A DNA stretch of 64,000 nt from Polytrichum commune. Its lineage: Eukaryota > Streptophyta > Polytrichopsida > Polytrichales > Polytrichaceae. Every line of letters starts with the position of its first letter. Position 1 is the stretch's first letter. Both the position numbers and the translations under genes were made by a program. The notes below the pieces were generated by a model. It was not told the origin of the DNA and did no database searches. It saw only the letters and a program-made list of their open reading frames with translations. The stretch covers positions 6,016,001-6,080,000 of the forward strand of contig OX485804.1 in assembly GCA_950295325.1 (NCBI GenBank), in the 5' to 3' direction. Positions 1 to 64,000 of the stretch are shown here, in pieces.

Positions 1-1440
1 AATCAGTGCCTTTTGAACTCTTTTTTACCCATCACGTTGAATGTGAGAGCTACAGTACATGTGTGATTCTTCAACAACTTTCTTTATCATGCTAGACAAT
101 AATGCCTAGATGTGTAGAACTTCAAGGCTCTATATTTTAAATTTGTGTGTGTGGGGGGGGGGGGGGGGATTGGAAATGGGTTTGTCTACTATGATTTGCA
201 AGACAAATTTTTGAGATATAAGAATCGAGCACATGATGACACCTGCCAATTTGAGCCAATGGAACAAATTCATGCCTAATTTGACCCTCATGATTAATAA
301 CTTATGCGTGTAAGACTTGTCAAAGATCAGACTCCAGATGCTAATCAAGTGGCGATTATTAGGATGTGCACTGGGTACTAGAAAACTACACTATACATTT
401 AGTTTTAGTAAGGTGGTAAAATTGGTGTGCCATGTTGATTAGAGTGGTCTTCATGATTTGTCATGTAAGTTAGCATCAAGTGTCGTGTGACAACCTCGGA
501 CCCACCACACTCAATAGTGTGTGTGGTTGCCACATACTGATTGGGGTTAAAAACGAATACAAAGATTTAATCTCCATATACTCAAAATAGTAGCTAAAGT
601 TTTATTCCATCCAACATTTCCAAAGACTACCAATCATGCCAATGTCATCACATGATAGTCAACCAAGTTCTTCTAGTTGAAGAATCAAGCTGATAACAAA
701 CCAGAACCTCACAAACAATAACTTGTCTTCCATTCAACAATTAGCATGTTTTATCCTTAATTGAGTTGGTAGATGGTCTACCAACCCAATGTGGCAATTC
801 CCTAACTTAGTTGCCACCCAATGATTGCAAGACAATTCATTTCCAAAATGATGATGTACAGTGTGGCAACATTGAACTTTTCTAAGTTTAGTGCACCAAA
901 CACACATGTCTGAGCGGACACTTTGTTGTGGAAAATCCATTCCATGTCACATGTCAAACTATTGTAACAAACATTGGGTGGGCATTTCATTTTGTTTACT
1001 AACCTCCGGTTCCAGTTCTCAAAGACAAATGAGAAGCAAAAAACCTTCAGTTCCGGGGTTTTGAAAGTTTTTATAATGAAAGAACTTCTAGTCTCTAGTA
1101 TTTGAAAAAGATTCAAAGACCCTGTGCTTTTCATGAAAGATCAACGACAAAGAACCACCAGTTTTGTACAAGATTATTTGACTGAGATTTGATTTTTCTA
1201 AGAACCATAGTTGTGAATCAAGTCTGGCTATTTGAAAATTTGAGAAGCATGGTTATAAATTCAAAGAACCGCCTTGATACCCGGCGGGGGTTTGTGCCAA
1301 TTGTAATACCCGCCCAGCACTGGTTGAAACCAATCACACGTTGACACGTGTCAACACAGGGCAGTTAGTCAATTGGTTTGGTCCAATCTGACCCACACAC
1401 CTTAATAATGTAACTTAGATATGTAAATTCTGACAATGGA
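1..1440. other. Intergenic, no gene recognised
   Basis: No coding signal is convincing here. A pure G tract lies at about 152-168. The stretch at about 385-490 and again about 805-870 resembles sequence found in intron 1 of the second PLD gene (about 40205-40340), so it is dispersed repeat DNA. The part around 100-190 resembles 10455-10530. Confidence 0.5.
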
Positions 1441-2040
1441 CAGAGAGTCACTAATAAGATGGTGATTAGTGTCAGAAACAAACGGTGATTAGTGTGCAAA
1501 ATACTACTAACACAAGTGCCAGGTAAGTACTAATAATAACAGGAATCGCCGCCGACGCCTTCCGGGCTGCCCAGAAAAAAACGAAATTCTCTCCGCCCAA
1601 CACAGCCCACAAAATCGCGGCACAGCAGGGGGGATTATCTGCGACGTGCCACGTAGGACACGAAGGGGTCATTAGTCCGCGTCAGCGACTATCTGCCCAA
1701 TAGCCTCCTGACACCTGGTTGCGGTGATATTCGGGTTTAGAGAGCCATCGACCGAGGGCGGCATTTGCTGCGGCCGGTCGAATGTCTCCAAGTAGCCGAT
1801 CGTCATCGTCTCCCCTCGAAAATAAGAAGAAAAAATCCATCCCTCAGCAGTCCGCCATTTCGCAGCAGGACGGCAAAGAATTTCCAAGGCCTACAATTTG
1901 CATCATTTCTTGATAAAGCTCATTTCCATTGCGGCAGAAATTTTCAGTTCAGTGGTCGCTGACACTACAATACAGCAAGAAAATAGGCAGCTTCTGATCA
2001 GGCTTCGGAGGACAGGAGACGATATCCAGGTGTGATATAC
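1440..2040. other. GC-richer patch, possible promoter or 5' leader
   Basis: This stretch is visibly richer in CG dinucleotides than its surroundings and has short open frames on both strands that match nothing I know. On the plus strand it ends in a splice-donor-like CCAG/GTGTGA at about 2030, which would suit a non-coding first exon of a plus-strand transcript. No downstream coding exon can be named, so this is only a suggestion. Confidence 0.25.
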
Positions 2041-2085
2041 TATGTCTCTGTCTGTCCAAATTGTGTCTTAATTGTTTGTAGGAAA

Positions 2086-2086
<1 letters not shown>

Positions 2087-2115
<29 letters not shown>
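2087..2115. repeat. (GTT)n microsatellite
   Basis: About nine uninterrupted GTT triplets followed by an imperfect tail. Simple sequence, no gene content. Confidence 0.9.
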
Positions 2116-2117
<2 letters not shown>

Positions 2118-2459
2118 GTTGATGAAGATGATTTTTCAAAGAATTTGTTATAAGTTTCCTGATAATGAGGTCATGTCATGTAGGAGTAGTAGTAGGTAGA
2201 TTTACCTTCTCTTTCCGGAAGGAGGTGAGGACTCAGGAAGCTGGGACTCACATCAGAGTGGGTGCTGCTGTTGGTTGTGTGGAAGATATTTCGGCTTTTG
2301 AGAATTTCAAAGGCATGATGAAGTCTATGCAGGTCTAGGTAGGACACTTAGGAGAGGTATAGGTAGATGTGCAGTGTGCACTCTTGAATATCGTTGTGAT
2401 GAACAATTGTGGTCATGTTGATTGTGGAATCACATCACTTACACATGAAGGAGTTTCGG

Positions 2460-2462
<3 letters not shown>

Positions 2463-2504
<42 letters not shown>
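2463..2504. repeat. (GA)n microsatellite
   Basis: About 21 uninterrupted GA dinucleotides. Confidence 0.95.
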
Positions 2505-2506
<2 letters not shown>

Positions 2507-2744
2507 CTGGTTTTGATATTTTTCAAAGAGGTCGATACTTGACGAAGTCTTAGTTAACCCAGTCGTTAAAACTGATGTTGCAGGTGGGATTATGAAAAGT
2601 GGTGGCACCGACCTTTGATGAAGATTATGCCATTTTAGTTAACTTCTTTTTCGCTGATGAATGATCCCCGCCTGAAAATCACCTGGCGGTGAAGGTGGCT
2701 CCGGAGATATCGATAGGGAAGAACTTCTCAGAGATGTTGCAAGA

Positions 2745-4085
2745 GCTGGAAGAGGAGATGTTCATACGCCATGGCAATGGACTGAATGCCTGCAATTAGA
2801 CATGATGGTGAGTACACTGTATATCTGCACAACTTCTCTATTTCTCATCTGTAAACTTCTGCACCGTGGTGGTGGCGGTTCGGTATTATCTGCGGGCTGT
2901 CTGCACCGTTAGGGTACTGTTGGCTTCCAGTAACGTCCGAGTTTTCTATAACATAACTTTCCGGTTCGGTTCGAGGACTTCTCATTAAACCCCGGAGTTG
3001 TGTTCCCTGTGAAGGATCACCAAGGTTTTTGTGGCTGCTCCTCTGAAATTCCTGGCATGAATCTTTTTCCAATCTCTAACTTGCAGGACCAACAGATGAC
3101 TAGGATCTGAATGCTAAATTAGACATCATGGCGGGTGTACACGTTTGTGTGTGTTATATACCTGTACAACATCTATCTTCATCTGTACGCTTCTGTGCCG
3201 TGGGAGTCGTTGGGTATTTTGTTGCTGTCTGCTATCTGCACCGTTAGGTTACTGCTGGCTTCCTGTAACTGAGTTTTTTTTTATAGCATAACCCTTCGGT
3301 TCGGTTCGTAGACCTCCCATTAAACCCCGGAGTTCTTTTCTGTGGAGGATCACCAAGGTCTTTCTGAATTCCTGGCTGAATGACAGCTATTGCCACTTGT
3401 AACTTGGACATACAGATCCTAGTCATGTGTGCTGGATTGATTACCAAATTGGACATCATAGTGAGTATGTTAAATACCTGCAAAACTTCTTCATCTTCTT
3501 CATCTGTAGACTTCTGCACCGTAGTAGTGGTTTGGTGTTCTTGGCGGTCTGCTTTCTGCACCGTCAGGTTACTGCTGGCTTCCTGTAGTTGGGTTTTCTT
3601 TGTTATAGAAAACCCTCCGGTTCGGTTCGGAGACTTCATATTAAACGCTGAGCTCTATTTCCGTGAGGGATCACGAAAGTCTTCCTGAATCTCTGGCATG
3701 AAAAGTTTTGCCATCTTTAACTTGGACATACAGATCCTAGCCATGTGAGCTAGACTGAGTGCCAAATTGAATATCATGGTGAGCTATATGTAGAACACGC
3801 ACAAATTCTTCTTCATCTGCAGACTTCTGCATCGTGGTGCTTCGGTATTCTTTCATTCTTTCTGTCTGCTGCCATTTGTAGGATATTGCTGGCTTCCTGT
3901 AACTGAGTTTTTCCATAACATAAGCCTCCGGTTCGGTTTGGAGTCGGGATGGACACCTCTCACTGAACCTCGGAGGTCTTTTTTTTTGTGAAGGATGATC
4001 ACGAAGGTCTTTCTGAATTTTCCTGGCATGAAAAGTTTTTCCACCTTTAACTTGGACATTCAGATTCTGGTCATGTGTGCTGTGA
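2745..4085 (+). repeat. Four tandem copies of a ~320-bp unit
   Basis: The unit recurs at roughly 2745-3130, 3125-3465, 3465-3780 and 3780-4085. Shared landmarks are a block like CTTCTGCACCGT, a block like TCCGGTTCGGTTCG, a block like GGATCACCAAGGT, and a closing block in which a GACATCATG-like string is followed by GTGAGT-like bases. Copies differ by substitutions and small indels. The short open frames within copies are not conserved between them, so I do not call a gene. The first copy is preceded at about 2690-2790 by an open stretch with an acidic, coding-like composition that I cannot assign. Confidence 0.75.
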
Positions 4086-5057
4086 ACTGCAATAGAGTTC
4101 AGCCTTCACTCTTCCACTCCTCTCTAAATTGTATTGAATAAAAAAAGTCCTCAGTCGAAGCTTGTGGAAGTTGTCGACACAAGCCTACCCTTTCATGCTC
4201 CAACCATTGAGAAGTCTTGGTTCTTTGCTATCAATCTCGGGGTTCTCAACTTTTGCTTGACCTTGTATCACAAATAGGAATATGTGAAGCGAAGCCATGT
4301 ATTTGTGTGGCATCCTAAGAGTAATGAATATGTCTGAAGGCAAGGATCAAACATATGGAACTCACTTTTCGCAAACCATTTCCTTCTGGAGTTTCAACCT
4401 AGAGCATGTGAATTAGATTTTTTTTTGGTAGCTTGTGTCAGACTCAACACCAAAATCCATGTCACAAAGAGATTCATATTGTGCAAAGTTCAGCCTCAAT
4501 CTTCAAGAGAATGTGGGAAGGCTGTATTTCTTAGATAGGCCTATAGGCGAGGACTAATGGGAGCGTGCCACTTCACTATGCTCTCGACATTCATTCCCAG
4601 AAATGAGGGCTCCGAATCTTGGAGAAAGTTGTTCCTTGGGTTCACAATGCTTTAAAGATATGCGATGGTCTTTTTTAAGTTTTTGAGACAGGAGGCTAAA
4701 ACGGCCAACGCCAAGAATGAATAAGTAGTTATGATGGGTTTTGAATACTTGGAATTGGGTGCAAGATCATGACATACAGGCTCAGACGATTGTTTTGATT
4801 TTGGGCTTGAACAGGAGTTTTTGAATAGAAGCAACAATCCAGAACTGGCACCCCAACTTTTTCCTGGGCCCAGGTTTTGCAAACAGACAACCAGATTTAA
4901 GCTACCCGCAGGCCGGAGAAGAAACGTCTGCTGATTCACAGCAGACTGGGAAATTTTGAAGAAAGAAGGGAATTGTTTTGGAAATCTCAAGTGACAATAT
5001 TCTGAAGCGGTTGAATTATTTATTAAATTTTTACGTTGAGAGGAATTTTGGGTGGAA
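4086..5057. other. Upstream region of the GT47 gene
   Basis: No gene recognised. It should contain the promoter and 5' leader of the glycosyltransferase that starts at 5058. The antisense open frame across 4652-5155 shows no family resemblance and overlaps the real first exon, so it is left out. Confidence 0.4.
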
Positions 5058-8000
5058 ATGTGGGGTCTGTCTCTAAGATCACAGCTCTTGGGCGTTACGG
5101 TTGCCACTTTGTTGCTGTTGACGGTCACTTGGTCCGAGTGGGATCCGGGGACCACGTTTCGTCAATCCTCGACAGTTTTGGTGTCGAACCCATTTGATGC
5201 TGTCTTCTCCGATGCTTCGGGGTCTCCAAGAATACCAGAGGAGAAATACAAAGTGGCGGAAGAAACCCAACAACAGAATGTCAGTTTTAAGCAAACTTGG
5301 AACAGATCTGAGAGGAAATTGATCGACATCCCCGGAAATGAATCAGCTGTTGCCAATCAGCAGTCACCCAAGTCTGTTTCAGCTGAGGACCAATTGGTAT
5401 TGAAGGAGGTATAATTCAATGTCCAATGTTTATGTTGACTTTTTTAACAGTTTATCCATGGCCTAATTTAGATACTCCAACATTTCTTATATAATTTTGA
5501 TGTGTACGTGATCTGGTTCTTTGCCATCTTTCAACTTTCCAAGCACAAAAATGCTGGGTTAAGTACCAAAGGCAACAAGTGCAATTTTACATACTTGAAT
5601 TGTTGGGAGCCTGCTGAAATGTTAACCAAAATTGATCCATGATGATGATGTTAAATGTTCAATGTTGTATGTATGTCATCTTGTGTATTTCAGAAGATAA
5701 GATCATGGAGGCAGAAAATGCAGCGGAAACTGCGAGCAGCTAAGAAATCAATAGCTAAAGCGTCCAGCACAAAAAATGGGGACAAAAGTCTACAAGCTGA
5801 TCTCTACCACAATGTAGCTGCCTTTTCAAAGTGAGTGATCCTCTCAAGTAATGTATTTACTGTTATTACAGTTGTAAGCAAAATGATGAATATCAGTCTC
5901 AGTGAAAATTGGTATTCAGTATTTAGTTGGTTGCCATTTTTTCCCAGAAGCTAGTTCTAATTATGGAACTGTGTGAAGGACCTCTGTTAGGTACATAGAT
6001 AATATTGTAGAGTCAAATGGAAATATTTGATTTATTATTACTTTTCAAAAGCACTATCAGGGCATGAGAATGGCTGTGCAGACATTGATCAATACTGGTG
6101 TAATTTAAATGCAGGAGCTATGAGTTGATGGAGAAAATATTTCGAATTTATGTGTACAAGGAAGGGTCAAAGCCCTTAGTGCATAGCGGGCCACTAACTG
6201 GGATATATGCTTCAGAGGGCCAATTTATTGCACACATGCAGATGTCAAACAACAGCTTTGTGGTTCGGGACCCATGGCGCGCCCAAATGTTTTTTATGCC
6301 TTACAGCGTGAAGAACTTGGAAGCACAGCTTTACATTCCTGACTCGCAATCAATGCGCCCAATCACAGATTTTGTGAACAATTATGTGGATTTAATCCAA
6401 TCTCGCCATCCATTCTGGAATGTAACTCGCGGATCAGATCACTTCTTTGTTTCGTGCCATGACTGGGTAATTTTCTCCTCCTACTCTGCTAAAATTGCTG
6501 GCATACTGTTCGCTTTGAATATAAGCAATGCTCTGTTCCACTCTGCTTTGAGAGGATGATGGCATTACCTTTTTCTTTTCTTTTTCGTGATGGAGTAGTT
6601 TGTCTGTTTGTGCTTGTAGTGTATAATCTGAGGGAAATAGCAGCTACAAACATACTTATTCGAGGTTAAAAATTGTAACAATTGTGTTTGTATGCCATTG
6701 AAAAGGATTCATACACTTTTGACAAGCCTACTTGCCTACATTAGTGAAGCTTAACAGCAAGTTCCATGTCCTGAAAGGGATTCCAGATTGACTCCAGAAT
6801 GTTCAGAAGAGGTAGGAGAAACACTCTTCTGAATATGTACTGGTGTAGCTACTCTTAATTGGTAACAAGGAGGCCCATTATAACCTGTAATTGATGATCC
6901 TGTTATGCCAGACCTCTACGTCTTGCATTGAACATGTGCTGTCCTTTGGTTATAGTAGGCGCCCAAGACCTACTTCATACGGTTTGCACTCAAACTTGAT
7001 CTTTACCGTGGTTGGGTAGGTTGGGTGCCTATTATAGCCCATGGCAGGGCTTCTAACATCCATTTACCTAGTTCATAAGGTTTGCATGTGAACTTTATTG
7101 TGGCTCAATGAGTTATTATAGCATGTAGCAAGGCACCTCACATTCATTTATCTAGATCATGAGGTGTGAATGTGAACTTTATTGTGCTTCGATAGGTTAA
7201 CAACATGTAGCAAGCATTAACAACATGTAGCAAGCTTTCTCAAATCCATTTATTTAGTTCATAAGGTTTGCATGCGAACTCCTACCGTGGTTCAATTGGT
7301 TGGATGCCTACTTCAACCTATAGTAGGGCTCTTTGCATCCATTCATTCATAGTTCATAAAGTTTGCATGCAAATTTTAACGTGGTCAGTAGGTTGGGTGC
7401 CTACTACAACCCGTGGCAAAGCTCCTCAAGTTCATTTACATAGTTCGTAAGGTTTGCATGCAAACTTTACAGTGGCTTGGTATATTGGATGCCTGCTACA
7501 ACATATGATAGGAGTTTTCACTTCCATTCACCTCGTTCATAAGGTGTGCATTCAAATTTTATCGTGGTTCAACCGGTTGAGAACCTACTATAGCCTGTAG
7601 CAGGGCTCCTTGCATCCATTGACCTAGTTCATAAGGGTTACATGCGATCTTTACCATGATTTTGGTGCCTATTACAACTTGTTGCAGGGCTCCTTGTATA
7701 GTTGTGAAATTGTTGTTTTATTTTTTAGTTTTTAAATTCAAAATCCTAAACTGATAATTGGTGTTGGTTATTGCAGGGACCGTTGTCTGCCCTTGAGCAC
7801 AAAGAGCTGATTGAAAATGCTGTGAAAGTGGTGTGCAATGCAGACAAGTCATCGGAAACGTATCCTTATGTTCTTCAAAGAGATGTATCCTTGCCAGAAA
7901 TTAACATCCATTACCTTGTCCAGCCAGACTATATCGGAGGTCCGGGAGCTGATGAACGCCCAACCCTTGCATTCTTCGCAGGCCAGATGCATGGCCACGT

Positions 8001-8493
8001 CAGGCCAATATTAATTAAACACTGGCAACATGACCCTGACATGAAAGTTATGGAAGTTTTGGAGAATGAGATGAAAAAGCCCGATTACATTCAAAACATG
8101 AGGTCCAGCAAATATTGTTTATGTGCTCAGGGCTTTGAAGTGAACAGCCCCCGGATCGTTGAGGCAATCTACCAAGACTGTGTGCCTGTCATTTTGGCTG
8201 ACCACATTGACCTTCCCTTCAGCGATGTTTTAAATTGGGACAAGTTTTCCGTGACAGTACGGGAAGCCGAAATTCCAAACCTGAAGAAAATTTTGACAGA
8301 AATCCCGGACAAAAAGTATCGGGCAATGCAAGGAAGCTTAAAATCTGTGCGCAAACACTTCCTTTGGAACAACCAACTGAATGTGAAGTATGATGTCTTT
8401 CATATGATTCTCCATTCAATTTGGTTAAGTCGACTTCAGCAAATCGATGCTAATCCTGAAATTGAACAAAAATCTGAAGCTCAGGTTCTTTGA
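5058..8493 (+). CDS. Exostosin-family (GT47) glycosyltransferase, probable xylan/pectin-type, four exons
   Basis: Exons read 5058-5408, 5694-5830, 6115-6466 and 7777-8493. They join in frame across GT-AG introns to give 518 aa. The ATG at 5058 is preferred over an in-frame GTG just upstream. Residues about 9-26 form one hydrophobic segment, a Golgi type II signal anchor. Residues about 30-160 are a polar stem. The exostosin domain runs from about 164 (YELMEKIFRIYVYKEG) to about 490. Family landmarks are GSDHFFVSCHDW at the end of exon 3, LAFFAGQMHGHVRP, and the nucleotide-sugar-binding block SKYCLCAQGFEVNSPRIVEA near residue 391. The protein should transfer a sugar from a nucleotide donor to a cell-wall glycan in the Golgi lumen. 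Relatives are the Arabidopsis At5g03795-like proteins, whose acceptors are mostly unknown. Nothing looks broken. Intron 3 (1310 nt) is filled by a minisatellite. Confidence 0.93.
6950..7700 (+). repeat. Minisatellite of ~80-90-bp units in GT47 intron 3
   Basis: About eight or nine degenerate head-to-tail copies. Each contains a block like CCTAGTTCATAAGGTTTGCA, then a GAACTTTA-type block, then a GTAGCAGGGCTCCT-like block. Unit length is about 80-90 bp with indels. It occupies most of the intron. The last units contain the same CCTACTACAACCCGTGGCA-type string that is found near 12110, so the unit is related to a dispersed repeat. Confidence 0.8.
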
Positions 8494-9290
8494 TGATATT
8501 TGTTTTTGTATAGTAGGTAAATACACGTGTGGCGACACATTTGATCCTCTTTTCAAGATGCATTGATACATTTTTTTGTTCCACACTGAGGTCACACCCA
8601 TCAACTTAGTTGTCAATGAAATTTGACGACATATGGGGTGGAGATCGTGCTGCCACAATTGGCAGCGGAGATATACTTAATTGGTCTGTCTTTCTTGTTA
8701 GTCTGTAGTTGCATCTTTTAGCTTACAATGTAGATTAAAACTGAAATAACAGGGAAGAAGTAGCATAGCTTCTTCACATTGAAACAGAGGTGTATAGGTT
8801 AGCATAGGTAGCTGAAAGGCAGCAGCTGGGTTGTCATTGATTTATAGGCTTTACAACTCACAGAAACTCTTTGTGGAGTTGTAGTTGCTTCTTGTAACTT
8901 ATACAAGCTGTATTAATCATCTCCCCAAAAAGCCTAGCAAGCAGTTCATCACGGCTCATGACATCTCCTCTTCTGTCTTGATATGCTCCTATTTTCTCTG
9001 AGATTTGTTCTCTTATTCTGGAATATTTATTATACATTTTGGAAAGGATTAATGACAATTGCATGGGTGGTCACACATTCGCCGTTCCAAAGTTCCGCTT
9101 GTTGTTGGCAATATGTTTATTGGACAATGTAGGGTGCAAGAAGTTGAGGTGGCACATGCCTAAAGTATTTTATATTACAATGGACAATGTGGTGGTGGTG
9201 GTGGTTGATTACCTCACCGTTCTTTGCCATTCCTCACTATTCCAGAAAGGTGGGTGGACCACAAGTGCAACATGTCATAATGGTACAAAT
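8494..9290. other. 3' flank of GT47 gene, no gene recognised
   Basis: Likely holds the 3' untranslated region of the glycosyltransferase. A minus-strand open frame at 8858-9064 has a coding-like charged composition (residues SRIREQISEKIGAYQDRRGD), but I cannot match it to a family. It may be a transposon relic. At about 9075-9105 a short GCCGTTCCAAAGTTC-type string recurs at about 16425, 16570 and 17628. Confidence 0.35.
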
Positions 9291-9293
9291 AAA

Positions 9294-10588
9294 ATTACAC
9301 CGTTTATGCTATTTAGTGTCACATGCATAACAATGTCACTCACCCTATTTTGAGGCGCATGCTAGATTACACTGATGACTAATGGCTTTAGCATTAGCGT
9401 CACCTCATGACACTGGCATTAAAGTGCGCTTACTAGTATCTTGGCATGAGTTCGTGTAATAATGTTATGAGGTGTATGCCTTTGTTACATAGTGGTCTAC
9501 AAGTTGACTAAAATGTACACAAATGACACTTGGCATTAGTATGCTCAAGAATATCATCCTCTCACATACTAAAATGCACACACATGACGTTGCCATCAAT
9601 ATGCTCAATAATATCTTCCACTTGCATATTAAGATGCAAATCTATCATCTCAAGTATGTTGATGTGCTTTGCTAAATGTCTTAATGTAAGTCACTTAGAA
9701 AGCTACTTATCTTGACAAATAGTAACATTTTGGCAATTTGCAGTGTGACACTTTGAGACATGTAGGCATCTAAGGTAGACATGCACACTTCCAATAACTA
9801 AAGCAATTTCGCATGAGTGTGGTACAACTCTGATAACGAAGTAATTTTTTATAAGCCTAGAAATTAATTCATTCTGAAGTATTGAAATGACAATTAATTT
9901 CTAAGGCAAGATTCTCTCCCAACCCATTTTCACAGCATAGGTCAACCTATTTTTGGTAATTGATCGACAAAAACTTAAGTTCAAATCAATGCCCTTTTCA
10001 AGGCACCCAAATCCGTGCCCTTTAACTTACTTTTTCCACCACACTAGATGTGACATGTATTGTAGAGGTGCATATTCCCGATTAGGACCCCATTGGCAAT
10101 CTATAGGGTACCCCAATTTCGATCAAGCTAGGATTAAATTTTTGATTAGGTTGGGACTGAATTTTGATTGGGCGAGAACCAATAGTGCCATGACACATAA
10201 CCTGGTTTTGAGTGCTATAGTGAGGAGGATTGAACGGTTAAAATGAGTGGTTATGGCATATTCTAGACATTGGTAATGTGTTCGGCCAACTTTTGGCTTA
10301 AAAAATTCACCATTTTTTCAATTCAAGGAATAAAATTACCAAAGAAATTGTAGTTCTCCTAGTTCCTATCTTGCTACATGGAAAAAAATTGCACCGCCTT
10401 ATATTTCTTCAAACTTGGCACAAAATCTTTTAAGAGATCGATTATGGGCACCTCTGCTCTACATGTGTGAAACTTCATGACTTTAGGAGATTTTATGTAT
10501 TAAGATTGGAGGGGTTATCGGAAATGGGTTCGTATACCAGGCCCTTAGCAAATAGTGTACGTGACACTAAATACCATAAATGGTGTAG
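9294..10588. mobile_element. CACTA-like non-autonomous element, copy 1
   Basis: The ends are inverted relatives. The left end reads about ACACCGTTTATGCTATTTAGTG, and the right end at about 10560-10586 reads TGACACTAAATACCATAAAT then GGTGTAG. The same terminal sequence bounds elements at 25522, 46008 and 51311. The interior has no transposase that I recognise, and its left part is closely similar to the interior of the copy at 25522. The outermost CACTA bases are eroded on the left. Confidence 0.55.
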
Positions 10589-11616
10589 TTCTATACATAG
10601 AGGAAGTTTAGATGCAATGCAAATTGAAGGCCACAACAATGAATATGATGACAAAACACAAGGAAAGAAGTTCTCACTTTAAATTGGAGACATCTTGGGT
10701 GGATTAGCATGCATATACACTTGCAGTACTAATAATTTGATTGTTCAACTATGCGAGATAGTACCTATTTAGGTCATTTCAGGAGTTTGTGTACAAGACT
10801 TTAGCTGGATTAGCCTTACAGTGGATTTGGGTGCCATTCGACTCAAAATGTGTGGATGACACTTCAATTCTTTACGGACTATTTCGAGTTTGTAATATTC
10901 CCCAACCCATTGTGCTCATGTAAGGCCATCTGCTTGTGTGTGTGACTTAGTATAACACCAACAACTTTCTGCTCAAAGAAAGTATGATACAATTGCATGA
11001 ATCACTCTGAATTAGGCCCAAGAAGAGGTAAAAGGAACTGCTGTCTGCACAAGTATGCATATGTAGGTGAAGTGGAGGCTCCACTCGAATCAAAGAATTT
11101 AGTTTCTGCATTGATCAGTTACCTTATGATTTTATGAGAAAAAAACACTCACCTCAATATATAGATGGTTATGAAGATGAACTACTGGTTAGATAATTCT
11201 ACTGGTTGATGAAAGAATTGAGTATTGAAGAGAGGGAAATAGAGTACTCTTTTTGCATTCTTCTTTTTTCAGAGCTTCAATTCTGTTCACCAATCTTATA
11301 ACCTACAAGAGATTGCCTTTACAGTGTACTACATCATTTTTTCATAACATTAATCTTTCTTCGACATGAACAGTACCATTGCAAGGCATTATATATTCTA
11401 CAAATTGGACCTACTACCTGTTTTGTGAGACACAGTAAGACACAGTAGGACACAGTAGGACACAAAAAGAACAAGTGGGCAAGAATAAGCAATTTTAAAA
11501 GCAAGAAAAGGAAATGGAAGTGTAGAGCCAATATATTATAAGTGTAGCCTGACGAAATTCCTAGAGTCAAATATTGAGTTTGTTTTTGAATGAAATAGAA
11601 TCAATGTTACCCTGTG
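10589..11616. other. Intergenic, nothing recognised
   Basis: AT-rich sequence between the CACTA-like element and the stop codon of the DUF220 gene. It includes a short run of ACACAGTAGG repeats near 11430-11465. It should contain the 3' untranslated region of the minus-strand gene. Confidence 0.4.
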
Positions 11617-11894
11617 TTAATCTGACCTAAGCCGCCAGCGGCTTTTTCTAGTTTTTCGACGTCCAGGTGCAGATCTCTTCCAAAGCTCAGTCTGTGGCTG
11701 TGCAATCCCTGATTTCAATACATCCTGGGACTCGGAGTCAGAACTACTGTTTTCTTCTAAACCTTCACGTATCCGTTTCCCTTCGGCTTGAAGCTCTTGC
11801 ATCATAACTTCCGTTGTCTTTGTGGTGATCCCCCGCACATATCCAACAAACGGTGGTGGTGGCACTATTACAGATTGCCAAACCTGTTCATCCA

Positions 11895-12125
11895 AAACCC
11901 CCACCAATTATACGTAGTGGTCAGGCCAAACAATGTTGCTGACATGTCTATTCCTAATTGGATACAGGGAGGCACATTGTCACGCATAATTTATGACCTG
12001 CCGTGACCTAATCACTATGTCTGATAATGGACGCGTGTCGCCCTGCCATCAGCTAAAGTAGGCACTCTATATCTACCTGATATAGGGACTGCTATAGCTG
12101 TAGACAGGCACCTACTACAACCCGT
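11895..12125 (-). repeat. Dispersed repeat inside DUF220 intron 5
   Basis: This stretch is an inverted relative of the tandem pair at about 21535-21930. Shared strings include the AATGGACG...CGCCCTGCCAT type, the CCTAATTGGATACAGGGAGGCACA type and GTAGTGGTCAGGCC. It lies wholly within the last intron. It is followed at 12225-12270 by a run of AAAC units. Confidence 0.6.
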
Positions 12126-13284
12126 GGCAGGGAACCCGAATCCATTACCTCGTTCAAAATGCCCTTGAAATTTTAAAAGCCCATTGAAAATAAAACATGC
12201 TTCATACACCAAGAAACAACACAAACACAAACACAAAAACAAACAAACAAACAAACAAACAAACAAACAAAACATGGCTCTCACATGTCCAGAATAAAGC
12301 ACAGAAAGCAGGACTGTACAAGAAACTAGTCAGGATAAACCACACCCAAACATGAACAATTATGGCCTGTTATCAGCACATATTACCAATAAATGCTACC
12401 TGCTGTAAGGTGACTAAAGATGCAACACGTTCTGTCCCGCTTCCTGAGCCTGGCACAGGTTGACCAGAATCGTCAACAATCAAAGGTTCAATCTTCCAAG
12501 TCCCCTCAAATTTCTTCATAAACCCAGTTTTTGCTAGCCAATACTTCACCTGTACAAATAAGACAAATTTACCATACAAGTTAGTGTATGTTCACTCCAA
12601 GTAAAAATGTTTGTTATAACAGTGTCGTAATGCATATTATACTGCTGGTTACAGCAAGTTCATATTGCCAACAGAATGATGACAAGCAGATATACCTAAA
12701 CAAAAAATTAGGACCTAGCGAAGTCCTAGCAAAAAAATGTGCAAAAAATGTTCACTAGACTTGCACAATGAAGATGGCTGGGGTCTCGTGAAGAGGGAGA
12801 TGTTCATTAAATTGCATCTGAACCTTGATAATTTCAAATTCCTCACCGTATGTGTGCTTCTATCCTGGTCCACAAAGACACAGGCGCTAAGTGTGCCAGA
12901 AAGCCACAAAAATCTCCAACTTGCTAGTTGCTCCAGTTCCACTAGTTGGCGGTCGCCATCATCCTCAAGCACTTTCCTATATTTCACCTCCTGCAAAAGT
13001 CCTAGCGAGACACAACTGATCATCTTTCATATTCCGTCAGAGAATTTAGAGATAAATATAGTAAATAGGGTGGCTGCCGGTAAATAAGATGTAAACAGGG
13101 TTTAATAAATTCACTTAAGGAACATCTAAACATTATCATGTGAGTGTTCATCAAATTTGCGAAAAATATATAATATACATATCACTTATAGCTGCCCCAC
13201 TGAAAATATCCATTTGCCGCACGTGGTATGAACAAAAACACATATACAGTAGACATGCATAAATCCAACATAGCAATAATCTGG

Positions 13285-14060
13285 ACACCTATATTTGAGT
13301 GGTATGTGGTGAGGTGTGGATCTAAGGGCCACATCACACGCGAGACTGAGAACCCGTGACCATTACACTTCAAGCACTCTCATTGGTGGAAAGGGCGGAG
13401 ATGGTCCAAGTTTGCTTCACACTACACTTGAGGGACCAATGGAGTATGTGAATGCAAGATGGATGTAAAGTCTACATGAACTCCTACATAGCATCAAATG
13501 GATCATGTTTCATAGTCACTTTGACTATTTTCAAAAACCACCTCTTGGAGGTAGGCCTAACATAAAACCAGGAGACCACGGCATTCCAAACGCTCACAAC
13601 TGTTGATTTATTCTAATTTAACATGCATAGGACCCGCATGAATAGAAATTCATTGAAATAGCATTTGGTTGAGGGCCAGGTCACATATGACTTCACACTA
13701 CACTTGAGGGTCCGTGACCACACTACATGATTTTGGAGGTGTCTTGGGGACGGCCTTTGGACACTTTCTTTTGGGCTCTCACGATTTCATGGTCACGGCT
13801 CTTGGCTCGTGTGTGAAGTGGCCCTCAGAACGGACACCACAAGAGATTGGACTACATGCTCGAAATATGTTAACCATTGTAGACCACCTAATAAGCTAGA
13901 ATATCTTTACTTTGATAAAAAATAAGATATTCATATGAGCTCCGATAATTATGAGGCAAATGCCTACGGTCATGATTTGGGTTTTGCTAATTATCTCTCA
14001 TGATTTGCGTGTTTCATATTCTACAAGAAGTGGGTGCAGAGACAAAAGTGTCCAAATAAC
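13285..14060. repeat. Dispersed repeat family R1, copy in DUF220 intron 3
   Basis: Two pieces (about 13285-13345 and 13826-14060) match repeat copies near 18544, 23636, 24235, 32405, 32760 and 35570. Marker strings are ATTTGAGTGGTATGTGGT, AGATTGGACTA and GAAGTGGGTGCAGAG. Unrelated sequence separates the two pieces, which suggests an insertion into an older element. Confidence 0.6.
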
Positions 14061-15299
14061 ATGCATCTACCTTAGTGCCACCCCAAGCTCAAGACAAACA
14101 AATATGTACAATAATGTGACATTCCAGGCAAGCAGAAGCGTAAAGACACAATCAGTGAAGACTGACCTGGATGTTTTTGAAGACACGCTTGTTGTGGGGA
14201 TCGGTGAGGATATTGTAGACTGCGTCGGGGGGGATCCCTATTTTAAACCGTGAATCAAACTTGCACAGTGTTCCTTTTGGAACTGTCACCTGCAGCCTCC
14301 ATGCACCGCCTGTGCTTTTATATTATCTCATAGCTTCCATTTCAAATTATGAACTATTAACTAATAAATAGAGTTATTTTTTTAAGGGGGCAATCAAATA
14401 TTAGTTGAAGAGGAGAATAGATAATGTAGAGGTCAATGTGAATTTATGTAGATCAAAATATAAGGCACAGGAAGAAAAAGATGCTGAAGCTTTTGATTCT
14501 TAAATTGTTCTCCGCACTTTTATTCTGGTGCCTGACTCAACAGTAAAAAATACCTGGAGATCTGGAGTCTCATCAACCCAATGGTTGTTGAGCCGCCATG
14601 CTGCAACTTGGCTCTCCAATCGTTGCATTAAGGTCGGAGCTTCTCCCTCCACACCAAATCCTGAAAAAGTTTGAGTTTCCCTAATTTTTGTAGGTTCTGC
14701 TAACCGCTCTGTGGTTGCAAAATTCATCTTTTTTGGCTGCACCATGTTTGACCACATTTCCAGAGAGTGTTGGGCACCCTGCTCTCTCACACAATCAACA
14801 CACCACACCACAACCCATTCTACATCAACTTTCGATTCAGAATTAAAAAAACTATATTGAGAGTCAGCAATTCACGCCAACATCCAAAACTCCAAGACCA
14901 ACTGACACAAATGAATGTGGCAACTCAGACAAAAGTCCTCTATGAAGGCCACCCTGTGATGATGACAAAATTCATAGATCATGCCACCACCCAACCCTCC
15001 AACTCGATAGACCCCAAAATTTTGATAATCCGAGAATTGCACTTCTTCAGAAATGCAAATGACCCGACTTACTTTCCCACATCTCACACCCAAAAAGTGC
15101 TTGGTGGGTTCAGTAAGGTCAAACTACATTATCACCTGCCTCAAGACTTTCTTGCAGAAACCAAAACATCAAGAAGCAGCTACATCTCTATCATCCTGCA
15201 GATGGTAACCTACATCATCACCTGTTCTTGCAGAAACCAAAACCTCAGAAAAAGCAACAAGCAACTGCATCTCTAAATACGTATCTTTCATCCTGGAAC

Positions 15300-16036
15300 G
15301 AGTTGATGGTAAGAGTTTTCAGCTCTCTCTTACTACCTTAATGGCACCAAATTTGGCAACCCGGCCTAAAAGTTAACCAACCAAGAAAAATTGGGGTGAG
15401 AGAGATGTGGGGAGCAAAGTTGGGTTCTCTGCATTTGTGAAGATTTGTGATTTTCAGATGATCAGAATGTGGGGTCGGTAGGATTTGAATTTATTGGGTT
15501 TTGAAGTATGGTCAAAATCCACCATTGCTTGTTATTGCAGAAACCAAACCATCAAGAATCAACAAGCAACTAGATGTACACCTATCATTCTGCAACTTGA
15601 TGGTAGAAAATAAGTTCAGTTCTTTGTAATTTACCTTGGTGACACCAAATTTGGTAACCCAGCCTAAAAGTTCCAAAACCCAAAACTCCAAATTCTACCG
15701 ACCCCACAATCCGATCATCTGAGAATTGCAAACTACACAAATGCACATGACCCAACTTACATTCCTACATCTCTCACCCAAATTTGCTTGGTGGGTTAAG
15801 TATGGCCAAAATACATGAGCTGCCTCAAGACTTTCTTGCGGAAACTAAACCAAACCAAACCAAACCAAACCATCAAGAAGCAGCGAGCAACTACATGTAT
15901 ATCTATCTATCTTTCATTCTGCAACTTGATGGTAAAAGTTTTTGAGGTCTTCTTGATTTACCTTGATGACACCCTGCAGCTTGGTGCCTACCCATGCTGC
16001 AGGTGCTTCCATCAAGTCCTGGGGTCGACCACCTAA
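15300..16036. repeat. Tandem decayed copies of the exon 1 / intron 1 border in the DUF220 gene
   Basis: The string around the exon 1 donor of the DUF220 gene (about 15925-15990) recurs in decayed form at about 15300-15370 and 15600-15670. Read on the minus strand, each copy gives a short WVTKF-G-IK-like peptide followed by a GT splice donor. The flanking sequence (ATCAAGAAGCAGC..., CAAGACTTTCTTGC) recurs as well, also at about 15140-15260. The spacing is about 300-330 bp. Confidence 0.65.
15373..15795. repeat. Inverted repeat, arms ~130 bp, in DUF220 intron 1
   Basis: The left arm at about 15373-15508 and the right arm at about 15666-15795 are imperfect reverse complements separated by about 155 bp. 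Matching blocks include TGTGGGGTCGGTAG against CTACCGACCCCACA, and TCAGATGATC against GATCATCTGA. Transcribed as part of the intron it could fold into a long hairpin. Confidence 0.75.
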
Positions 16037-16063
16037 CCCTCTTCTTCCTCCACTGTCCGCCAT

Positions 16064-18024
16064 AGCTCAAGCTCAAAATCTACAATGTACTCACAATCAC
16101 AAATGGCATGGACACTCATCTCTGCCATTTCAACACTTAACTTATCCTGTGGTATTTGAGATATTTCTCCAATTTTTGGATGACTCAGTCGACCGACTTT
16201 TGTAGTATGTGTGTTGTGGATTTTAGCAGTTATCAATGCTTGGGGAGAGCTTTTGAGTACCGTGCGCTTTGAACGCAGGGCGGTGAGGGATGCCAGCAAG
16301 TGGCTCCTGTTGGCTTGCCTTTCGCGGAAAGAAGAGTTTGCTGGAATGATTTTTCTTGCACAAATTGTGCTACTTAACTTCTGCAGTTCGGAAAGGGTGA
16401 CTGCGAAGGCTTTTATGCATTTGCCGTTCCAAAGTTCGATACAAAATGGCCCACGAAATTAATTCATATGCGCGGGGGCAATGGGTCGGGATTTGGAAGA
16501 ACATGAGTTCAATTTATCTGTATTTTAGAATGTCTTAAAATAATGAGGGCACTTGTGTGTTGATGCACTAGCCGTTTCAAAGTTCTGCCTTGGCTTGATA
16601 TTTATATAATTAACCTACTATACATTTAACAGTGACTGTGTGCATGATGTAATGCATGTAATAGTAATTTCATCCAAGTTATACAGTTTTGTAGCCTCAC
16701 TTTCATCCAAGTTAACACTGATTGAGGTGAATTCATTGCAGAGGGGAGCATAACTTTTTTGAGTTCTCTTAACGGTTAACATTTGACACTTACAAGTGTA
16801 TTTTTTGAAGCTTTTTTAGGGAGCGCAATTTTCCTTAACACATATCAAGGTAACACTTATCGAGGGTGGATTGTATGGGGTTTCATCTTACTTTTGGGAA
16901 CATATTGTTTCGAGGGTACTATTCCGGCTTGTAATACCCAACTCTATTGATGTTACACCTTTCATCCAGAGCATTCAAACACTTCAAAAGGAAATAGGAT
17001 CTTGGCATGCACAAGAATCTCATCAAACCACTATAGATTCGTTCTTCCATCATGCTTGGATGTACATGACATTTATATCTTATGTATTTTCATCCTTTAT
17101 TTATATAAGTATTATTTTTAAAATTCCAAAGTCACATATTGTAAGTGCTATTCATGTATGTGTTATTCATGTAATTGTTACAAATTGTCGATACTACCCC
17201 CAATAAGTGTAAAAGTGTTACCACCACATAAGTGTTATAATTTTCCTTGCTCCGAATTGTTATCAAATATCGAGGGTGGACTATAGTAAGATGTAAAGGA
17301 TGTCTCACTAAGGATAGACACATAGGGGAATGGTCGATGCTCAAACAATCTTGGTTTGTAATTTGGACCCTCACTTGTTCACAACTCTTGCTGCTCATTA
17401 ATGAGGGTCCAAATTATTGACTGGAATCATCTTCCTAGTGACCATTCCCTTATACAAAATGGACAATTATCAATAATGACAGGTTGAGTAGACAGTGCAA
17501 GGATGGCCCGAGACATTGATTCATATGTGTAGGCATAATGGGTTACAAGGCAAGACAACACAAGTTCAACCATCTAACTTACTATACACTTTAGAACCCC
17601 TTGATAGTGAAGGTGCATGAGTGTTGAGGCAGTAGTCGTTCCAAAGTTCCAATACGGATAGCTATCTATAGTGGCATGTTAAGCAGACAATGCAGAGAGG
17701 GCACAGGACAATGATTCACATGCATGGGTGCAACATGCCGGGATGACACATGCGGAAACTATTATGGTTTATTAATAAGATAAGTGCATCTATTAATGAA
17801 CATTTTTTTTGGATTTCAACATGTGTAAAGTAGAAGTTTGATAACAAAATTGAAAATTATAGGAACACATGAACACATCAACCAAAACATTACTAAGCCT
17901 CATATTATCATCATAGGGAGGAGATAATATGGCCATGGACTAGCAATAAGCATGTTGTGATTCTCAAAAAACAACATGCCTAATTTGTAGTGTTGTGGGT
18001 AAGGTCCCCATGGAGCATGACATT
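16064..18024. other. Intergenic between divergent DUF220 and PCD genes
   Basis: Contains the 5' flank of the DUF220 gene. I see no gene. There are a few short recurring strings: TATCGAGGGTGGA at about 16857 and 17267, and CGTTCCAAAGTTC at about 16427 and 17630. Confidence 0.4.
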
Positions 18025-18210
18025 TTTTATTTTAATTTATTTTAATTTTTATTGGCTCTGTCTGTAGGACAGAGACTATGCATCAACTTCTTTGTTTTAA
18101 GAGCAAATTTCCTAACCACTTTGTGTTCACACTTGGACGTTACTTGTTCTTGTTATTTTTGGTCCACTTTATTTAATGTGGATGTTAACTATATATATAT
18201 ATATATAACA
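18025..18210 (-). repeat. Dispersed repeat, inverted copy of the block at 59740-60080
   Basis: Read on the minus strand it matches about 59940-60085: AAGTGGTTAGGAAATTTGCTC, GATGCATAGTCT and GTTAACATCCACATTAA-type strings are shared. A short (TA)n run lies at about 18190-18207. No coding content. Confidence 0.6.
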
Positions 18211-18543
18211 CTATAATTGCTCCCTAAAATGCATTGAAAGAAATATAGTTAACTATAGTTATTTCGGTAGTTCTTGATTATTTATTCTAAAAATTTCGGG
18301 TGATAAATCAGTAGCTTTAATCCTTGACTTGCATTGGAGAAGAAGGTGCACAAAATCCAAGAAAGGTTTGGTATAGTAAATAACCATGGATTGGCATGAG
18401 CAAAGTGGACAACTATAATTGTAATCTTTCATAGTAAAGGACAAAGCCTCATGGTTCTACCGTTTTCTTGTTAGGAAAGGATGAAGACACATGAGGCTTA
18501 GCAAAGTTATGACATGAGGAACATAAACATTATAGTATGTAGG

Positions 18544-18925
18544 TGTTATGCGGTTACTTCTCTAAATCGGACCCCTACATTCGATTGATATGTGGTTCGG
18601 TGGGGATCAAAGAGCAAACATCATGGAGACACATGTTTAAATAAGATTGGAGTATGTCTTCAAATATTAATAACCACTCTACACTTAATAATGAACACAA
18701 CTAGGAGGACCTATGTATCCAATTAAGAAATCAACAAACATGCACTTCCGACAACCATGAATAATGCAAGGGAGGTCCGATTTTCGATCTGGTTTTTCCA
18801 TATGTTTCATCGTAGACTTGCTAATGCAACACGAGTTCTGTTGTGTAAATCTAATCGGTAGGAGTTGGAGAACATGAAAAAGGATCCAAATAACACCCAC
18901 ACACCTTAAGGGTCTATTATACATG
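18544..18925 (+). repeat. Dispersed repeat family R1 (copy)
   Basis: Almost full-length similarity to about 32760-33140. Shared strings include AACATCATGGAGACACATGT, GGAGGACCTA, GTGTAAATCT and TAGGAGTTGGAGAA, and both end at ACATACCTTAAG-like bases. No transposase is visible. It is likely a non-autonomous element. Confidence 0.65.
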
Positions 18926-19166
18926 ACAAGTTGGGGATTCCTCATTCCTTAGCAAACTATGGCCGAATCCTTGACTGCCACATGGCCATAACTTTTTTAT
19001 ACCTCACCCTTTCACCTTTTCACTTCTCACTTCATGTTTTAGATTTATATCAGTCCAACATTGGATTCATTTCGTGTTTCATGTACATGGGGCCCAAGCT
19101 AAGGTTTGTCCATCAAGCTTATTTATTATACATGACAAGTAGGGTTCCACGTCTCAGTGCCACTGC

Positions 19167-19172
19167 CACGTG
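19167..19172. promoter_or_regulatory. G-box CACGTG upstream of the PCD gene
   Basis: A palindromic CACGTG sits inside GCCACGTGGCA about 480 bp before the proposed start codon at 19645. Plant bZIP and bHLH factors bind this core. A single occurrence is weak evidence. It lies in the second of two tandem relatives (about 18915-19120 and 19127-19240), and only this copy has the perfect core. Confidence 0.3.
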
Positions 19173-19644
19173 GCATCATGTTTCCCTCACCTTTTCACCT
19201 TTTACCCCTTTACATTTCAAGCTTTCCCTTAAATTTTAGGAAATATTTTCTATGTCACTCCAACATCGAGCATCATCATATAGTCATTATTATTATAGTT
19301 AAAGTGGTATAAAAGAGAAAAATTTCAAGGAAAAACCAAAAAACCCACTGCATGCATGTTGAAGGCAAGAACAACAAGCAGATTGCATCACAGATCTTAT
19401 CATCCACCTAGACTCTTCACGGTCACACAAATCCACACACACACAAAGAAAAACGAAAACGAAAGCAACAACAAAAACAATAAAAAATAGCACCACCTAC
19501 AATCAGATTCTGCTTCAGAATTTGCCCTGGTTGACTCATAAAAGAATCAGATGCCGTGGCTAAAGGTTGGGTGTAAGTGAGTTGGGGTTCAGGAGGAGCT
19601 TCAACATCACAGAGCTTCAATTGTTTTTTTAGGGTCGTTCACAG

Positions 19645-22600
19645 TTGTTTGTTGTTTTTTGGATGTGGAGGATGCAAATTCAACTTGCAGGCCGAGTTGG
19701 AGCTCTTTGGAGCTTGGCTCCTCCTTCACCAGCAAAGCTACACATTTTGCACACTGCTGTGGTACCCATTTCCTGTCCCAAAAATTTCCCCCTTTTTTTT
19801 CTACTTAGGAATTGGTGGTTGGAAGTTTCCCATCTTGCAGTCTGCTCTAGGATTGTGCTGTCAAAGATGATGCTGTCAAACACCGATGCGCACATGTTTT
19901 TGTTTTGTTTTGTTTTGTTTCTTTTAACTTCCCTTGAAGGTTTAAGATTTTCAAGCTATCTTGTGAGAGGGTTGATGGCTTGCCTGAAAAGCTTATCAGG
20001 TTCTTTACGCATCAAAGGTTCAGATGTCATGTTGAGAAGCATTGGTGACAGTAACCATTTCCTCTCCCTTAAAAAAATAAAATCTTTCTTCGGAATCGGT
20101 GATTGGAGATTTCTCATCTTGCAGTCTGCTGTAAGTTTATGATATCAAATATGATGCCTTGCACCGATGTGCACATGTTTTTGTTTTGTTGTGTTTTGGT
20201 TCTTTTTACTTCCTTTGAAGGTTCAAGAATTTAAAGCTATCTTGTGAGAGGGTTGATGGTTTGCCTGAAAATCTTGTCAGGTTCTTCCCGCATCATTATA
20301 GTATTCAGATGTTGAGAAGGATCAGAGACATTAACCCTGAAATTCATGAGAATTTGTTTGACCAAAATCTGTCTGCTTGGAGTACAGTACTTTTTTTTAG
20401 CGTTTTGGGGAATCCTAACATGTCTGTTCCTACGGAATGCTTATTTGTTCTGCATGTTGTGTAATTTAAAATAAGTCTCCTCTTGTTTCTTTGTTTAAAG
20501 TCTCCTCTTATGGTGTTTTTTTGTTTTGTTTTGTTTTACATTCCTTGAAGGTTTAAGAATTTAAGCTATGTTTGGAGAGGGTTGATGGCTTGGCTGAAAA
20601 GCTTGTTAGGTTCTTCACGCATCAATATAATATTAAGATGTCCGGAAGGAGAGTCAGTAACATCAACTCTGAAATTCTTGAGAACAAACTTGAGCAAATT
20701 CTGTCTTCTTGGAGTTCAGTACTTTTTTTAGGTTTTTATGGGGTCCTTACATCTCTCTATGTCACTCAAAGGCTTATTTGTTTTGCATTTTTTGTAATTT
20801 GAGATAGCCTCTTTTGCTTGAAAGGTTCTCTTTGTTCTTATACTTCAGTAGGTCAAGCATCTTACTCTTGAGCAAAAATCCTCGAATTGAGCAAGCGTCT
20901 TATTGATCCTAGTTGTTCTGTCCAATGTTAGATCTGGTCGTTGGAATCCTCAGTTGTGATGAATATCATATCCCACAGTAGGATTGCACTGCAAAATGGA
21001 AGTTTCATTATGAACCTCTCTCCAGTGATGCTTCAATGTTGTGATCTTTAACCAGTTACATTGGCAAATCCTGACCCTAAATCCAGTGGAATGGAGGCCA
21101 GCAAGGGTTTTGGTGTCAAGGGATACTTCAATGTTGTCTTTCCAGTTTCAATTTATTTATTTATAAATTATAAATTTTTATAGGCGCTCCAAATCAAGCC
21201 CTTCCAGTGATACTTTAATGTTGTCTTTACCCAGTTACACAAATTTTATTGAACCTGGCTTTTTGTGTACAGCGGACACATATTTCCTTTACAGGATCAG
21301 TTAAGGGGAGGCCAGCAAGGCTTATGGAGTCAAAAGATGGATGGGTCTCACTCCGATGTGCCAGTCAAGGTGTGCCACCTGTTTGTGATCATTTAAAAAT
21401 TATGTTACGATATAGATTTCTTAATTCTTGATGAATTCTTAGTTCTTCATTTGTGCCCTTCTCAACATCTGCCTCGAACTTCATACTGCTGTAACGTGAC
21501 AACTTTGAACTAGGTAATGGATGTGAGGTAGGTATTGGATACTGGGCACATACTACTACAGCCAATGACAGGGCGATATCTGTCCATTAATGGACGTAGT
21601 GGTTGGGCTGGGCGGGGCCATCATTTGTGGGTGATAATGTGCCCCCTCGTATCCAATCAGGAACAGAAAATTCAGAAAAATCGGTTGGCCTGACATCTAC
21701 GTCCATAGATTTAGTTGGCAATGAAGAAGTTGTATGCAAGGTAGGTATTGTGTAACCTACTGCTACAGAAAATGGCAAGGCGATATGTGTCCATTACTAG
21801 ATGTAGTGGTTAGGCTAGGCCATGGCAAGGCCATCAAATACGAGTGATTATGTGCCTCCTTGTATCCAACCAGGAACAGAAACGTGATTTGACCACCTCA
21901 TTTTGGACATAGAATCAAATGGCAATTTGCAGCTAATATGAAGAAGTTGTCTGATTTAAAACTGTCCCTCTGCAATCCTTTTGGGTTCTTTACAAGTCAG
22001 TTGAGGCATCCATAATTCCAACATTAAAATAAAATAGAATAACATAATGTTTTGATGCAGAAGCTGTCTCTGAGATGGATTTAGGGAAGAAAAAGTGTAT
22101 CCCTTGTGAGACTGGCAAGCTTCAGCCCTTGTCTACAGAAGTCGCCCACTCGATGCTATTGAAGGTTTTTATATCTTCCAAGTTTGATGTTGTTTCATAT
22201 GGGAAGTGCAATAGTTTTGATTCAGGTTACACATATTTGTATCATCAATTTGTACTCATTCATGATCAGTGTTTCTTGTGATTCCTGGTGGCTTTCTGAT
22301 AAAAAGGATTCAATAGTCACATGAACTTATGGGGTATTGGCAGGTTCCAGGTTGGGAGATCCAAGACATTGATGGTGTCCTGCAGCTAAACAGAAGTTGG
22401 AAAGCAAAGAGTTTTGTGAAAGGCCTCGAGATATTGAAGAAAGTGGCTGATGTGGCAGAAGCAGAAGGTTTGTGAAGTCCTGAAATTTTATGTGCATTTG
22501 ATGTTTTATTGAGTTTCTAAGAGAGAGAGAGGCAATGAATCTGTGTATGAATCGTTATAACATTGTGTTGCTTACAGTGAACTGCATGTGCGAAAGGCTT

Positions 22601-23466
22601 GAAATTTGCATAACTTACAGTGAACTGTATGAATTGTTACAAAATTGTGTAAACTTGGAGGACAAAATTGTATTAGAATATGGCTCTCAAACATGGCTCT
22701 CAACAATAGACCTCTCATTTTTCAATTCAAAGTTGATTTTGTGTCCTCTTTAGAATTATGTCTATGGTATGTGATAAGCTGCTTGTTATTTCACTTGTCA
22801 CAAATTTAACTGTTTTAGGCAGCCAATGTTGTTTTCTGCACTGTTGGAAGAGAAACATTTTGTCATACTTGTCACATTCTGAATGTGCTGGCTTGGTGTG
22901 CAGGACATCACCCAGACCTTCATCTAGTGAATTGGAACCAATTAAGCATAAACATCTCAACGCATGCAGTTGGTACGACCATATTTCTAAACCTTGGCAC
23001 CTTTCCATTTAAGATTTTGTCACGATGTTGCATGGATCTATGATTTGGAGGCGGTTAAAAGATGGAGTCTTGCTATTTAATTTACAATAAAGGATTTAGA
23101 AAACAAAAGCACCCCTGCATATTAGGCACAAAGAAGTAACAATCATCAAGATACGAGCTTTATTTTCAAAATGGTGGGATGTCTAGAGATTAACTCAAGT
23201 TCTTGCTTTTTGGTTTGCAAAAGGAAAGCGTGCTTGAGGCATGTCTCCAAAATGGTGGATGTGTAGAGAGGAACTTATTTCTCAACAAGCTCAATACCCT
23301 GTATTGTGGTCTTTCATCATTTCTAACCGTTGCCTTTCTTCGTGTAGGTGGATTGACAGAAAATGATTTCATTTTAGCAGCGAAACTGAGTGCTCTGGAT
23401 CTCACTGAATTTGTTCGGAAGCCCAAAGTTCCGAAGGAGCCAAACGCACCTCCTGCAGCTGTATAA
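19645..23466 (+). CDS. Pterin-4a-carbinolamine dehydratase (PCD/DCoH), organelle-targeted form
   Basis: Certain exons are 22061-22164, 22344-22467, 22904-22972 and 23348-23466. An upstream exon ending at 21369 fits by phase: its last G completes the GAA codon at 22061. It starts at 21295 or 21273. A tentative first exon at 19645-19761 would give a basic, Leu/Ala-rich presequence (MWRMQIQLAGRVGALWSLAP) and joins in phase only to 21273. The core shows DLGKKKCIPCETGKLQPL, then VPGWEIQDIDGVLQLNRSW, then GHHPDLHLVNWNQLSINIS, then GGLTENDFILAAKL. The HH and D-H metal-free active-site pattern of the family is kept. A Ser replaces the usual Trp in the WTHAIG motif. The enzyme dehydrates 4a-hydroxy-tetrahydropterin to recycle pterin cofactor. 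Confidence is high for the core and low for the first exon. Confidence 0.85.
19808..20802 (+). repeat. Three tandem copies of a ~285-350-bp coding-looking unit
   Basis: Copies begin at about 19808, 20092 and 20440-20516. Each has GATTGGAGATTTCTCATCTTGCAG-like bases (first two copies), then a GTTTTGTTTTGTTTT run, then CCTTGAAGGTTTAAGA, then an open stretch translating as VDGL-EKLVRFF-HQ, then MLRRI-DINPEI-EN, then LSAWS-VLF. Copies 2 and 3 keep this frame open for about 65-75 codons, and copy 1 is shorter. I do not recognise the peptide. It sits in the presumed first intron of the PCD gene. Confidence 0.7.
21000..21345 (+). repeat. Tandem duplication of ~190 bp covering an upstream PCD exon
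   Basis: The block at about 21015-21135 (TCCAGTGATGCTTCAATGTTG, then GGAGGCCAGCAAGG, then GTCAAGGGAT) recurs at about 21205-21340 (TCCAGTGATACTTTAATGTTG, then GGAGGCCAGCAAGG, then GTCAAAAGATGG). The second copy contains the supported PCD exon that ends at 21369. The first is a decayed relative without a good donor. Confidence 0.65.
21535..21930 (+). repeat. Tandem pair of a ~195-bp dispersed repeat in a PCD intron
   Basis: Two head-to-tail copies at about 21535-21720 and 21735-21930 share CAGGGCGATATCTGTCCATTA-like, GTAGTGGTTGGGCTGGGC-like and CCTCGTATCCAATCAGGAAC-like strings. An inverted relative is at 11895-12125. No coding content. Confidence 0.65.
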
Positions 23467-23604
23467 AAAGAGACACAATACAGTAGTGGTGTTGTGGCTC
23501 TGGAATGATTTTCCTGCAGATGGAGATTTGTACAGTTTAGTTTATTTTTTAGTGCATTTTGAGACCAACTATGCACTGGCAGGTGTATCTTTATCATATG
23601 TTAG

Positions 23605-23975
23605 GTAGATGGGCCTAATTCCAACATAGTAAGAATTTGGACACCTATATTTGACTGGTATGTGGTTAGGTGTGGATCTGAGAATGGACACCAAAAAAAC
23701 TCCATGCTCAAACTATCCTAATTGTTCTAGGCTTGATAGTCAACATAACTTTGGGGGACTTATATGACCACTTAATGAGCACACGAATCTTCACTTTGAT
23801 AATGAATAAGATAACCATCTGAGTTCCGAAAATTGTGAGGCAAATTGGTTACGAGCATGATTTGGATTTGCTAATCAATCCGCACTAATTGCGCGAATCA
23901 TTTCTTACTAGAATTGGGTGCAGAGAGAAAAATATCAAAATTAAGCACGTCGACCTTAGTTCTGGTAACCCTGCA
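23605..23975 (+). repeat. Dispersed repeat family R1 (copy)
   Basis: Starts just after the PCD stop codon. It shares TTTGGACACCTATATTTGA, TATGTGGTTAGGTGTGGATCT, CTTCACTTTGATAATGAATA and GGGTGCAGAG with the copies at 13285 and 35570. Confidence 0.65.
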
Positions 23976-24227
23976 GCAACCAGTTATTGGAAGAGAGGCA
24001 ATGTTTTCCAATTACAACTTTGAACTTAGGAGCTCTATGGAGGTTAGGGCTGTTCACAGAAGGATGGATGCTTTATTATAATTCTCATAACACCTTGGGA
24101 GTTGAAATTATGTTCTCATAGCGTTGATGTTCTGAGCAGTCAAATTATATCTTTGGCCATTAAAGTTTAAACTCTCATGTGGATAAGTTGATGGTATCTC
24201 AAAACTTCATCATGCTCTAAAGGTAAG

Positions 24228-24455
24228 TGGGCTTGATTCGGTTACTCATCTTAATTGAACACTTGTATTTGAGTGGGGGGTGGTTAAATGCAGATCTAAG
24301 AATGGAGACCATGAAAATGTGTGTCCAAAAGAGATTTAATTGTGTGCTCAAAACTTGTTAACCAATTATAGGCTCAATAGTCAAATTAATTGGAGGAATT
24401 TATGTGACCTTTTTATGTGCACTATTAGTGGACTTTGATAAAGGAGCCACCCTTT
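24228..24455 (+). repeat. Dispersed repeat family R1 (partial copy)
   Basis: Shares TCTAAGAATGGA, AAAAGAGATT, GTGTGCTCAAAA and CTCAATAGTCAA with its relatives. It lacks the right-hand third. Confidence 0.55.
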
Positions 24456-25520
24456 GAATGGAAGAAAGTACCTTACTGCGAAGCTTAGTAACACATGATC
24501 ATGGCAAGGAAGAACATGGCTCCATTCATGCCGGTGTCAACAACACATCAATGTTATTTTTATTTTTATTTATTTGTGAACTTTGATAATTCATAACTTT
24601 TGGGGATTGATTTCAACTTCTTTAGATGTAGACACACAAAAATTTTAAACTTGTGACTCCAAGTGATATAAAGTAGCAAACAACAAAAAGTAACCAAATA
24701 AGGTCCATTTACCTTACTTGAGACTTTGTGGAATTCATTACTTTGAATGTTTCTAACAATGACTCTATTTTGTGTCATGAAGTGGTCCCACCCATGTGGA
24801 ATAGGGAAATTCTTTGCGCAAGGTGACCTCTCAAGTCACCTTGACCAATCAATGGTTAAAACCTAAACAACCAAATGCACACATAATTGCACACATTTCC
24901 CTACAAATGTTGTGATGTCTTCACACATTTGCATGACTTCTTGCCCTATTTGATAGTGGGGAAGTTTAACCTTGTGTAATTACTCAAAACATTGGGTAAC
25001 CAATGTTTATCCACATGTCACAAACCAACCATGTAATAGTGTTAGCCGTAAAGTATGGGGGTGAACTAGGGTCCAAATCCCCTAATGGTCCCTTGTTTGA
25101 ATGTAAATCGTAAAGTCTTGGAGGACTTCTTTGAGTTCTAGGCGTCAACATGTTTCATTTCTAAATATCTAAGAAGCTTCTCATTTTCTTTGCCACCAAT
25201 GTGCACATGCATCTCTTTACTCCTCACCACTTGAGTACCGGTACAACAAATGAACTTCCCTCCCTAGGATTTTTTAGGTCACTAACCCAAGTGTTGGCAG
25301 TGGCAAATATGGGAGATTCTCATATTATCAATGAACATGGCTTATACTTGATTTGGGCGAACCAACCCATACACTCGTTCCTTGTTGGATACCTAAACCC
25401 TTGCCTCCAAGGAACCAATGTGCAGGTTGGTTCACCCCAACCCTTATATTTTGCAACTACTTGTGAATAACTCTTCACTATGTACATGAAGTCATTGTTG
25501 CTATCCTACACCAAAGGCTA
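24456..25520. other. Intergenic, no gene recognised
   Basis: An open frame at 25201-25470 (89 codons, plus) has no family features, and I do not call it. The stretch about 24850-24940 resembles 35390-35480 (shared GCACACA...CTGCACA and TTGCAATGTCT types), so it is repeat-derived. Confidence 0.4.
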
Positions 25521-25521
25521 C

Positions 25522-26016
25522 AATTAAGAGAAACAACTACATCATTTATGGTATTTAGTGTCACATGCATAATAGTGTCACTCACCCTATTTTGAGGAGT
25601 ATGCTAGGTTACATTGATGATTAACAACTTCACCATAATTGTCTTTCATGATACTTGGCATTCAAGTGCACTCACTAAAATTTTGGCATGACCATGTTCA
25701 ATAATGTTATGAGGTGCATACCTATGTTACACAATGGTCTACAAGTTGATTAAAGTGTACACAAATGGCACTTGCCATTAGTATGCTCAAGAATATCTTC
25801 CTCTTGCATACTAAAACGCAAGACTATCATCTAATGTATCCCAATGTGCTCCTCTAAATGTCATAATGTAGAAATTTTGTCACTTAAAGAAGTTACTTAT
25901 GTTGAAAAACTGAAACATATTGGCAATAAACAGGCGTGACACTTTTGAGACCTCTAGGCATCTAGTTTAGGCCCTTTGCAAATAGTGTACCTGACACTAA
26001 ATACCATAAAGGGTGT
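25522..26016. mobile_element. CACTA-like non-autonomous element, copy 2
   Basis: The left end CTACATCATTTATGGTATTT is the inverse of the right end ACACTAAATACCATAAAGGG (about 25994-26013). The interior follows copy 1 at 9294 closely: TCACTCACCCTATTTTGAGG, GGTCTACAAGTTGA and GACACTTTTGAGACC-like strings are shared. It is about 495 bp against about 1.3 kb for copy 1. No transposase. Confidence 0.6.
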
Positions 26017-26191
26017 TCTCCACCTCATAGTCCACCTTCAGGGAAAACATATCAGGTCATTTGAGCAAATGATTCCCCTTGAGGTCTGATGAAAGATAAG
26101 AATTGGCTCAAAGTGCTTCTATGTAAAGGGCATCTCACAGCAAATGAAGAGAAGAGAAACCACTTATATATAGTTCTGCTATACTGCAACT

Positions 26192-29100
26192 TTATGTGGT
26201 AAGAATTTCAGGCAGGGTGCTCGAGAGAGTGCCCAATACCTTGGCCTGTGTGTCTGGGAAACAAGTGAATCCTGGTAACTCGGACACTGAGCCGTCCCGA
26301 CCTACTAAGACAGGGTAGGTCAATAAATGGCCTGGTAAATCCACAACCTGGTCTTGAGAGAATAAAGCCCACAATTCATCAGCTCGTTGGTTCACCTTTC
26401 GCATGCACGCCAAACTCCAGGGCTGCAGGAAAACATTGTCCAGAAAGCCACAATGCTCAAACCATAGCGACATTCGGAATCCATGAATTTGCCCATGTGC
26501 AGGTGCCTGTGCTGCAAGCTGGTGTGGTTGGTACGCTCCCATCGCTATTTCTGTGTCTCGGGCACCATCCATGGACCTCTGGTTGATGTTGGCTGACCCT
26601 ATGATGACATATTCATCATCCACTGCAAATGTCCAACAGTTGCTGATTGTTACAAAGGATAAAAGTTGTGACTAACAAGAGTTAAATGGAGAACAAATGG
26701 CAATTCCTCCACCCAGTCAAACTCCAGGTGAGTTGGCTAAAAGGTGAGTTTGAGAGCTTCAGCATAAATTCCCTCAAATTTTCTTGAGGATTAAGGTAAA
26801 ATGCTAAAAGAGTGGGACCAGGTTGCAATAAACATGTTTTCCAGCTTGTCTTACTAGGATTGGTAGGCCAAGCTAGCCTTGCATAGGCTGAGCCGGGATT
26901 TAGATGGCCAGTCCAACCCATGGGTCAAAACCTATTTTAAGATCCTAAAGCACTCTCAAGGTTTTTGGATTTGAAAATAAGGTCCAAAGAGTTTCACCAA
27001 ATGTTTCAAAATTGAGCTCCAACACAAGAAGCTCTCAACAAGCTTGAGAGAAAAGTCCTCAAGACACAAAACTCCTAATTTATATGGCAAAATGAGACCC
27101 TGGTCTTTTAGAAGGGATAAGATTGGACCAGTCTTCCTTCTGCATCCACTTAATATAGAAGGCCTTGAAGGAAATGAGGCAAACTTTGCAAACTGAAAAA
27201 CACCAATGCAATAAATCTCTTCCTTGCTGTCATCTAGAGTAGGGACTACCAAGAGGTTTATGTTCGATAAGGAACCCAACTATCAAGAGGGAAGGTACCA
27301 TAAGAGAAAAGTCAATCTCACCAATCATCATCTTTGCGTGCACATAAATCATGAAACGGCGGTGCTCTTGGGCAGCTGTGTAATTTTGATCTACCACTGC
27401 TTTGGTTGGCACATACTCTCCTGCTTGATAGGTTTCGCGGTTGCCTAAGCAATAAAAGGAGAGGTAGTCTTTTGGGTGTTGGTCATACATCCTCCGCGCA
27501 CTTAGAGCTTGAGCTATTTCCTTGTACATCATTTGCATAGTTCGTCTCTGCCAATCCAGTATTGCTTGCACTGATCCCGACTCTGGAATCCCCTCAGGCC
27601 ACATGGGTATGACCACATACACTGTAAACCGCTCACCAGCTTCAATTTTGCTCACAATTTTGCGCACAATCTCCATGGGGATCAGATGGTATGCACCACA
27701 CTGTTGTTTGCTATCCCACCCAAAACTGCTGCCCAGAAAGTACTGATTCTCAATGTAAATGAAATTCCTCGCACGCCTGATGGCATGTATGTATGCATCT
27801 TGGATACTGCGGTCCACTTGGTTGTCTTTCACACTCACCAAACCTTGCACAGCAGCTTCCTCAGGAGTGTTTGGAAATCCATTTGCAGCCCCTGAAAATA
27901 TTCAACCATTTTCATAAATAGTATTCCAACACAATGAACCATTTTCTGTATCTTAGAACACAATAGAGTTATTCTCTAATTCCACATAGCTTTTGATCGG
28001 GAATTGGTTGTTTTGGATACAACACTTTTGGCATGCCAAGAGGTGCTAGAGTGACTTTGGCCCTCAACATACTGATGTAGAGCGTTCTTGATTCAGATTC
28101 AAACACTACCTCCAAGCATGCACTGCAAGTGGGAAAGAGATCATTGAAATTGTATGCAAATCAATCAACTGAATATCATAGGGGGACCAACTCCTGAAAA
28201 TAAGCCATTGAGTTGAAGGATAACTCTAAACACTCCATATAATTATGGAGGAACTGAAAAGCCATTTTATGTGCTCTCAGCCAATACAAGATGTTGCAAG
28301 AAACACAAGAAGCACCTGAATCGATGGACCGAAACAGTTGTACATTCCAGGTCTCTGGATCATCGTCTGCTGTGGCAACAGTTGCATCGAGGCCAAGATC
28401 TCTGATTTCAACAAGGAGGTGCTCTCGATGCTTTCCAGCCTGCTTTCTCCATCTCTGGTCAAAGTTATACAGCACATCCCAAGCAATTGGACCTTCCAAT
28501 CTTGAATGAATATCATGCCAGGGCTCACGGGGTCCCCCAGATTCAATGGAAGCACCATTGAAGTTGGGCTGATGGAAATCCTGGTTGTTGACATTATCTA
28601 AGGTTCTGAACAGAGAATGGTACTGAGTATCATACCGGCCATCACAAAGGTCAATGCCTCCCACAAAGCTCACAATCCTTCGAGCACCTGAGTGATACCC
28701 ACCATGCCCTGGTACTGGTGCATCCACTATCACACTCTTCTGGTGGTGTGTGAAAAGGGTCCCAATTGTTGCAGTCTGAAAGGCAGTCAAGTGCTCTGGG
28801 TTCCTGGGACAAAGGACACAATTCACCCTTGTGTTTTCAAAATAGTGCATCGTATCTTCATCATGAGTATCCATCACACCAACCCTGTGCAAAAAGTTTG
28901 AGGTTCGATCATCCCACACAAGAAGGTTCACTCTTACCCCCTGATCTGCCTTTTGCTTAAGAAGCTCTCCCAATGTTAATCCCTCATCCCCAGGCACTTT
29001 CCTTTGCAAATCGCGACACAAAGTGATTTCTGTGTTGACAGACCAGCCTGTGATGTAGATCAAATGCTTTGCATTGTTGATGGCTTCAAAAATATCCTCC

Positions 29101-30110
29101 CAACAACGGGTGGGTTTATACACCTGATCATTGGCGAGGTATATGCGAGGCAGGAAATGATCAGCCATATGTGCATCCTGGTATAAGGTGACATGACACC
29201 CTCTTCTTTGTTTAAAGTAGCAGTAGGGTACACCCGGGTATTGTGTGTCTCCAATTCCTCTGCCCCAATGAGGGTCACGACATGCCTCCAAAAACTGCAA
29301 TCGGAACCGTATTCGTGCATGTTTAAGCTCTCCATCATTGTCATTGTAAAGACGATACCATTCATCAATTGCATTCCCTGCATATAATTTTTCTGTGAGC
29401 AGAGGAAAAACTGATCCATACGCACATGTGGTCATATAGAATACCGAAATTGCAAAGAAATGAAATAACAGAAAACACAGGATCCGTAACCTGAGCAAAA
29501 CTATATGTATGGTGAGTATCATGCATTGTGAAATAACTATGCAATACCCAAAACCATAAATTAAACCTGAGGATAAATACCAGTAGGTAAGTACCGGATT
29601 CAACAGAATGAGTAAGATCGATCAAACCTGAAAGAAGTTCAATTGCTGGAACTTTAGATCGACCAATAACAGTAGTGCCTGGAATGGCAGCATCCTTTAT
29701 GGAGACTACTACTTGTGAAATGGAATGTGCACAGTAAATTAAAAATGACTCGTTCCAAACAGGGTCTCTAGGTTGACCCTCCAATACACGTGTCCGCCCA
29801 ACTCTTGTGGCTCCCAAATCCACAGTGGCATAGTACTGGCTGTACCCTTTCCCTAAATGGAGGGCTTCTTCACTTTCTTCAATGACCTGTCATACCAACA
29901 CCAGAAAATGAAAAATTCAGTGCACTGACAACCTCTGACAATTTGCACCAGATACAAAGCTCATATTATAAATGTGACTTATTTAATAAACTCAAGTCTG
30001 ACCTTTCTGATAAACCCAGGAGCACCACCCAACTTTCGTTGATCTGTCACCACATTTTCAGCTTGATAAATCATGACATGCAAAGTGCCATGGAGCAAGT
30101 AGTTCGCCAT
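26192..30110 (-). CDS. Phospholipase D, alpha-type (upstream-coordinate tandem copy)
   Basis: Exons on the minus strand are 30110-30003, 29886-29628, 29377-28316, 27891-27322 and 26622-26192. They join in frame to 809 aa, close to the ~810 aa of plant PLD alpha. An N-terminal C2 domain (about 1-122, [20 protein letters not shown] start) gives calcium-dependent membrane binding. HKD motif 1 is HHQKSVIVD (His334, Lys336, Asp341), and HKD motif 2 is HAKMMIVDDEY (His661, Lys663, Asp668) followed by [13 protein letters not shown]. Other family blocks are [23 protein letters not shown] and the C-terminal LPEILTT. The enzyme hydrolyses phosphatidylcholine and related lipids to phosphatidic acid, a stress and hormone signal, at membranes. 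It shares every exon phase with the paralogue at 36452. No lesion is seen. Intron 4 (699 nt) is nearly twice as long as in the paralogue. Confidence 0.95.
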
Positions 30111-31270
30111 GGTGTCCACACAGACAAAGACTATTATATATGGTCTGAAATATCCCTGTCCACCTCCCTTTCCTACCTGCACATGACCCACATTAACTAT
30201 AACATTCAATGTTCTGAATCTTATCATAATATCTGAAACAATTTTTTTAATTAAAGGTTCAATTGAAATTTTGGGTAAGCCTCCACATGCTGTACTAACT
30301 AACATTCTTGTTTTGAAGCAATTTTCCTGGTTGTGCAATCTACTATCCCTATTTCCTCTATATAAGATGTGCTCTCTCAAGTTCTATTCCTCTTTGAGAG
30401 CAGATTACTCTGTTACAAAACTGTGCTGGTCAAAGTCATTGAAGGTTTTCACACCAATTTAGGCTGGAAGTGTAGAACGAAATTTTACAGCCATTTGCAA
30501 ACAAGAACGCACACTTCATACAGCATTCGATTTGGGTGGTTGCCAAAAAAGATTTCCAGCAGGTTCTCTCTTCTCCTCTATCAGTATGGAATGTGATCAA
30601 ACTCCTAACATGGTTGTCCAAGGCATTATGAGTCAGGCTCCTCTTTGAGTTGAATTCAAACACCTGGCACGTGTTTCAGATATTCATCGGACATCTGGAG
30701 TCATCCAATGACTACGTCTTGTTGAATAACTACCTCTTGTGGTCTAAACTCATTACCTCAAAATTTGCAAAAAAAAATCTGCATACTCTACCGAACCTCA
30801 ATAAAACGGTGAAACCAAACAAAGAGAGAGAAACAGAGCAGGAGTTGAAACCCTAATCACTCCCATATACCTTAGACCAACATAAGGCCCACATACTTTA
30901 GACTGCATAAGGCATAAAAATCAAAGCAAAAACAATCCAAGTCAGAAGTGGAGACTAACGATGTGAGAATCCACCCACACAGCAACGGTACAGACTCCAA
31001 GAAAGCCCCTACCTGAGCGACATAGACAAATCACAATGGCAGAATGGAGGTTCAAGCTTCAGAAAACCTCACCTCACTTGGCAAGAAGACATGTAGGGTT
31101 GAGTTCAAGGTGCCTTGTACACGACTCACTCAAAAGTAGACACCTGAAACCTTTTGAAGCCTGAGAACCTGATGAGTGCTTCGCCAATTTAGTACAAAAC
31201 TTTCTTATAACTTAAGTCAGTTAGGCAAGTTGCATAAAGGGAGGTTGGCAGAATAACCTGGCACACTAAT
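30111..31270. other. 5' flank of the first PLD gene
   Basis: Should contain its promoter and leader. No other gene is recognised and no clear promoter motif can be named. Confidence 0.4.
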
Positions 31271-31271
31271 G

Positions 31272-31610
31272 TTATATGATAATATACCCTACAGTGTTTT
31301 GGAACTTTGGTGAGCCGCAGTGAGCCCCATAATCTTTCTCTTGCGGGTGTCCTTGTTGAACACATGGTGAGTACATCCAGGTGACAGGTAAACCACATAA
31401 ACAGCTTCCCCCAGCTCCGCCTCCTGAATCCCTGGAAGAAAGCATCTCAGAAGCATCTTCTGATGACCCATGTTCGGATTTCTCTCCCCCAAAACCCTGC
31501 TGCTCATTTTCAATCTTGCTGATCGCCGTGACTCCTTGGGAATCCGGAAGACCGGCAACAACTCGAATTGGCAACAGCTGCATCATATCTTCTATGTGAA
31601 GGAGTAGCAT
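31272..31610 (-). other. Unassigned coding-like minus-strand stretch upstream of PLD
   Basis: A minus-strand open frame (112 codons) reads MLLLHIEDMMQLLPIRVVAG, then a Ser/Glu/Gly-rich segment. A second overlapping frame ends in YLSPGCTHHVFNKDTRKRK and a stop near 31289. Codon composition changes from one frame to the other in the middle, as if an intron border or frameshift lay near 31400-31430. I do not recognise either part. It may be a fragment of a decayed gene or a short unknown protein. Confidence 0.25.
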
Positions 31611-32404
31611 GACTCACAGAGACAATCCAAGAAGAATGCATAAGAATTTCATCATCGACATAGCCAAAGAATAGTCCACACCCATACCAATTGTATCATC
31701 ACATGCATCATTGTGTCTGTCATTGCGTTCCGTGGGACACTAAATGATCCTAGGGTCATCTCATCATGATCCATATTTTGTCAAATCCAAAATGCATATT
31801 GAGGCGGAGAAAAGTTGAAACAGTTACAGCTGCCGAAGTTCATAGCGATGGAAAAATCAGAGAACTACTGTAGTCAGGTGGGGTAAATGTTGTCATCAGT
31901 AGCTTCGTTTGGTGCTACCTGTGATGTGCAGAAAACCACAGCTCAAAATGATGAAACTAAGAAGTTGAAACTGAAATTCAAAGAGTGAAATAATATGATG
32001 AGGGCGGTGATATGTCTTGGGACTTTCTGCATTTCTTTGTGTTTACTTTTACCCTACTACCCTGGATCCTCTCCTCTTGCTCAAATCGAACGACTTGCTT
32101 CACCGCTGGAGTTTCAACACAAGTACATGTCATGATATCTTCAACCACTGTGTCCATATTCTATTTTAACAGAATGAAAAATTGTTTGCAACCTAAATTG
32201 TTGCCAAAAACAAACAATGGGCTTTACCAGCACACATACATCATAATTTGCAAATACATGGACAGTGATCTGCTTCTGACAAGGAACAAAACTGGGGAGT
32301 GCAGGAAGACTACAATGCATGAACAAGAAGATTGCTTTGATAGAAGAAAGTAAATTACAATCTCGAGTGAACAATATGTCCATAATATTACTCAACCAAA
32401 CACA

Positions 32405-33140
32405 GGTTTAAGACTCTTCTTCATCGGACCCCTACATTTGAATGGCTTACGGCAAGGCTTGTAGTTAGGAATAAACACCAAAATGGTGTGTTACAATGAG
32501 ATTGGAGTATGTGCTCAAAATATATTACATCATTCTAAGTTCAATTATTGACATAATAAGTGAGAGGGCCTAGGTAGAGAAGAATCTTTGCTTTGACCTC
32601 CCATAACTTTTGCATCTCAACTTCGATTTTGTGGCTCGAAATGACAAACATGTGCCTTGCGATTGCCAGTTGATCCAACAGTCATAGGTCTCTGGGGAGT
32701 TGAAGAAATACCCATAACAGGGCCACATACCTTAGATCTACTGCTAACTAAGATAAAGGTGTGCGGATGTTATCCGGTTATCTTTCTCAATTGCACACCT
32801 ATATTTAATTGGTGTGTGGTTAGGTGAGAATCAAACAACAAACATCATGAAGACACATGTCTAAAAGAGATTGGACTACGTCTTCAAAATCTATTAACTA
32901 CTCCACACTCAACCATGAATGCAATTGGGAGGACCTACGTCACATTCAATTAAGAATCAACCAAACATGCATATCCAAACACCATAACATCAGGGGAGGT
33001 CTGATTTTCACTCCGATTTTTGTTGATACTTCATTGTGAATTTTCTAGTGCAACACAAGTTTCTTTGTGTAAATCTCATTGGTAGAAGTTGGAGAATATT
33101 AAAAATGAACTTGAAACAACATCCACATACCTTAAGTGGG
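32405..33140 (+). repeat. Dispersed repeat family R1 (two adjacent copies)
   Basis: A partial copy at about 32405-32620 is followed by a nearly full copy at 32760-33140 that is close to the copy at 18544. Both begin with TCTTCATCGGACCCCTACAT- or GCACACCTATATTTAATTGG-like bases, and both contain AGATTGGA then CTACG or GTATG, and TCAAAAT then AT. Confidence 0.6.
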
Positions 33141-33171
33141 GGCTAATTAATATCATGTGGTCATCATGTGA

Positions 33172-33304
33172 GGGTCAATAAAATGGCCTGCTAAATCTAC
33201 AACCTCACCTTGAGAGAATAGCGCCCTCAATTCATCGGCTTGTTGGTTCACCTTCGGGATGCAGCCAAACTCCAGGGCCATTGAATGACGTTGTATAATT
33301 CCGG
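33172..33304 (-). pseudogene. Fragment of a third phospholipase D gene (part of last exon)
   Basis: About 130 bp matches the PLD last exon (compare about 26326-26445), including the codons for PGHLL-like sequence, NQRADEL and the segment before VFLQPW. It carries indels and a premature break, and both ends pass into unrelated sequence. It lies between the two intact PLD genes on the same strand, as expected for a decayed member of a former tandem array. Confidence 0.75.
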
Positions 33305-35515
33305 GAAATGTCTATCATGAACTCGCTCATAGTAGAACAAGGGGACTAAGCCAATACCGGTTTCATATTTGTATCTTTCATTGCTACATGTCCCACACCA
33401 ATATGCACTTCAGTTGGCCTTCTACGAGTTCATTGAAACATGACATAATCCAGACTTATAACAATGTTCTGTGGGACTGATAGTATTCCACGAAATATTC
33501 CCAAATATTTCTCACATTCAGGCATGGGTAGATCACTTAGTGCATTTTAAAAACGACGTGCGGCATAATATAGAGAGGATTAGAATCATTTGAAATAAAA
33601 ATTATAAAGGAATTCCAAATAATGAAGGGGCCATTAAATGTAGACAATCCCATTATAAGTAAGTCATATTTTGATTTCATCCTCTTTCTTTTAGTCATTT
33701 TTGAGTAGTTTTTTTTTTCCACATACCACTAACTTACATATTATGGATGTTTCCTTTTTGATATAGGACATGGTAGAATTAACTATGCAAGATGTGCCTC
33801 ATTCTAACTTCTATGGGAAGTTTTGCATCAGCCTACACCCAATGGACAACGGTGTGGAGGGTTTGGGTGCAGAATATGGGTTAAGGGTTGCTTTTATCAT
33901 ATGTTGGGTTTGCCATACATGATTGGCTTGGTTACGACCATAATTAACCCGACCATGGCATATAATGAATCCCAACTTAGCCGCACAACATGTACCTAAC
34001 CTGCGGACCATCACGTGGACCTTCGTCATATGCAAACCCTAAGCTCCACCTAGCCGCTAGTTGGCGACGGATGAACCATGGTCTGCCCACCTATGAGAAA
34101 AGCAGTGAATAAAATATTTGATAACCCACCTTGGTTCTCGTCGTTGGTACATGCATATCATTCTTGGCTTCTCAGTGTGTCAAACCCACAACCTATCAGT
34201 GACAAGTCCCGGTCAAGAACAACCAAACCCCAACATATGCCATTCCCCACCATCTGAGTACAAACCAAATTCAACCCAAAAGCGTATCCCCGTGGAAACA
34301 TGTGCCCACTATATATAGCCATATTATTGGTTAGTGTAATTCACATCATATTGTAACACCAAAATATAGCCAGAGATGACAATATTTATTTGATTTGACT
34401 AATTCATTTACATTGTTTATGATAAATATTGTGGTCACACTCATAGTGTGACTTAACCCTTTGATGCAATCTAGAGTGGCCCACAATGTACACCACCATG
34501 CTTTAAAAAAGGAAGGAACCTTGCACTTCAGAAAAATATTTTTGCATCAATCTCTTTACATACCTATCCTACCCAGGTGGCTCTGATAAAAACTACATAA
34601 TTTCATAACACACCTAATTTCAAACAAAATTAAGAAGAATAATTTTTAACAAGGATTTTTTTGAAAAAATGTCAATTTCAACTTGGTTGATATTTATTTT
34701 TGAAAATAAGATAAATTTTCAAATCTTAGATTCAAACTGCCCATGCAAAGTGTGTGTATATATATATATCAAATCTCATTTTGTTGACAAAATCTCAAAT
34801 GCATATTAATTTTTATCCAATAAAAATATTGTAACCTAAAACATAGACCTCCAATGTTATATTATGTGGGTTGGAATATAATGTGCATCCACAGTATTAT
34901 CCCCAATGTTTTTAGTGTTAGTTTCCTTGTTTGTAGTGTGATCCATAGTATATTCACTAGTGTAGTACCCATTGTGAACTAAAATATGCCATATTAAAGC
35001 ATTTCCTCAATCTCAATAGGAATTCTTATTCACATGGTCCACACAATAACTTAGAAACAACCCAAAAATGGATCACCATCTATTTGTTGTGAGGTCCTAG
35101 TCATTGTGGGTTAGCTTCACCTCCAAGGATTCTCCACATAAATGGAGTTGTTAAGGAAGTATGCAAGATTAATGTTTGGCTAGTAATGTTTAGCGTGCTT
35201 GAAGAGATGCTCCTCTTTTCTTTTCCCAATGGCTTGTAATTCTTTCTAATGTAAATTAACGTATTTCACATGCCTAAAAATATTACTAGAAAATGTGCAA
35301 TATTCTATGCCTAATTTTGAATTCATATATAATCAAAAGGTGTGCTTAAGTGCTAATCAAGACTTTTCACAATACAACGAGGGGCAAGTGATATCGAAAT
35401 GACTTTTACAAACAACAGAGTGCACACAAAACTGCACAACATATGCCCTTGCAAAAAAAGTTGCAATGTCTACGCAAATTGATGGACTCCAAATCCCCAA
35501 TTACCATTGGTCTGT
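33305..35515. other. Intergenic, nothing recognised
   Basis: AT-rich. There is a short (TA)n run near 34760-34768. No gene, RNA gene or clear element end was found. Confidence 0.4.
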
Positions 35516-35890
35516 GTGGTTAAGATAAGCGGGCCTTTCAAGATTGTTTTCCTATATTGAGTAGTTTGTAATTAGGTGTAGATGTAAGAATGCACACCAA
35601 AAAGAAATGTGTTTAAAAGAGATTGAACTATGTGCTCAATACATAGTAATCAACTATGCTCAATAGTCAACATAATTTGGGGGGGGAAGGGGGGGGGGGG
35701 TATATGATCATTTGATCACACCAACAATCTTCACTTTGACAATGAATAAGTAATCTATATGAGCTCCAAAAATTAAGGCAAACGGCTACAGACATGATTT
35801 GCAATTGAAAATCATCTCCCACTGATTGCATTTTGGGAACCTATGAGAAGTGGGTGCAGAGTTTAAAGTGACCATTTCACACCAGCTTAC
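35515..35890 (+). repeat. Dispersed repeat family R1 (copy) with an internal G tract
   Basis: Shares TAATTAGGTGTAGAT, GAATGCACACCAAAAA, TCTTCACTTTGACAATGAATA and GAAGTGGGTGCAGAG with other R1 copies. A G-rich tract at about 35681-35700 sits where relatives have only TTTGGGGGACTTATATGA. Confidence 0.65.
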
Positions 35891-36451
35891 CTTATCTTCC
35901 TGGTAAGATCAAGTAAAGAAACCAAACATAACATGAAATATATGTACACGTCACGCCGCATCATAATATGATCAAATCTGCTCCTTATTTACATACACCT
36001 GTTTGCAGAAGAGAGGTGAACAGGCTGTGACAAAATAAAGGCCAAGTTGTCATTGTCAAGTGCAACAAGGTTCCATCACAATCCCCACCACCAAAGTCTG
36101 TAAAGATGCTTTGCTACAAAAAGTCAGTTTTGCCATTCTAAGCTAGCACTAGTCAGACAATCCATAGCTCTCACAACTCGTACCTCCTGCAACACCACCA
36201 AATTCAGTTCCTCGGGCTTCTGTAGCAACCAAGAGCAAGTTGAAGAAATAGCTTGCCAAATTGTTGCCTCTACTTCGCAATCTAATAAAACTTCAAATAT
36301 TGGGGGCTGCAGTTGATTAGGGTTTAGAACTATGTAATGGATGGTCTCAAAGAGAGCTGGCTAAGGTGCACTGCTGGCTTCTATATATGGGAACTCACAG
36401 AAAATTAAAACAAGAGAAACCACCTGCCTAGATTAGATATTTCACAACTTA

Positions 36452-39400
36452 TTATGTAGTTAAAATTTCAGGTAGGGTGCTGGAGACGGTGCCCAACACC
36501 TTGGCCTGGGTGTCTGGGAAACAAGCGAATCCTGGTAACTCGGACACCGAGCCATCCTGACCTATTAACACAGGGTAGGTGAGCAAATGGCCTGGTAAGT
36601 CTATGTTCTGGTCTTGCGAAAACATCTTCCACAACTCATCGGATCGTTGGTTCATTTTTCGCATGCATGCCAAACTCCAGGGTTGTAGAAAGACATTGTC
36701 AAGGAAGCCACAGTGCTCAAACCATAGTGACATGCGGAAGCCATGAATTTGGCCAAGTGCAGGAGCCTGTGCTGCAAGCTGGTGTGGTTGGTACGCTCCA
36801 ATCGCAATCTCTGAGTCTCGAGCACCATCCATGGATCTCTGGTTGATGTTTGCTGATCCTATGATAATATACTCATCATCCACTGCACATGCCCAATACA
36901 TGCAGATTTTCAGAATTTCAAATTTAATTTTTTCTTGAAAAGTTATCCTCACTAACATTACATTGATGGGGATCAAAGTGCAGTCCCACTCACTTCCACA
37001 TGTTCTCGTGGATCAGAAAGAGGCTCAAGTCTCTAGAACTGATAATTTTGGACCACTCTTTCTGTCGGCAAGGAAGGGAATTATAGAAATATGGAACACT
37101 TCGCAATCAAACCAAATATATAAAAAAAATTAAAAGAAAGAAGAGAAGCAAAGAGATAAGATATGTTCCTTGCTGCCAGCTTTACAGTAGGAACTACACT
37201 AAACATCTGATTTAATGTGGCAATAAAACTGGTGTACAAATGAATCAGAATCTCACCAATCATCATCTTCGCATGGACATAAATCATGAAACGGCGGTGC
37301 TCTTGGGCAGCTTTGTAATTTTGATCTACCACTGTTTTCGTTGGCACATACTCTCCTGCCTGATAGGTTTCCCGGTTGCCTAAGCAATAAAAGGAGAGGT
37401 AGTCTTTTGGGTGTTGGTCAAATATCCTCTGGACGCGCAACGCTTCTGCTATTTCCTTGTACATCATTTGCATGGTTCGTCTCTGCCAATCCAGTATTGC
37501 TTGGACAGATCCCGACTCTGGAATACCCTCAGGCCACATGGGTATCACCACATACACTGTGAAACGCTCACCCTCTTCAATTTTGCTCACGATTTTGCGC
37601 ACAATCTCCATGGGGATCAGGTGGTAAGCCCCACTCTCTTGTTTGCTATCCCATGCAAAGCTGCTGCCCAGGAAATACTGATTTTCAATGTAGATAAAAT
37701 TCCTTGCACGCCTGATGGCATTTATATATGCATCTTGAATACTGCGGTCCACTTTGTTATCTTTCACACTTACCAAACCTTGCGCTGTAGCTTCGTCAAC
37801 ATTGTCTGGAAATCCAAATGCCGCACCTGCAACAATATTTTAGCAATAAAGATTTAGCACACGTGATAATTGTGTTTGGACACAAGAACTTCCAAGCTGG
37901 GAGATACCTAGCTTTCTGTCCATATATTGGAACATTCACATGTTATATAACATCTAGAATTCCCTCTAACTTACAAATGTTTGTGCACCACTTACTGTCC
38001 GCAGAACATGCAAAGTCATTCATTGTTTCTCAAAACCACCACAGAATGTTGCAATATAGTTATAGTATATCAAATAAGCACCTGCATCAATGGAACGAAA
38101 CAGCTGTACATTCCAGGTGTCAGGATCGTCATCAAATGTGGCAACACTTGGAGGAGAAAGACCAAAGTCCTCAAGTCGAATAAGGAGGTGCTCTCGATCC
38201 TTTCCAGCCTGCTTTCTCCATCTCTGGTCAAAGTTGAAAAACACATCCCAAGCAATTGGACCTTCCAACTTGGAGTGAATATCATGCCATGGCTCGCGGG
38301 GTCCCCCAAAGTCTATGGACGCACCAGTGAAGTTGGGCTGATGGAAGTCCTGCTTGTTGGCGTTATCTAAGGTTTTAAATAGAGAATGGTACTGAGTATC
38401 GTACCGGCCATCACAAAGGTCAATACCTCCCACAAAGCTCACAACTCTTCGAGCACCAGAGGAGTGCGCTCCACGGCTTGAAAGAGGGGGTGCGTCCACT
38501 ATCACACTCTTCTGGTGGTGTGTGAAAAGGCCCCCAATTGTTGCAGTCTGGAAGTAAGTCAACTTTTCAGGGTCCCTGGGACACAGGTAACAGTTCACAC
38601 TCGTGTTTTGGAAATAAAACAAGGTTGGCTCATCGTGAGTATCCATCACACCCACCTTCTTCAACAAGTTTGAGGTTCGGTCATCCCACACAAGAAGGTT
38701 CACTCTTACCCCCTGATCAGCCTTTCGCTTAAGAAGCTCTCCCAATGTCAATCCCTCGTCCCCAGGTACTTTCCTTTGTGGATCTCGACACAGAGTGATT
38801 TCTGTGTAGACAGACCAGCCTGTGATGTAAATAAAATGCTTTGCATTGGTGATGGCTTCGAAGATATCCTCCCAACAATGGGTGGGTTGATAGACCTCAT
38901 CGTTGGCAAGGTATATCGGAGGCAGGAAGTTGTCAGCCATATGTGAATCCTGGTACAAGGTGACACGACACCCTTTTCTTTGGGAGAAGTAGCAGCAAGG
39001 AACACCTTGGTACTCTGAGTCTCGAATTCCCAAACCCCAATAAGGGTCACGAGAGGCCTCACAAAACTGCAATCTGAAACGTATTTTGGCATTCTTGAGC
39101 TTCCCTTCATGATCATTGTAAAGAGGATACCAATCATCAATTGTCTTCCCTGCCAGGAGAAGGAAGCCAGGCCACAAGTACACAAAATGAGTCAGCCGAA
39201 TAACTAGAATAATAATAGAAAATAAATGAAATAACCCAATCCGAGAGATCGAAATGCAAAGATGTACCGCACACTGAAACCTGGGTATTGATGATTTATT
39301 GTGTTCCAATATAAATAGAAGCTCAGTCACACCTGAAAGAAGATCAATTGCTGGAATGCGAGCTCGACCAACAACAGTAGTGCCTACAATGGCAGCATCC

Positions 39401-40811
39401 TTGATGGAAACTTTGATTTCTGAAACAGTGTGCGCACAGTAAATGCGGAATGACTCATTCCAAATAGGATCTCTAGGTTGGCCCTCCAATACACGTGTCC
39501 GCCCAACTCTGGTGTCTCCCAAATCAACGGTCGCGTAGTACTTGCTATATCCTTTCCCTAATTTGAGGGTTACTTCACTGGTTTCAATGAACTGTCACAC
39601 CAGTCCCATACCATGTATTTAGTTTGAGGAAAGTTTTCATACGTATTGGCATTGTAGCTCTCACAATTCGCACTACATAAATGGTCAAGTTATACATGTG
39701 ACAAACGCAATCTGCAGTTTATTTGAACCAGATATGATGGTCATTCTATAATGTCCTCCAACATATAAATAAATAAATAATTTCCAAGCACATAATCCTC
39801 CTAACCAGTGCTGATGACCATGACCTCAAAGCATGGTCACCACAGAGAACCCATATGAAACTCGACCTTTGAGAACATAGGTCGCCAGGTTGCAAGAGGA
39901 GAAGTAACATGCATTTCAAGTGAGTAGGGCACCTGATCTACATTCAATCCTTTCAACCTAATCAAACTCTTAGATTAACATAAAGTATTTATTTATCCAT
40001 TGTGTCATCTGGAAGAAAAACATGATAGAAAACTGATGGGGAATATCATATCATGAAAGCATTTACAAGACCAGCCTACTTACCCCACCGCGTGAAAAGG
40101 GATTGTTATTCCTGCTTCCCAGAACTGTTCAAGACTACACTTCCACCAGACTGGGTGAATCGTATTACCTAGGACAAAGACAAACATCACTACACTAACC
40201 ATCTGACTGGGTGTGCCATTAAAATTGGTGTGCCATGTTAATTAGAGTGGTGTTCATGACTTGTCATGTAGTGTCATATGTCAGCCTCTCTTGTTGCCAC
40301 CCAGTCATTGAAAGACACTTAGTGTGGGTCGTTGATGAATAATGTGGCCACACTAAATCAGATATTTAGTGAAGTTAGAAAAAGCACCCAACTCTGCTGA
40401 GGGTGTACTTCAAACAAGCTCAACCAATGAAGAACACCATGAAAGCACTTACAAGTCCGGCCTACTTACCCCACCTTGTGAAAAGGGATGATTTTTCCCT
40501 CTTCCCAGCACTGTTCAAAGAAGACTACAGTTCCACCATAGGTTCTCTTGACGAGGGCAATCACGCACCAAGTGTCATATGATGCCCTCTCTAGTAGCCA
40601 CCCAGTGATTTCAAGAGAGTTAGTGAGGGTCAATGATGAATAGTGCGGGCCACACTAAATCGGATGTTTACTTCAAAGTTCAGACAAGCTCATCAAGACT
40701 GACCTTTCTGATGAATCCAGGAGCACCACCCAACTTTCGTTGATCTGTCACAACGTCTTGGGCCTCGTAAATTGTGACATTCAGAGTACCATGTAGCAAG
40801 TAACTCGCCAT
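36452..40811 (-). CDS. Phospholipase D, alpha-type (second tandem copy)
   Basis: Exons on the minus strand are 40811-40704, 39591-39333, 39149-38082, 37826-37257 and 36882-36452, giving 811 aa. The C2 domain occupies about residues 1-122 ([20 protein letters not shown] start). HKD motif 1 is HHQKSVIVD (His334, Lys336, Asp341), and HKD motif 2 is HAKMMIVDDEY (His663, Lys665, Asp670). The protein ends in LPEILTT as PLD alpha proteins do. Four exons have exactly the same length as in the copy at 26192; exon 3 is 6 nt longer. Both genes should make phosphatidic acid from membrane phospholipids. Differences are concentrated in the C2 domain and around residues 336-355 and 425-450, which may alter calcium or membrane response. 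No lesion. Intron 1 (1112 nt) has been enlarged by a tandem duplication. Confidence 0.95.
40045..40690. repeat. ~390-bp tandem duplication in intron 1 of the second PLD gene
   Basis: About 40045-40375 and 40435-40680 share CATGAAAGCATTTACAAG-like, CCTACTTACCCCACC, GTGAAAAGGGAT, GCCACCCAGT and GGCCACACTAAATC strings in the same order. Part of the unit (near 40205-40340) also recurs near 385-490 and 805-870. Confidence 0.75.
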
Positions 40812-42100
40812 GGTCTCTCCCTCTCTACTCCAACAACACTGTCACCGAGTACAGTAAGAAGTACCTTGATCCACCTGGTTTTCTACCTGCACAAAACCCC
40901 ACAAATAAGTAAGTATATGCAATCAGAGGCTCCTGCTCGACCCAGAACATTGTTGACCATGTCAAGCATGAAAATTATAATTGGAAGTTTGCCTCCTTTC
41001 TCATATAGACCCCTTAAGAGGACCGAAAATGAACCTAAGATACAACTTCAAGCACCAGAAAGCCGATCAATCATCGAACACAAGCAGGAAGTTTGACACA
41101 AATTTGTATACGCACGAACAGAGCAACTCCTCTTTATTATTTGATCCAAAGCACATTTGGGCTTAAAGACATGTACTTCTGTACACAAACAAAAGGCGAC
41201 CAATCGGTTGGAGCAAGGACCCAAGCCAGAGACGAATGTAACTAGTCAAGTTCCTGGATATGAAGAGAACCCTCTCTGTGGATGTTAACACGATTGACAA
41301 CCAATTACCACGACCGTTGACAGTCAAGGCTTACTAAGAGTCATCCATAAATACTTGAAAGTAATCTGCACATCTGGATCCCTCAGTCCTACTTAAGAGC
41401 ATACAACAGCTTACAGGTAGCCATCATCTGCCTCTGAGCTCAAATTGCAGAGTGCAGCTTCATTAGCAAAACCACCAGACCTATAACCCCTTGACTTGCC
41501 ACGAGGGTCTGACTTAAAGGCCACATCCGGTATTCTCATATCACATCCTAACCCAAATGAAATTATGCACAACCACATGCACATAAACCACCCTTAATGA
41601 GGAGGCAACGTAGCATAAAAAAACATATTACCACTACCAACCAAATTTCCAAGCTGTCTGTGATACTGTATGTCTTGTTAAATTGTCCTCCAAATGTCAG
41701 AGGAAGCTAACTATCCTCTAAATTGGGCATGGAACACCCAATTTCTGACATTCTAAAAAAGGGGTTACCCACCTCACAGACCTGAGTCCACCAAAATCTT
41801 AACACAGCAATGTCTCATCAATCCTGCTGCTCTGAAACAGAGGAACCTGCAACAACCCAATACACCATTCCACTTGCACTAACTTACTTACGTACTTACT
41901 TACATTCCTACAGAGCAACAAAACCAAAACTAAAACCCAAACCCACCTGCCGGCATGTACACAACAAGTACAAATTGAGGAGTCCACTCAAAAAAAGCTT
42001 TCCCCAGATGAACCTCTCTCTGTTGTTGGAGGTAGGAAGTACCTAGCCAGCATCTTCCAGGGCACCGATGTCTGTCTGCCTCCTGTCCTCGTTACCCAAG
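40812..42100. other. 5' flank of the second PLD gene
   Basis: Should contain its promoter and 5' leader. I see no other gene. Confidence 0.4.
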
Positions 42101-42104
42101 TCCT

Positions 42105-42285
42105 ATGGTGCTGCTTCTTCTTCTTCTCCTACTTCTTCTTCTAAGTCGTGATGCTTCCTTCAACACTTTTTCCATCTAATGACATGCTGTTCTTCGTTTT
42201 CTTTTTCTTCTTCTTCTTCTTCAGAGTGTGTGTTTCTTTCCCTGTTGTGGTGATGATTCTTCTTCTTCTTCTTCTTCCTGTGCAC
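42105..42285. repeat. CTT-rich polypyrimidine tracts
   Basis: Several runs of CTT/TTC (about 42112-42140, 42205-42222 and 42258-42278). The overlapping Lys/Glu- or Ser/Phe-rich frames on both strands are products of these runs. A related block follows at 44600-44780, so about 42230-42420 and 44600-44780 are copies of one dispersed repeat (shared ACAAGCACGGTG and GGCCATCACATG). Confidence 0.7.
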
Positions 42286-42420
42286 CTGGGATGCGGCGTT
42301 GGGGCATGTGGAGCTGTAAAGGTTGTCCTGCGTGCCAGTCTCACAGCAAGCACGGTGAAGGGCCATCACATGCCCTAATTCCGTGTGATAGTACAAGTCC
42401 TCCTCCCATTACCAATGGGC

Positions 42421-44599
42421 CATGACGTACTATGGTCTAACCCCCATAATACGACACCTTGACTATACAATGCACTTCATGTTGACCAAACTTCTAGTGG
42501 TAATTTAACCCAATATTACAACTACAAAGCTCATAATACAACATTTTTTAGGCCTAATGTGTCATATAATAGAGGTGCTTAATGTGTGCATGTGGTGGGA
42601 TTCACACTATGATCTGTCTTGGGATCGGGGAGCACATAGTGAATTTATCAATGGGTTAAGTGAACTTAACTCAAGTTCATTGTTTTACACCTTGGGTTCA
42701 AAACAATTGTTGCATTTTTGAGTTTGTGGGTTTGGGTGGAGGTTGAAGGGTTTAGGGTTTAGGGTTTGTTCGATCTGCATATTAGAATTCTAAATTGTTG
42801 ATTTCCCTTCTTAATTCAAAATATGTCCTCACACTTGAAGATTGGAATCTTCAGTCCTCTTTGACTTCTACTCTCGTTTTACACAAACAATTAATTTATC
42901 TTCTAGAGTTTCTTGTGTTCTTTCTAAACAGACATGGGTCGCCTCCTAAGGCTTAGCCGTTTCATAGTGGTGACCATTTAGAGGTCAGTTGCATCTTCCT
43001 TAAAGAAAGACATGCTTGTTGGTTTTGATGTTTTCTCCCTCAATTCTTGGACTTAGGAAGTAAATTTCTATTCATTGGATTTGCATCCTCAATTGCTTTC
43101 AATTGATACCTTAACTAGAAATGAAAGAATGAGAACATAGTGAGTGGTTGAAGAATCAAGTGTATTTAGCATTGCACACTATTTTCATGTGTGATAATGT
43201 AAATTGTGGGCCACACTATAGAGTCAAGAAAGGCAAGTCAAAACATACATATGTTGACATTATTTATCAAAATCATTGTAATTTAACTCGTGCAATTTGG
43301 CCCATTGCACCTATGGTCCCCCCCCCCCCACACACACACACACAGGTGTGTTTAGAAGGATGGGCACCATGCCAAATGTCCCTTTCCAACTAGCACTTCT
43401 CAAGTTTAAAAAAGAAGCTTTATTGGAATGGTGCCAACATTGATGGGGAGTGGACCTAACATAGTTTTTACCATAGTAGTATTGAATGCATCGTCATACC
43501 AAGGCATGAAATTAGATGCCCATGGTACCCCTCGAGAAAGAATCCGAACATTCAATTCGGGTAGATAAACCTAGTAAGTACCACATTTGATGTTTCAACG
43601 TATCATCATTAGAGTGTTTTAATGTTCAAGATTTCATAAAACCACCTATTCTTTAGGGAGATGATGGAAAGCTCTCTAAACAATAATAATGATAAACAAC
43701 AATGTGAAAGTGTACTTCGGGGAATGCAATGGGGAATGCCAAAATCCATTCTCACATTGTTCTTTATTGTTGAGAAATTTTTAAGAACCAATGGGCACAC
43801 AACATTATTACAGTGGAACACTTCAACAATTAAACACTACTAGTGTCATAGTTATTGGGGAGTTAATATTACCCAATGTGATACCATGTGCCAAACCTAA
43901 GGCATCATGGATAGGCACATGTTGGCATTCCTATTTATAGGTGGTCACTTCAAATTTTACCATTGTAAATCATGTTTGGCAAGAAGCAGCGGGGTGATGG
44001 CCTTGACATCCATCCACACCCTTCATTGCATTTTGAATGTGTTGTCTAAGGTAGACGTCTTTTAACTAGACATTTTTATGCGATTAAAGCCTTTTTTAAT
44101 TGGAGATCTTCAACACTCATAATTTTTCAAAGACACTTGCAAATGTATGTGGAGGAGATAGCAATTATATACCACCTTGGAATTTGTAAAATTTACTATG
44201 AACTTCTAAACATAACATGTTTTTGCCCATAAATTGGCCAAGTATTGCCCCCCCCCCCCCGGTGGCGCTGAAGAAACATTTTATGTTGCCTTAAGTACAC
44301 TCTCTACCACCCCCATGTTGAGCCACATATGGAGTATTTCGGGTGCTCATTCGCCCAACTAGACCATACATAAGACTTGTGCATTTGATGGGTGCATCCA
44401 CTTTCAAATCATGTTCCTCGCCTTCATTGAAAGTAATTGCATGGGTGGAGTTAATTTGGTCACATTCTAAGTTAAATACAATTTTAGAAGGTGAACAACC
44501 ACTTAATGACTTTGACTGCCACAATTCAACCTTAAAGCATCTGATCTATTATCGAAGGTGTTGCATTCATACCAGTCTATTTTTTTTCTTTTTCTTTTC
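42421..44599. other. Intergenic, no gene recognised
   Basis: Contains three TTTAGGG-like units at about 42748-42768, a C/CA simple tract at about 43319-43345 and a C tract at about 44248-44261. Nothing else is supported. Confidence 0.4.
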
Positions 44600-44780
44600 C
44601 CCATGTTATGATAGATCTTCTTCTTCTTGTGCACTTGTGAAGTTCTAAAGATCATCATGCGTGTTGGCGTCGCAACAAGCACGGTGGAGGGAAGGCCATC
44701 ACATGAGCTATTTTCATGTCATAGCAAGCCCTCTCTCTCTCTCCCTCTTTCTCTCTCCATTACCCATTACCATTGAATTC

Positions 44781-45420
44781 TAGAGAGCATTCTTTTCAAA
44801 TTTATTTTTGCAAGAGGTTTCAAGTAAACCTTTCTACATCTTTTGTCAAATTGGCTTTTATTAATCTTACTACTTATATTTCTATAAGTAATAATAAGTA
44901 GTACTATAACATGATAAGTAGAAATAATCTGATTAATTTAATTATTACTATTTATAGTATTATCCATACTATATTACTACCCATTGGAAAGTGTAATGAG
45001 TGGTGGTTACGAGTTATTGTTAGTGAAACAAACTCAATCCCTAAATGATACTTACATTTTTAGAAAATAGATTAAAGAAGGCATAAGGGGACGAGTGTCA
45101 ATGGACTCCCAAAGGACGGTAGGGTCACAACGTACCCAACACAACATAAAGTTAGAGCATCCATTGAATGCAGTTAGATAAATAGATAGATAAAAAAACT
45201 CTGGACCTGTTGTAAAGGCTAGCGTGAATAAAGTGTCTATTCATATTGTTAATGATCTTGTGTCCACTAGGCAGAGGGTCATTGGGACAGTACCACTCTC
45301 CTTTGTCAAGAATAAACACTTTAGTGATTGGTAACCAATAAAAGTAACCATGGGATGATGGTTTGGATAATTACGTGTTAGTCGGTCCCCTAGTAGCAAT
45401 ATTTTGATTTTAATTTGCGC
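44781..45420. other. Intergenic, nothing recognised
   Basis: AT-rich sequence with imperfect AATAAGTAGTA-type repeats near 44885-44985. No gene. Confidence 0.4.
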
Positions 45421-45845
45421 CTAATATTTATTCTGTTGGTATTGATTGGTTGATTTCTATTCATCTTTTGTGTAGTAGGATTGAGCCAACATAGTGTATG
45501 GCATAAGTGTTTATTGTTTTGAATGCGTTTTTAATGGAGGTTTCGGGAAGTAAAAAAAATTGTTCATATTGTTTCATTGAGGGGGTATGTGTAGTTCCTC
45601 TAGCGCCAACCATGATGACTATGAGTGGGTCTACTTTCCATCCTTGCTGGATGAGGCAGTTGATTACTAGTTGGTATTTTTGGGTTTTGTTGTTTATTGT
45701 TTATTGTGAGAATTTGTCATTAGTGTATGTGAGTTCTATAAATTATATTGTGAGGTTGTCTACTGGGGCTAATGGTGGAGTACTCAGGTATGGAAGTCCT
45801 TTAATACATAGTAAGCCGGATTTTAATATGGCGTTACCTCCATTA
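45421..45845 (-). mobile_element. LINE 3'-end fragment, inverted relative of the element at 54890
   Basis: Read on the minus strand it matches about 58160-58677: the last part of the ORF and the 3' tail, including the CAATAAACACT and CAATCCT-CTACACAA strings. It is truncated at its 5' side at about 45845, typical of 5'-truncated LINE insertion. The frame is broken in places. Confidence 0.8.
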
Positions 45846-46007
45846 AATGCACATATATACTCTCATGAGCCACATCTTATCAATAGAGATCAGACAATAT
45901 CCTCACGTATTGTATCATCCTCAATATCGGCATATGAGGGTTTTGTCAATACATTATCACCACATTTTGAGCACCTAGTGAAGACTTCCATCACTTCCTC
46001 AAAAGCA

Positions 46008-46366
46008 AACAACAACAACATATTTAGTGTCATATGGTGTTTTATGTCACTATGTTAACTTTTTGGATGACACTTCTTATGAATCGGGAACAAATATTGT
46101 CATGGATGATGGATGCATTCATCCATTGGCCAACACCCCACCTTCTCTTGTCAGCAACTCGTGATGAAATATTGTCATGGATGATTGAAATGTGGATGAA
46201 AGATCACTTAGAAAGTGACAGTAATTGCAACACCGTAATTCTCATAATCCCCCAAAAACATTTACAAGAAATGACAAATAATGTTGGGTTAACATTTAGT
46301 GTACAAGTAGTATTGAGCAAGACAATTAGAATTGGTGACACTAAATACCATATTTAGTGTAGATTC
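46008..46366. mobile_element. CACTA-like non-autonomous element, copy 3 (weak)
   Basis: The right end GACACTAAATACCATATTTA then GTGTAG is the inverse of the family left end. The left end near 46018 keeps only ATATTTAGTGTCATATGGTG. Interior strings GAATCGGGAACAAATATTGTCAT and CATGGATGAT repeat internally. Confidence 0.4.
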
Positions 46367-47990
46367 CCTATACTTTGGTAATAGTGATGGGGGTCCATCT
46401 CAAAGAGGTGGGAGTCTAAGTTAGCCCTAAGGTGGAGGTTTCCATAGTCATCCAAGTCCATTTAATCACTTACTAGGGTCACGTAATGCCAACATGGATG
46501 AGATCTATATTTTTTAAGCGAACAAAGTTCAAGTGTATGTGGTGGCAACTTGTGATTGATTGCCCTCATAAGAGTTTTGACAATTATCGTAGCCAAAGCA
46601 TTAGGATTTAGATGAGTGGTTACGGGTCAACCTATATATTGACTATGTGTTACCCTAACTTTACTACTTCAAAATTTGTAACAATTTCCATATTCAAGAA
46701 TTTTATTTATTTATTTATTTATTTATTTGCATACTCCTTAGAATTTGTTTCTCTTTGCAAGAAAATAATCTCCTATTATCACACCTCCTAAAGATATGCA
46801 AACTCTCTTATTTGATCAATTATAGATGCCTCAATCTTAGTCGTAGATAGGAATGTCAGGTAGATGGATGCTACATATGGTTTCCCATGATCCACATTGC
46901 CCTACACCGAAAGGTGGGAATAGCATGTAACCAAAGAGGCTCTTCATTTATCCTTGCTTCCTACGAAGCCGGTGTACAACTATTACGCCCACCAAGAAAT
47001 AGGGGGATTAACACACATATCCATCCATGTTGCTTTGAAGTTAGCACACAAGCACCCGGGTAGTATTACCCCCATGTAAATGTAACATTGGCAATAGTGC
47101 ATTGTTATCTTGTCACACTATAATAATGAACCAAAATTGTAATGTTTCACTTCAATGATGTTTTTCCTTCCTAATTTCACAAAATGTTCTCAATGATAAA
47201 GGACAAAGTGGGAATTCCAAAATATACCATGGGTATTGAATCAACCAAAATATACTTCCATCTTGTTCTGCATTCCTCCTTCATTATTAACTCTTTTTAG
47301 AGAGCTTTTCATCTTCTCCTTCAAGTAAAGGTGGTTACAATGGCCAATACTATGGACTTTGGAATGGAAAGGATGTGGGTTAGAATCCCTCCCCCCCTCA
47401 TGCACATGTGTTACAATAAAAATTTCACACAACGGAATATGTTTTTAAGCATCTCCAGTTATTGGAAGAGAACAGAAGAAGTAAGTTTCTTGGTTTTGTG
47501 CTCAAATGCTAAGCCCTCAACAACTTTCTCATCTTCATACTAGTTGGGTGTTCTTTCTTTATACTTGATGATATGAAAACCTCATCAAGCTCTTTCCAAG
47601 TGAGGTTAAGTCCATGTGTCCAAAAGAGTAACCCTACAAAACAACAAGTTATCACTATCTACTCAAAAGTCACATCACAATCTATTATCAAGCTGCACAA
47701 TTTCCAAATATTGTATGTCATGAAAGATGAAAATCGGGCTCCAAAAAGCATCTAAAGTTTACCCATGGCAAGTCAAACTTTACACCTGTCCATTATATAC
47801 CATTACAAAACGTCATTATGTTTTATTATATATGGTTTCATAATCTATGACCTCAAATGGTTGATTCAATACCCAAATCCATGTATTTTATAGCTACCTA
47901 GTGGAAAGGAACCAATGGTAAGACCATGCAATCCATGAAGTGAAGTCTACGAATTATAGACAATAGACCACATTTAATTTCATTGATTCT
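46367..47990. other. Intergenic, no gene recognised
   Basis: An ATTT run at about 46698-46728. The open frames at 47241-47755 are short and show no family features. Confidence 0.4.
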
Positions 47991-48150
47991 TGGGAGGTGC
48001 TAATAATAGGGGATTACAATCTAACCTCCCTAATATCAAGCTTGTGGCAACCAAAGTGCATGTGATATTAAGGAGGTATGTAGTGTTAACATAAATGTGT
48101 GATAGTATAGAATTAGTGATAGTGAATCTATGATAGTGATAGAGAATCAA
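47990..48150 (-). repeat. Dispersed repeat, inverted relative of 61840-61990
   Basis: Minus-strand reading shares ATATCACATGCACTTTGGTTG, then GCCACA and GGGAGGTTAGA, with about 61905-61970. Probably a MITE-type element. No coding content. Confidence 0.55.
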
Positions 48151-49795
48151 ACTCGAATAATGAGTGTGGGTCACACTAGTATTAAAGTTGAGGTGGAAAT
48201 AATATGGGTCTACTAGGTATTTCCCTAAGTCTTCCTAGAGGATTCCAACCAACAAAATAGTTGACAAATAATGAGCAATAGTTTAATGACAAAAGTAGCA
48301 TAGAATAACATAATCACTCACTTGAGTTTCTTACGAAAACATTAATGTGACCCACACTAACTGTAAGAGAATTGGCATGGGTTGACAATTAGTGTGGCCC
48401 ACATTAATCCCCAATACGAGAATTAATGTGAGCTCTAGAGAGCTACTATGGCCCACAATAATAAGACTATCTAATGTAGCTACTAAATCTCCCCGTTCAT
48501 TAATCGCAAATTGAAGATTCTTTTGCTCTTTAATGGATCGTATGTGTAGCTCTCCCTTATTTTTGTATTCTCTATGTTTTAAAGCATCTAGTCCAATCTC
48601 AACATAAAACATCTTATTATTGTCCTTCATTGACTTCAAGCCTTGCTGGCTATGATGACGTCACATTACTCAGCTCTTTGACTGCAACCTTGCAACCATG
48701 TATTGGGTGAGAATAGTGCTCCTTTAATTTCGGGATTCCTCGTTTATGGGGAACACTCAGACTGTGAGCTAGGGAGTTTTAGACAAACAACTATACACTT
48801 ATAAGTTTGTCAATTGCAACCTCTTTTCTTTTGGAAAGAGACCATCATCTAGTTGCTTAGTGGGTGACTATACAAAGCCCCACAAACCTAATGACAAATT
48901 GGAAACTTGGAAACAAGAGTAGTACAAGTGAACATGCATCAATCTTGAGGAATTCCTTGAATGAAGAAAGTTCGATTGAAAATCTTGAGGATTTAGACAC
49001 ACTGTTATGGGGACTATTACCTACCTTCAAGGTTATCTTCAAGGTAATTTTTGAAGATATTTACACACCACCGCCAATTATATGGTACATATTCAATAAA
49101 GATGCACCTTAGAAGATATTTTTCCTTTAATATCTCTCGATGGAACTTAACGCTCTATTGTTGGAAGTACCTAGTTGGTTGTTATATAAAGATTAGCATG
49201 TCAAGGGATGCGTGTGGCCCCCTCGAAACCACATATGGGACACATGTGTTTGATGTGGCAAAATACATGTCTCGATATGAGTGTTTAGCCTTTGACGAAG
49301 TTTATAAGGGTGGCTTCATTGGTATGCAAATTGACAAATTCAAGAAGATGCACCCAATGTAGATATTCAACTTGATTAGGTGCTCGAAATGCATGTTGTG
49401 GAATGACTTCTAACATACCTCCAAATGCTCACCAAACCCAAAGATAATCACAAACTAATTGTTTGTCTCATCCCAATACTTATCTTATTTGACTCATGAA
49501 CAATTGTCATCAACAGTTGTCACCGGTTTTTTGTCTCTACGAGAGAGATTTTAGGTGGTCAAAATTGATATTTTAGTACATTTGGATATTTAATATCTAC
49601 CTCGCAATGACAAAGAACCAATGGCAGTGACCTCGGTGTAGTGTCAAGGGATAGGGACAAGAACAAAGAGATTATTAGCTCATGTGTAGAGATTTTGTCA
49701 CAAATAGATGCCTCTCATAATTTAAGCGGCCTCTCAATCTTTTCAATATATAGTTCCACGTGACAACACTCCTTTCAAATAGGTATGTTCTTACC
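48151..49795. other. Intergenic, no gene recognised
   Basis: Open frames at 48331-48639 (minus) and 48864-49362 (plus) have no recognisable domain. An inverted pair of GTGTGGGTCACACTA / GTGACCCACACTAAC lies at about 48165 and 48341. Confidence 0.35.
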
Positions 49796-49798
49796 AGA

Positions 49799-50335
49799 GG
49801 CCTACATTGGGTGCCCATACCCATGCCCATGCCCACCCATGCCCATGGGTTTTGAGTGGGCATGGGTGCGATATTATTGTTCATGGGTGGGCATGGGTGC
49901 GATATTATTGTTCATGGGTGGGCATGGGTTCGATATTATAATGGGTGGGCATGGGTGATCATGAGATCATTGCAGCGGTGAGCTTAGCATTGCCAATGAA
50001 TCGGGATACCACTGCTAAATTTAGTATTCTCTTGTGGTGGAAGCTAAAAGGAGCCCCCACATTCCCCATCATGTCGCGCGTGGCGCGTTCGGTTTTGTGC
50101 ATCCCTGCATCCAACTCCAAATCGGAGTCAAACTTCTCGGATGCAGGGAATACGCTAACCAAGAAGCGCTCCGGGCTTAAGCCAACGATAGTGAACAACC
50201 TTTTATTTGTCCGATCCAACCAAGACTTGGTGTAGGCGGGTGATGCACATTACACAATTTTTTTAATACATGGGCGCAATTTGAATAGCATGGGTGGGCA
50301 TGGTTTGGGTATGGGTGAAATTTAAAGGAAAATGT
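49799..50335 (+). mobile_element. hAT transposon relic with CCCATG-rich ends
   Basis: The left flank (about 49808-49960) consists of repeated GCCCATG / CATGGGTGGGCATGGGT motifs, including three near-copies of a ~34-bp unit with CGATATTATTGTTCATGG. The right flank (about 50285-50325) has the same motifs. Clusters of a short motif near both ends are typical of hAT subterminal regions. The interior is the transposase tail described separately. Exact ends and an 8-bp target duplication could not be fixed by eye. Confidence 0.5.
49960..50235 (+). pseudogene. hAT transposase C-terminal dimerisation domain only
   Basis: The open frame carries WWKLKGAPTFPIMSRVAR, then the SVLCIPASNSKSESNFSDAG block, then KRSGLKPTIVNNLLFVRSN. 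This is the conserved tail (Dimer_Tnp_hAT type) of hAT transposases. The DDE catalytic part is missing, so this is an internally deleted remnant. The ORF is intact over the remaining part. Confidence 0.85.
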
Positions 50336-51310
50336 TGGGCTCTGGTTCTTACTAAAAAAAGGTTCTTGTTGCTCTAGCTCCCCCATGCACCGCCAATTCT
50401 ATATGTACATAACACATACATGTAAGAAGACACAAGGATTCACATTTTGGTTGTTTAAGAAAAAAACGTCAAGCATGTTGTCGCATTACTCCAAAAAATT
50501 GAAATATTAATTATCTTGAAATGGATAAATAACACTCACAAGGGTTATTTCAACCATATGTATGTGAATCTCTTCAACTCTCCACAAAACATCAATCTTG
50601 ATTAAAGTGCATGACATTATTCAACATTGTTTGAACCCCAAAAAGTTTAAGGCACTTTAATGCCAATATAAAGATGTCATGTTGCAAGTATACATATCCG
50701 CTCTAAGACACTCCTAAGGACTTCATGAAATGGGAATCGTTTTGTTTACTAAAAGGCGAGCATATCTTAAACGGACACTGTTAGCTCTACACAAACTTCT
50801 TGTATGATATGAAATACACAATTAGTGCAAGATGATTAGCAGATCCAAACGGTGCCAGTAGCCACATTCCTCATAATTCTTGGAGCTCATTTGATAATCA
50901 TCTTGATAATTATCAAGTGAAGATTCTCATTCTCTCTAAATGATTGTATTGAGGTCCTCTCAATTATGTTGACTTTTGAACCTAGAATGGTAACCTTTTA
51001 TGTGTATAGTCCAATCTCTTTTAAGCATAATATGCCTTTTTGATGTCCGTTCTTAGATCCACACCTAACCACACTCCATTCAATTTAAGTGTCCATTTGA
51101 GATGAGCGACCGAATTAGGTGTACTTAGCTTAGACAAAAGGAGAACAAATAGGCTTCATAACACTATGAATAATATTTCTCCAAAGATACAAGGGCCCAT
51201 TGCACAAAATTGGTGGTAGTAAACTCTAACAAATAATGTGATGCTTTGAAAAGTGGATGTGAGGTTGTTGTGCTATTTTGGCATACCATTTGAGCTCGTA
51301 GCCAACCCCC
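50336..51310. other. Intergenic; contains an inverted R1 repeat copy
   Basis: At about 50965-51125 the minus strand shows R1 markers (GTGTGGTTAGGTGTGGATCT, AAGAACGGACATC, AAAAGAGATTGGACTA). Nothing else is recognised. Confidence 0.5.
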
Positions 51311-51539
51311 CACTACGATGTTTATGGTAGTTAGTGTCACTTACTATTTGGAGTTACGTTGTGCTACAATTTTTTACAATAGATCTCATTCTTTAACCAA
51401 CAATGTTCAAATTGGTTGTTTGGATACTATATAACAACAACATCTACACTTGGTAAAACATTACATTACCAATAAAATGTTATAGCAATGCGTAACTCCA
51501 AATAGTAAGCAACACTAAGTACCATAAAAGGTGTAGTGG
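51311..51539. mobile_element. CACTA-like MITE, copy 4 (complete)
   Basis: The element starts CACTACGATGTTTATGGTAG and ends CCATAAAAGGTGTAGTG. The ends are inverted repeats of about 45 bp that also include ACTTACTATTTGGAGTTACG on the left and its complement on the right. Length is about 229 bp. CACTA...TAGTG termini are those of the CACTA (En/Spm) superfamily. No clear 3-bp target duplication is left. Confidence 0.7.
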
Positions 51540-52063
51540 CCATTTCTTTCCAATATATTATATAATTTTTTGTCGAATATCATACATGTCAAGTAGACAT
51601 ATGTTACAATGAGATTGGACTATGTGCTTAGAGATACATTATTATTTTATATTCTACAATTCAACATGAAAGCAACGTATAAAAATGATGGGCTACAACA
51701 TGTTATAAGGAGTCCAATGCTTCATTTTATTTGATTTTTTCAACAAAAACTAATCCTTTAAAGTGGAAAGGAAAATATTTCACATAACCTTTAGAAGAAG
51801 AAAAATTTATAAAATGAAGGCAATGTAAAAATAAGCGGTTCATTTATATGTGCCCTTGGGTTTTTACCCTAACATACCTTCAAGGGAACCTCTTATTATA
51901 TCCACCAACCAGTCCAAGGCTCGGTGTTCCAAGTTCAGGTTTTAGGGTTCAATCCGGGTTCAATTCAAGGGCTTGAGGGTAAGTGTAATCCGACATTTAT
52001 TTGAGAATTATTTTGTGTCACACTGGCTATCAACTTACGGGTACAAGGTCAGGCTATGCACTA

Positions 52064-52671
52064 CAGTAACCTCCCGCTTAAGTACGCAACTTGAACATGC
52101 GCAGTTTGTGCGTACTTACCTGGTAGGTGCGTACTTTAGGGTTTCCCAAAATGCTTGTGTTTCGCTATAGTTGGTAGGTGCGTACTTTAGGATTTAGGGT
52201 TTCCCAAATCGCTTGTGTTTCGCTACAATGTCGAAGAAACCAAACGGAAAGCGTCCCAATGAGCATCAACGTTGTGAAATCATCTTGAAGCTTAGCAAAA
52301 CAAATACTCCGAGTAAAAGGGCTCTAGCCCGAGAGTACATCGTTAGTGAAGGCGATGTTAACACTCAGGAACTGAATGTCAGTTTAGAAAATGGAGTTAT
52401 ATTTTAGGGTTTTGACTCTCTTTATAAGCAGGTTCTTGACATTGAGGATTAGCTTCTCTGCCTTGAAGTTTAAACAGAAGCAAAGGAAACATTTGATGGC
52501 CTTAAGAAATCGTTTGAATCATTTCAGAGCAAGATCTGAGCGGTCGGCCTCAAAGCCAAATGCAAAAACTTCAAAACTTATGCCAAATGACGATTCACGA
52601 CATGTTCAACTAAGAAATCTTGAACCCTAAATTTTTTGCCAAAAAATGCATACTTAAGCGGGAGGTTACTG
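52064..52671 (+). mobile_element. pogo/Tigger-like DNA transposon, internally deleted
   Basis: Perfect 21-bp terminal inverted repeats: 52064-52084 starts CAGTAACCTCCCGCTTAAGT, and 52651-52671 is its reverse complement. Each end is flanked by TA, the target duplication of the Tc1/mariner/pogo superfamily. Two GGTAGGTGCGTACTTTAGG-type repeats lie inside the left end (about 52120 and 52170). At 608 bp it is far too short for a full transposase. Confidence 0.85.
52228..52407 (+). pseudogene. pogo-type transposase N-terminal helix-turn-helix remnant
   Basis: The ATG at 52228 opens a short frame beginning MSKKPNGKRPNEHQRCEIIL, followed by PSKRALAREYIVSEGDV. This fits the CENP-B/Tigger DNA-binding head (a lysine/arginine-rich start, then helices with S-K-R-A-x-A-R-E-Y). 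The frame stops at 52405-52407, before any catalytic DDE region. Codons after the HTH bear no family resemblance. Confidence 0.65.
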
Positions 52672-52878
52672 TATCCTGCAGACATGAAAGTTATACCCTC
52701 ATTTGCTAGCCGAGGAGGTAAGAATTTTTTTAAATAAAATTTTAAGTCTTTTGCAGAAGGCGAAGAAATCAACCCCCACCTTGTTTCCATTCGGTATCCA
52801 CCAAGCGGTGCGGCATGCATTTTAGATCAACAGTAGCTTATGCGTATCATTACCACATCGCTGAAGCAGATGGCAGTT

Positions 52879-53133
52879 GCAGGCATGTATCGTTTAATTG
52901 CAGGCATGTATCATTTGATCGCAGGCATGTATCGATTGATCGTCGCAGGCATGTATCGATTGATGGTAGGCATGTATCGATTGATTGCAGGCATGTATCG
53001 TTTGATTGCAGGCATGTATCGATTGATCGCAGGCATGTATCGTTTGATTGCAGGCATGTATCGATTGATCGCAGGCATGTATCGATTGATTGCAGGCATG
53101 TATCGTTTGATTGCAGGCTGCTTATTGCAAGGG
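52879..53133. repeat. 21-bp minisatellite, 11 full units plus a partial one
   Basis: The unit is GCAGGCATGTATCGATTGAT plus one base. Copies start at 52879, 52900, 52921 (24 bp), 52945, 52966, 52987, 53008, 53029, 53050, 53071 and 53092, with a partial one at 53113. CGATTG and CGTTTG variants alternate. Because the unit is a multiple of three and lacks stops in several frames, long repetitive open frames appear on both strands. Confidence 0.95.
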
Positions 53134-54129
53134 TGTTTGAAGGTGCTACCACTCGGAAGCAGCTCACGACGATGACGACAACAGCTCGCGTTGCGGACGA
53201 GAGTGGTTGTAGTTAACAACATCGATAGGATCGGGGCATGGTGTGTGCGCACAGCCACCCACGGTTCTCGATCTACTGTTGCTGGTTGGAGCATGATCGT
53301 GTCTGGCTTGACGCATAATTAAAATGACATGACAGAGACTGATGACGGAAATTCTACAACTGAGTCATGGAGCAGAACTGCATGTGATTACAAGCATAAG
53401 CAGATGGATGCCTCCTCACAACACGTGGCATGCCACAATCAACGCGTGATGAATATGGGTTCATGGCTCGCCGGTTTTAATCAAACTATGTGTGTGTGTC
53501 TGTGACAAACAATCGCGCATATTCCCAACCCATGTGAGGCAAGTACATTACTATGGATCAGGGCTCGCTCGGGGAGAACCGGCGGCTAGTTACAGATGAA
53601 CCAGTTGAGTTTGAGAAATAACTGGTTGAAGTTCAAGACTTCAGGAGAATTACCGAACAGTTTAGAGGAATCTATGGAATGTACCTCAATTGAATAAAGA
53701 AAAACCGGATGATTTCATCATGTAACCGGTTGGATTTAGAATCACTAGGATCTTGACCGACTATGCCCAAAAACTTCCCGGGCACTGCTATGGAGACCCC
53801 GTCAAGAAGGGTTGGAGAGTCATGTGGAACGAGGATGCTCGCAATGTGAGGCAGATTGGAGACATGGGGGACATGTGTGTTTGGGATTACATGCACTCAC
53901 CTGTGGCATGAATGTTGATTTGCAAGTGAGATCACGTGACTTAAGATCACAGTGACTTGTGGATTGGAGAGTAATATCGGACAATGAGATTGTGGAAGGG
54001 ACTGAAGTTGCACCTGAAAACTTGTTCGAGCAATACGAGTTAGGAAGCGCATCGGATCATAACTTGTGATGGGTTTGGATGCAGATATACGATCGATGTG
54101 AGCTACAGTGTAGTCGATTCGATACATTG
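53134..54129. other. Intergenic, no gene recognised
   Basis: Short open frames (53672-53896 and 53897-54127, minus) show no known domain. Repeated AACCGG / CCGGTT motifs are scattered through about 53570-53730. Confidence 0.35.
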
Positions 54130-54688
54130 AGGGGCTTTGTCATTCTGAAATGGAACTTAAATCAGCGTTTTATTTGTAGTGTGTTTGTTTTCTAATAGTT
54201 TAGTTGATGCCTTCTATTTCCACAAGTATTTATGAACATTCCAACCAATAAAAGTGTGATTGAGTGTTATTAAGTCTAATTAATCCTAATTAAGCCCAAT
54301 TAAATCAGAAAGTATGCTTACCAGAGTAATTAAGCCTCATTAATTATAAAAATGCACTGACTGGAATTAATCAGGATTTAATTCAGATATGAGGAATGCA
54401 TGTACTTACTTACACTTGCTTAGGCTCCATTATGCATAATTAGGCTAAATGCACTTACTTGCACTTAATCAGGCTCAGTTAGTTTGAATGTGTATGAATA
54501 CTTGTAGAAACCCAGGCCTTGTGCTCAATTACCTTCTAATACGATTATTTAGACTTGATTACATTTAATCACACTTAATTAGTTGGAATGTGTATGAATA
54601 CTTTTGTGAAAGTAAAAGGTATTAACTAGACTATTGTAAAATAAACACATTAAGAATTTAAGTTCCATTTTAGAATGACAAAGCCCCT
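54130..54688. mobile_element. TIR element (MITE-like), 559 bp
   Basis: Inverted terminal repeats of about 33 bp: left 54130-54162 begins AGGGGCTTTGTCATTCTGAA, and right 54656-54688 is its complement with one or two mismatches. The interior has no coding capacity but carries repeated AATTAAGCC / TTAGGC motifs. I could not identify a target duplication, so the superfamily is open. Confidence 0.75.
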
Positions 54689-54889
54689 TTCAATGGTAAG
54701 TCACAATAATATAACCTCATTGCTAATGAGGCTTTTGCAATGTTTTTGACTTCCAAGTTAATTACATGCTTTATTGATGGCTTCACTTCGAAAAGGAAAT
54801 CCCAATGAATTGGTCAATTACTCAATGAATTGCTCATTTATTCAATGCAAGTGAACATATATATTGGATTTTGAACCAAACATCCACTA

Positions 54890-55680
54890 CAGAAACCAAC
54901 CACTACCCGTCTTACACCAAAACAAATCATAAGTATATTTAGGCATACAATTAGTACCATCATTAAAATGGAAACTCCAAACACACATCACCACAACCAA
55001 AATGATAAACCAATGCAAATTACTAACAAACTGCCCAGCTACAATCAAACAAAAAATAAGTATGGTAAACACTGTCATCAGAGCCGGTATAGCATATAGC
55101 TTTTATGCAGTCTCATACTCAATGTCAGCTATCAAAATATTAGACAAAAAAATTATAGGAATCCAAAAAGTAATATGTGGTCTACCTAAATGTACAGCAA
55201 ACATAATAACCCAACTACCACACGACTTGTTTGGACTAGAAGCCTTCTCATTAAAAAATGCCTACCTAAGATGTATTAGCGAACAACTCAGAAATACACT
55301 TAATGATCCCGGCAGACTTGGCATAATATACAAAGGACTTATATAACATATCTTTGCAAAATATGGAGGCGCATAAGACATACAAAGAATCAAATACTAC
55401 GACTGCACAAGATCACCTACAACACGAACACTATTTCTTATGGGAAAAAAGGAGGAGCTCACCTCAAAAGCATAGAAACAAATTTCCAGCTCCATACAAC
55501 TGAACTTGAAACAGAATGGAAATCCCAGACCAAATTCGTACTACGACAACTAAACAAAGAACTATCTCTTAAATTACTATATAAACTCCTAACACTAAAC
55601 ATACAAAAAAATAAAACACATTTCTCTTCCCAATGGCACACACTTAATGTCACCAACAGACTTTCAAACCTACTATAAAA
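54890..55680 (+). pseudogene. LINE reverse transcriptase, C-terminal (thumb) remnant
   Basis: Residues SLKWKLQTHITTTKMINQ, then ISMVNTVIRAGIAYSFYAVS, then KIIGIQKVICGLPK match the part of RT after the catalytic palm in plant LINEs. The catalytic YADD box would lie upstream of the truncation and is missing. The frame closes at 55344 and the following 300 bases carry stops and at least one frame change. Confidence 0.7.
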
Positions 55681-55697
55681 CCCCGACAAAACTAATA

Positions 55698-57503
55698 AAA
55701 AACGCACTACACATAGCAGAACAATTTTTCTGCCAACAAAGTTGTAACCAAAACTGTCCAATCCAATGTAATAGACACCCACAAGCCCGCACACTCTAAG
55801 AAAAATACATATCAGATAATAGAGAATTACTACCCAGAATCTTGGACAACCCCTTACACCCGCCACCAACACAACAACCCCAACAACCAAACCCACCCCC
55901 CAACATAACAAATAACCCAATCAAATTCCCCATATACAACATACTAAACCACAGAGCAAACATAACGAAAGACAAATATAAAATAACAAAAAAATTTAAC
56001 ACATACCTACGCCAATGGTCACTCCAAAACAACGCAATATACTGCAAGTGGATGCCACAAAAAGAACTATTCCCACCAAAACATCCCTTAGTAATCGAAC
56101 ACAACATAAACCTACTAAAAGAATATTATACAAGACAACAACACAACCACTACAACAAACTAATACATACCCATATAACCCCCATACAAACCAAAGACCC
56201 AAGATTCATACCACCACCTACAATAACATCACACACCCAAATATCAATAATAGAATGCAACCCAGAAAGAAACATTAATACAACGAAACATATTATACAA
56301 ACACAAAACGAAATAACACACATATACGAAGACACAGGGAGATATCTCATAACCATCCCAACCACCAGACTAAATTGGCTATGGCAACAATACAACAAAG
56401 ACACCTACAAAACATACGGCCTAATACCACCTCCACAACCATTTGAAACTGAAGTAGTCTGGCTATATCAAAGATATAACTCTAAAATACCAAAAAAAGA
56501 TCCACTTAAAACATCTCCATACATTCTCCCACAAAAACTCCTTGACTCCATTACAAAAGCATTTAACATTTCACACTCCTACTTCTCTTCACCAATAACA
56601 TGCTCTACACATATTACAAAATATTTCTCACCATTCACCAGAGATAAAAATTTTGGATCATTAGGCACCGCTTTCCAATACAAATGGCACGGAATTGGCT
56701 ATGCCCACCCACAAAACAAAGAAATGACTCAACAAGCAATACACTAGGCACGCCTAGTAGCCAGAAATGACCCAGACACCGTCACACTAATAGTCACACC
56801 AGACACAAATTGGTATCAAAACTACTCACCACATACAGGACCGTTCTCAGACACACATGTCCTAGCCCATTTCGCCGCAGATACCATTACATACGACGTA
56901 CCAACAAACCCTCAAAACCTCAATAAACCACAAATAGAACCATTAGCAATACCTATACTTTGCATCCACCACCAACACAATAATTTTGGTACTCCCAACC
57001 AAATAGACACAATCAAAACAACAATAGAAAACCTATAAATAGCACAAAATCATATACAAACAACCCCACCCACACCAAACAATACACCCGTAAACAAGAA
57101 CACTAAATGGAACAAACTACTCTACCCACCACATAATAACCCATCAATTACACCCATACCACCAATACCAAACTACGAAACCCAACACACATTAAAATTC
57201 CTACCACAATATAGCTATTACACAGACGGTTCGTTTATCCCACCCATGAAAGCTAATGACGGGCATTGGAAGAAAGAAAAAGTTGGATATGGTATCTATA
57301 ACCCAACGAAAATAGACATACGTATATCAAAAAGACTGTCCGGCCTACAAACCAACTTTAGAGCCGAATTAATGGCCATACACAAAACCCTCAAAATAAT
57401 CACAACCAAATACCCGAACGAACCTGCACACATATTTACAGACTGTCTAAATTGCCTATATGTAATCAACACACTAATAAAACACCCAACTCATCATAAT
57501 TAA
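55698..57503 (+). pseudogene. LINE ORF central part with methyltransferase-like region and first half of RNase H
   Basis: One frame runs from about 55698 to 57503, interrupted by in-frame stops at 55797, 56745 (TAG where Trp is likely) and 57036. It opens with a C-x3-C-x3-C-like cluster (FFCQQSCNQNCPIQCNRH), then a Pro/Gln linker. Next comes a region at about 56560-56910 with SPF-RDKNFGSLG, GIGYAHPQNKE and VTLIVTPDTNWYQ blocks that resemble a phage Dam-type adenine methyltransferase with the NPPY-type motif changed. RNase H begins at YYTDGSF (Asp codon at 57225), then FRAELMAI and IFTDCLN. Confidence 0.7.
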
Positions 57504-57534
57504 TAACCATGCTGACAAAATCATACTGACATCT

Positions 57535-58461
57535 ATGGTTGAAATGTTAAAAAACCGAACACAACCCACTACGATATATAAAGTAAAAGCACACATACAC
57601 ATTGACGGAAATGAACAAGCTGACCAACTTGCAAAGCAAGGCACTAAAAAGCAATATAGATTTGTTGCCAAAACATATGAATTTGCACATATCACACCAT
57701 ACTACTTCCAAAAAGACACATGGCCGGGACCCAACAAAAAACATGACAAAGGCCCAGTCCGATGCCTTAAAACATACCTCACTAAACACGATAGAGATAA
57801 CAACCTAAAAAAATTGGCAATACAATTTCCCAACATTAACAAATGGACAACAAATCCAGACATAGACAACGAAATATCTAATCACTTCTGGTCTAACCCC
57901 ATAATAACAGATTCACAAAAGACTAATATCCTAAAATTCCGTACCAGACAATATATGGGTAACGCTAGAAAACAACTATTCTTTGGCAGAGAAAGATTCC
58001 CATCCATTACATGCCCAATCTGTAACTCACCAGATGCGGACACATGGCTACACGTACTATTAAAATGCAACCAACATCACATACACGTCCTCAGAACCAA
58101 AAGACATAACAAAGCAGTATGGGAATTAAAAAAACTAATTCTATCATCACGAAAGTCAAGATGCTACACCCTCATGAACGCAGGAACATTTAACAACAAC
58201 CCACAAGAAAATACAGTCCCAACATGGCTTCTAACATGTACATGTACACAACAAAGATGCCACTGCAACGCTAGACTCAAACCTGACCTTCTATGTATAA
58301 AAGAACTCCCGCACCAAAGCACCCCACCACCACATCCAACCAACAACCTAATGGTACAATTCATCGAATTTATATACACTAATGATAGATTCTCACAAGA
58401 TACAATCAACAACAAAATCCAAAAATACCAACCATTAATTAACGACATCACCCAACAATGA
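57535..58461 (+). pseudogene. LINE ORF end: RNase H second half and C-terminal Cys/His segment
   Basis: Follows the previous part after a 4-nt insertion at about 57502-57507 that shifts the frame. It carries the last RNase H acidic site (HIDGNEQADQLAKQ), then a CPICNSPDADTWLHVLLKC motif (a C-x2-C-x11-H-x5-C zinc-binding pattern), then CTCTQQRCHCNARLKPD and a tail YQPLINDITQQ. It ends in a normal stop at 58459-58461. The antisense open frames here are shadows. Confidence 0.8.
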
Positions 58462-58703
58462 TGGAAAGTAGACCCACTTATAGTCATAACAACAGGAGCT
58501 AGAGGAACCACGCACATCCCATCAGTGAAACAACTTGAACAAACATTTAAAAATACCCGAAAACAATGTTAAAAATACATTCAAAGCAATAAACACTATT
58601 GCCATATAATTCGCTAGTTCAATCCTCCTACACAAGAGACGTATTGAAAACAATCAAAGAATCCCCACAGAATAAATGAGCCAAGACAAAGAAAACAAAT
58701 AAA

Positions 58704-59296
58704 GACATAAATAGCGGTTTTTGCAAAAAACATACTTAGAGGTAAAATGTTTTTACATAAATAGCGGTTTTTGCAAAAAACATACTCAGAGGTAAAATGT
58801 TTTTACATAAATAGCGGTTCTTGCAAAAAACATACCCAGAGGTAAAATGTTTTTACATAAATAGCGGTTTAAAAAAAAAAAACACACTCAGAGGTAAAAC
58901 ATTTTTACATAAATAGCGGTTTTTGCAAAAAATATACTTAGAGGTAAAATATTTTACATAAATAGCGGTTTTTGCAAAAAACGTACTTAGAGGTAAAATG
59001 TTTTTACATAAATAGCGGTTTTTGCAAAAAAACATACTCAGAGGTCAAATATTTTTACATAAATAGCGGTTTTTGCAAAAAACATACTCAGAGGTAAAAC
59101 GTTTTTACATAAATAACGGTTTTTGCAAAAAACGTACTCAGAGGTAAAACGTTTTTACATAAATAACGGTTTTTGCAAAAAACGTACTTAGAGATTAAAT
59201 TTTTTACATAAATAGCGGTTTTTGCAAAAAATATACTTAGAGGTAAAATGTTTTTATATAAATAGCGGTTTTTGCAAAAAACATACTCAGAGGTAA
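58704..59296 (+). repeat. 50-bp satellite, 12 tandem units
   Basis: The unit is ACATAAATAGCGGTTTTTGC followed by AAAAAACATACTCAGAGGTA and AAATGTTTTT. Spacing is 49-52 bp. Units differ at a few positions (CATACT/CGTACT, TCAGAGG/TTAGAGG, AGCGG/AACGG). It starts less than 30 bp after the end of the LINE tail. Confidence 0.95.
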
Positions 59297-59739
59297 TTTA
59301 CAACATATTACAAAAGTAAAAAACAGTAATGGAGTAGACATAAGAGCAAAAGATGCGAAGGCGAATATCACAATAATGAGGTTGAAGAGGCATGTTCCAT
59401 CCAACCCTAGGGCTTATATATTACATACAACTATGAGTCAAGACTCCTTTCAACTGGTAGTTCCAAATATCTTAACCATAGTGGTTTAAATTTGGTTGCT
59501 AAAATATTCAATTAATTATAATTATATATAATTAATTAAAAGTTGAACGCAACATGTTCATAACTATATATAATTAAAATTTTCAATAATATAGCTCTCA
59601 AGCAACTTGGACACCTTTTCTGCCTAATAATTAGTAATTAAAGTGTAAAAATAAGTTACGTAACCCAAAAAATAATAAATTTTAAAAATTGGCTAGTGAT
59701 TAAAGAAGTCATTTAAGAAACAAACATACTTGACTAGAT
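59297..59739. other. AT-rich intergenic stretch
   Basis: No gene. Palindromic TAATTA / ATATATAATTAA-type runs occupy about 59508-59580. Confidence 0.4.
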
Positions 59740-60085
59740 ACATATAATATATGTAACTATATATGTGTAACTATAGTTAACATCCACATTAACTTCGAAT
59801 GGATAACATCCACATTAAAATGGAATGGACCAAAAATTAAAAGGACCAAATAGACCAAGACTTAGTAATGTATAACTATAGTTAACATCCACATTAAAAT
59901 AGAATAGAGCAAAAATAGAAAAGACCAAATAGACCAATAACTAGTAACGCATAACTACAGTTAACATCCACATTAACATAGAATGGACCAAAGATAAAAC
60001 CAAATACACCCAAGAATTAGTAACGTTCAAGTGTGAATGCAAAGTGGTTAGGAAATTTGCTCTTGAAACAACGAACTTGATGCAT
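59740..60085 (+). repeat. Three ~65-100-bp tandem units, relative of 18025-18210
   Basis: Units near 59765, 59872 and 59950 each read like ATAACTATAGTTAACATCCA then CATTAA, then AATGGACCAAA. The last runs on into sequence that matches the inverted copy at 18025. No coding content. Confidence 0.65.
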
Positions 60086-61839
60086 AGTCTTTGATAACAT
60101 CCTCCCTCAACCAACTGAGGAAACATGACTTGGCAAACACCAACGCCACAAAATCACACCTTATAACACCAACAAAACAACAGTAAACGGCTGCCAGCTG
60201 CAGCTAGCTTTCTTTATTCAGTTTCTGACTACTATAGTGTCCATCCTCGAAAGGGGAGAGTAGTATAGCCCCAATTTCCCTTTGTCCTGTGGGCATCGGG
60301 TTATCGGCATTACGAACGGACATTTTATTCACGCCGGCCCCTATCCCGGGGACTGGAGTTTCTATCTATCTATCTATCTATCTGGATTTTGAACCCTGAA
60401 GATGAAGTGCACTCAATATGGGTTATTTGGACAAGCGGCCTTCAATCCTAGTGAAGGACAATAAGCATGAAGGACAAAACCAAGTCTTGAAGGACAGTCG
60501 CAGTCCTGGACAAGAGTGATGAAGGACAATCGCAGTGCATGACAGACTAAGTCCTGAAGGACAATCACAGTGAAAGACAAGACTTATGAAGGACAACACC
60601 ATGGTATTGAAGAAATTCTATTAAAAGGCAATTGTTATTATGTTGGAGTGGGGGACATTGGGGAAGAGATGTCGGGCAAACAAACATTGTGAGAATCTAT
60701 TATTTTTAGCATTTGGGGCAACAACCCAAAGCAACATGCTCCAAGGATGGCATTGAAATTCAATATGTGAGACACCCATCATCCAATCAATGAACTTTGA
60801 CTACCTCTAGAAGTGGCATATGAACTTCTAAATTTAGAAAATTCAAACTTCAAAATTCAAATTCTCACATGTATGTCTTTCATTGTTGTACATGTGTGTG
60901 TATCTTAATTGAGGGTCTACATCCATCCCGTCATCCAAGATTTTCACTAGCTGCCCCAACTTGATAACTTCAACTTGGCGATCAACTCGCCTTGCAATCA
61001 ACGGTATGTGCCCTGGATGTTAGTGTTTTGTGTGTGGGGCCGATTGGGTTTTCCACACATTGGTTTTGGGTTGTGCAAGTAAGGGGCGCTTCACACTATG
61101 ACCGGAGATCGAGAGGCTATCGATTTCCACCAATCATATTGCAAGAATCCAAGAGTTCAGCCTCTCAACCCTTCACACTAAGGCCAAAGTCCAAAGGCCG
61201 TCACAATTCAAAATGATTACTTTTTGAAGAAGGACTTTCGCAAGAAGTTTGGGTCAGATAGGAATGGAAACCCAAATTATGGTCAAGCGGCCATCAATAT
61301 TTTTTCATAAAAAATCAATCATTGACAAGATCTTGGCCGATAGATTGGAGGGGTTGTTTTGAGCAAGGAATAAAGTGGGATGATCCTTTGGGTTTAGACT
61401 TTGGACTTGGTCTTTGGAGGCTTCACACTATGCCCAACCGGAGGCTCCAATTACTATTTTATTGGCTATTTTCAGCCCATTTCTTTGGACTCTCAACAAA
61501 GTTTGGCCACTCAATCCCACGGCCTCTCGACTTCGACGGCCATAGTGTGAAGCAACCCTAATATAGGAAGTGGTTTTGTTTTCATTCTAGTGTAGAGCAG
61601 ACACACGTTCTTATACACTTTAACCTTCGTAATGTCACCCTCTGTAATGTCACTCCCTCTCTCATATCCCAAAACTCTAGGGAGAATATGTGCTCAGTCC
61701 AAACATCCCTCCTTGTTGTCACATCTCCTTCCCACATATCACATGTTTTGACATTAAAATAATCCACCAAAGCATTCGAACCACACGTTCACATGCATCA
61801 TGTTGTCATCATTGTCATTCTTGCAGTTTTGACATTGTG
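60086..61839. other. Intergenic, short repeats only
   Basis: A TATC run lies at 60362-60381. About 60440-60600 carries loosely repeated GAAGGACAA / CAGTCCTG units. CTTCACACTA with a following GGC/GAGGC recurs at about 61090, 61172 and 61425, and inverted near 61545. No gene recognised. Confidence 0.45.
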
Positions 61840-61990
61840 TTATTCCATAATATCACATGCTACACTAATTCTCTATTATCACGTATCCAGATTAACATTA
61901 TAGACCTCCTTAATATCACGTGCACTTTGGTTGCCACATGTATGATGTTAGGGAGGTTAGAGTGTAGTGAATGGTTTTTTTCAAATCGGA
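61840..61990 (+). repeat. Dispersed repeat, relative of 47990-48150
   Basis: Shares CTCCTTAATATCACGTGCAC, TTTGGTTGCCACA and GGGAGGTTAGA with the inverted copy at 47990. Confidence 0.55.
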
Positions 61991-62640
61991 TGTCATGACC
62001 CCTAAAGCTCAAGCTTTTCTTACACATCATTCACTTGCTATACTAAGAAGATTGCAAGGTTATAAAAAGAATTACCATGTGTTGCAAAGTTGTTGATATT
62101 AATATAATGATCAAATCCACACAGTTGGTGTCCTAAAATAGTGGGGAGCCTATGTCTACAATTTCATGTTCAAAGTTTAAATAAGTCATCATTAGCAGGT
62201 TCCTATCCTGAGCAATGAGCGGGGAGTACCGAACTTTAGTTACGAGCTAGCCGAAATTTTTTGGAGATTTCCCAATGAGTTCGCAATGATTCGGATGAGG
62301 TACCGACTTAAAATTGTTAAGTTTGGAAATTGACCGGTTCAAATGAGAAAAGATCGACAATATAGCCGGTTGAGGCATCGTATTTTAGGATATTTACCGA
62401 GCCAATTTTTAAATTTTAGGCAAGTAGCCGACCGGACTAGGGATAGGGCGGAAATTTCTACTAGGGTAATACTAGAGTCATGACCCATAAGGTCAAGAAC
62501 CATGGAGGCTAATTAATTTAGGGTTGGTTCCATTCACTAGGCCAATTAGGATTTTGAGGCTCTAAGCACCCAAGGACCCTCTCTCACGAGTATAAGGAGC
62601 TTGAGTCCCTTGTGCAAAGTGTCTCACTCCTCTCACTCCT
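61991..62640. other. Intergenic, nothing recognised
   Basis: No gene. CCGGTT-type motifs near 62330-62370 recall those near 53600. Confidence 0.35.
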
Positions 62641-62707
62641 AAATTGGGATTTCTCTCTGTGCTCTTTCACTACTACTCTTCCCCTTCTGTTTGTTTCTGC
62701 ATCCACC

Positions 62708-62978
62708 TGCGGCGATCCACCTGCGATCTAGTTGGAGACATCTGTTTCGGAGGTCCAGTTCGAAGGTCAAGTTCGGTGCGGCGATCCACCTACGATCCAG
62801 TTGGTGACATCTGTTTCGGAGGTCTAGGGTGAAGGTCCACTTCGGAGGTCCAGTTCGGTGCGGCGATCCACTGCGATCCAGTTGGAGACATCTGTTTCGG
62901 AGGTCTATGGTGAAGGTCCAGTTCGGTGCAGCGATCCATTGGGATCCAGTCGGAGACATCTGTTTCGGAGGTCGTGAT
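62708..62978 (+). repeat. Four tandem ~70-80-bp units
   Basis: Each unit contains GGCGATCCACCTGCGATC, then GTTGGAGACATCTGTTTCGG, then AGGTCCAGTTCGGTGC. Starts are about 62708, 62780, 62862 and 62931. The region is GC-richer than its surroundings. The overlapping open frames on both strands result from the repeat. Confidence 0.85.
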
Positions 62979-63173
62979 CAATCTCTTGAAATCGAATCTC
63001 CTGGATCTCTCACAGAGATTCTGAAACTTCACAGTGACATCGCACTGCAGTTTTGTGCATGGCGCCGTGAAATACAGAGCTTCTCTTCTCCATCTTGTGC
63101 ATGGCACTGGAAGTACAGAGTGTGGGATGAAGTTTAGGGTTTAGGATTTAGTGTCCAAAATTTAATAAAAATA

Positions 63174-63408
63174 CGAGTGAGAAACAAACTTGGGAGTAAA
63201 AATTTGGAAGTTATGCTTAGAATTGCTTTAGAGGAACCAAACGAAAACTTTGATAATAATATTGAAGAGGCAATTCCTTTGTGGAAAACTGGAACCAAAT
63301 ACCGGTTTTTATATGCTAATCCTTCACGTTATGTGTCTTTTGCAAGTGATGCATCTTGTTCAGTAAGTTCAACTATGTTTTCTAATTTTAAGGATACGGA
63401 TATTTAAA
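63174..63408 (+). pseudogene. Possible hAT-type transposase tail
   Basis: The frame reads RNKLGSKNLEVMLRIALEEP, then NFDNNIEEAIPLWKTGTKYR and FLYANPSRYVSF, and ends in a stop at about 63405. The NRL-xxNLE-xxLRIALEGP...AI-LWKN pattern is known to me from the ends of BED-zinc-finger hAT transposases in plants. It is not preceded by any catalytic domain here. Assignment by memory of pattern only. Confidence 0.4.
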
Positions 63409-64000
63409 AGTTGCATGTATTGTTGTACTAACTAGCCTCTAAATAATGTATGAACCCTTTTTGGATTTATATATTTTTTAAAGGCTAAATCCTTGGCCCT
63501 AAGTTGGTGGGGGCTTGGCAAGGTTCAAATCCTTCCAAGGATACTTGGATTTTCTATCAACACAAATTCACCCCTTTAAAAGCATAATACCAATTTTTTT
63601 AATAATATTTAAAAAAACAAATCCGACATACAAGATAGATCTTTGGAAACATACCGAAATGAAATTGAGAAAGTCGGAAAAAGACCGAATGGTAAAGTTA
63701 AATATCGGTTTTTAACCGAGAATAAAAATTGGATTTAGGTAGCTTCCGAGCAAAAAAATAAAAATCCGAATGTCTTTATAAAAGATCTGAAATGTACCGA
63801 TTTTTGTATAAAACTCCCCGGACTGTGATCCTGAGTCCTGTGGCAGCTTGTATATTGAAGTTTATCATATTTCCGTTTGATTATTTTATGTAAGATGAGC
63901 AAATGTATGTAGATATATGTGCGTAACAAGTTATGTAAGTTCTAATTTCTTTAGTGGAGGTCTGCCAATTTTGTAATGCACTTTATTGGAAGTTCTCTGA
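63409..64000. other. Window end, no gene recognised
   Basis: AT-rich. Only short open frames without family features. Confidence 0.4.

Follow-up and report, generated by a model that had tools for sequence, protein, structure and literature searches.

A LINE of Polytrichum commune carries in its ORF2, between RT and RNase H, a domain whose homology to the catalytic region of PCIF1/CAPAM (PF12237) is well supported by sequence comparison. The NPPF catalytic motif of that family is replaced in every copy that we aligned, and the domain core is under purifying selection. What use might a retrotransposon have for a methyltransferase domain of this kind? We lean towards an account in which a CAPAM-like domain was captured and, its NPPF replaced, would have been kept as an RNA-binding pseudo-methyltransferase module of ORF2.

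The LINE copy in the window

By the window we mean the whole stretch of 64,000 nucleotides that was analysed. The LINE copy in it extends from 54879 to 58672 and corresponds, in several frames, to ORF2 residues 1658-2919 of a long relative, L009. Its features are as follows.

54879 to 55448, plus strand: RT thumb/connection part of ORF2, 83% identical to L009 ORF2 residues 1658-1847
55800 to 56747, plus strand: open frame with the linker and the first half of the PCIF1/CAPAM-like domain, terminating at the TAG of 56745-56747
56436 to 56690, plus strand: direct match to PF12237 (PCIF1_WW), profile positions 18-102 of 176, 34.4 bits, E 2.1e-8
56691 to 56723, plus strand: GIGYAHPQNKE, the site of the PCIF1 catalytic NPPF in alignments of the copies and human PCIF1
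56748 to 57038, plus strand: open frame past the TAG that encodes the remaining half of the domain (TVTLIVTPDTNWYQ, THVLAHFAADTITYDVP, CIHH), from the frames and the copy alignment
57210 to 57645, plus strand: RNase H (PF00075), split by a frameshift over two frames (E 4.8e-7 for 57210-57482, E 5.8e-4 for 57538-57645)
58012 to 58068, plus strand: C-terminal CX2CX9HX4C motif (CPICNSPDADTWLHVLLKC), read from the sequence
58535 to 58672, plus strand: C-terminal end of ORF2, L009 residues 2874-2919

The original prediction had described three blocks, ordered as in a phage Dam-type N6-adenine methyltransferase, between the RT remnant and the RNase H domain of a plant LINE. The blocks are present as described: SPFTRDKNFGSLG (56628-56666), GIGYAHPQNKE (56691-56723) and VTLIVTPDTNWYQ (56781-56819) share one plus-strand frame, and they are flanked by RT-thumb sequence (from 54879) and by the RNase H domain (57210-57645). 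The assignment to a plant LINE is likewise borne out. Between the second block and the third the frame is interrupted by a TAG at 56745-56747, so that the window copy is broken within the domain. The copy starts behind the RT catalytic YADD (L009 residue 1596), the APE and most of the RT being absent, and in a comparison with L009 ORF2 no further ORF2 match was found upstream of 54879 on the same strand. Because of this start and the frameshift in RNase H, the window LINE is a dead, 5'-truncated insertion. The CX2CX9HX4C motif, which we take to be zinc-knuckle-like, is without a Pfam match.

Copies in the genome and structure of the LINE

The genome searched comprises 408 Mb in 64 contigs, seven of them of 42-78 Mb. 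The search with PF12237 gave 697 candidates, and the cut-off was passed by all 150 of the places scored, with up to 55.6 bits and with long open frames at many of them; 150 is a lower bound, because the window copy is not among these places. Two of the places, L027 (C3:874345) on a chromosome and C24:11558 on a small contig, have the same scores and frame lengths and are perhaps an assembly duplicate. The loci L001-L050 were fetched and represent 49 distinct copies, L002 lying inside L009. They are not a random sample, because they were drawn from the scored list, mainly for high PF12237 scores and long frames. The core alignment has 46 rows, the window and 45 other copies, each of which covers the core in one piece; left out were L001, L006, L008 and L021, which are interrupted in the core, and the duplicate L002. 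In this alignment the three blocks of the window copy are found again in all 45 of the other rows. At 80% core identity the 46 copies form seven clusters, of 26, 8, 6, 3, 1, 1 and 1 members, with a minimum identity of 52%. A second alignment, A1, holds twenty copies without internal stops, spread over the clusters. When A1 was used to seek relatives in sets of virus and prokaryote contigs, 7 and 43 stretches, respectively, matched the pattern and none was confirmed.

In the long copy L009 an upstream frame without a Pfam match is followed by a frame of 2,919 codons that encodes APE (PF14529, PF03372), RT (PF00078), the PCIF1-like domain (47 bits with PF12237) and RNase H (PF00075, 58.6 bits). 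The family is thus an APE-type non-LTR retrotransposon (LINE). A DIRS element was considered and rejected, as a tyrosine recombinase had no Pfam match in the pieces of L009 (E up to 1; one copy). Five long copies, L009, L010 and L062-L064, one from each of five clusters, all have an NPGP 2A-like peptide, with MPN after it, as well as YADD, GYAHP and TDGS, although stops or frame changes occur in L062, L063 and L064. The core of the 2A-like peptide reads GDIETNPGP in L009, L063 and L064, and GDIKPNPGP or GDIHPNPGP, with the E replaced, in L010 and L062; the published core is given as (D/G/C/N)(V/I)ExNPGP (PMC12846837). The RT (YADD) and RNase H (TDGS) motifs are canonical in these five copies, while the methyltransferase motif is replaced.

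Homology to PCIF1/CAPAM

Six frames of the window were scanned against Pfam-A at E up to 10, and the frame that bears the blocks has one significant match, PF12237, at 34.4 bits against a curated cut-off of 31.1. As had been proposed, what lies between RT and RNase H is a methyltransferase-like domain. The frame past the TAG, taken alone, has no significant Pfam match (best E 0.038, DUF7590). All twenty copies of A1 match PF12237 in a Pfam scan at E up to 10, the best with E 5.6e-14, and matches in some other copies reach profile positions 144-173 of 176, one of them covering positions 13-173. Despite its name, PCIF1_WW is described as the CAPAM-like methyltransferase and not as a WW domain (PMC7641849). 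CAPAM is PCIF1, which N6-methylates the adenosine adjoining the m7G cap, the human NPPF being residues 553-556 (PMC7927073).

The comparison with known structures points the same way, though its direct matches are weak. The A1 profile, run against 177,635 distinct PDB sequences at E up to 10, has two matches, zebrafish PCIF1 (6irx_A, E 0.022) and human PCIF1 (6irv_A, E 0.28), and in the human alignment the yahPh of the LINE faces EANPP. Both proteins share with the LINE domain the blocks FxSPxxC and SxFxxDxxFGSxG, and YFSSPxTC and FGxxG are mostly invariant across the twenty copies. The match to PCIF1 spans the methyltransferase part only; the helical domain of CAPAM was not detected N-terminal to the core and may be diverged, and the pieces of L009 gave no match to a WW domain (Pfam, E up to 1). 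Run alone against PDB, the window protein did not find PCIF1 and had a chance match to anillin (E 1.4), and an AF2 model of the translation of 56259-57038, built from this single sequence with W in place of the TAG, has a mean pLDDT of 33.7, too low to inform on the fold. In the reverse direction, the genome was searched with a fragment of zebrafish PCIF1, and 11 places matched with E no higher than 0.01, at 34-39% identity and with a best E of 7.5e-4. Of these, nine overlap PF12237 places; among the 150 places scored, out of 216 candidates, there was no stronger match that would be a canonical host PCIF1.

Could the match to PF12237 be an effect of chance or composition? The LINE coding strand is A/C-rich and G-poor, with a GC skew of -0.45 and an AT skew of +0.38 in window 56001-58000 and GC skews of -0.39 to -0.48 in the five long copies, and such a bias affects the amino acids as well. 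Yet the core profile gives 21.8 and 17.8 bits to two PCIF1 fragments, the best of 10,000 shuffles of each score 9.4 and 7.5 (7,235 and 6,874 shuffles were scored, and none reaches the real value), and the reversed fragments score -3.2 and -2.8. The shuffles are a control for composition and are not independent of the PDB match, because the same fragments had matched there. As the PDB matches are to PCIF1 only, and the two shared blocks align, we regard a compositional artefact as scarcely credible. Ahead of the 2A-like peptide, the great length of the open frames may owe something to the G-poor strand.

The family link made in the original prediction, to the phage Dam-type enzymes, did not hold. 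If the domain descended from Dam-type N6-adenine DNA methyltransferases of phages or bacteria, the similar order of blocks around the NPPY-type position would be accounted for, and Dam-like methylases are known from DIRS retrotransposons (PMC5890265). The profile searches speak against it: no Dam profile appears among the Pfam matches at E up to 10, in the six window frames scanned or in the twenty copies, PHROG gave nothing better than E 0.06, and PF12237 is the one strong match. The catalytic motif of Dam-type enzymes, which we take to have the form [DNS]PP[YFW], occurs in none of the 46 copies. A Dam origin thus seems extremely improbable, and homology to PCIF1/CAPAM is the assignment that we carry forward.

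Loss of the catalytic motif and selection on the domain

At the NPPF site the 46 copies, all ungapped there, read YAHPH in 42 cases and YAHPP, YAHPY, YGHPY and YAHPQ (the window) in one case each; NPPF occurs in none. None of the 46 copies retains the N or the F, and the second P survives in a single one, L009, which reads HPP. The alteration of an NPPY-type catalytic position, recognized from the window alone, is thus a property of the whole set, and since NPPF is replaced in all 46 copies of seven clusters, the loss is a family trait and not the decay of one copy. AHPQ, which had been taken as the changed motif, is real in the window, but it is peculiar to that copy, the usual motif of the family being YAHPH. 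One would think that selection of copies by PF12237 score should favour any that bears NPPF, and none was seen.

Estimates of dN/dS by the Nei-Gojobori method were made for 36 copies (630 pairs), keeping pairs with a core dS of 0.15-1.2. The median dN/dS is 0.084 for the core (204 pairs), 0.10 for the upstream linker (191 pairs) and 0.33 for the short downstream linker (199 pairs), values that come from non-independent pairs and that changes after insertion push up. The core is therefore under purifying selection. For the window copy compared with L009, core dS is 0.95 and dN 0.18. A low dN/dS is not peculiar to the methyltransferase-like part, because the upstream linker is almost equally constrained. 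The codons of the replaced motif itself vary synonymously in the 36 copies whose codons were read.

These results bear on the suggestion that the domain is of no use, a decaying piece of a captured gene that travels as a passenger, its resemblance to PCIF1 being immaterial to the LINE. The stops and frameshifts of the window copy and the loss of the catalytic motif are what such a passenger should display. Elsewhere in the genome, however, seven clusters with core identities down to 52% retain a near-identical motif through synonymous codon changes, dN/dS of the core is low, and long frames are open at many of the scored places. We consider simple decay very unlikely.

A harder question is whether the domain might still be a methyltransferase, one with an unusual active site (HPH, or HPP in L009) that methylates the LINE RNA, the cap-adjacent nucleotide or another substrate. 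The conservation just described (median dN/dS 0.08) and the mostly invariant YFSSPxTC and FGxxG of the twenty copies would suit an enzyme, and the general motif has been written [DNSH]PP[YFW], which permits H in first place, as in the HPP of L009 (PMC7927073). Against this, N and F are changed in every copy and the second P in nearly every one, and methylation is reported to be lost in the N184A, PP/AA and F187G mutants of METTL16 (PMC7927073). In Drosophila PCIF1 the F of NPPF is changed to H, which could explain the missing m6Am there; in honey bees, where m6Am is reported as not found, the change to Y is judged an unlikely cause (PMC9479742). Because the METTL16 mutants are inactive and the Drosophila change offers a precedent, canonical N6-adenine transfer would be unlikely in the LINE domain, and we rate continued enzymatic activity of an unusual kind as improbable.

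Possible functions

If a captured and altered CAPAM-like domain was indeed kept for binding RNA, the following steps may be envisaged. The catalytic region of PCIF1/CAPAM would have been taken into ORF2, between RT and RNase H, and there would have given up canonical N6-adenine transfer. It would then have become an RNA-binding module of the LINE ribonucleoprotein, holding the LINE's own transcript, perhaps by its 5' end, beside the RT. Holding the transcript in this manner would favour cis preference or complete copying. The non-catalytic module of the original prediction survives here in part: with NPPF replaced the domain is probably not an ordinary catalyst. Where DNA binding had been suggested for it, the family that it matches acts on RNA.

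Does the domain read the cap itself? It might be a pseudo-methyltransferase reader of RNA 5' ends, attaching to the capped end of the transcript, which may bear m6Am, and so coupling the identity or completeness of the template to reverse transcription. In CAPAM, recognition of m7G is attributed to the methyltransferase domain together with the helical domain (PMC7927073), and cap binding in particular is unsupported for the LINE, because no helical domain was recognized on the N-terminal side of the core. The residues that contact the cap in zebrafish PCIF1, Arg239, Arg269 and Glu563 (PMC7948815), could not be assigned to positions of the LINE domain's own sequence. We think a cap reader rather doubtful. 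If true, it would be a retroelement-encoded reader of the cap or of a cap modification. The broader proposal of an RNA-binding pseudo-methyltransferase bears on how a LINE recognizes its own RNA. A methyltransferase-independent role has been claimed for PCIF1 (PMC12896973), and the loss of NPPF in every examined copy, combined with purifying selection, makes the LINE well suited to testing what the PCIF1 fold can do without catalysis.

Relation to known elements and proteins

APE-type LINEs with 2A/StopGo peptides were reportedly described by Odon et al. in 2013. The present LINE resembles them in its APE, its RT and the 2A-like GDIETNPGP in ORF2, and differs by the addition of the CAPAM-like domain. 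From PCIF1/CAPAM itself (6irv, 6irx), with which it shares sequence homology, the blocks FxSPxxC and SxFxxDxxFGSxG and the location of the NPPF site, the LINE domain differs in its replaced motif (mostly YAHPH), in that a WW domain was not found in L009 and a helical domain was not detected, and in its position within a LINE ORF2 instead of a host gene. Drosophila PCIF1 is a further member of the family with an altered catalytic motif; there F alone is changed, whereas the LINE, a mobile element, has changed N, F and nearly always the second P (PMC9479742).

Accessory domains in retrotransposons are a phenomenon of a known kind; helicases, for example, are reported in insect LINEs (PMC6338049; PMC4686597). 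Among elements with methylation functions, the DIRS elements with Dam-like enzymes likewise combine a retroelement with an accessory domain of the N6-adenine-methyltransferase type, but they belong to another element class and their domain is Dam and not CAPAM-like (PMC5890265). The retrotransposons SymbioLINE-Dnmt, which are LINEs, and Gypsy-Dnmt3 of K. nitens likewise keep a methyltransferase domain under purifying selection; theirs are cytosine DNA methyltransferases, placed in the LINEs in the ORF upstream of RT (PMC5890265), in contrast to the present relative of an RNA adenosine methyltransferase, which lies inside ORF2 with its catalytic motif replaced. The orchid Gypsy element with an AlkB m6A RNA demethylase is also a plant retrotransposon with a domain for RNA N6-adenosine modification, though it is an LTR element whose domain is an eraser, active in vitro (PMC9289625), where ours is a LINE with a writer-like and probably inactive one. 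Among the matches listed from the open-licence PubMed Central literature, none describes a retrotransposon with a PCIF1/CAPAM domain. Retroelements are known to have acquired Dam-like enzymes (DIRS), DNMTs (LINEs, Gypsy) and an m6A eraser (orchid Gypsy); with a relative of the cap m6Am writer in the ORF2 of a LINE, RNA modification at the cap end would join them.

Other features of the window and assembly

A further 3' fragment from this LINE family, shorter than the first, lies on the minus strand of the window (45431-45919), with 163 C-terminal ORF2 residues that are 56% identical to L009. A tandem array of a 50-bp unit, about 11.8 copies long, occupies 58705-59296, starting 33 bp past the end of the ORF2 match at 58672. 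Two exact probes of this unit were not found in any of the fetched loci, and the unit is therefore not general to the LINE family. A 21-bp tandem repeat of about eleven copies, open in several frames, lies at 52877-53118.

In the assembly, TTTAGGG repeats are present at three of four sampled chromosome ends and absent at the C2 end. We read contig C8 as the plastid genome. It has a full rpoB-type gene, rpoC1-type and rpoC2-type genes in two pieces (Pfam) and a NifH/chlL-type gene (PF00142, 382.8 bits); chlL has been lost in flowering plants, which makes a non-flowering host most likely. Alongside this plant plastid contig the assembly includes an intron-interrupted cox1 at L051 on contig C9, which to us looks fungal and possibly comes from an associated or contaminating fungus.
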